A stretch of DNA of 36,441 nt from Kiritimatiellia bacterium (GTDB lineage Bacteria > Verrucomicrobiota > Kiritimatiellia > RFP12 > UBA3636), in contig JAFUOX010000075.1 of NCBI GenBank assembly GCA_017481725.1, forward strand, positions 1-36,441. Reading direction: 5' to 3'. A program made the translations under genes and the position numbers. The notes beneath the pieces are model-generated. The model did no database searches and had not been told where the DNA came from. It saw nothing but the letters and a program-made list of their open reading frames with translations. Positions 1-36,441 of this stretch are shown one piece after another; the stretch's first letter is position 1, and each line of letters begins with the position of its first letter.

Positions 1-296
1 CTTGAAAGGGTAAAGGAAACAGGTGAAGGTTTCCCCTAAAGAATAAAACATTATGAAACATTAAAAAGTAAATTAAATCGTTTCCATCTACTGGAACAAA
101 TAAAATTATTGAAAAAAAGAATTTACAAAGAACAAGAAAGGATAAGAAAAGGCAAAACTATTTCTCAACAAAATCCAAAAAAAATTGAAAATTAATGGCC
201 GGTTCGGTGTCTTTTATATTTGACACATTGCGATAGGCAATGCAATTTTGATGCTTGCGTGAGGCTCATGAGGTACGGGATACTCTACTCAGCAGC
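1..296. other. A-rich region at left edge, downstream of the secretin gene
   Basis: No convincing gene is seen here. The first 200 bases are purine-rich on the plus strand. A plus-strand frame from base 40 to the TAA at 193-195 is open and lysine-rich, but it has no good start codon and is separated by a TAA (37-39) from an open stretch running in from the left edge. Between 200 and 242 there are short hairpins that lie just past the stop of the secretin gene. The left edge may hold the degraded tail of a plus-strand gene, but this is weak. Confidence 0.4.
207..242 (-). terminator. Overlapping hairpins after the secretin operon
   Basis: Two short perfect inverted repeats share a base: GTGTC/GACAC at 207-211 and 222-226, and CATTGC/GCAATG at 226-231 and 237-242 with a 5-base loop. 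They lie 55-90 bases past the stop of the last gene of the operon. On the minus strand neither is followed immediately by a good T-run; a run of T comes only about 25 bases later (near 177-184). This is a possible, weak transcription end or mRNA-stabilising structure. Confidence 0.3.
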
Positions 297-2339
297 TTAT
301 TTTTCTTCTATATCTTTGCTATCAGATATTGCTTCTACACTCTTTGGTGCAACACGTTGCAGCAACTCATTCGTTGCTCGCTCACTCTCCAATGGTGTGC
401 AAATAACATGTGGGCGAATCAATATAATCAACTCAGAACGCTGCTTAACTATCTCTGTACTACGGAAGAGAAAACCAATTAGAGGAATGTGTCCTAAAAT
501 TGGCACACGAGAGATTTGCTCTGACTCTGTCTCTGTTATCAAACCACCAATACCAGCAAGTAAACCATCCTGTGTAATAAATGTGCCACTGATGCGGCGA
601 GACTGAATGGTGTCAACACTATAAGTCTGCAATGAGCTTGCATTGCCATAAGGGATAGAACCTCCATTCTTTTTAACAGATGACTCCTCCTGCATTAGGC
701 GTAGCATTACACTGCGGTCCGCATTAATATTTGGAGCAATCACAAGTGTTGTGCCAATAGGTGTCATCTCTATTTGAGGCTCAACTGTATAGCCAATTGT
801 TGATGTCATACCATCAATTGTACCCATCACTGGCTCCATTGTCACACCTGTGGTAATTGGTTTCTCTTCACCAATAAAAATACGAGAAACCTCATTGTTA
901 GCAATCAAAAGTGTCGGTGTTGCAATAACCTTTGCTTTACCATCCTTCTCCAGCAACTGAATGCGAGCACTAAATTTATCACTAATCAATGAATATGAGA
1001 AAGAATCTGTGCGTGGAGTATTTGCCAATGGATTAAAGCCTGGAAAACCCGCCATTGAGGAATATAGATTTCCATTTACTGTATTCTCAGATTTAATCTC
1101 ATACTCAAAGGTTGAATTAAATTCATCATCAAGAGTAACCTGAACAATCTTCATCTCAAGCATTACACTTGGTGTGGCAACGTCTAGCTTCTTAATTAGC
1201 TCTGCAATTTCATCCATCACCTTTGGATCACTTGTACGAACAATCATAATATTATTTTTGCGACTAATTGTAACAAAAATGCTTGGAGATTGATTACGGA
1301 ACAAATCTAGTTTTTTGCGAAATTCTGCTTCATTACCGCGAGCTGCCTCTAATTGTGCTGCTGCCTCTGGTGACATACCGCCAAAGCTCTCCTTATTAGA
1401 ATAATCATCAGAAATATTACGATTGTGATTATCTGAAGAGTTAAAGGTGTCTGTGCTTGAGCCTCTGACGGAAATATTACCCGGATCTATTGCTAAGAAA
1501 GAACTTGAACTAGATGAATCAATCATCTCAAGACGCTCGAAGCGGCGGCTTAGGTCGCTCAATTCATCATCAAGAATATCATTCTCACCTAGGGTTAGAT
1601 AAACACGTTCTGGATATAACCCATAAATAACAGAAGCAATCTCAACAACATTTGGATAAAGAAGAGTGAAGGTGCGAGTTTGTTCCTCACGGAAGGTTTG
1701 TAGGCTACCTTCATACTCAGCCATTGTTGTGATGCGAACAATACCTGTCTTCTCATCTGCTCTATACCATAGATTATGTGCTCTACATAGCTCCTCTACC
1801 ACAACATTGATTGGAACATTACGTAGGAAAACAGATACAGGAATTTTTGCTGCCTTTTGTGATGCAGATATATTTACACCTATCTGCTCAGAGAGTAGAC
1901 GAACAAGCTGACCCAGCTCAAAGTTATTTGCCTCTACATGTGTAAGGCAAGACTCTGCGGCTTCTGTCTTTGTAGCATTACTTGCTAGCTTATAGCTTGT
2001 GCCAATCCAAAGCTCTTGATTTAAGGTTGGTGCTTCTAGCTGAACGCCCTCAGCAGTAATAGATTTGATATTAAGCTTTATTGGCACACCAGAATACTCA
2101 TACTGGATAGCAGAGCTTGGGCGAACAAAAAATGTCTTTCCATTTGGTGCAACAACTATTGCCACACCACCATCTGCTTGACCACACACTAAAGCACCTA
2201 AAGAAAAGCTCTGAAGCTCTGTTAGCTGAGCCTTAATCTCATCTGCAAGCTTCTCTGGTGCCGCTGTTGGATCATTTGCAAATAAAGTGCCCACACAAAA
2301 AAGTAGACTGATACCTGTAACTAATTTATTTCTTTTCAT
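297..2339 (-). CDS. gspD: Secretin (GspD/PilQ family), outer-membrane pore
   Basis: Forms the outer-membrane ring through which a type II secretion or type IV pilus-like machine passes its substrate or fibre. The N-terminus is a signal peptide (MKRNK followed by a hydrophobic stretch ending near LFAND). A short N-domain with FLRNVPINVVVEEL lies around residues 145-205, then an N-domain near TLLYPNVVEIASVIYG, a Ser/Asn-rich low-complexity insert (about 265-325), a further N-domain (FVTISRKNNIMIV) and the C-terminal secretin domain with the family's VPILGHIPLIGFLFRS motif. I chose the ATG at 2339 (680 aa) because AAAAGGA sits 5 bases upstream; an ATG at 2360 would add seven residues but has a poor ribosome site. 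It is the last gene of the pseudopilin operon, 33 bases after gspF. Whether it is GspD or PilQ cannot be settled; no PilQ-type AMIN domain is seen. Confidence 0.93.
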   Translation of the reverse strand: MKRNKLVTGISLLFCVGTLFANDPTAAPEKLADEIKAQLTELQSFSLGALVCGQADGGVAIVVAPNGKTFFVRPSSAIQYEYSGVPIKLNIKSITAEGVQLEAPTLNQELWIGTSYKLASNATKTEAAESCLTHVEANNFELGQLVRLLSEQIGVNISASQKAAKIPVSVFLRNVPINVVVEELCRAHNLWYRADEKTGIVRITTMAEYEGSLQTFREEQTRTFTLLYPNVVEIASVIYGLYPERVYLTLGENDILDDELSDLSRRFERLEMIDSSSSSSFLAIDPGNISVRGSSTDTFNSSDNHNRNISDDYSNKESFGGMSPEAAAQLEAARGNEAEFRKKLDLFRNQSPSIFVTISRKNNIMIVRTSDPKVMDEIAELIKKLDVATPSVMLEMKIVQVTLDDEFNSTFEYEIKSENTVNGNLYSSMAGFPGFNPLANTPRTDSFSYSLISDKFSARIQLLEKDGKAKVIATPTLLIANNEVSRIFIGEEKPITTGVTMEPVMGTIDGMTSTIGYTVEPQIEMTPIGTTLVIAPNINADRSVMLRLMQEESSVKKNGGSIPYGNASSLQTYSVDTIQSRRISGTFITQDGLLAGIGGLITETESEQISRVPILGHIPLIGFLFRSTEIVKQRSELIILIRPHVICTPLESERATNELLQRVAPKSVEAISDSKDIEEK

Positions 2340-2372
2340 ATTTATCCTTTTAATCAACATATATCCGTGTAT

Positions 2373-3599
2373 TTAGCTCATTGTACCCATTGTAAACAAT
2401 GCCATAAAGAAGGCGAGATACACAAAGCCAACGATTAGACCTGTGATAATAATCATTACTGGCTCCATTATCACGCTCAGGCGTCGAACAACTATACCCA
2501 AAAGCGTATCATGAAATTCTGCAACCTCCTTAAAGGTCTCTGAAAGATCACCCGTGGTCTCCGCCACAGCAGTCATGCGCGAAAGCATTGGCATAAATTC
2601 TTTTGCTGGATGCAATGCCTCTGCAAGAGATTCGCCCTTAATTACACCTTCACGTGCAGCAACAACGCGTGCACGAAGTCTGCGGTTATTAAGCATATTT
2701 GCAGCCACATGTAGAGAATCTACCAGAGGAACACCGCTCTCAATCAAAAGAGCCATTGTTCTTGCAAAGCTTGTTGTAGCAGAAAGCCTCAACACCTTAC
2801 CGGCTATTGGCAAACGCACCAATAGCGCATCCTCTAGCTCACGACCTATCGGATTCATTCTAACCACAATCCAAACTAAAATTGCACCACCAATAATTAG
2901 ACAAAGAGGCATTGAATTTAAATGAAGCCAATTTGACACATCGACAAGAAATTGAGTAATCGCTGGTAATTCAACATTACCTTGTTTAAGAAATTCTGCC
3001 ATCTTTGGAATAACCGAAGCCACAAGATACACTGCCACACCAACAGCAAGAATTAAAGCTAGCACTGGGTAAACCAAAGCATTCAAGAAGGCCATTCGTA
3101 GCTTGCGCTTTGCTTCAAGCTGATTTGCTGCTCTTGTAAAAACTTGCTCTAGCTCTCCAGTGCGTTCACCAGCAATAGTAAGCTGAATCTGCTCCTCAGC
3201 AAATATTCCTTTTTCTGCTGCCATCGCATCTGATACACTTAAGCCCTGAGAAATGCGCTCACGCACACGAGCCCAAACGAGAGCTGCTCTAGGACTTTCA
3301 GCTTGCTCTTCAACGGTTTGCATAGCAGCAACAATTGGGACGCCACTCTTGAGCATATATGCTAGCTCACGCAAGCCTAGCTCTATATCAAGAGAGCGCA
3401 CTGGCTTTAGCCAAGAAAGCGAATACCATGGTGCATTAATTGGACTCTTTTCAGCTGTTTTTCGAATCTCAGATAGCTCAATAATCACATTACCCTCAAG
3501 GCGCAATTGCTCAGAAAGGATACTCGATGAGGCTGCCTCTCGAGTACCTGTCTGCACCGTGCCAGAGCGTGTTTTGATTTTATATGAAAATTGAGCCAT
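2373..3599 (-). CDS. gspF: GspF/PilC-family inner-membrane platform protein
   Basis: Polytopic inner-membrane protein that couples the cytoplasmic ATPase to pseudopilus assembly. At 408 aa it has the usual family length, with two homologous T2SF domains (about 70-195 and 275-400). The first contains ELAYMLKSGVPIVAAM and the second FARTMALLIESGVPLVDSL, the internal repeat typical of the family. Membrane segments are visible near residues 170-195, 230-247 and 378-404. It lies 47 bases after gspE and 33 before the secretin start. The start ATG has no strong Shine-Dalgarno sequence. PilC and GspF cannot be separated by sequence alone; the neighbours suggest a hybrid machine. Confidence 0.93.
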   Translation of the reverse strand: MAQFSYKIKTRSGTVQTGTREAASSSILSEQLRLEGNVIIELSEIRKTAEKSPINAPWYSLSWLKPVRSLDIELGLRELAYMLKSGVPIVAAMQTVEEQAESPRAALVWARVRERISQGLSVSDAMAAEKGIFAEEQIQLTIAGERTGELEQVFTRAANQLEAKRKLRMAFLNALVYPVLALILAVGVAVYLVASVIPKMAEFLKQGNVELPAITQFLVDVSNWLHLNSMPLCLIIGGAILVWIVVRMNPIGRELEDALLVRLPIAGKVLRLSATTSFARTMALLIESGVPLVDSLHVAANMLNNRRLRARVVAAREGVIKGESLAEALHPAKEFMPMLSRMTAVAETTGDLSETFKEVAEFHDTLLGIVVRRLSVIMEPVMIIITGLIVGFVYLAFFMALFTMGTMS

Positions 3600-3646
3600 A
3601 TTTATTTTCTATTCTTTCTCTAACTAACACTAAAGTTAAAGCACAA

Positions 3647-5140
3647 CTAAAATGTATTATTATTTATTGCTTTCATTGCTTCAGCGACACTTGTTACACC
3701 AGCCTGAATTTTTGCTATAGCATCATCAATGAGAAAGCGCTGCTTTCCTTGCTTCATTCCTTCAATCAATTCGCCAAGTGGAGCATCTGCTGCAATCTGC
3801 TCTGCAAGTGCAGCTGTCGGAAGCATAAATTCAAACAACCCTACTCTGCCAATATAACCTCTGCCTGAGCAAGCCAAGCAGCCACATGGTTTATATGCAT
3901 CTACTCCTGCAAGCTCTGGGCGACCTAAGCAATTCGCCTCATCTTGAGTAAGTGCATATTTTTCTGCGCATTCTGGACACAAGCGACGAACCAAACGCTG
4001 TGCAACAGACAAGCGAAGTGTCGCTGCAATCAAGTGTGGCTCAAGCCCCATATCACGCAAGCGTGTTACAGCACTTGCTGCATCATTTGTGTGAAGCGTT
4101 GAAAGCACAAGGTGGCCCGTAAGTGCAGCCTTAACTGCGGCATCTAGTGACTCTGCATCGCGAATTTCGCCAATCATCACCACATCTGGGTCATGGCGTA
4201 AAAGGCTACGAAGTGCTTTTGCAAAGTTTACCTTATCACTGCTATCAACCTCAACCTGAGAAATACCCTCGGTTTCATACTCAATAGGATCCTCAACTGT
4301 GAGAATATTTAGTGATGCAGTTTCTAGCAGATGATGAATTGAAGCATAAAGCGTTGTTGATTTACCTGAGCCTGTTGGACCTGTTAGAAGCACAAGACCA
4401 TGAGGACGAGCTAAAACACCTGTTAGCTGATTGTGATGCTCCTCGCTGAGCCCCAAATCATTAAGATGGATGCGAGAGTTACCCGTCTCAAGCAAGCGCA
4501 TAGTAATGCGTTCTCCATAGCGTACAGGAAGAGTTGCCACACGCACATCGTATGGGTGAACCTTGCTTCTAGTATTTGTTGATGCTGGTGGCACCCATGT
4601 AAACGAGCCATCTTGGGCAGCTCGTTTTTCAGCAATATCAAGCCCAGCAAGCACCTTTATACGGCTGCAAATTGCAGCCTGTATGCTTTGTGGGAGAAGA
4701 GCAAATTCCTCAAGGATTCCATCAACACGGAAACGAATACGCAAGCCAGTTCTTGATGGTTCCACATGAATATCGGAGGCTTGGCGGATTACAGCAGCAC
4801 GAATAAATGAATCAACTATTGCCACAGGATCATCTGATGCTTCCATTGCTGTGGCAGTGTCCATTGCTCCACCACGAGCATCTCCATAAACACGGAGCAA
4901 AGCTTGGCGAAGCTCCGCCTGATCAGCAGCAACAGTACGCACATGCAAGCCAGTTGCTGCCTCGATAGCAGAAACCGCCTGTGTATCTGAGCTTTCAGCC
5001 ATTGCAACTATTAGTTCATTTCCAAGCTTACAGATAGGCAAAGCAAGTCTGCGCATAGCAATTGCAGGATTTATCTGCATTGCCCAGCGAGGATCAATTT
5101 GTAATGTTTCTAATGAAACTTTTTCTGGTAACTCTTTCAT
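3647..5140 (-). CDS. gspE: GspE/PilB-family secretion ATPase
   Basis: Cytoplasmic hexameric ATPase that powers pseudopilus/pilus extension. The Walker A motif GPTGSGKST is at residues 254-262, the Walker B region [11 protein letters not shown] near 320-330, the His box [13 protein letters not shown] near 342-354, and the zinc-binding cysteines are CPEC (388-391) and CLAC (421-424). The N-terminal domain is short (about 90 residues) compared with the two PilB proteins at the right end of the window, so the protein is 497 aa. It follows a PilT-like ATPase gene by 71 bases and precedes gspF, the usual gspE-gspF order. AGGAAGAG lies upstream of the ATG with a spacing of about ten bases. Confidence 0.94.
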   Translation of the reverse strand: MKELPEKVSLETLQIDPRWAMQINPAIAMRRLALPICKLGNELIVAMAESSDTQAVSAIEAATGLHVRTVAADQAELRQALLRVYGDARGGAMDTATAMEASDDPVAIVDSFIRAAVIRQASDIHVEPSRTGLRIRFRVDGILEEFALLPQSIQAAICSRIKVLAGLDIAEKRAAQDGSFTWVPPASTNTRSKVHPYDVRVATLPVRYGERITMRLLETGNSRIHLNDLGLSEEHHNQLTGVLARPHGLVLLTGPTGSGKSTTLYASIHHLLETASLNILTVEDPIEYETEGISQVEVDSSDKVNFAKALRSLLRHDPDVVMIGEIRDAESLDAAVKAALTGHLVLSTLHTNDAASAVTRLRDMGLEPHLIAATLRLSVAQRLVRRLCPECAEKYALTQDEANCLGRPELAGVDAYKPCGCLACSGRGYIGRVGLFEFMLPTAALAEQIAADAPLGELIEGMKQGKQRFLIDDAIAKIQAGVTSVAEAMKAINNNTF

Positions 5141-5211
5141 CTCTTACTAACTCTTCCTGCGGCATACGCATCTTGAGGCTGAGGTCTCAACCATCAAATG
5201 CTTTTACCTCA

Positions 5212-6297
5212 CTATCTCTGTTGGATACTTTGCTGTTCTTTATAGGTCTCTGATGAGATTCTTCCACTATTGTATAGCTGATTAACTGATTCCTCAAAGG
5301 TAATCATGCCAGAGGCACGGCCTGTCTGCATCATAGAAGTAATTTGACGAGATTTGCCCGTTGCAATCAAATTAGCAACCGCTGGAGTAACAAGAAGCAG
5401 CTCATTGCTTACAACACGTCGACACCCCTCTTCCTTGCCAGGAAGAAGTCTCTGAGCGAATACACCGCGCAGTACAAGCGATAGCTGTTGGCGTATACTC
5501 TCCTGTTCTCCCTCTGGGAACACTGCCACAAAGCGCTCTATTGCGCCAACTGTATCACCAGAATGCAAGGTTGTAAATACTAAGTGCCCCGTTTCAGCAG
5601 CAGTAATTGCAGTACGCATGGTTTCAATCTCACGCATCTCTCCAACAAATATTGTATCAGGATCTTGACGCAATGCTTCGACCAAAGCAGAATTAAAATC
5701 AACGGCATCGCGCCCAATCTGACGCTGCTGCACAAGGCATTGCTTTGATTTATGGATGTATTCAATAGGATCCTCAATCGTGATAATGTGTCCCGGTCGA
5801 GCAGAATTTATCATATCAAGAAGGGTTGCAATTGTTGTGCTCTTACCTGAGCCTGTTGGACCTGAAACAATTACTAAACCATGTGACATTTTACAGAAGG
5901 CCTCTAGCTGTTCTGGCAAGCCTAGCTGACCAAGTGAAAGAAACTCATCATCAAGCCTACGAAGTGCAATACCGTAGCCATTATTCTGCTTAAAAATATT
6001 AAAGCGATAGCGTGAACCTGCTGGGGAAGACACTGCACCATCTATTGCTCGAGCAGAAGCAAGGGCCTTAACACTTGCATCCTCGCTATCTTCTCCATTC
6101 ATTCCCAACATCAAAGAAAGAGCTAGATCAAAGCTTTGTTCTGTGGAAATCACATCAAAACTTTGCATTACAGATAGCTTACCATGTATGCGAAGATATG
6201 GAGCTTCTCCACTTGTAATATGAATATCAGAAGCAAGATTTGCCTCGCAGCATTCAAATAACTTCAAAAAAATTTTATTCATCATATAAAACACCAT
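5212..6297 (-). CDS. PilT-like retraction-type ATPase inside the secretion operon
   Basis: A 361-residue ATPase of the PilT/GspE superfamily. It has the short PilT layout: an N-terminal PAS-like domain starting SDIHITSGEAPYLRIHGKL, Walker A GPTGSGKST at 146-154, Walker B FVGEMREIETM near 217-227, and GHLVFTTLHSGD near 237-248. It lacks the zinc-binding CxxC pairs of GspE/PilB. The C-terminal retraction motif of true PilT (AIRNLIRE) is only loosely matched by AVANLIATGK. Three bases separate it from the PilO-like gene. ATGs five and six codons downstream are alternative starts; none has a clear ribosome site, so translation may be coupled to the gene before. A PilT-type motor within a gspE-gspF-gspD operon suggests a retractable fibre rather than a plain T2SS. 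Confidence 0.88.
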   Translation of the reverse strand: MVFYMMNKIFLKLFECCEANLASDIHITSGEAPYLRIHGKLSVMQSFDVISTEQSFDLALSLMLGMNGEDSEDASVKALASARAIDGAVSSPAGSRYRFNIFKQNNGYGIALRRLDDEFLSLGQLGLPEQLEAFCKMSHGLVIVSGPTGSGKSTTIATLLDMINSARPGHIITIEDPIEYIHKSKQCLVQQRQIGRDAVDFNSALVEALRQDPDTIFVGEMREIETMRTAITAAETGHLVFTTLHSGDTVGAIERFVAVFPEGEQESIRQQLSLVLRGVFAQRLLPGKEEGCRRVVSNELLLVTPAVANLIATGKSRQITSMMQTGRASGMITFEESVNQLYNSGRISSETYKEQQSIQQR

Positions 6298-6300
6298 TTT

Positions 6301-6993
6301 CTACAAAACAACCTGTATATACCAAAGCTTTTTGTCACTACTTGTTGGAGCATTTGCCATACTAATTACCTCAATTACAAGAGGGAGTTGTTCCTGCTCA
6401 CACTTCTTTAGCATTGCTGAAAGCGCACCAAAATTTGCCTCAACAGAAAATCCCCAACGCTTACAATCAGGATATTGTTCTGACAGTGCAGATAAAAGCG
6501 TATTCCCTTTGGTAGAAGCATTAGAAGTTGGAATAAAATCAAGCTCCTCTTCAAGAGCAGAAGCTGCCATTATTTTTTGTCCATCATTTTTAAGTGCAGC
6601 TGCAGATACGATTTTAATTCCATTAGAAGCCAACAGCTCACGAAAAGCATTAATTCTCGCCCCAGACACAGAGCAAAATGCTTTTCCACGGCAAGCATCC
6701 ACACCACAAACTTCACAAGTCTTCTCTGCCTTAGAAGCACCATTTACTTGAACTGCAGGTGATTGCTGCTCCTTATATGCAGCAAGCTCCTCCTTTGCTC
6801 TTGCCAGCTGACTATCTAAAGAAGTCTGCTGAGCCATTATATCCTCCTCAGAACCCAACTGCTCAATATGCTCTGAATAAGCATTGCAATCATTATGTAG
6901 TCCAGCTCCCCACACCCAAGCATATATCGCAACAATTGCGATAGGTAGAGCAAACAAGGAAAAGACTTTATCGCGATTAGTAATTGCTAGCAT
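6301..6993 (-). CDS. PilO/GspM-like assembly protein with a cysteine cluster
   Basis: Not recognised at family level by sequence alone; position and architecture point to the PilO/GspM role, bridging the inner membrane to the periplasm. There is one N-terminal membrane helix (about residues 11-29), then a coiled-coil segment (about 40-77), then a small alpha/beta region ending the protein (230 aa), as in PilO. Unusual is a cluster of four cysteines after the coiled coil (C93, C96, C101, C107; spacing CX2CX4CX5C), predicted to be outside the cytoplasm. GGAGAAG is eight bases before the ATG. It lies directly behind the PilM/N-like gene (3-base gap), which matches the pilN-pilO order. Confidence 0.7.
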   Translation of the reverse strand: MLAITNRDKVFSLFALPIAIVAIYAWVWGAGLHNDCNAYSEHIEQLGSEEDIMAQQTSLDSQLARAKEELAAYKEQQSPAVQVNGASKAEKTCEVCGVDACRGKAFCSVSGARINAFRELLASNGIKIVSAAALKNDGQKIMAASALEEELDFIPTSNASTKGNTLLSALSEQYPDCKRWGFSVEANFGALSAMLKKCEQEQLPLVIEVISMANAPTSSDKKLWYIQVVL

Positions 6994-6996
6994 GAT

Positions 6997-8157
6997 TTAC
7001 TTCTCCTCTCCTGAACTATTTGACACAGCTAAAGCTTGCTTTTCAACAAATGCCTTAACTGCATTCTGCTCATTATAGTGCAATAAAACACAAAACTCAT
7101 TTGCAGACTTCTGTCCTCGACTTTGTGTATCGACAATCCAACCCATCTTGGCAATACCATTCTTGGAGAGTGCCTCATAGAAGCGTAGCTCAGCATCCTT
7201 ATGAACGCTAAAAAGCTTCAGAGAAACACAATCAGGAGCACAATCAATTCCTTTAACAAAAACAAAATCACCGCATGACTCTGCCACAATTGAGAAAAAG
7301 CTATTCCAAGCCATATGGCGTGCACCTAGCATTGTGCAAGCACTGCTTGCACCAGCGTCTTTCTCCTGTAAAGTTTTAAGCTCATGCTTTATTTTTGCAA
7401 TGGCATTTCTTGTTTGATTAAGCTTTGCCACTGGAGCTTCAAGCTTTGCAAGCTCTTCCTGCTTGCCTTTAAGAATCACCTCAGAAAATACAAAATAGTG
7501 TAATCCGCAAAGAAGTATTACAGCAACAGCAATTCGAACCATCAAGCGCTTAAACGCATCGGGAGAAAACTCCGCAATTCCAGCGGCAAACCCTTTAGAA
7601 GCGACATCCTTTGTAATAATCACTGGCTGTGATTTTGCAAGGTCTGTAAGCGATGCTGTAGCAATTGCCTTGAGTCGTGACTCTATCTCCTCTGCACTCT
7701 CAAAAGCAATAGCGGCTTGCATAATGGCCTTTAGCTCAACAGAATTAGCACGCCCCACACGCAAAAGCTCACCAAGCTCAGCTTCTGCCAATTCAATTAC
7801 AGCAAAGCCAGCTCCCTTTGGAGCAAAACCAAGCACACATGATTGTGGAGATATTCCCGAAAAAGGCTCTACCTCATAAGCTAGCACACTGCTTAGCTCA
7901 TTTTTTGTCAACCCCTGCTGCTGTGCAGCAGATAGCCCAACCTCTTGATAGAAGCAATCTGAGCTCAGGAGTATAAGCTCTGCCTTCTTGCGAATAGCAA
8001 AGCAATTAGAAAGCACAGCACCAAGAATCTCTGCTTGGGTACTTGCAGAAGGTCTTTCAAGCTGCACAAGCTTACCTTCCTTAACAAGGTAAGCCCACAC
8101 ATCAGTGCGACCTAGCTCAAGAATTATTTGCTCATTTTTCTTACAATTAATTTTCAT
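6997..8157 (-). CDS. PilM/PilN or GspL-like assembly protein
   Basis: A bitopic protein of 386 aa. The first 200 residues are soluble and look like the actin-like fold of PilM/GspL: LELGRTDVWAYLVKEGK near the start, then SSVLAYEVEPFSG, a typical PilM/MshI element. One membrane helix follows (about 206-226, VRIAVAVILLCGLHYFVF), a coiled coil (about 230-270), and a PilN-like periplasmic domain. The layout equals a PilM-PilN fusion, which is what GspL is. The start ATG overlaps the stop of the pseudopilin gene upstream (ATGA), so translation is coupled. It probably forms the cytoplasmic platform for the ATPases with its PilO-like neighbour. Confidence 0.75.
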   Translation of the reverse strand: MKINCKKNEQIILELGRTDVWAYLVKEGKLVQLERPSASTQAEILGAVLSNCFAIRKKAELILLSSDCFYQEVGLSAAQQQGLTKNELSSVLAYEVEPFSGISPQSCVLGFAPKGAGFAVIELAEAELGELLRVGRANSVELKAIMQAAIAFESAEEIESRLKAIATASLTDLAKSQPVIITKDVASKGFAAGIAEFSPDAFKRLMVRIAVAVILLCGLHYFVFSEVILKGKQEELAKLEAPVAKLNQTRNAIAKIKHELKTLQEKDAGASSACTMLGARHMAWNSFFSIVAESCGDFVFVKGIDCAPDCVSLKLFSVHKDAELRFYEALSKNGIAKMGWIVDTQSRGQKSANEFCVLLHYNEQNAVKAFVEKQALAVSNSSGEEK

Positions 8158-9179
8158 TGTGTAATAAGAGTTGACGGAATTGTAATCTTTAACCGATAAG
8201 TCTGATAAGTGCTTTGACCATTTGGCAATGGCGTCAGTTCAATGGTTTGGTACCACACTCGCCCAGTAGGCTTATACTTAACAACCAATGGATATGTACC
8301 CACTGGAACTTTACTAAAATCAAATTGGATGCAATTACTTACCGGAGTTGTGGCAGGGTCTTGCTCCACAATCTTTATCTTTGCCACATTATCCTCTATG
8401 TATGGAAGATAGATGCGTGCAACAAATAAGCCACCACCAGTCAACGCATCCACTGGCACAGCTGCTCCAGATGCTGACTGAAGCTCGAACTCAACTGGCA
8501 AATCTGCATAAGCATTAAACATTGCTGCACCATCACGCTCTGCTACATTCTTTGGAGCAACAAAATTGTCTGGCCGAGCATCTGCACCAAAATGCACCAT
8601 GCCACCAACCTCAACACCAGCAGAAACAACAGCATTTGAATTTACATCAACAATGCGACCATTCAACAGCGCTGCATCAGGGGCAGACATCACATTGCCC
8701 CAAGCATCAAAAAGAACGCCTGACTCAGTTGCATTAGCCGCTACGCTCTTAATATATGGGCCTCTCCAACCAACCCCAAGACGCACCAAAGAATCCATTT
8801 CATTATCATACGCTGGTGATAAGCTGCTACGCTCAGAAGCAACCTTATCAGCAAGAGCAATCTGCTTATATGCTGGGAGCATTCCTTGAGCAACAAGCTC
8901 TGTGACAGCGTATGCTGTGCGATCCGTGGCAGAGTCCTTCCCCTCAAGCACAACTGATAAAGCATAAGGCAAGCGACCCATTGTACCCACAAAGGATTCT
9001 GCTGCTCCAAGCTCTGTTCCAACCACTGCCTCAGTAATTGCCTTGAGATCCTTCTCTGCTTGTTCATGCTTTTTGCTCTTTACTGTATCTAGCATATGGA
9101 CCATGGCAACATTTGTGACGATGGCCAATATCACAAGCACAAGAACAAGCTCAATAAGGGTGAAGCCTTTATTCTTCAT
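8154..9179 (-). CDS. Long GspG-like pseudopilin with C-terminal beta domain
   Basis: A type IV prepilin-like protein. The class III leader is MKNKG, with cleavage expected between G5 and F6 and the conserved Glu at +5 (FTLIELVLVL). The GspG-like part contains VGWRGPYI (136-143) and DAWGN (158-162). After residue 210 there is an additional domain of about 130 residues rich in alternating hydrophobic residues (for example VPVGTYPLVVKYKPTGR), which looks like a beta-sandwich; ordinary GspG is only about 140-150 residues. I chose the ATG at 9179 because GGGAGG is six bases upstream; an ATG two codons earlier leaves no spacing. The start overlaps the end of the preceding pseudopilin gene by 11 bases. 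Confidence 0.85.
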   Translation of the reverse strand: MKNKGFTLIELVLVLVILAIVTNVAMVHMLDTVKSKKHEQAEKDLKAITEAVVGTELGAAESFVGTMGRLPYALSVVLEGKDSATDRTAYAVTELVAQGMLPAYKQIALADKVASERSSLSPAYDNEMDSLVRLGVGWRGPYIKSVAANATESGVLFDAWGNVMSAPDAALLNGRIVDVNSNAVVSAGVEVGGMVHFGADARPDNFVAPKNVAERDGAAMFNAYADLPVEFELQSASGAAVPVDALTGGGLFVARIYLPYIEDNVAKIKIVEQDPATTPVSNCIQFDFSKVPVGTYPLVVKYKPTGRVWYQTIELTPLPNGQSTYQTYRLKITIPSTLITQ

Positions 9180-10137
9180 AGACATCCTCCCTCATAAGAA
9201 ATAGCACAACATCATCCCCACGAGCCTTAATGCATGGAGAACCATCATCATCAAGAGTGCGGCCAGCAAGCAATAGCATGCGATATTTTTCTTTGCTATC
9301 GCTTGGCTGAAATAGCTCTGTGGAATATGCTGGGTCAGGATTTACAAAACAAGGAGTATCTAGCACACCATCAGGTCCTGCAGAAACAATGCGTGCATAC
9401 TTAAATCTTGTGGCAGAGTACTCATCCTCATCTGCCTCACTTGGTGAAAGAGCCTCAACAGCCTCTGCAGGAGGAATCTGAATAACATATGGGTTTCCCC
9501 AAGGATCGCCCATCGCTAATTCACCTGGCACACCATAAGATATGAAAGAAGCTCCACTTCCCTCAGCATCTGAAAGCTCCTGCTCATATCCCGCAGGGAA
9601 AAATCGACGGTCTAAAAATGTTTTATCTGCTGCAAAACGTTTATCCGAGGCCTTTGGGAAAAGCATATCTGCATTATCCCAAAGCTGTACTGGCTTCACG
9701 TTGCGAATATATGGACCATTCCAACCATGCTCTGTCTGTGAATTGAAATTTGTAAAAGCATAATAGCTCGCACATGAAGTAAGCTCTGCTGCAGCAACAT
9801 CATCATAAAAATAAAAGCGCTCATTACCAACTGCTGAGCATGCAAGCACCACTATATTTGTGCGATTTAATAGATTATGCGGACGCATAAACACAGGCGT
9901 AAAGCCAGGAAGCTCCTGCATATCAGCCAAATAGCAAGCAGGGCCAGCCTCTGAGCCAATAATTGCCCCACGCATTGCTTGCATATCTGCTTCAGCAGCG
10001 GTAAGCATAGCTTTTTCGCGTTGACCCTTAAAGCCAGCAACGGCAATGGTCACCACTATGGCTATAATGGTGACAACCGCCAATAGCTCGATTAGCGTAA
10101 ACGCTGCATTTTTGTGTGTAAATCTTGTATTTTGCAT
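9169..10137 (-). CDS. Long GspG-like pseudopilin, first gene of the secretion operon
   Basis: Prepilin-like protein of 322 aa with the leader MQNTRFTHKNAA, cleavage expected between A12 and F13, and Glu17 at +5 in FTLIELLAVV. The -1 residue is Ala, not the usual Gly. GspG-type hallmarks are present but spread out: HGWNGPYI (137-144), DPWGNPYVI (211-219) and SAGPDGVLD (252-260), the last resembling the calcium-site region of GspG. Large insertions separate them, doubling the usual length. It is the first gene of the operon. No Shine-Dalgarno is seen; a TATAAT lies just five bases before the ATG, so a leaderless transcript is conceivable. It could be the major pseudopilin or a specialised tip/minor one; no short major pilin is encoded here. 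Confidence 0.85.
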   Translation of the reverse strand: MQNTRFTHKNAAFTLIELLAVVTIIAIVVTIAVAGFKGQREKAMLTAAEADMQAMRGAIIGSEAGPACYLADMQELPGFTPVFMRPHNLLNRTNIVVLACSAVGNERFYFYDDVAAAELTSCASYYAFTNFNSQTEHGWNGPYIRNVKPVQLWDNADMLFPKASDKRFAADKTFLDRRFFPAGYEQELSDAEGSGASFISYGVPGELAMGDPWGNPYVIQIPPAEAVEALSPSEADEDEYSATRFKYARIVSAGPDGVLDTPCFVNPDPAYSTELFQPSDSKEKYRMLLLAGRTLDDDGSPCIKARGDDVVLFLMREDVYEE

Positions 10138-10142
10138 AATTT

Positions 10143-10148
10143 ATTATA
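10143..10148 (-). promoter_or_regulatory. Possible -10 box of the secretion operon
   Basis: Minus-strand TATAAT lies five bases upstream of the ATG at 10137 and follows a run of eight T. No good -35 box is found at 16-18 bases. If used, the transcript would start at or next to the ATG (leaderless), which would agree with the absence of a ribosome site. The real promoter may equally lie further upstream. Confidence 0.25.
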
Positions 10149-10232
10149 AAAAAAAGCCTCAAGCAAGAAATCTATCTCCTGCTACACCTATTGAAACGAA
10201 CACAACCCCAAAAAAGTTCATTATTATTTTTC

Positions 10233-10249
10233 GCGCGCATTATGCGCGC
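10233..10249. repeat. Perfect hairpin, 7-bp stem and 3-base loop
   Basis: GCGCGCA, loop TTA, TGCGCGC. It stands out in an AT-rich stretch between the divergent genes. Neither strand has a T-run after it, so it is not a standard intrinsic terminator. It could be an operator-like palindrome or the fold of an untranslated leader. Confidence 0.6.
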
Positions 10250-10406
10250 CTATGCGTGACAAGCAATAGAATGTTCCGCACAAGATTCTCATTTCTAGTC
10301 TAGTATAGATAATGCACCAGAAAAGACAGCAATGAAACTAATCAAAATTGCGCTTATTTCGCATTTTTCTAAACTAACCGCTAACAACTTGCCTATACTG
10401 CGAAAA

Positions 10407-10504
10407 GACCCTTCTGTATATGATTAACTGTATATAATTGACTGTTGGCTGTGGGATGTGTTAGACTGTATGCGTCATGAGGAAGAAACATATACAGAAG
10501 GGTC
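10407..10504. repeat. 16-bp perfect inverted repeat pair
   Basis: GACCCTTCTGTATATG at 10407-10422 is repeated exactly in inverse orientation at 10489-10504 (CATATACAGAAGGGTC), with 66 bases between. The right arm runs into a second palindrome (10498-10512). The composition changes from AT-rich to GC-rich directly to the right, so the pair sits at the left border of the island gene. Confidence 0.85.
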
Positions 10505-10512
10505 CGACCCTT
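10498..10512. repeat. Palindrome AAGGGTC-C-GACCCTT
   Basis: A 7-bp perfect inverted repeat around a single central base, overlapping the right arm of the larger inverted repeat. A related GGGTCAGAC occurs at the other end of the island (11936-11944). Such GGGTC/GACCC palindromes resemble short repeats near single-strand (Y1/REP-type) transposases; that link is a recollection, not shown here. Confidence 0.6.
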
Positions 10513-10523
10513 TTATGCCCTCT

Positions 10524-10544
10524 AAGGACGCAAAGGACGCAAAG
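10524..10544 (+). repeat. Tandem 9-base repeat AAGGACGCA
   Basis: Two exact copies (10524-10532, 10533-10541) followed by a partial one, ending 13 bases before the start codon of the plus-strand gene. The pattern resembles a 'GACGCAAAG' intergenic repeat found in many bacterial genomes. Its purpose is unknown; here it forms the leader of the foreign gene. Confidence 0.6.
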
Positions 10545-10557
10545 AAAGGAAGTTAAT

Positions 10558-11886
10558 ATGGATATGAATCGGATACGCCAGTTTCTGTCGAGGACTGGCT
10601 TGGGGATGTTCCTCGTCTGGGGATGCGCTGCGGTTCTGTTCCTCGCAGCCGTAGTCGTCTCGCCCTTTTTGGGCAAGGCGGATGTGGTCGTGGGCGTTGC
10701 CGCGACGGTAGTTTTCGCTGGGACGTCCCTCTGGTATGTTCTGGTGTTTCTCGTGACTTTGGTGAAGCGGCAATGGAAGAAATCGGCGATCATGTTCGTT
10801 TCGGGCGGCGTAGGCGCGTGTCTGCTCGCCGTGGGCTTCGGCTTTGCAGTGGCGCTCAACTTTTGGTCCGCTGCGGTAAATTGGGAGAAGGGGAAAGAGA
10901 AACCGCGTTTGGTGGGAGTGCCGGGCGAAGATGGCAAGATGGCGTTCTCAGTCGAATACGTCAACGCCCATCCGTTCCTTGCCGAGTACGACAAGACGAT
11001 TGTATTCAAGTCCGGCAAGCGCATAGGCGTCTGGATGGATACCGGCGGCGCGGGGCCGTTCGCGGTGTACAGTCTTCCGACGGGGGAATACTATCTTGTG
11101 GACGGTCTCAAGCACAGTTTCATCCGCCACGATTATCGCGTCAACGTGACGAACGAAACGGTGGAAATGATGACAGACGATACATTCTGGATCCGCATTC
11201 CCGATGGTACGCTTGCGGTTGTCGGAGGGGGTGGAAATTCCATCGACGTCAATACGTCGGATGAAAAATACAAAAATGTAGAAAGCAAGTTCACGTCGGT
11301 GGGCGATTCGCTTTCGCGCCGCAAATACCTCGGTTTAATACATCCGAGCGGCGAATTCGAGAAGTCCGACGACGGTAAAGACCCGTATGTCGGCATAATC
11401 GAACCGAAATGGACTGCGGTGGATGCCGGCGCCGTAAATCTGCCGTTCACGCTGGAATGGCGCGACAACAAGAACAGATGGAGCAGGCAATGGCGCATTG
11501 CGACGGTTTCAGGCAAGCATTTCGGATTGTTCCGTGCAGGGGAGTTCGAGACGTGTTTCGTATATGTCGGCGCACCTGGAGTGTATCGACTTCATTTCGT
11601 TTCCAAGAATGGGTGGATGTCGGATATGTTTGACAATGAATACAGAATCGATGCAAACAGTGAAAAGGTCGAGATGATTGTCGGCGGATTCCTTTTGCGT
11701 ATCCCGCCAGGAACTATTGATATATCATCGTTCGGTATGAACGGAAACCATGCGCACTTGACGGCGGTAAGCGAGAACGGGACGCAGATTGAATCTGATG
11801 AATCCGTTCCTGCAAGCGAAGACGGATACCAGTACATGCTTGTTGGGTCCATCAATCATGACGGCAGATTCCTGCCTTGCCCTTGA
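10558..11886 (+). CDS. Unknown membrane protein with tandemly duplicated external domain
   Basis: Not recognised. It is the only convincing plus-strand gene, and its codons are clearly GC-richer than all others here. From the ATG at 10558 (AAGGAAG six bases upstream; 442 aa) there are three membrane helices (about 15-37, 42-69, 77-102), then an exported region built of two copies of a roughly 140-residue unit. Copy 1 (about 130-267) and copy 2 (about 297-438) align along their length: FSVEY/FTLEW at the start, VEMMTDDTFWIRIPDGT (202-218) against VEMIVGGFLLRIPPGT (371-386), and YLGLIHPSGEF against LVGSINHDGRF at the end. No catalytic motif is seen. The base composition, the flanking repeats and a truncated frame behind it suggest transfer. 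An upstream in-frame ATG at 10480 has no ribosome site. Confidence 0.75.
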   Translation: MDMNRIRQFLSRTGLGMFLVWGCAAVLFLAAVVVSPFLGKADVVVGVAATVVFAGTSLWYVLVFLVTLVKRQWKKSAIMFVSGGVGACLLAVGFGFAVALNFWSAAVNWEKGKEKPRLVGVPGEDGKMAFSVEYVNAHPFLAEYDKTIVFKSGKRIGVWMDTGGAGPFAVYSLPTGEYYLVDGLKHSFIRHDYRVNVTNETVEMMTDDTFWIRIPDGTLAVVGGGGNSIDVNTSDEKYKNVESKFTSVGDSLSRRKYLGLIHPSGEFEKSDDGKDPYVGIIEPKWTAVDAGAVNLPFTLEWRDNKNRWSRQWRIATVSGKHFGLFRAGEFETCFVYVGAPGVYRLHFVSKNGWMSDMFDNEYRIDANSEKVEMIVGGFLLRIPPGTIDISSFGMNGNHAHLTAVSENGTQIESDESVPASEDGYQYMLVGSINHDGRFLPCP

Positions 11887-11922
11887 GCATGTTGCTGTGC
11901 ATGAGACAAGGAGAAGGCAACA

Positions 11923-12051
11923 ATGAGCGCGTACAGGGTCAGACATAGTTACCACAGTAAATTATTCCTACAATTTTTGAGAAAAGAAACATCTCATACT
12001 AATAAAGCCGCAGCCACAGTCGAATTTATGTCAATGTGTAACCCAAATTAG
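11923..12051 (+). pseudogene. Truncated start of a second gene at the island border
   Basis: An ATG preceded by AAGGAGAAGG opens a 42-codon frame just behind the island gene. Its first eight or so codons are GC-rich like the island, then the composition switches to the AT-rich local type and the frame runs into the tail of the leftward lipocalin gene, where it stops. This looks like a gene start cut off at a recombination junction near 11945-11955. A chance short frame is the alternative. Confidence 0.35.
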
Positions 12052-12534
12052 TAGCGAGGTATCGTATCCACGGCGTTTGGCTTCAGCTAGGATGAGCTCT
12101 TTTGTGGCAGGGTCTATTTGCGAAGTGCGAGCGAGTATCCAAAGGAAGTCTGCATCGCTACCGCCGACAAGCACATGCTTATAGTCATTATCTAGCCAAA
12201 GAATACGAAAATCTCCATAAAATGGGCCAAAGAATGATACGCGCAAAAGACCCGGCTCATCGGTTAGCTTTGTTCGAGCCTGTAGCTTACCATCCTTAAG
12301 TCCTGTATTTACAACAGCTATTTTACCGTCTTCGCGCATCGTATATTCGGCTTTTGTATGTGACATACCACGTTCAAACCAATGGTCATAGCGTGCTATC
12401 TCATACCATGTTCCTAAATAACGCGACAAATCAACCTCCTTAACTGGAGTTAAATCAACTGTTGGCTTTGTAGCACAACCTGAAATCATAGCAATTACGG
12501 ATAAAATAAATATCTTAAATGAATATTTTTTCAT
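12031..12534 (-). CDS. blc: Lipocalin-family lipoprotein (Blc-like)
   Basis: Outer-membrane-type lipoprotein that binds hydrophobic ligands such as lysophospholipids in its E. coli relative. The start at 12534 is supported by AAGGAGGG six bases upstream and gives a lipoprotein signal MKKYSFKIFILSVIAMISGC with Cys20 as lipidation site; a longer frame to 12627 adds residues that do not fit. The mature part has the lipocalin signature LGTWYEIARYDHWFERG (40-56) and ends with a Blc-like helix ATKELILAEAKRRGYD. Length (167 aa) is normal. It lies 62 bases behind the sirtuin gene, possibly cotranscribed. Its 3' end meets the border of the GC-rich island. Confidence 0.92.
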   Translation of the reverse strand: MKKYSFKIFILSVIAMISGCATKPTVDLTPVKEVDLSRYLGTWYEIARYDHWFERGMSHTKAEYTMREDGKIAVVNTGLKDGKLQARTKLTDEPGLLRVSFFGPFYGDFRILWLDNDYKHVLVGGSDADFLWILARTSQIDPATKELILAEAKRRGYDTSLLIWVTH

Positions 12535-12596
12535 AGCATTCCCTCCTTGACGTTTTGATAAATTATGACTATATTTAAATTTGAGAAAAAAGTCAG

Positions 12597-13349
12597 TTAT
12601 ATTAGTCGGAGCTGTAGCTGGGAACAAAATTCGCCTAGGTCTGAAAAGCGCTTTAGTGCATAGCGATCATACGGTGTTGGCTGTGCGTTAACTATTATTA
12701 TATCGCCATTATTGCGATAGCTTAACAATGGGAGCGACGCTACAGGGTGCACCGTTAAGCTTGTACCCATCACAAGCACCAAATCTGCTTCCGTAAATTC
12801 TTTTTCCGCTTGCAGCAAGCCTGGCCCTAAGCTTTCACCATAAAAAACGACATCAGGTCGCAATAATCCACCACAAAGCTTACAATATGGCAATTCGCCA
12901 CTGTTAATCACATTAGCAATCTCTGAATAAGAGTGATATTCTCCACATCGTGTGCACACATGCCTATCTAAAGAACCATGTAGTTCAACAACATTTTTGT
13001 TACCTGCCTTAAAATGTAGAGAGTCTATATTTTGCGTATAAAGAGTGCGCAGGTATCCTTTTTTCTCTAGCAATGCACAGAGATGATGAACAATGCATGG
13101 TTCCTTTTGGAGCATTGTATAGAGCTCCTCGCGTGCAAATTGATAAAAAACATCCCAATTTGCTGATGCAAAATCAATATCAAGCAGCTCTTCTTTGCTA
13201 TGACCACGCCAAGTATCTCCAGTTGCATAAAATCCATTGGCACCACGAAAATCAGGAATGCCAGACAAGGTGGAAGCACCAGCACCGGTTAGTACTACTA
13301 ACCTTTGAGCAGAGAATATTTTTTCTGCATATTCATCAAAATTAGTCAT
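12597..13349 (-). CDS. cobB: Sirtuin, NAD-dependent protein deacylase
   Basis: Removes acyl groups from lysines using NAD. The sequence has GAGAS (22-26), GIPDFRG (30-36), TQNID (105-109), the catalytic His124 in LHG, and zinc cysteines C132, C135, C156 and C159. GTSLTVHP completes the NAD-binding fold. The start at 13349 (250 aa) has AAAGGAGAG upstream; an ATG eight codons earlier would overlap that ribosome site. The Phe-Gly-Glu of many sirtuins reads FYGES here. I see no Tyr/Arg pair that would clearly mark it as a desuccinylase. It is followed by the lipocalin gene. Confidence 0.93.
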   Translation of the reverse strand: MTNFDEYAEKIFSAQRLVVLTGAGASTLSGIPDFRGANGFYATGDTWRGHSKEELLDIDFASANWDVFYQFAREELYTMLQKEPCIVHHLCALLEKKGYLRTLYTQNIDSLHFKAGNKNVVELHGSLDRHVCTRCGEYHSYSEIANVINSGELPYCKLCGGLLRPDVVFYGESLGPGLLQAEKEFTEADLVLVMGTSLTVHPVASLPLLSYRNNGDIIIVNAQPTPYDRYALKRFSDLGEFCSQLQLRLI

Positions 13350-13501
13350 ACTTCTCTCCTTTAAAAGATGCATAGGAAAGTTTCCACGATATAAAGTACC
13401 ATAATCGGGGAAGACTTTTCAAGATAAGATAAAAAAAGAAACTATTTAGTGCAAACAAAATATTCATTCGCTGGACGTATCACATATACAAAAATATGAC
13501 A

Positions 13502-14440
13502 CTAAAAAGTGATAACATTATCCCGATGCATACTAAAAAAGCCTGGTTTTAACACGGCTTCATCTCCTACAACAACGTGATCTAAGATTGGGATAGATAG
13601 CTGACGCCCTGCCTCAACCAACTCTTTTGTTATCTCAATATCTTTACGCGATGGCGTTGGATCCCCCGAGGGATGATTATGTGCCAATATTATAAATGCA
13701 GCGGAATATCTGATTGCCTCACGGAACACCTCACGTGGATGGACAAGTGATGCATCTAAAGTACCTGAAGAAATTTCAATGGGATTCTGAGTACAAAGTC
13801 TGCAACGTTTATCCAATGGAAACACAAAGAAGCTTTCAGTTTGAGATAGTGCTTTAATTAGATTCACTCTTTGTGCAACATGCTCTGGAGCATTAAAAAT
13901 TGTACGTTTATTAACTTCTCCTAGCATTACACGCCGCGACAATTCTAGCATAGCAGCTAGCTCTATTGACTTTACTTCTCCGATTCCTCCGTAGCTTTTA
14001 AGCTCTTCAACTCCTGCATTCATTAGTTGAGCAAGAGACCCAAAAGAATCTAAAAGCTGTCGAGCAAGAACCAGCACATTTTTCCCTTGAGAGCCAGTGC
14101 GTAGCATAATTGCAAGAAGCTCTTCATCAAGCAATGACTTAGCTCCAAATTTGGCAAGTCTCTCACGTGGGCGAGCCCCTTTTGGGAGCATTTCAGATAA
14201 TGCTTGCTGATTTGTGGCAGTGTCTAATTCTTCAGATTGATAATCTTCTACAGACTCTGCCACAAATTTCTCTGAAAAATCCAAGGCATTTTCAGTTTGA
14301 CTTTCCGAACGATTTTCGTGAAGAAAGGTCTTTATTGGTTTAACTAACTTATGGGGTTTATTTGCATGAGATGAAATTTCACAATGAGTGACATTGTGCA
14401 CTCTACCATCATACTTTAACCTCAGTTGGGCCATATTCAT
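13502..14440 (-). CDS. radC: RadC-family JAMM-domain protein with N-terminal extension
   Basis: Belongs to the RadC/UPF0758 family; the role in the cell is not settled. A helix-hairpin-helix-type domain (about 90-170, with LLDEELLAIMLRTGSQGK and SYGGIGEVK) precedes the JAMM metalloprotease-like domain with HNHPSGDPTPSRKD; metal ligands would be H254, H256 and D267. The first 85-90 residues are an extra acidic and polar, probably disordered, extension; usual RadC proteins are about 225 aa, this one 312. The start at 14440 has GGAGG six bases upstream and overlaps the 3' end of miaA by 32 bases, so translation is coupled. Confidence 0.92.
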   Translation of the reverse strand: MNMAQLRLKYDGRVHNVTHCEISSHANKPHKLVKPIKTFLHENRSESQTENALDFSEKFVAESVEDYQSEELDTATNQQALSEMLPKGARPRERLAKFGAKSLLDEELLAIMLRTGSQGKNVLVLARQLLDSFGSLAQLMNAGVEELKSYGGIGEVKSIELAAMLELSRRVMLGEVNKRTIFNAPEHVAQRVNLIKALSQTESFFVFPLDKRCRLCTQNPIEISSGTLDASLVHPREVFREAIRYSAAFIILAHNHPSGDPTPSRKDIEITKELVEAGRQLSIPILDHVVVGDEAVLKPGFFSMHRDNVITF

Positions 14441-15371
14441 TCCATACCTCCATGATTTTATCTGCAACTCTACATACTTCTATAGCCGTATTGGGTGCTG
14501 ACACCCATTTTACATTATTTTGATGACGAAACCACGTGCGCTGGCGTTTAGCTAGTTGGCGGGTTCTAATAATTGTTCGCTCAATTGCTTCTTCTATTGA
14601 GCATTTACCATCAAGTGCATCCAATGCCTCTTGATAACCAATGCCTGAGCCTGCAGTAGAAGAAAAATTAGGATATTGATCTCGAAGAGATTTTACCTCG
14701 TCGATTAATCCATTCGAAAACATTTCACGGGCACGCTTTTCAATACGGACCCTCAATAGCTCTGGTTCTGCCCAAAGTCCAGCAATTACAGGCTGTATTG
14801 AAGCATCTTTTTTTGCTTCAGAAGCTAGTTGCTCTGCAAATTTGCGAGCACCATCAACGCCCTTTGCTTCAAGTACCTCAATCATGCGAATCACACGGCG
14901 AGGGTTATCCTTATCTGGCATAGCATTTAAGACTTCTGGAATTGATGAGAAATATTGCCACAAAGCCTCAATACCCCCAGCTGCATATTCTGTATTAAGA
15001 CGATTTCGAAGAGCTGCATCCTCAGCACCTGGCACATCAATACCCTTAATTAATGCACTAATATATAAGCCTGTGCCACCTGCTACGATTACTGTTCTAT
15101 TCTGCTGCTCAGCATCAACAAATGCAGCCCTAACAGCATCGAGCCATTTGCCTGTACTAAAAGGTTCATTTGGAGCAACTAAATCTGCACCTCGGAAATC
15201 TATTCCTTCTAGTTCTTCAACGGTAGGCTTGGCAGTGCCGATATTCATCCCTTTATAAACAAGCATAGAATCAGCAGAAACAAGTATACTGCCCGTGCGG
15301 CGGGCTAACTCATTTGCTGTTGCAGTTTTACCTGTAGCGGTTGCACCGGCTAATATCCATGCTTTTGCCAT
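14409..15371 (-). CDS. miaA: tRNA dimethylallyltransferase
   Basis: Adds a dimethylallyl group to A37 of tRNAs that read codons starting with U. The P-loop GATATGKT is at 9-16, followed by SADSMLVYKGMNIGTAKPT (33-51), the family's substrate-binding region, GIGYQEAL, and RTRQLAKRQRTWFR near 270-283. Length (320 aa) is normal. The ATG lies two bases after the stop of the HAD gene and the 3' end overlaps radC. It is part of the secA to radC gene row. Confidence 0.97.
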   Translation of the reverse strand: MAKAWILAGATATGKTATANELARRTGSILVSADSMLVYKGMNIGTAKPTVEELEGIDFRGADLVAPNEPFSTGKWLDAVRAAFVDAEQQNRTVIVAGGTGLYISALIKGIDVPGAEDAALRNRLNTEYAAGGIEALWQYFSSIPEVLNAMPDKDNPRRVIRMIEVLEAKGVDGARKFAEQLASEAKKDASIQPVIAGLWAEPELLRVRIEKRAREMFSNGLIDEVKSLRDQYPNFSSTAGSGIGYQEALDALDGKCSIEEAIERTIIRTRQLAKRQRTWFRHQNNVKWVSAPNTAIEVCRVADKIMEVWNEYGPTEVKV

Positions 15372-15373
15372 AG

Positions 15374-16015
15374 TTAAATAATCTCTTCTGTATATTTTGA
15401 TAAATCGTCAAGTGTAATATCGGCTAAAGAAACATCTTGTTTTGGATGATCTGGAAGAACAAGAGCCACACATTTCATACCAGCACGTTTTGCTGCAGTA
15501 ACACCAGGACAAGAATCTTCAAACACAACACACTCTTCTGGCTTTAAACCCATTTTCTCTGCTGCTAGAAGAAACACCATTGGGTTTGGTTTACCATCAG
15601 AATAATCTTCGGAGCCAAGGAAAAAGGAAACATTTTCTTCAACTCCCATATATTTAATTCCCTCCTCAATAACATCACGAGGAGAGCCAGATGCAATACA
15701 GACTGGTGCCGTCAATGATAAACGCTTTAATAGGTTGATAGAACCGGCAATACGAATATCGGAAGAAACCTTCATTTCTTCAAAATATGAATATGCTTCA
15801 TCCGCAATAGCATTGACATCTTTCAGCTTACCATTTGAAAGAGCAATAGTATCAAGATAAATATCTCTTGCTGCTCGACCGCAAACAATTTTCAAAACTT
15901 GCTCATGGGACACAAAAATATCGTGAGCAGCAAACAAGCGTTCCATCACCTCTATCCAAACGAGTTCTGTATCTAAAAGAGTGCCATCTAAATCAAAGAT
16001 ATATCCTTTTTTCAT
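15374..16015 (-). CDS. HAD-superfamily phosphatase (beta-phosphoglucomutase-like)
   Basis: A small HAD hydrolase, 213 aa. Motif I DLDGTLLDT has the nucleophile Asp8 and acid/base Asp10, motif II is IASGSP, the motif III lysine is in DGKPNP, and motif IV is VVFEDSCPG. A helical cap lies between motifs I and II. This is the pattern of sugar-phosphate phosphatases and phosphoglucomutases; the substrate cannot be read from the sequence. GAGAG is five bases before the ATG. It lies 57 bases behind the pseudokinase gene and touches miaA. Confidence 0.88.
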   Translation of the reverse strand: MKKGYIFDLDGTLLDTELVWIEVMERLFAAHDIFVSHEQVLKIVCGRAARDIYLDTIALSNGKLKDVNAIADEAYSYFEEMKVSSDIRIAGSINLLKRLSLTAPVCIASGSPRDVIEEGIKYMGVEENVSFFLGSEDYSDGKPNPMVFLLAAEKMGLKPEECVVFEDSCPGVTAAKRAGMKCVALVLPDHPKQDVSLADITLDDLSKYTEEII

Positions 16016-16072
16016 TCAAACTCTCAATTAATATGTTGTATATAATCAAATCATATATTGGTAAATCTTACT

Positions 16073-18364
16073 CTATTTTGCACTTTTTGATATTTTTTTC
16101 TTAACAGCTTTTACAGTATTAAATACTTGCTTAATTTCCGTTGTTCTAGGATTCTCTCGAGTACCTGCGTAATAAATTCGCAATGTTATTGGCATTGGCT
16201 TTGGTTCCTTGAAGCTTTGCATTTGTGCATCTGTTAAAATAGTATAACTAGGCTCAGATATTCCTTTTATTTCTATCACATCTACACCCTGTACTTTCTT
16301 GTTCCAATAATCAGCATCACCAGCCTTTAAGCGTTCTGCCTCTGAAGCAAATTCTCGTGGAACCTCCTTCAAATATAGTTCAATTAATTTTTGCATAGCA
16401 ACTGCATCACCAAGTTCAGCAGCACGCTCATACCAGTGGTAAGCTGCTTCATTAGACTGATTGGCTTCTCCCTTGAGGAACATTGTTCCAAGGTTTACCA
16501 TTGCATCTGCACGAAGTACAAAATGAACACGTGTATTATTAGCTATTTTGCGATACCAATTTACTGCTTTGGAATAATCCTTTTGAATATATTTCCCTTT
16601 ATAATTTAGTTGAGCAAGCATCAACTGAGAAGGGATATGATCGGCAGAAGCAAAGCGTTCAATCGAATTAAAGAGAACAGGAAATTCTTTTTCCTTTGGC
16701 ATACCCCGTCCTTCTGAAATGAAGTATAGGATACGATTCATAGCATTAACGGAGCTAGCATTAAAGCCATTCTCTGCTCTAATTGCAAGGCGCCAATAAT
16801 TCATAGCTCTGACATCATTTTCTACTCTATCACCTGTTGTTTTTTGAGCATACAAATCACCAAGTATTAGACTGGCCTTAGCTATATCTTTATTTGCCAA
16901 TTTATCAAGAATTGTTTCTGCTTCAATACGCTGTGGCTCATAGCCAATTCCGGTGAACATTAAACATGCACGCCAAAACTCAATTTCAACATCAAATTTA
17001 CATTGCTCATCATAATAGCTTATATTTTTTTGGACAAGAGCAGTAGCTTCTTCACGATCTTGCTTAACGCCATCCAATCCGAACCAAAGCATAATTGCAT
17101 AACGAGCGGCAGCAAGAGGATTAGTTGCCTTATGAGTAATCAATTGTTCAACGGAATAATACTCCACGAACTGAGGAAGCTTAGCTGCACCCTCTGCTAA
17201 TTCTTCTTCACCAATAATTGAAATAGCAGAATACTCGTCTCCTTCATTCATTGTTCTGTTGATTAGAGAATCCTGTTCATGCTGGTACAAGAAATATGCA
17301 ATAGCACCGCAACAAGCAACAATAAAAAGCATAAGAAGCACAAACTTTGAGTTGCGCATCATTTGCTGATTTAGAGTATCATGCTTTTGGCGAGAATGGC
17401 GGCGCTGTTTACTAAATGCACTCTTGTGCTTATGCTTATGGATATGAACCTTTTTTGCATTATTTGAAACTGCTACATCTGTTTGTTGATCTTCTGATGA
17501 TGAAGACTCATCACTATTCTCATTATTTGAAGCAGCCCTTTGAATAAAATCCTCTACAGTGCAGCGTGGATAATACTTAATTCCATTTTTTGAAAATATT
17601 TCTAGGACATCAAGATAAAGCTGGCAGGCAGCATCATATCCATCTAAATTCTTTGCTTTTTCTGCGATATCCAAAAGTGCTGGCTTTGCATTTACCCAAC
17701 TACGGGAATTCTCAGTTGCCGCATTAACGACCTTTTCAATTAAACGGCCAGCTTCAACAACATCAGCCTTTATAGCCTCTGATGGAATTACATTATCTGG
17801 CCACATAATTGTAGGAATGCGAATAACAACACCAACAGGATTAGATTGCTTATCTAATGATGGGTTTGAAAAAGAGCTTCCAACATACATATCGTATGCA
17901 TGAAGATTAGAAACCGTTTCTAATACATCATACAAAACTAGAGCACAATCATCCCCTGCCAAGCCCCCAGTTGTCTGGCTCTCAGCAATCAATGAATCTA
18001 AATCAAAAACAAGTTTATAATGCTTTTCTTGATTATCTTTGCAATTTATATCAGTAAATAGATGAACCTGCTTTAGGCCAGTTTGTCTTTCTGTACGGAG
18101 CCAACGAAAGCCATCAGTTTCTCCCGCAGCAAAGCTTTTAGTAATACATGGGCTTTGGAGTTTTCTAAGCTTTTTAATATACTCATTTAACGCCTCAACC
18201 GTGATTGAACTATCTGATGGGAGAATATGAAGTGCATATTTGCGGTTTGTGGACCCAAAAATCACAGAATACACATCACCAAAGGCACTTTTCCCTATGT
18301 ATTCTATAATTTTGTGTTGTCCTACTTTTTGTCCATGAATAAGCTGCATATTATTTAGCTCCAT
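16073..18364 (-). CDS. Membrane pseudokinase with Sel1/TPR-like repeats
   Basis: A 763-residue protein with three parts. Residues 15-265 follow the Ser/Thr kinase fold: the glycine-rich loop reads IGKSAFGDVYSV, but the strand-3 lysine is replaced (YALHIL, His46), the HRD loop is lost (LHAYDMYVGSSFSNPS near 154-169) and no DFG is found (VVIRIPTIM near 179-187). A His/Lys/Arg-rich linker (307-328) precedes one membrane helix (341-360). The outer part has Sel1/TPR-like repeats, clearest at YSKAVNWYRKIANN and NEAAYHWYERAAELGDAVA. A catalytic kinase is unlikely; a scaffold or receptor role is an inference. It starts 12 bases after secA. An ATG five codons in (18349), with GGAG upstream, is an alternative start. 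Confidence 0.75.
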   Translation of the reverse strand: MELNNMQLIHGQKVGQHKIIEYIGKSAFGDVYSVIFGSTNRKYALHILPSDSSITVEALNEYIKKLRKLQSPCITKSFAAGETDGFRWLRTERQTGLKQVHLFTDINCKDNQEKHYKLVFDLDSLIAESQTTGGLAGDDCALVLYDVLETVSNLHAYDMYVGSSFSNPSLDKQSNPVGVVIRIPTIMWPDNVIPSEAIKADVVEAGRLIEKVVNAATENSRSWVNAKPALLDIAEKAKNLDGYDAACQLYLDVLEIFSKNGIKYYPRCTVEDFIQRAASNNENSDESSSSEDQQTDVAVSNNAKKVHIHKHKHKSAFSKQRRHSRQKHDTLNQQMMRNSKFVLLMLFIVACCGAIAYFLYQHEQDSLINRTMNEGDEYSAISIIGEEELAEGAAKLPQFVEYYSVEQLITHKATNPLAAARYAIMLWFGLDGVKQDREEATALVQKNISYYDEQCKFDVEIEFWRACLMFTGIGYEPQRIEAETILDKLANKDIAKASLILGDLYAQKTTGDRVENDVRAMNYWRLAIRAENGFNASSVNAMNRILYFISEGRGMPKEKEFPVLFNSIERFASADHIPSQLMLAQLNYKGKYIQKDYSKAVNWYRKIANNTRVHFVLRADAMVNLGTMFLKGEANQSNEAAYHWYERAAELGDAVAMQKLIELYLKEVPREFASEAERLKAGDADYWNKKVQGVDVIEIKGISEPSYTILTDAQMQSFKEPKPMPITLRIYYAGTRENPRTTEIKQVFNTVKAVKKKISKSAK

Positions 18365-18376
18365 TTTTCAACAAAA

Positions 18377-21300
18377 TTATGAATTTGCTCCGCAGCATTT
18401 TTTATATTTTTTACCACTACCACATGGGCAAGGTTCATTACGACCTACAGAAGGAGCAGCCTTCCTTGGTGCTCCATTGCTTGCCGCTTCTCGGGCTGCT
18501 TGAGCTTTTTCTGCTACAGCCATAGCTCTATCAAAAGCATCTGAATTATTTGCAGACGATGTGTTGGCTGCTAATCTTTTAGATTGCTCTGCTCTAGCGG
18601 CATGCTCATTAGCACCTGCTACAGCTGCTGTTGCTTGAGCAAGAATAGAAGATTGATTCTCTGGATTATTAGTTTTAACACGGCGAGAATTTGCTAGTTG
18701 AGTCATAAAACCTTGCATAGCAGCAAGAGAAGTTGATGAGTGGAATGCTGCTGTGCAAACATTAAGCTTAATGCGTTCCATCAAATCATAAAACATAATA
18801 GAAGCTTCTCGTTTATATTCAACAAGTGGGTCACGCTGAGCATATGAACGTAGGCGAACATCTCCACGCAAATCATCCATAGAGCGCAAATATGTCTGCC
18901 ATTCTGTATCTACGCTACGTAGCATTACATAACGCTCTAAGTCAGTTAAACGTTCTGGACTTTCCATAGAGCATTTAAGCTGATAAGCTTCCTCTACTAA
19001 ATTCATGATAAACTTAGAAGCCTCTTCTGCCTTACCCTTGAAAGGAGCTAAATCAGCCTCCACTAGAGGAATTGGGAATATGCTATTTGCCCATTCAACT
19101 AATTCTACAAGGCGAGAATCCTTCTCTGAAATAATAAATTTTTCGCATTGAGTTAAAATGATATCATTGAATATATCGAGAATTAATTCGTGAACATTCT
19201 CGCTAGCCAAAGCATCAGAGCGGAAGCCATAGATTACCTCACGTTGACGATTCATGACATCATCATACTCAAGTGTACGCTTACGTATTGAGAAGTTGCG
19301 CTGCTCAACCTTGCGTTGTGCAGTTTCAATAGAGCGATTAAGCAAACCAGCCTGAATTGGTTCGCCCTCTTTATAGCCCATACGAGCCATCATGCCAGCG
19401 ATACGATCTGAGCCAAACAAGCGCATTAGAGGGTCTTCAAGAGACACATAGAAACGAGATGAACCTGGGTCACCCTGACGTGCACAGCGACCACGTAGCT
19501 GGCGGTCAATGCGGCGAGACTCATGTCTTTCAGAACCAATTACTCTTAGACCGCAAGGACGCTCCTCCAAAAGCTCACGAAGTGTTTTTGAATAGCCTTG
19601 AGGTTTATCTTCTAGGCTTGTTTGAGATTGAATTAACTCGCGTGGAGTCCATACAACACCCTCGCCCAATTTAATATCAGTACCACGACCAGCCATATTT
19701 GTTGCAATTGTTACAGCACCTGGTTGACCAGCCAATGCAACAATTTCAGCCTCACGTGCATGGTTCTTTGCATTTAGCACATTATGAGGAATACCAGCTT
19801 GCTTAAACAAACGAGAAAGAATTTCTGATGTTTCAACAGCAACAGTACCAAGTAGGACAGGTTGACCATTTCTATGGCATTCCTTTACCTCCTCAATGAT
19901 AGCATTAAATTTTTCACGTTGAGTGCGGTACATTAAATCATTGCTATCTACACGACGAATTGGGCGATTTGTAGGAATTACGACAACATCAAGGTGGTAA
20001 ATCTCATTAAATTCAGAAGCTTCTGTTTCTGCAGTACCTGTCATACCTGCAAGCTTCTTGTACATACGGAAGTAGTTCTGAATTGTAATGGTTGCAAGAG
20101 TCTGAGTTTCTCTCTCAATTTTGACTCCTTCCTTTGCCTCAACCGCTTGATGTAGGCCATCAGACCAACGGCGACCTGGTAGAATACGACCAGTAAACTC
20201 ATCAACGATAAGAACCTTGTTGTCCATCACAACATAATCAGTATCCTTCTCATACAAGCAATATGCTTTTAGAAGCTGGTCAATAGTGTGGATACGCTCA
20301 CTACGCTCTGCAAAATCTGCTTGTGCTATCTGACGTTTCTTTTGGCGCTCTTCATTTGATAAGCCTTCTGCATCAATAGCTGACATAATAGCTACAATAT
20401 CTGGCAACACAAACATTTCGTGATCTGCTGGATTAAGCTCAGAGCAACCATTGTCTGTAAGAATTGCTTCACGTGTGCGCTCATCGATTGTGAAGAAAAG
20501 CTCTTCCTTGAATTTTCGAGCATTTTCTTTATGCATCTCAGTAAGCATCATATTCTCAACATCTTCATGAAGCTTACGGATTGATGGGGTTTCCAGCATT
20601 TGAAGCAAGCGAGGATGCTTTGGCATAGCATGGTAAATCTGATACATATACTTTAAGGAAGCATCACGATTCTCTTCTTTAATTGCTGCATCAACCTTTG
20701 TAAATAGCTGCTCAACAAGCTGAAGCTGTCTACGATATAAACGCTCAACCTTCGGCTGAAGCAAGGAGTATTGCTGATTAGTTTGAGGAGCAGGGCCAGA
20801 AATAATCAAAGGAGTACGAGCTTCATCTATAAGAATTGAATCAACTTCATCGATAATAGCAAAGCTATACCCACGTTGTACCTGTTCTGCAACAGAGGTA
20901 GCCATACCATTATCACGCAAATAGTCAAAACCGAACTCAGAATTTGTTCCATATGTTACATCGCAAGCATATTGCTCACGGCGTTGCATTGGATTCATTG
21001 TATTTTGAATACATCCAACAGTCAAGCCAAGCCAAATAAATATTTGGCCAACCCACTGAGAGTCACGCAATGCCAAATAATCATTAACTGTTACTAGGTG
21101 AACATTATTTCCTGTTAGTGCATTAAGGTATAGAGGAAGAGTTGCTACAAGTGTTTTACCTTCACCAGTCTGCATTTCTGCAATCTTGCCTTGATGAAGA
21201 ACAATACCACCCATTAGCTGGACATCAAATGGGACCATTTCCCATTTAAGTGTATGACCACAAACTTGGTATTCATTACCGCACATTCTGCGGCAAGCAT

Positions 21301-21511
21301 TCTTAACAACGGCAAATGCCTCACACATGATATCATCAAGTGTTTCTCCATTCTTAAGGCGCTCCTTAAATTCTGGAGTCTTTGCACGTAGCTCATCATC
21401 TGACAATGACTTAAATTGCTCATCAAAACGATTAATAAGTTCTACATATGGGCGTAGCTTCTTAACGTCGCGAGCTCTCTTTGTTCCAAAAATCTTTGTA
21501 AATAAATTCAT
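18377..21511 (-). CDS. secA: Protein translocase ATPase SecA
   Basis: Motor of the Sec pathway, driving export through SecYEG. Walker A is MQTGEGKT (113-120), the DEAD motif reads DEVD (221-224) within IIDEVDSILIDEARTPLIISG, followed by the nucleotide-binding-domain 2 motifs TNMAGRGTDIKL and RGRCARQGDPGSS. The C-terminus is the zinc-binding SEC-C motif GRNEPCPCGSGKKYKKCCG. At 1044 aa it is longer than the about 900 of E. coli; the extra lies mainly after residue 240 (a charged helical insert to about 345) and in an Ala-rich linker before the zinc motif, as in several non-proteobacterial phyla. GAGGA is seven bases before the ATG. It is the first gene of its row. Confidence 0.98.
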   Translation of the reverse strand: MNLFTKIFGTKRARDVKKLRPYVELINRFDEQFKSLSDDELRAKTPEFKERLKNGETLDDIMCEAFAVVKNACRRMCGNEYQVCGHTLKWEMVPFDVQLMGGIVLHQGKIAEMQTGEGKTLVATLPLYLNALTGNNVHLVTVNDYLALRDSQWVGQIFIWLGLTVGCIQNTMNPMQRREQYACDVTYGTNSEFGFDYLRDNGMATSVAEQVQRGYSFAIIDEVDSILIDEARTPLIISGPAPQTNQQYSLLQPKVERLYRRQLQLVEQLFTKVDAAIKEENRDASLKYMYQIYHAMPKHPRLLQMLETPSIRKLHEDVENMMLTEMHKENARKFKEELFFTIDERTREAILTDNGCSELNPADHEMFVLPDIVAIMSAIDAEGLSNEERQKKRQIAQADFAERSERIHTIDQLLKAYCLYEKDTDYVVMDNKVLIVDEFTGRILPGRRWSDGLHQAVEAKEGVKIERETQTLATITIQNYFRMYKKLAGMTGTAETEASEFNEIYHLDVVVIPTNRPIRRVDSNDLMYRTQREKFNAIIEEVKECHRNGQPVLLGTVAVETSEILSRLFKQAGIPHNVLNAKNHAREAEIVALAGQPGAVTIATNMAGRGTDIKLGEGVVWTPRELIQSQTSLEDKPQGYSKTLRELLEERPCGLRVIGSERHESRRIDRQLRGRCARQGDPGSSRFYVSLEDPLMRLFGSDRIAGMMARMGYKEGEPIQAGLLNRSIETAQRKVEQRNFSIRKRTLEYDDVMNRQREVIYGFRSDALASENVHELILDIFNDIILTQCEKFIISEKDSRLVELVEWANSIFPIPLVEADLAPFKGKAEEASKFIMNLVEEAYQLKCSMESPERLTDLERYVMLRSVDTEWQTYLRSMDDLRGDVRLRSYAQRDPLVEYKREASIMFYDLMERIKLNVCTAAFHSSTSLAAMQGFMTQLANSRRVKTNNPENQSSILAQATAAVAGANEHAARAEQSKRLAANTSSANNSDAFDRAMAVAEKAQAAREAASNGAPRKAAPSVGRNEPCPCGSGKKYKKCCGANS

Positions 21512-21539
21512 TTTTATTCCTCAAAATCACGCACAAAAT

Positions 21540-21549
21540 TGGTGCACCA
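21540..21549. promoter_or_regulatory. Palindrome TGGTGCACCA in the secA leader
   Basis: A perfect 10-bp palindrome 29-38 bases upstream of the secA start codon, downstream of the proposed promoter. The same half-site, GGTGCA, forms the hairpin at 21669-21692. It could bind a regulator or be chance. Confidence 0.35.
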
Positions 21550-21588
21550 CAAATTCACAAAATCTTTCATTATGAATTAAACATATTG

Positions 21589-21617
21589 ATAATAGCAAAA
21601 TGGTAAAATAAAAGCAA
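21589..21617 (-). promoter_or_regulatory. Likely secA promoter
   Basis: On the minus strand TTGCTT and TATTAT are separated by 17 bases, a fair sigma70-type match. Transcription would begin near 21582, leaving a leader of about 70 bases that includes the TGGTGCACCA palindrome. Confidence 0.4.
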
Positions 21618-21668
21618 TTATTTATGCAAAATTGTTGTTTAAAAACAAAATTTGTAATTTGCAAAAGT

Positions 21669-21692
21669 AAATGCACCTCTTTTGGTGCATTT
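21669..21692. repeat. Hairpin with 9-bp perfect stem upstream of secA
   Basis: AAATGCACC, loop TCTTTT, GGTGCATTT. It lies upstream of the proposed secA promoter. Neither strand has a clear T-run after it, so it is a weak terminator candidate at best. Its stem shares GGTGCA with the palindrome nearer to secA. Confidence 0.5.
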
Positions 21693-21841
21693 AGTCGCAA
21701 AACAGGTATTAAATTTGCATAACATAAAAAATAAAATCAAATATTTAGCCCCTAATCTTATGAATTGCTCTTGTGAGATTGGTTTATACCTTACATAAAA
21801 GCACACATTGGGAGAGGAATATTTTACCAAAAATAGGCAAT

Positions 21842-21884
21842 AGAAAGAAGAGCGTATGCTCATCACTATCGTAAGCACACGCTC
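21842..21884 (-). terminator. Intrinsic terminator of the phosphorylase gene
   Basis: On the minus strand GAGCGTGTGCT pairs with AGCATACGCTC (one mismatch, 13-base loop) and is followed by TTCTTTCT. It lies about 70 bases past the stop codon at 21957. Confidence 0.6.
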
Positions 21885-21895
21885 AACAAAATATA

Positions 21896-21931
21896 TGAGG
21901 CGTGCTCGTATTCAACAACTAGCTCGCCTCA
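21896..21931 (-). repeat. Hairpin TGAGGCG/CGCCTCA behind the phosphorylase gene
   Basis: A 7-bp stem with a 22-base loop lies between the stop codon and the terminator hairpin. It has no T-run of its own and may protect the 3' end or add to termination. Confidence 0.45.
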
Positions 21932-21956
21932 CATAAGTTATTCGGTATTAAATATT

Positions 21957-24425
21957 TTAGCCAACAACTACATCAACAACAACCTTTGTCTGCTTTTTAG
22001 CAGCCAGAATCTTTGTTCCAGAAATTGTTGCCTTACCCTCTATTATAGCAAGGGTTATTGCACCATCTGGTTTGTTGTTTGTGACACGAAGAACATACTC
22101 AACACCGCGATACTTACGAATAATTGTGGCCTTCTTTACATGCTTTGGAAGGCGTGGTTCAACTGTCAAACCATCATATTCAGCACGAATACCGCAAAGC
22201 CATTGAGATAGGAATACAAAATTCCATGCAGCAGTGCCAGTTAGCCAGCTATTCTTTGCTTCACCATGACGAGATGCAGCCTTACCAGCAATCATCTGAG
22301 CATATACATAAGGCTCAAGTCTATGAATCTCACTAATATCCTCAAGATATGAAGGAGCAATCTTCTTATAGTATTCCCAAGCTCTATCTGGGCGACCAGA
22401 AGCAACCTCACCAATCATAATCCATGGATTATTATGACAGAAAATTCCAGCATTCTCCTTGTAGCCTGGTGGATAAGAAGATACCTCACCCAGCTCTAGA
22501 TGATACTCTTTATAAGGAGGATCAAGAATTACAATACCATACTTTGTGTCAAGATGCTTCTTTACACTGTCAAGAGCCTTTATTGGCAAGCCCTGCTCTG
22601 CTCCAACCTGAGCCATTGCTCCAAAGCCTTGTGATTCAATAAATATTTTACCATCCTCACACTCCTTTGAACCAATCTTGTGCCCAGCATCATCATATGC
22701 ACGAATATACCATTCACCATCCCAGCCAGTCTTGCAAATCTGCTCTACCATTTTCTTGGCTTCCTTGATAGCAAACTGTGCTTCATCCTCATTACCCATT
22801 GCTCGTGACATTGCAATATAATCAGGTGCAACATAAACAAACATCTGAGCAATCATCACAGACTCAGCATTTTTTCCATCCTTATTTGTGCAGGTCTGGA
22901 AGGAATCGTTAGGATTCTTTGAGAAGCAATTCAAATTTAAGCAATCATTCCAGTCTGCACGACCAATTAGTGGCAAGCCATGAGGACCGATATGGTCAAC
23001 TGTATAATGGAAGGAACGACGCAAATGCTCATAAAGTGTTGCCTTATTAGTTGGTGAGTTATCAAATGGAACCATTTCCTTAAGGAACTTAACATCACCA
23101 GTCTCGCGGATATAACCACCAACGCCAAGAATGAGCCACAATGGATCATCGTTGAAGTTTGAACCGATATCTGCATTACCACGCTTTGTTAATGGCTGGA
23201 ACTGATGATATGCAGAACCATCTTCAAATTGTGTTGCAGCAACATCATACAAGCGGGCACGAGCACGCTCTGGCATTTGATGTACGACACCTAGCATATC
23301 TTGCGATGTATCACGGAAGCCGATTCCACGACCAATGCCACTCTCAAAATAACTAGCTGAACGAGCAAAATTATAGGTTACCACGCATTGATATTGATTC
23401 CACATAGCCATGCGGTCAAGCTTTTCATCACCTGTTTTAATGGAGAAATTGGCAAGCTGATTATCCCAAAAAGCACGTAGCTCCTTCATTGCCTTATTAA
23501 CTTTTGGCATTGAAGAAAAACGCTTTTGCAAATCAAGTGCCTTTGCCTTATTAATTGCTTTTAGTGTTGGGTTTGTGCGAAGCAAGCCTTTTTCTGGTTT
23601 TGCTGCCCATTTTTCTTCCTCTTTATTCTCAATATAACCAAGAATAAAGACAAAGCTTTTTGCTTCACCTGGAGCTAGATCTACCTTTATACTATGGGAT
23701 GCAATTGGAGACCAGCCATCAGCAACTGAATTTTGAGGCTTACCAGTCATAACAACCTTAGGTTGATCTACGCCATTATTTAGACCAAGGAAGGTCTCAC
23801 GATCTGTGTCAAAACCATTAATTGGTGTATTTACAGAGAAGAAAGCAAAATGATCTCTTCTTTCACGATACTCAGTGCGATGATAAATAGTGCTACCAAG
23901 AATTTCAACCTCACCAGTGGAGAAATTGCGCTGAAAATTTGTCGTATCATCCTGTGCATTCCATAAGCACCACTCTACAAAGCTAGAAAGTGTTAGCTTC
24001 TTTTGCTTCTTACTTGTATTCTTTAAAGTTAGAGCAATAACCTCTGCATTTTCTCCATTAGGCACAAAATCAATCACCTCAGCAGTAACAGAATTTTTGC
24101 TAGAAATAATTTTTGTATAACCAAAGCCATGATGGCACTCATAGGAATCAAGAGGTGTACGCATTGGTTTCCAACCAGGATTCCAGACCGTTGAACCATC
24201 CTTAATATAGAAAAAGCGGCCATTATTATCTAGAGGAATATCGTTATAACGATAACGGGTAAGACGACGAAGACGTGCATCTTTGTAGAAAGCATAACCA
24301 CCTGATGTATTAGAGGTAATAGCAAAGAAATCCTCATGTCCAAGATAGTTAATCCAAGGGTAAGGGGTTTCTGGAGTTGTTATAACGTACTCACGAGCAC
24401 GGTCATCAAAATATCCAAAGCGCAT
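21957..24425 (-). CDS. GH94 cellobiose phosphorylase
   Basis: Phosphorolyses a beta-1,4-linked glucose disaccharide to glucose 1-phosphate and glucose in the cytoplasm. The 822 residues match the GH94 cellobiose phosphorylase layout: N-terminal beta-sandwich (to about 280), linker helices, (alpha/alpha)6 barrel and C-terminal beta region. Family blocks seen are [17 protein letters not shown] (363-379), [20 protein letters not shown] (402-421), [10 protein letters not shown] (425-434) and [10 protein letters not shown] (490-499); Asp491 is at the position of the family's catalytic acid (near 490). No signal peptide is present. Cellodextrin or another disaccharide cannot be excluded. AAAGGA is seven bases before the ATG. 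It has its own promoter and terminator, and no transporter is adjacent. Confidence 0.92.
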
Positions 24426-24486
24426 TATTTGATCCTTTCATTAGAAAAATTACGCATTGACAAAAAGTTTGCCTTAGTTACAAGCA

Positions 24487-24515
24487 ATTATACATTTATA
24501 ACTATTTACAAACAA
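24487..24515 (-). promoter_or_regulatory. Likely promoter of the phosphorylase gene
   Basis: On the minus strand TTGTTT and TATAAT are spaced by 17 bases; the -10 box is a perfect consensus. The leader would be about 55 bases. The remaining 160 bases toward murG (24516-24678) are AT-rich with no feature seen. Confidence 0.6.
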
Positions 24516-24678
24516 GTAAATAATAACAATTGGCTAAATAAAATTTAGTCAAAATTTTTCAAATTGATGGGATATGTATATGTCAGTTGGATATAAAGCT
24601 TATGTTAGAATAAGCACAAGATGCACAAGCTTGATTTACATAAACACCAATATCGGATTCTTGTATTATATAATAGCT

Positions 24679-25734
24679 TTATTTTGAAAGAATACTTGCA
24701 AGTACCCTATTTGAAGAGTCTGCTGCATTATGAGAAAATGCAGAGAAAGACATTTTCTCAAGCAGCTCACGATTATTATAATACACACGAATTGTTGTTG
24801 CTAATTCATTAGATGTTAAAGAATCTTGCAATAGCATTTTTGAGGCACCCCACTCTTCCATTGCTTGAGCATTATAACGCTGATGATCATTCGCCTCTCT
24901 AGGAAGTGGTATCATGATAGAAGGAATACCACAGGTACAAAGCTCGAAACACGACGCTGCTCCAGCCCTAGAAATACATAGGCTTGTGCGTGAATAAATT
25001 TCTGGCATTTTATCTGTAAAACCATAAACCTCTGCTGGGAAATTTTCTGGATACATTGCTTTAACATCAGCCTCATTAGCTTTACCAGCAATATGAATAA
25101 CATTAATATCCAAGCCTTCTGCAACAAGCTGCTTCATCGCATCCGCTGCCTTCTGATTTACTGCTTGAGAGCCTTGACTACCGCCCATTATAGTAATAGT
25201 AAATGCATTTTCAGGCTTTGTCCATTTAACGCCAACGATATTCTCACGAATTGGCATTCCGACAACCTCACACTTGCCCTTTTTAAAATATTTCATTGAA
25301 GCATCAAACGCAACAAACACCTTTGTTGCTAACCGAGATGCCAATTTATTTGCTGCACCAGGCAAAACATTTGATTCGTGTAAAAAGCGAGGAATTCTTA
25401 AAAAAAACGCTGCTGTAATTGGAGCAATGGAGGTATAAGAACCCATTGCTAGGATTGCCTTTGGACGAAACTTAAGCAGTTTTAAAAAAGCAATTGGTGT
25501 TGAATACAAGAACAAACGAGCATAGCGCCAAATTTTCTTTTTACCCTTAACACCTGTTGTTTTTGCTGGCACGACAATAATCTTGTCTTGCCAGCGATCT
25601 GGAGCACCTGCTTCTACACCTCTTCCTGAAAGAATAAGTCTTACATCATGGCCTTGCTTTTGCAATTCATCAGCAACAGCAATACCTGGGAACATATGCC
25701 CACCAGTTCCACCACATGTAACAGCTATACGCAT
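24679..25734 (-). CDS. murG: Peptidoglycan glycosyltransferase MurG
   Basis: Transfers GlcNAc from UDP-GlcNAc to lipid I at the inner face of the membrane, giving lipid II. The N-terminal glycine loop GGTGGH is at 8-13, then MGSYTSIAP and HESNVLPGAANK in the acceptor domain, and GGSQGSQAVN plus SRAGAASCFELCTCGIPSIMIPLP in the UDP-GlcNAc-binding domain. Length (351 aa) is typical. It is not in a cell-division/wall cluster but ends the row trpS-scpA-scpB-plsC-deacetylase, 27 bases behind the deacetylase gene. Confidence 0.96.
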   Translation of the reverse strand: MRIAVTCGGTGGHMFPGIAVADELQKQGHDVRLILSGRGVEAGAPDRWQDKIIVVPAKTTGVKGKKKIWRYARLFLYSTPIAFLKLLKFRPKAILAMGSYTSIAPITAAFFLRIPRFLHESNVLPGAANKLASRLATKVFVAFDASMKYFKKGKCEVVGMPIRENIVGVKWTKPENAFTITIMGGSQGSQAVNQKAADAMKQLVAEGLDINVIHIAGKANEADVKAMYPENFPAEVYGFTDKMPEIYSRTSLCISRAGAASCFELCTCGIPSIMIPLPREANDHQRYNAQAMEEWGASKMLLQDSLTSNELATTIRVYYNNRELLEKMSFSAFSHNAADSSNRVLASILSK

Positions 25735-25761
25735 AATTTGTAAATCCTATTTAGTAAAATA

Positions 25762-26580
25762 TTACTGTTTATTTTGCTCGCAATAAGTCTCGCCAGGCTT
25801 TACCTCAACGAGCTTTCCGTTGTCATCAACCCAAATACTTAGAGCAGAAGGATTGTAAACCATAGAGCAATCAACAGAAAAACAAAGGCTTCTCATTGCT
25901 TTGATATAATCGTAAATCTCAATATTTGTTGCATACCAAATATAATCTTTGTTGCCAATCTTTTCACAGAAGGCTTCAATCATATCCCAGTTGTTGTCAT
26001 TATCGAATTCGTAAGAATGTCCCCAAACATATAGCAAACGGTGCTGCTTCCAGCGATCATCCTTTGTCTTCAAAAATTTATCGGCCAACTCCAAAAGATT
26101 CCCATTGTGATGGCAGGTTCCCTCCCACTTCATAAAGTTATTTGGTAAGCCAAAGTTATTAGTCGTTTGAACAGCACGAGAATAGACTATGCCACAATTT
26201 TTTATCAAAGAGATAACTCTTTCGTCATATGCACCAAATGGATAAGACATTCCTCGAACAGGATAGCCACAACATTTCTCAAGTGTTTTACGATCCTCTA
26301 AGACCTCCTGTACGACACCTTCATTAGGGAGAGAAGGCAAAACTGGATGTGTTACACAGTGAACAGCAACCTCATGCCCAGCATATAGCTTAGGTAGCTC
26401 TTCTGAATGTATGTGACCCTCATCATCATTAGTAACGTGCTTTGAATTCAAATGGAATGTGCCCCTAACGCCATAGCGATTCATAATCTCAACAAGGCGT
26501 CTATCCTGACGAATTCCATCGTCATAACTCAAAGTTACCGCCAAAAAACATCCATTCTTAAAACAATTAGTCTTTAACAT
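25762..26580 (-). CDS. Polysaccharide deacetylase (NodB-homology, CE4-like)
   Basis: Probably removes N-acetyl groups from a glycan. Motif 1 reads SYDDG (18-22, usual TFDDG), motif 2 is HCVTH (H74, H78), giving the Asp-His-His metal site, and motif 3 is SYPFGAYDE. GHSYEFD near residue 210 fits the late histidine motif. There is no signal peptide or membrane helix, so the protein may act in the cytoplasm, unlike many peptidoglycan deacetylases. The last 40 residues are a small beta region (SALSIWVDDNGKLVEVKPG). AGGAG is seven bases before the ATG. It lies between the acyltransferase and murG genes. Confidence 0.88.
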   Translation of the reverse strand: MLKTNCFKNGCFLAVTLSYDDGIRQDRRLVEIMNRYGVRGTFHLNSKHVTNDDEGHIHSEELPKLYAGHEVAVHCVTHPVLPSLPNEGVVQEVLEDRKTLEKCCGYPVRGMSYPFGAYDERVISLIKNCGIVYSRAVQTTNNFGLPNNFMKWEGTCHHNGNLLELADKFLKTKDDRWKQHRLLYVWGHSYEFDNDNNWDMIEAFCEKIGNKDYIWYATNIEIYDYIKAMRSLCFSVDCSMVYNPSALSIWVDDNGKLVEVKPGETYCEQNKQ

Positions 26581-26616
26581 ACTTATACTCCTAACTATAA
26601 ATGATTCGTAACAAAA

Positions 26617-27453
26617 TTATTTTGCAAGAAGAGTAAGTCCTGTTTCTGACTCCCACTCCTTGAGCTGATTAGAAATAAATTCTATAGCCTTATCATTCAT
26701 CTCCTTTGGAGACAAATCCTTTGAGATAATATCTCCACAAGCAATTTTAACAGGGCTTTTTGGATGAACGGTCATTCCTAAATCACGATGCTTTTTACCA
26801 ATGCGTAAGAAATCTGTGGTTACGGCTATTGGAACAACATCAACATCTGCTTTTTTTGCAAGCTTTACACCAAGTGTATTGAAGGTCTGTGCATCAAATA
26901 AGCGATAGCGTGCACCTTGAGGGAATATTAGAGCACTGCGTCCTTTTTTTATACCCTCTGTACCTTCATTAAGCACTGTACGCAAATCTTCAAGTGCATT
27001 TTTACGGAACACACGAATAGGATCAACAGATCGAACAACCTGACCAAAGAAAGGATAATGAGCCAAAGACTCTTTTAGCACAATAATTAATCCTGGCCAT
27101 GCCATCAAAATTGATGGGAGCAAATATGTTTCTAGTGAGCTTGCATGATTACATACAAAAACAACAGGCTTACCATGATTATTAAGTTTATCAAAGCCTT
27201 TGACCTCAATTGTGCCACCAAGACGCTCTATTAAACGATAAACCATAAGACCAAACTCTGACCAATATTTATCCATAAAGTTTGGACGGCGAGCATAAAT
27301 ATAGCCCATAACAAAAACGCGAGCCATGCTCAAATTAAAGAAAATTGTTGCAAGCCAAGAAGGGAAAGGATGGCGTTTTTTATCTGAATTTGTCTTATAG
27401 CCACCTGTTTCTTTTAGTGTTTGGTGAAATTTTGCAGTATATAATTTATTCAT
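26617..27453 (-). CDS. PlsC-like acyltransferase with altered motifs
   Basis: A lysophospholipid acyltransferase-family protein, 278 aa, probably acting on glycerolipids at the membrane. The fold blocks are recognisable: CNHASSLETY (101-110), PIRVFRK (145-151), LIFPQGARYR (175-184), and VVPIAV. The catalytic HX4D motif reads HX4E (H103, Glu108) and the usual EGTR reads QGAR. Both changes are unusual for an active PlsC, although His103 is kept. A weakly hydrophobic stretch at 31-55 may anchor it. It lies 44 bases behind scpB and 36 before the deacetylase gene. Confidence 0.85.
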   Translation of the reverse strand: MNKLYTAKFHQTLKETGGYKTNSDKKRHPFPSWLATIFFNLSMARVFVMGYIYARRPNFMDKYWSEFGLMVYRLIERLGGTIEVKGFDKLNNHGKPVVFVCNHASSLETYLLPSILMAWPGLIIVLKESLAHYPFFGQVVRSVDPIRVFRKNALEDLRTVLNEGTEGIKKGRSALIFPQGARYRLFDAQTFNTLGVKLAKKADVDVVPIAVTTDFLRIGKKHRDLGMTVHPKSPVKIACGDIISKDLSPKEMNDKAIEFISNQLKEWESETGLTLLAK

Positions 27454-27497
27454 AAAAACCCCAATATTAAAATCATCCAGCAGAACTTTATGACAAT

Positions 27498-28244
27498 TTA
27501 ATGAATTGTTTCCAAATCCTTAAGACTCTTCAAGCCAAAGTGATCTAGGAATGCTGGAGTTGTTCCAAACAAGAATGGGCGACCTGGCAAATCGCTGCGA
27601 CCAATAATGCGAACGAGCTGCATCTCCATCAATGCTTTGATAACATGACCTGCACTTACACCACGAATACCTTCAATCTCAGAACGAGAGACTGGCTGAC
27701 GATAAGCAATAATAGCAAGAGTTTCAATTGCTGGGCGTGCAAGGCGAGTAGGTTTGCCCTTATTAAGCATCTTGCGAACCCATCTACCACAATCAGAGGC
27801 TGTTTGGAAACGATAGCCACCTGAAATTTCAACTAGCTCCATTCCCATATTCATATTTTTGAAATACTCTTGAAGCTCAGCGATAGCTTTTTTCACAGCA
27901 CTTAATGTGCAAACCACAACCTTATCAGAAACCATCTTAAGTTCTGGACGCTTTTCTGCAGAACTAGCAGCATCTGCCTCAGCAAATTGTGCGATAGCTT
28001 CCTCTTTATTTACAATTCCACTCTCGCCTTCCTTTGCTGCTTCATCCGCAATACGTTGCACTGCTTCAAGCTCGTCATCTGAAACCTCTACTGGTTTTTC
28101 TAATTCAGCGCGACGTTCCTCTTCAACAGTCTCTACAATCTTATGAATTTCCTGAGGAGTAATTGGGTGGTCAGAGCCTAAAATCAGAGCACAAATTATT
28201 TGCTTAAGCTCTGGCAATTTTTCCTCATTAGAATTGTTCAACAT
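27498..28244 (-). CDS. scpB: Segregation and condensation protein B
   Basis: Partner of ScpA and SMC in bacterial condensin. The winged-helix blocks are present: LKQIICALILGSDHPIT at the start, then VEISGGYRFQT, RPAIETLAIIAYRQPVSRSE and IEGIRGVSAGHVI. An acidic, Glu/Ala-rich insert of about 60 residues (roughly 35-95) splits the first winged helix, making 248 aa against a usual 180-200. I chose the ATG at 28244 (AGGAGG eight bases upstream) over a GTG two codons earlier with only two bases of spacing. It overlaps scpA by 17 bases. Confidence 0.95.
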   Translation of the reverse strand: MLNNSNEEKLPELKQIICALILGSDHPITPQEIHKIVETVEEERRAELEKPVEVSDDELEAVQRIADEAAKEGESGIVNKEEAIAQFAEADAASSAEKRPELKMVSDKVVVCTLSAVKKAIAELQEYFKNMNMGMELVEISGGYRFQTASDCGRWVRKMLNKGKPTRLARPAIETLAIIAYRQPVSRSEIEGIRGVSAGHVIKALMEMQLVRIIGRSDLPGRPFLFGTTPAFLDHFGLKSLKDLETIH

Positions 28245-29040
28245 GATCACTGCCTCCTATCACAGGTGGTGGTAAATCTGTGCTATCCGAGATATCCTCC
28301 AAAGGTGTAACCACGATTTCAGTAAAGGAAGCATCCTGAACTGCTGTAATCTGGCGTAAGCGCAATAGCTCAAGAAGAGCTAAGAAGGTAACAATAATCT
28401 CTCCACGTGGTGAAGCTGAGTTAAACAGCGTTGAAAAAGCAACCTTTTTATCTGTATGTACCAGTTTAAGAATCATATCTATTTTATCTGGCACAGTCCA
28501 ACGGATAGGCTCAATTTCACCAATAGGTGGAATAGTTGTGCGAGATAGCACATCGTTAAATGCGTCAATCAAATCAAAAAGACAAACCTCGCCAAGTGTC
28601 TTTTCTTCCTTTAAATCCTCATCAGAGACAAGAACACCACCAGCAGAACCAAATACATTTTGCTGCTTAAGCTCTAGCTGTAAAAGATTATCAGCTGCAT
28701 CCTTGAATTTTTTGTATGCTAGAAGCTGTTTAACCAAATCCCAACGTGGGTCCTTGCCCTCTTCTTCTGTATCAGAATCATCACCTTGATCTTCAACAGG
28801 AAGAAGCATACGGCTCTTAATTAGAGCAAGTGTTGCTGCCATGACAATAAACTCGCCAGCCATATTTAAATCAAGCATCTTCATCACATTCAAATACTCT
28901 GTATATTGTTCTGTGATGCGATCAATTGGAATATCATAAATATCCAACTCATCCTTACGAATCAAATAAAGAAGCAAGTCTAGAGGACCTTCAAAGACCT
29001 CTAGATTTACCTTATATTCATCAGGAAGTAGTGCTTGCAT
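28228..29040 (-). CDS. scpA: Segregation and condensation protein A
   Basis: Kleisin subunit of the SMC condensin. The N-terminal signature FEGPLDLLLYLIRKDELDIYDIPI (residues 15-38) is clear, followed by EFIVMAATLALIKSRMLLP and an acidic linker. The C-terminal winged helix contains IIVTFLALLELLRLRQI. Length 270 aa is normal. AAGGAG is eight bases before the ATG. It follows trpS by 55 bases and overlaps scpB. Confidence 0.97.
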   Translation of the reverse strand: MQALLPDEYKVNLEVFEGPLDLLLYLIRKDELDIYDIPIDRITEQYTEYLNVMKMLDLNMAGEFIVMAATLALIKSRMLLPVEDQGDDSDTEEEGKDPRWDLVKQLLAYKKFKDAADNLLQLELKQQNVFGSAGGVLVSDEDLKEEKTLGEVCLFDLIDAFNDVLSRTTIPPIGEIEPIRWTVPDKIDMILKLVHTDKKVAFSTLFNSASPRGEIIVTFLALLELLRLRQITAVQDASFTEIVVTPLEDISDSTDLPPPVIGGSDHVEQF

Positions 29041-29095
29041 TATTACTTGCTCCTTGGAAAATTATGGTTGTACTAAATTACCACTTTTGTGTAAC

Positions 29096-30058
29096 TTAGA
29101 TAAGACCTACAGCATGGCGAGCAGCATCTAGTGTCTTGCGTGCCTCTGCACGAGCACGAGCAGCACCTGCAGCAAGAATTTCCTTAACCATCTCTGGTTT
29201 CTCTGCTAATTCAGCACGACGCTCTCTAAATGGCTCGAATTTGCGGTTAAATGCCTCAAGTAGCTCTTTCTTAGCATGACCATAGCCATAGCCACCTGCA
29301 CGAAGATTATCTGCCATTTCAGCAACCTTTTCTGGTGTCTCTAATAGCTTATAAAGCTGATAAACAATGCAAGAGTCTGGATCCTTTGGATCTTCAAGTG
29401 GTGTTGAATCTGTTACGATAGACATAATTGCTTGTTTAATCTGCTTTGGAGTTGCAGACATCTGGATTGTGTTATTGTATGACTTTGACATCTTCTGCCC
29501 ATCAATACCAGGAACAACAGCAACTTCCTCTGGAGTATATGGCTCAGGAATCTTAAAGGTTTCACCAAACTTTAGGTTAAACTTTGTTGCCAAATCACGT
29601 GTGATTTCAAGGTGTTGCTTTTGATCCTTACCAACAGGAACAATATCTGCTTGATAGAGAAGAATATCTGCAGCCATTAGAACAGGATATGCAAACAATC
29701 CATGAGTTGCTTCCTTACCATGAGCAAGCTTATCCTTGTAGGAGTGTGCACGCTCCAATAGACCCATAGGTGTAACGATAGAAAGAAGCCATGCAAGCTC
29801 TTGAACCTCAGGAACATCGCTCTGTACGAAGAAGTTTGTACGCTCTGGATCAAGACCACATGCAAGAAAGTCTAGTGCCACATCCATTGTATCTATGCGA
29901 AGCTGCTCTGCATTAGAAACTGTTGTAAGCGCATGGTAGTTAGCGATAAACACATAAGATTCACCTTTCCCTTGAAGGCGAACACATTCACGCATCATGC
30001 CAAAATAGTTACCCAAATGCAATTTTCCAGAAGGCTGAATACCGGAAAGAACTCTCAT
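29096..30058 (-). CDS. trpS: Tryptophanyl-tRNA synthetase
   Basis: Charges tRNA-Trp. The class I HIGH motif is HLGN (14-17), preceded by SGIQPSGKL; KMSKS is at 189-193 and the specificity region AYPVLMAADILLYQ at 123-136. Length (320 aa) fits the bacterial type. GGAGA lies six bases before the ATG. It heads the row with scpA and scpB, a pairing seen in several bacteria. No T-box-like leader is seen in the 129 bases upstream. Confidence 0.97.
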   Translation of the reverse strand: MRVLSGIQPSGKLHLGNYFGMMRECVRLQGKGESYVFIANYHALTTVSNAEQLRIDTMDVALDFLACGLDPERTNFFVQSDVPEVQELAWLLSIVTPMGLLERAHSYKDKLAHGKEATHGLFAYPVLMAADILLYQADIVPVGKDQKQHLEITRDLATKFNLKFGETFKIPEPYTPEEVAVVPGIDGQKMSKSYNNTIQMSATPKQIKQAIMSIVTDSTPLEDPKDPDSCIVYQLYKLLETPEKVAEMADNLRAGGYGYGHAKKELLEAFNRKFEPFRERRAELAEKPEMVKEILAAGAARARAEARKTLDAARHAVGLI

Positions 30059-30109
30059 TAAATATCTCCAATAAAAATTATATTTTTAACAAAAATTTAT
30101 TACTCTGTA

Positions 30110-30140
30110 TTATACTCTAAAACCATAAAAAATGAAACAA
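30110..30140 (-). promoter_or_regulatory. Possible promoter of the trpS row
   Basis: On the minus strand TTGTTT and TATAAT are 19 bases apart; the -10 is a perfect match but the spacing is long. A second TATAAT-like box lies nearer the gene without a -35 box. Confidence 0.35.
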
Positions 30141-30187
30141 GAAAATATTGCTTCATTACACGTATTTGGATGAACTAGAGTTTCTTA

Positions 30188-31270
30188 TTAAGCATCCTTA
30201 GGGATTTGAACTAGTACACCACCCTGTTTAGCAGATTCTGCTGCATAAATTCCAGGTATAGAAATTCTTATTCCCATCTCTACATCAATTGGTGGAGGCG
30301 TATCTTCAATGATACACTTAATGAAATCTCGAATCATTTTTGCATCTACGCCACCGTGACCATAAACATCATTTGTTTTAGATAATTTGACAGAAATCTC
30401 TGTATACTTTTCAAAGGTATCAGGTGTATCGTAAAGCTTTGCAAAAGAATGAGCCTCCTCTAAAGGCTTTGTCTTATCTGTCAAAATAGAGCCTCTAGTA
30501 CCATAGAGAGCAAAATTATGGTCATACCCTACATACATACCAAAACCAATAAATATGCGTATAACCGCACCCTTAGCTGTTCTGAAGATAGCAATTCCAT
30601 TTTCATCATTCTTTGAATGGGGATTATATTTAGCCGCTGTTGGAGTCATACAAGAAACACTCACACAATAATCGTCCATTATGTATAAAAGAGGACCAAG
30701 ATTATGTGTTAGATATGTTATGGCTGGATTATAACGTCTCCAATGATTCTCTGGAGAAAAAGGCTTAATTTCATCAGGATGAGCTGCATGAAGATATTCA
30801 GATTCAGCATAAAGAATATCTCCAAAGCGATTTTCTTCGTGCATCTTTTTCCATTCCTGAATAAACTCCCAATAGAAACAATTTTCAGCAGCCATATACT
30901 TTAGCTCTGGATGTGCATAAACCGCTGCACGTAGTAGAGCTGCTTCTTCTAGTGTTTCGATTACAGGAATCTCACTAAGAACATGCTTCCCTGCTTCTAG
31001 AGCCATTATTGTATGCTTTGTGTGTAATGGCTTATCTGTAGCAATATAAACCGCATCAATATCACTTTTTAAAAGCTCCTCAATACTTTCAAAACAAAGT
31101 AAATCACTGACACCATTTTTTGCATAATCTTCCTTACATGCTTGAAGTGTCACAGGATCGCTATCTGCTATTGCTCGGATAACAACATTTTCGTCTCCAA
31201 TTAATGTCCAAGCAACATATGCTCCTCTCTTGAGACCAACAACACCTAACTTCACTACCTGTTTTTCCAT
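30188..31270 (-). CDS. Gfo/Idh/MocA-family oxidoreductase
   Basis: A two-domain NAD(P)-dependent sugar dehydrogenase-like protein, 360 aa. The Rossmann start is VVKLGVVGLKRGAYV, so the second position of the usual GLG is GLK. The EKP loop that normally carries the catalytic lysine reads SEIP (99-102), a variant known from some branches. LTHNLGPLLYIMDDY and GVDAKMIRDFI follow in the C-terminal beta domain, and THNLGP resembles the matching motif of GH109-type enzymes. The substrate cannot be predicted. GAGG is four bases before the ATG. It stands alone, with 194 bases before it and 129 after, so it is probably transcribed singly. Confidence 0.88.
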   Translation of the reverse strand: MEKQVVKLGVVGLKRGAYVAWTLIGDENVVIRAIADSDPVTLQACKEDYAKNGVSDLLCFESIEELLKSDIDAVYIATDKPLHTKHTIMALEAGKHVLSEIPVIETLEEAALLRAAVYAHPELKYMAAENCFYWEFIQEWKKMHEENRFGDILYAESEYLHAAHPDEIKPFSPENHWRRYNPAITYLTHNLGPLLYIMDDYCVSVSCMTPTAAKYNPHSKNDENGIAIFRTAKGAVIRIFIGFGMYVGYDHNFALYGTRGSILTDKTKPLEEAHSFAKLYDTPDTFEKYTEISVKLSKTNDVYGHGGVDAKMIRDFIKCIIEDTPPPIDVEMGIRISIPGIYAAESAKQGGVLVQIPKDA

Positions 31271-31356
31271 AAAGCCTCTATTTTTTATAAAATTATTTTT
31301 ATTCCTTGAAAAGAAATGAGGGTAAACAAAATTTAAATCAATTTAAGATACAAGCA

Positions 31357-31373
31357 ACAGAACGGAATTCTGT
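31357..31373 (-). terminator. Weak hairpin after the pilB/pilT genes
   Basis: ACAGAA, a 5-base loop and TTCTGT form a 6-bp perfect stem about 90 bases past the stop codon at 31465. No T-run follows on the minus strand. The rest of 31271-31464 is AT-rich, with no other feature seen. Confidence 0.25.
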
Positions 31374-31464
31374 ACACAACTTAAACTGTATAAAAATCTC
31401 GTATACCCTATTATTTTCTACCTATGAGAAAGGAAGAAACTAAACAGACATCATTGAATATCCA

Positions 31465-33165
31465 TTATGTGTAACGTAGGACCTCATCGACAGTGGTATA
31501 GCCGTCAAGGATATTAATAACACCATCCTCACGCATTGTACGCATACCCAGCTCACGAGCCTTCTCGCGGATTGCAAGAGTTGGGCTACGATTTGAAATC
31601 ATCTCTCGAATAGGATCTGTTACTCGTAGATATTCATACAAGCCCTTACGTTTGCGGTAGCCTGCGTGGTTACATTGATCACATCCTGCACCAAAGGCAA
31701 ACTGACGTCCAGCAACCTCTTCCTCTGTAAGCTCTAGTCGCTTCAAAATATCTGGAGTTGGGTCATAGAACTTTTTACAATTTGTGCAAATTGTACGAAC
31801 AAGACGCTGACCAAGAACTGCCTCTAGTGTTGATGCAATCAAATAAGGAGCAATATCCATATCCACAAGACGAGTAACCGCACCTGCCGCATCATTCGTG
31901 TGCAGGGTTGAGAACACCAAGTGACCTGTTAATGAAGCCTGAACTGCGATTTGAGCAGTTTCAAGGTCACGAATTTCTCCCACCATTATCACATCTGGGT
32001 CTTGACGCAAGAACGCACGTAGCACCTTAGGGAAGGTATTTCCTTGAACTGGATTGATAGGCACTTGAACAATACCCTCGATATCGTATTCAACCGGTTC
32101 CTCTGCAGTTAGAAGCTTTGTACCTTCCTTATTGATACGGCGCAAGCAAGAGTAAAGTGTTGTAGTTTTACCAGAACCGGTTGGACCTGTAACGATAATA
32201 ATTCCATTTGGTTTTGTAACATCCTCGCAAATTGCATTGTAAAGATATTCCGGCATGCCAAGATTTTCCAAATCAAGAGAAACAACGGAGCGGTCAAGCA
32301 CACGGAGCACCACTGACTCACCAAACTGTGTTGGCAGGCAAGATACACGAAGGTCGATTTGTCTACCGCCAACAGGGAGCTGAATACGTCCGTCCTGTGG
32401 CAAGCGGCGTTCAGAAATGTTCAAACCAGAAATAACCTTAATACGAGAAATAACTGGAAGAGCAAGAGAACGAGGTGGTGGAGACATCTCATACAAAGCA
32501 CCATCAACACGATATCTGATGCGAAATTCTTTTTCAAATGGCTCAAAGTGAATATCTGATGCTCGTGCATTTACAGCCTGCTGAAGCACAATACCCACAA
32601 AACGCACAACTGGTGCAGAACTAGAAGCATCTGCAAGAGCCTTTTCATCTAGCTCAACATCCTCTTTACCTGTAAGCTCCTCAAAGTCGGACAAACCTGT
32701 CATAAAGTTATCCATAGCTGAGGAATCATCACCGTAATAGCGAGAAATGCAGTCATGAATTTCTTTTTGGCGAGCTAATACGAAGAATATATCGCGAGAA
32801 AGCACAAAGTGAAGCTCATCTGAAACAATTGGGCTTTGGATTGAATCACAAGCAAGTGTTACAGAAGTATCTGTTACCTCAATAGGAACGACATTATACA
32901 TTCGAGCAACACTACCAGGCACAACCTTCAAAATCTCAGGCATAATATCAATACCTTGGAGAGTTGCAACCTCAAGGCTATGATAATTTGCCATTTCATT
33001 TAAAAGATCATCTTCTGTTACATATGAACCATCAATAATAAGATCACGAATTGACTTGCCTGATGAAAGATGCTCAGACATAAGCTCTTCACAGGTAGTT
33101 CTATCCAAGAGTCCGCTCATTTCGCAGACCTCTAATACTGGGTCAGTCTGAAAATTATCACTCAT
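31465..33165 (-). CDS. pilB: PilB/GspE-family extension ATPase (second copy)
   Basis: A 566-residue type IV pilus/T2SS extension ATPase. It has an N-terminal MshEN-type domain (about 10-145), an ASDIHFEPFEKEFRIRYRVDG block (202-222), Walker [10 protein letters not shown] (327-335), Walker [14 protein letters not shown] (392-404), [13 protein letters not shown] and two zinc cysteine pairs (C460/C463, C495/C498). The strand before the Asp box reads TAEEPVEY. It is about 20 bases behind pilT, with a poor ribosome site. Its sequence differs from the upstream PilB over the whole N-terminal domain, so it is an old duplicate rather than a recent one. Probable partners (PilC, PilM-Q, pilins) are not next to it. 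Confidence 0.93.
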   Translation of the reverse strand: MSDNFQTDPVLEVCEMSGLLDRTTCEELMSEHLSSGKSIRDLIIDGSYVTEDDLLNEMANYHSLEVATLQGIDIMPEILKVVPGSVARMYNVVPIEVTDTSVTLACDSIQSPIVSDELHFVLSRDIFFVLARQKEIHDCISRYYGDDSSAMDNFMTGLSDFEELTGKEDVELDEKALADASSSAPVVRFVGIVLQQAVNARASDIHFEPFEKEFRIRYRVDGALYEMSPPPRSLALPVISRIKVISGLNISERRLPQDGRIQLPVGGRQIDLRVSCLPTQFGESVVLRVLDRSVVSLDLENLGMPEYLYNAICEDVTKPNGIIIVTGPTGSGKTTTLYSCLRRINKEGTKLLTAEEPVEYDIEGIVQVPINPVQGNTFPKVLRAFLRQDPDVIMVGEIRDLETAQIAVQASLTGHLVFSTLHTNDAAGAVTRLVDMDIAPYLIASTLEAVLGQRLVRTICTNCKKFYDPTPDILKRLELTEEEVAGRQFAFGAGCDQCNHAGYRKRKGLYEYLRVTDPIREMISNRSPTLAIREKARELGMRTMREDGVINILDGYTTVDEVLRYT

Positions 33166-33190
33166 TTCTAGTTACACTTCCCTTCTGGCA

Positions 33191-34273
33191 TTAGCCCTGC
33201 TGCATTTCTTTTAGCTTATCAACCTGTGTATCTGGATCACGAGACTTAGAAATCAAGTCCTCATAAGAGATACGACCTGCTAGGTGAAGATTTAGTAGAT
33301 GTGCGTCTAATGTCTGCATACCAAACTTTGCACCTGTTTGGATATCAGATGTAATACGATGTGTATTACCATCACGGATCATCGCAGCAATACTTGGGGT
33401 ATTTACCATAACCTCGAATGCTGCAACACGACCAGGCTTATCAACACGAGGAAGAAGCAACTGAGAGATAACAGCAACAAGACCACCGGAAAGCTGCATA
33501 CGGACCTGCCCCTGCTGATCTGTTGGGAATGCATCAACAATACGATCAACTGTGCTTGCGGCACCAGTGGTGTGCAAGGTTGCGAAAACTAAGTGACCTG
33601 TTTCTGCAGCAGAGATAGCAGCTTGCATTGTCTCAAGGTCACGCATTTCTCCAACGAGGATTACATCTGGGTCCTGACGCAATGCACGGCGAAGTGCTTC
33701 GGAGAAGGAAGGAACATCGGCACCCACCTCACGCTGTGTAACAACAGAGCTCTTATGGGTGTGATAATATTCAATAGGGTCCTCGATTGTAATGATATGG
33801 CAAGCTCTTTTCTCATTGATGTAGTTAAGCATACTTGCAAGTGTTGTTGTTTTACCAGAACCTGTAGGACCTGTCACAAGGATTAAACCGCGTGGTTTAT
33901 AAAGTAGTTCCTCAATCTGAGGTGGCAAACCAATTACGGACAATGGGAGCAAATCATTTGGAATTTGACGCAAAACAGTACCGTAATTACCCTTACCCTT
34001 TAGTACGCTAACACGGAAACGAGCCTTATCACCGAAAGCTAAACCAAAGTCAGCACCACCATTTTCATTAACCTGACGTAACTGATCCTCTGTGCAAATA
34101 CTGCGAACCAAGCGCTCTGTATCAGCAGGAGTAAGAGGAGGCAAATCCAATGGTGTCAAATCACCATGAATACGTAGCATTGGCGGAACGCCAACTGTAA
34201 TGTGAAGGTCTGAAGCATGCTCCTCTACAGCAAGCTCCATCATTGAATCCATATCTAAAATTTCTTCTTCCAT
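33191..34273 (-). CDS. pilT: Pilus retraction ATPase PilT
   Basis: Powers depolymerisation of type IV pili. Features of the 360 aa: N-terminal [20 protein letters not shown] (20-39), Walker [10 protein letters not shown] (135-143), [11 protein letters not shown], Walker [12 protein letters not shown] (206-216) and [13 protein letters not shown]. No zinc cysteines are present, as expected. The AIRNLIRE-like motif appears as SIAAMIRDG near 294-302. It sits between two pilB genes, five bases behind the first; GAGGA is nine bases before the ATG. It is closer to canonical PilT than the PilT-like protein at 5212-6297. Confidence 0.95.
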
Positions 34274-34278
34274 ATCTA

Positions 34279-36006
34279 TTAATCCTCATCACCCATTGTT
34301 ACACGCAAAACCTCACTCACGGTTGTGATACCTGCAATTACCTTACGAATACCATCCTCGCGTAGGGTGCGCATTCCCAACTCGCGAGCACGTGCACGAA
34401 TTTCAGTAACACCTGAATTTTCAAAAATCAAGCGCTGAATTTCATCATCAACTTTAAATATCTCAAAAATACCCTTTCTGCCTTTATAACCACTCTGTGA
34501 GCAGCGCTGGCAACCAGCTCCTCTATAAAGCATAGCAGACTGTAGGTCATCAACATTTAAACCAAGACTACGTAGCTCCATTGCCTCCGGAGTATATTGT
34601 TCTCTACATTCTGTACAGATCGCACGGACAAGTCGCTGAGCCATAACAGCACGCAAAGCTGAAGCAACTTGGAATGGTTTTACACCAATATCTAGCAAAC
34701 GAGTAATTGCACCAGGAGCATCATTTGTATGCAATGTTGAGAATACCAAGTGACCAGTAAGAGCCGCTTCAATAGCAATTGACGCAGTCTCAAGGTCACG
34801 AATTTCACCAATCATTACGATGTTTGGAGCCTGACGCAAGATTGCACGCAACGCTGCAGCAAAGGTCATTCCAATATCTGCATTAACGTGAACCTGATTA
34901 ACACCTGTCATCTGATATTCAACAGGGTCTTCAACTGTGATAAGCTTTCTGTCTGGCTTGTTAATCTGACCTAAGCAGGCGTAAAGAGTTGTTGTCTTAC
35001 CAGAACCAGTAGGACCTGTAACAAGCAGAATACCGTCAGGCAAACCAATTAACTGCTCAAAGGTTTGCTGGTCATCTGTCATGAAGCCCAGCTCCGGCAA
35101 ACCGAGAGAGAGGTTCTGCTTATCCAAGATACGCATAACAATACTCTCTCCATGGCCAGTAGGAACTGTTGACACACGAAGATCCAGCTCACGCCCCTTA
35201 ACCTTAATCTGAATACGACCGTCTTGAGGAATACGTCTTTCAGAAAGCTTCATGTTTGCCATAAGCTTGAAGCGCTGAAGGATTGCACCCTGCAAGCGCT
35301 TAGGAGGAGCCTCTTGCTCACGGAGCACACCATCAATGCGGTAGCGAATACGGAAGCGCTTTTCCATTGGCTCTAAGTGAATATCTGATGCACGAGAAAC
35401 AAAGGCGCGCATAATGATTTGTGCACAAAGCTTAACAATAGGAGCATCAGCTTCACTTGCCTGAGAAACACCAAGCTGGTCCTCAAGTGCAGAATCCTCT
35501 TCTTCTCCTTTTTGAGCTTCATCTGGAGTAGTACCACCTAACTCATTATAAATATCATCCATGCTTGCATCTTGATCAGGATAAAGCATAGTCATCATAG
35601 TTAGGATTTGCTGGCGCGGTGCTACAACTGCCTCAACATTTTTATCCAGAGCATAACGCAAGCCATCAAGTGTTTCAAAATTCATTGGATCCGCAAGAGC
35701 CACTGTTAATGTGCCATCAGATTCATATAGCGGCACAACTCTAAACTTACGTGCTATATCACCTGCTAGAAGAGCTCGTGTTTCATCTCCCATATCTGCT
35801 TGAGAAATATCAACAAAATCCATTCCAAAGGCTTGTGCAACATAACCAAGTACGGTTTCCTCTGTAATATCCCCACTCTTCAGCATAATATCAATTACAG
35901 ACTCGCCTTCACCAGTAACTTTAGCAGCAGCCATTTCTGATTGCTCTTGGGTTATTACATTATTTTCTAGCAAAATCTGCAATACATAATCATCATTTGA
36001 GGTCAC
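34279..36006 (-). CDS. pilB: PilB/GspE-family extension ATPase (first copy)
   Basis: Extension ATPase of 575 aa. MshEN-like N-terminal domain (about 8-140), an acidic linker (145-180), [21 protein letters not shown] (206-226), Walker [10 protein letters not shown] (331-339), Walker [15 protein letters not shown] (395-408), [13 protein letters not shown] (418-430) and zinc cysteines C464/C467 and C499/C502. The N-terminal domain may bind cyclic di-GMP as in MshE, but this cannot be shown here. The start is GTG at 36006, with AAGGAGAG about seven bases upstream. It is the first gene of a three-gene row with pilT and the second pilB. Confidence 0.94.
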
Positions 36007-36441
36007 TTAATGCTCTCCTTTTTCAATAAGTTAGCAAAATCAATATATTAATAAATCAGCAATAGCGATTCAATAGCAACAAAAAAGCACATTATAGAAA
36101 TAACTAGCCGATTTTTTGACTATTATACCCTATATACGGGTTATATTTCAACTAAAAACGATATTTTATTAGAATAAACCGACAAAAATGTTTTCTGTAA
36201 AATTAAATGCACGATTTAAGAGTTGAAAAAAAATAGAGGGTTTTTATAGAATTAAGACTGTTGTAAACGTAAAAAAAATAAGTCCCAAATGACAAATTTA
36301 GACAAACAAGATTGTGGTTCCTTTACAAGAAACTTTTCCTGTACTTTGAATCATTAATCCCCTTAAAAAAAATAATTCAAAAACCCATCAAATGAGACAC
36401 CATAATAATACTAAAAAAAGCGATACAAAGCAATCGTTTAA
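36007..36441. other. AT-rich region upstream of pilB, right edge
   Basis: No gene is seen in these 435 bases. The first 145 hold the pilB promoter and leader. The rest is A/T-rich with several poly-A runs; no reading frame, strong hairpin or repeat stands out. Confidence 0.5.
36122..36151 (-). promoter_or_regulatory. Likely promoter of the pilB-pilT-pilB row
   Basis: On the minus strand TTGAAA and TATAAT are 18 bases apart, close to sigma70 consensus. The spacer carries an imperfect palindrome with ACCC/GGGT arms (36127-36141), which could be an operator. The leader would be about 110 bases. A second TATAAT at 36091-36096 lacks a good -35 box. Confidence 0.5.

Follow-up and report, generated by a model that had tools for sequence, protein, structure and literature searches.

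A Horizontally Acquired Gene in a Kiritimatiellia Genome Encodes a Predicted Membrane Protein with Two Unequal Tandem β Units

Results

A lone, GC-rich gene on the plus strand

The window analyzed here is a contig of 36,441 nucleotides from the draft genome of a gut Kiritimatiellia bacterium. A single plus-strand open reading frame stands against 26 long genes counted on the minus strand, as a first-pass annotation of the sequence had noticed (Table 1). AAAGGAAG precedes its ATG, and the homology of close relatives starts at that same residue; an alternative in-frame ATG is present at 10477. The annotation had also described the gene as richer in GC than all its neighbors, and this proved correct: its GC content is 53.8%, against a mean of 41.6% and a maximum of 46.1% among 26 neighbors. 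The difference is sharper at third codon positions (GC3 of 64.5% versus 30.2 ± 3.4%, z = 10). A search for further copies, which the annotation had proposed, found no other in the 104 contigs of the genome.

Table 1. Coordinates of features at the locus, numbered along the window
Feature	Positions	Strand	Basis
Inverted-repeat element (REPIN/MITE-like), 117 nt; 16-nt perfect arms 10407–10422 and 10489–10504	10402–10518	.	Folding, genome comparison
Tandem GGACGCAAAG leader repeat; G071 homology starts inside	10524–10544	+	DNA comparison
Foreign segment, 94% identical, gapless, to G071:C478	10529–11925	+	DNA comparison, 1,397 bp
CDS, 442 aa; membrane protein with three helices and two β units	10558–11886	+	ORF translation, AlphaFold2
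Predicted membrane helices, residues 14–38, 41–69, 73–111	10597–10890	+	AlphaFold2; positive-loop topology
Unit 1, with conserved loops	10933–11373	+	Unit profile, loop scoring
Conserved loop HPFLAEYD, residues 138–145	10969–10992	+	Alignment, loop scoring
Conserved loop DTGG, residues 161–164 (NTGG in distant relatives)	11038–11049	+	Alignment, loop scoring
Unit 2, degenerate; strand order same, first loop lost, second not kept	11437–11883	+	Profile, strands, loop scoring

A membrane anchor followed by two unequal units

The AlphaFold2 model (30-row alignment; mean pLDDT 88.4, pTM 0.76) consists of three helices followed by two all-β units. The helices are those that the first-pass annotation had taken for membrane helices, and the prediction bears it out. 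The loop between the second and third helices (VKRQWKKS) is positively charged, as it is in most homologues, which places the units outside the membrane and, by prediction, the N-terminus inside. By this prediction, from the helices and positive-inside loops, the protein has an N-terminal membrane anchor with the units outside.

The two units, of about 145 residues each, align end to end, as had been claimed. Their Smith-Waterman score is 87; 2,000 shuffles gave 29.4 ± 4.8 and at most 60 (z = 11.9). A unit profile matches unit 1 at E = 3.6e-65 and unit 2 at 5.3e-41, with the qualification that both are rows of the profile, which is dominated by first and single units. In the AlphaFold2 secondary structure, predicted strands b1–b13 of unit 1 (residues 128–269) pair in order with those of unit 2 (297–440).

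The units are not equivalent. The HPFLAEYD loop lies between b1 and b2 of unit 1, and the DTGG loop lies between b3 and b4. First units match HPFLAEYD at a mean of 0.94, single units at 0.60, and second units (n = 12) at 0.01; the loop is gone from all 12 second units, while first units and most single units keep it. DTGG is mostly lost as well (0.25 in second units versus 0.97 in first units). The scaffold strands remain recognizable, with matches of 0.83, 0.64, and 0.46 in first, single, and second units. Unit 2 of the present protein reads KN-RWSRQ and -AGE at the two loop positions. The first-pass annotation had argued from the duplication to a binding or structural role outside the membrane. 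Binding on that side is plausible, but since the first loop is missing from all the second units, duplication by itself does not point to two binding sites. The pair is presumably one working unit and a degenerate scaffold copy, rather than two equal binding units.

In a tree of units, a weakly supported branch (75/84) sets the second units apart, and long-branch warnings apply; one sequence labeled as single among them (L088) is actually a second unit. A single old duplication would be the simplest reading of this tree, which falls short of proving it.

Even across very distant members the residues H, E, Y, D, and GG hardly vary, and it is exactly the second copy that lacks them. This pattern would suit an envelope enzyme, with His, Glu, Tyr, and Asp of unit 1 as its catalytic site and unit 2 as an inactive copy. 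We think this unlikely: no enzyme family was matched, some single units lack parts of HPFLAEYD (lowest match 0.12), and the strongest invariants of the unit are Gly, Phe, Ser, and Pro.

Local resemblance to β-propeller blades

The predicted model was compared with the PDB using Foldseek. The best matches are mostly β-propellers, led by the prolyl endopeptidase 3iun (E = 6.1e-06, probability 0.99), and short segments superpose on adjacent blades, as with the trilobed protease propeller 2gop_A (Z = 5.7, rmsd 3.1, 81 residues). What is alike is a succession of antiparallel hairpins, with about 80 residues superposing. The protein might thus be a propeller in pieces, with roughly three four-stranded blades per unit and the ring closed by the two units or by a dimer of one-unit proteins. 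That arrangement is improbable. Propellers such as 2gop and 3iun are closed rings of four-stranded blades with no sequence relation to the gene, and over the whole chain the TM-scores are only about 0.15, with rmsd of about 22 and no Z of 8 or above. A structure search with a distant relative likewise returned local blade-like matches and no global fit.

The flat, single-layer β-sheet protein OspA of Borrelia was also among the matches, which likewise speaks against a propeller. It has a comparable long run of β-hairpins, but the Foldseek matches are weak (E of 1e-3 and above, TM about 0.1), and OspA has neither membrane helices nor a sequence relation to the gene. Sequence search of the PDB gave nothing significant. 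As possible relatives, stomatin and GPR156 (PDB search; E = 0.04 or worse), the uncharacterized protein 4h0a (E = 0.0096), and Pfam matches to the β-sandwiches of EMC7 and NOMO (E of about 0.1) were rejected.

A patchy family within the phylum

The annotation had not recognized the unit, and neither copy matches a known domain in Pfam, NCBIfam, PHROGs, PADLOC, or the PDB. The whole protein has no family in Pfam (E up to 1), NCBIfam, or PADLOC, and its best PHROGs match has an E value of 9. When 12 single units were searched against Pfam, no family was common to more than two of them; the best match (E = 7e-4) concerned one unit. We therefore refer to the HPFLAEY-unit family, as defined in this analysis. 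Its scaffold is a unit of about 145 residues with the b1–b13 order and the motifs SGKR, VY.L..G.Y.L, YRV, ETVE, IP.G, and YLG, all of which apply to the present protein.

By profile search, 29 of 346 genomes in the class contain the unit; a joint profile of the Kiritimatiellae and distant sets located it in 34 of 388 genomes of the phylum, and genomes outside the phylum were covered only by a short-pattern scan of contigs. The two sets match each other profile to profile (probability 99.0, E = 3.1e-18). The distant proteins, from a sample of other families of the phylum, are about 320 residues long. Like the present protein, they have membrane helices followed by a β unit, here marked by HPFLAEYDYR and NTGG, by a conserved Asp, and by YxGC at the end; they differ in having four predicted helices, a single unit without duplication, and Asn for Asp before TGG. 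The anchor varies further among members: some have three helices and others four, the N-terminus is lipoprotein-like or secreted in some (lipoprotein-like in L006 and L008), and in L072 it is large and soluble. The family appears to be undescribed and patchy in the phylum, and it is absent from the profile libraries searched.

Broken-frame or truncated copies occur at L089, L080, L082, and L013 (genomes G235, G284, G069, and G062), which suggests rapid gain and loss of the family.

No recurrent operon partner was found among the neighborhoods of the distant set. In the Kiritimatiellae, an AAA_14/DUF4143 ATPase gene adjoins close copies in G071, G235, and G244 only. As there is no conserved neighbor, the gene product probably works alone.

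A standalone gene that is patchily spread, exchanged between gut lineages, set in shifting neighborhoods, and decayed in relatives could be an orphan immunity protein, one that neutralizes a rival's toxin at the envelope and is kept and exchanged as rivals share the toxin. We doubt this, as neither a toxin gene nor a toxin-immunity array could be recognized next to any copy, PADLOC returned nothing, and loops conserved across the phylum are unlike a diversifying immunity surface.

Transfer from another family

The nearest copy of the gene is on contig C478 of genome G071 (JAFUDL010000084.1, Kiritimatiellae bacterium RGIG4394, roe deer omasum; locus L043), which is classified in a different family within the order. 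The match stops sharply at both ends. Two congeners of the window's genome lack the gene, their homology stopping on either side of it, and carry both flanking blocks on different contigs: a type IV pilus/prepilin block on the left and a lipocalin/SIR2 block on the right. Codon use, a comparison that the first-pass annotation had recommended, fits the genes of G071 far better than the gene's own neighbors (−1.06 versus −1.52 log-likelihood per codon). The foreign look that the annotation had reported is thus upheld by the 94% identity to a genome of another family, the GC3 outlier, codon use, the absence from both congeners, and a left flank composed of repeats that are dispersed in other families. 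We infer that the gene came into this lineage from an unsampled relative of the genus of G071, the direction resting on composition.

Homologues on phages, viral contigs, and plasmids were sought without a confirmed match; a single weak match, to an Aeromonas plasmid, was rejected because it runs antisense to an annotated gene. A Lokiarchaeota match was likewise rejected as a different protein with the peptide NWEKGKEK in common.

The inverted-repeat element upstream of the gene folds with z = −3.4 relative to shuffles. In another family of the order, many genomes carry the arms and core of this element, there as parts of elements of about 180–630 nt; there is no other copy in its own genome, and no transposase for it was found. 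It looks like a MITE or REPIN. Because the element is dispersed in the other family and single here, the foreign block probably starts at or before 10402. At the place of the leader repeat that follows, G071, G244, and G235 have a longer leader in common (...GCCAATGCCAATGACCAG...CCGCAAAG...). On the G071 contig, several unrelated genes are preceded by a leader repeat of about 93 nt (at 3441, 5516, 7126, and 9860) that contains GACGCAAAG and a ribosome-binding site, and variants of the 9-mer tandem are present in dozens of genomes across the class. AGGGTC(A/C)GAC flanks were considered as a target-site duplication and rejected: the third copy in the genome is within an unrelated gene, and the right-hand one may thus have arisen by chance.

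The insert adjoins a type IV pilus/type II secretion-like cluster (297–10137) with a secretin, a T2SSF protein, two T2SSE ATPases, and prepilin-like genes.

Compared with the G235 homologue, dN/dS is 0.24–0.29, which indicates coding constraint in the family. Compared with the nearest copy, it is 0.43, and 0.85 for unit 2 alone on 12 changes, so that the case for selection in the new host is weak. These last two values, together with the single copy, codon use without amelioration, and the broken-frame relatives in other genomes, would agree with a functionless passenger that was carried in with mobile repeats and is now decaying in its present host. Against this, the reading frame is intact with a ribosome-binding site and the family overall is constrained, and we judge a mere passenger to be an unlikely outcome. 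An assembly or binning artefact, in which a foreign read cluster was joined into the contig, could be imagined for a short, compositionally distinct segment in a draft genome, but it is very unlikely, as the segment lies inside a 36-kb contig with host-like DNA on both sides and its 6% difference from the only close copy means that it is not a copy of the G071 strain.

Relative to the nearest copy, the unit 1 region (10888–11412) has a dS of 0.23 and unit 2 only 0.03, and DNA similarity to remoter homologues is limited to about 10935–11231, within unit 1. Homologues may have exchanged unit 1 separately, or this unit may be under strong constraint; both would fit.

Discussion

We favor the reading of a recently transferred accessory gene, the product of which would sit in the inner membrane and, through its tethered tandem all-β units, bind something outside the cytoplasm; taken whole, it comes close to, if slightly short of, an even chance of being right. 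The identity of the gene and its transfer are very probable. The role as a membrane-tethered extracytoplasmic binding protein is put forward tentatively, and we would sooner expect it to fail than to hold. The locus represents a single-gene transfer between bacterial families for which both the flanking repeats and the closest copy can be identified.

In the favored reading, the three N-terminal helices would be only an anchor, holding the two tandem units on the periplasmic face. The HPFLAEYD and DTGG loops of unit 1 would lie together and form the working surface for a ligand or partner protein; this two-loop surface, which comes from the predicted model, is our candidate site, although the conserved motifs might just as well serve catalysis or have a purely structural role. 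Unit 2 would act as a scaffold that completes or stabilizes the β assembly, like a pseudo-dimer, and the gene product would be a self-contained, exchangeable envelope binding protein.

The gene itself is ordinary in kind, a horizontally exchanged envelope protein without an assigned ligand being a common kind of thing. What the definition of the family supplies is a profile and two candidate functional loops. It may be that the phylum holds an undescribed extracytoplasmic family with its own two-loop site, a receptor or enzyme exchanged among gut lineages as a single gene, which one lineage duplicated into a working unit and a pseudo-unit; we rate this possibility somewhat below even.

Two further genes deserve mention. 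In the window, a 763-residue protein (16073–18364, minus strand) has Sel1 repeats and a weak, sub-cut-off match to a protein kinase at its N-terminus. In another genome (G561:C282; L133, 1290–1748), a short gene encoding the helices of the distant relatives without the β unit lies directly before a full-length member of the family.
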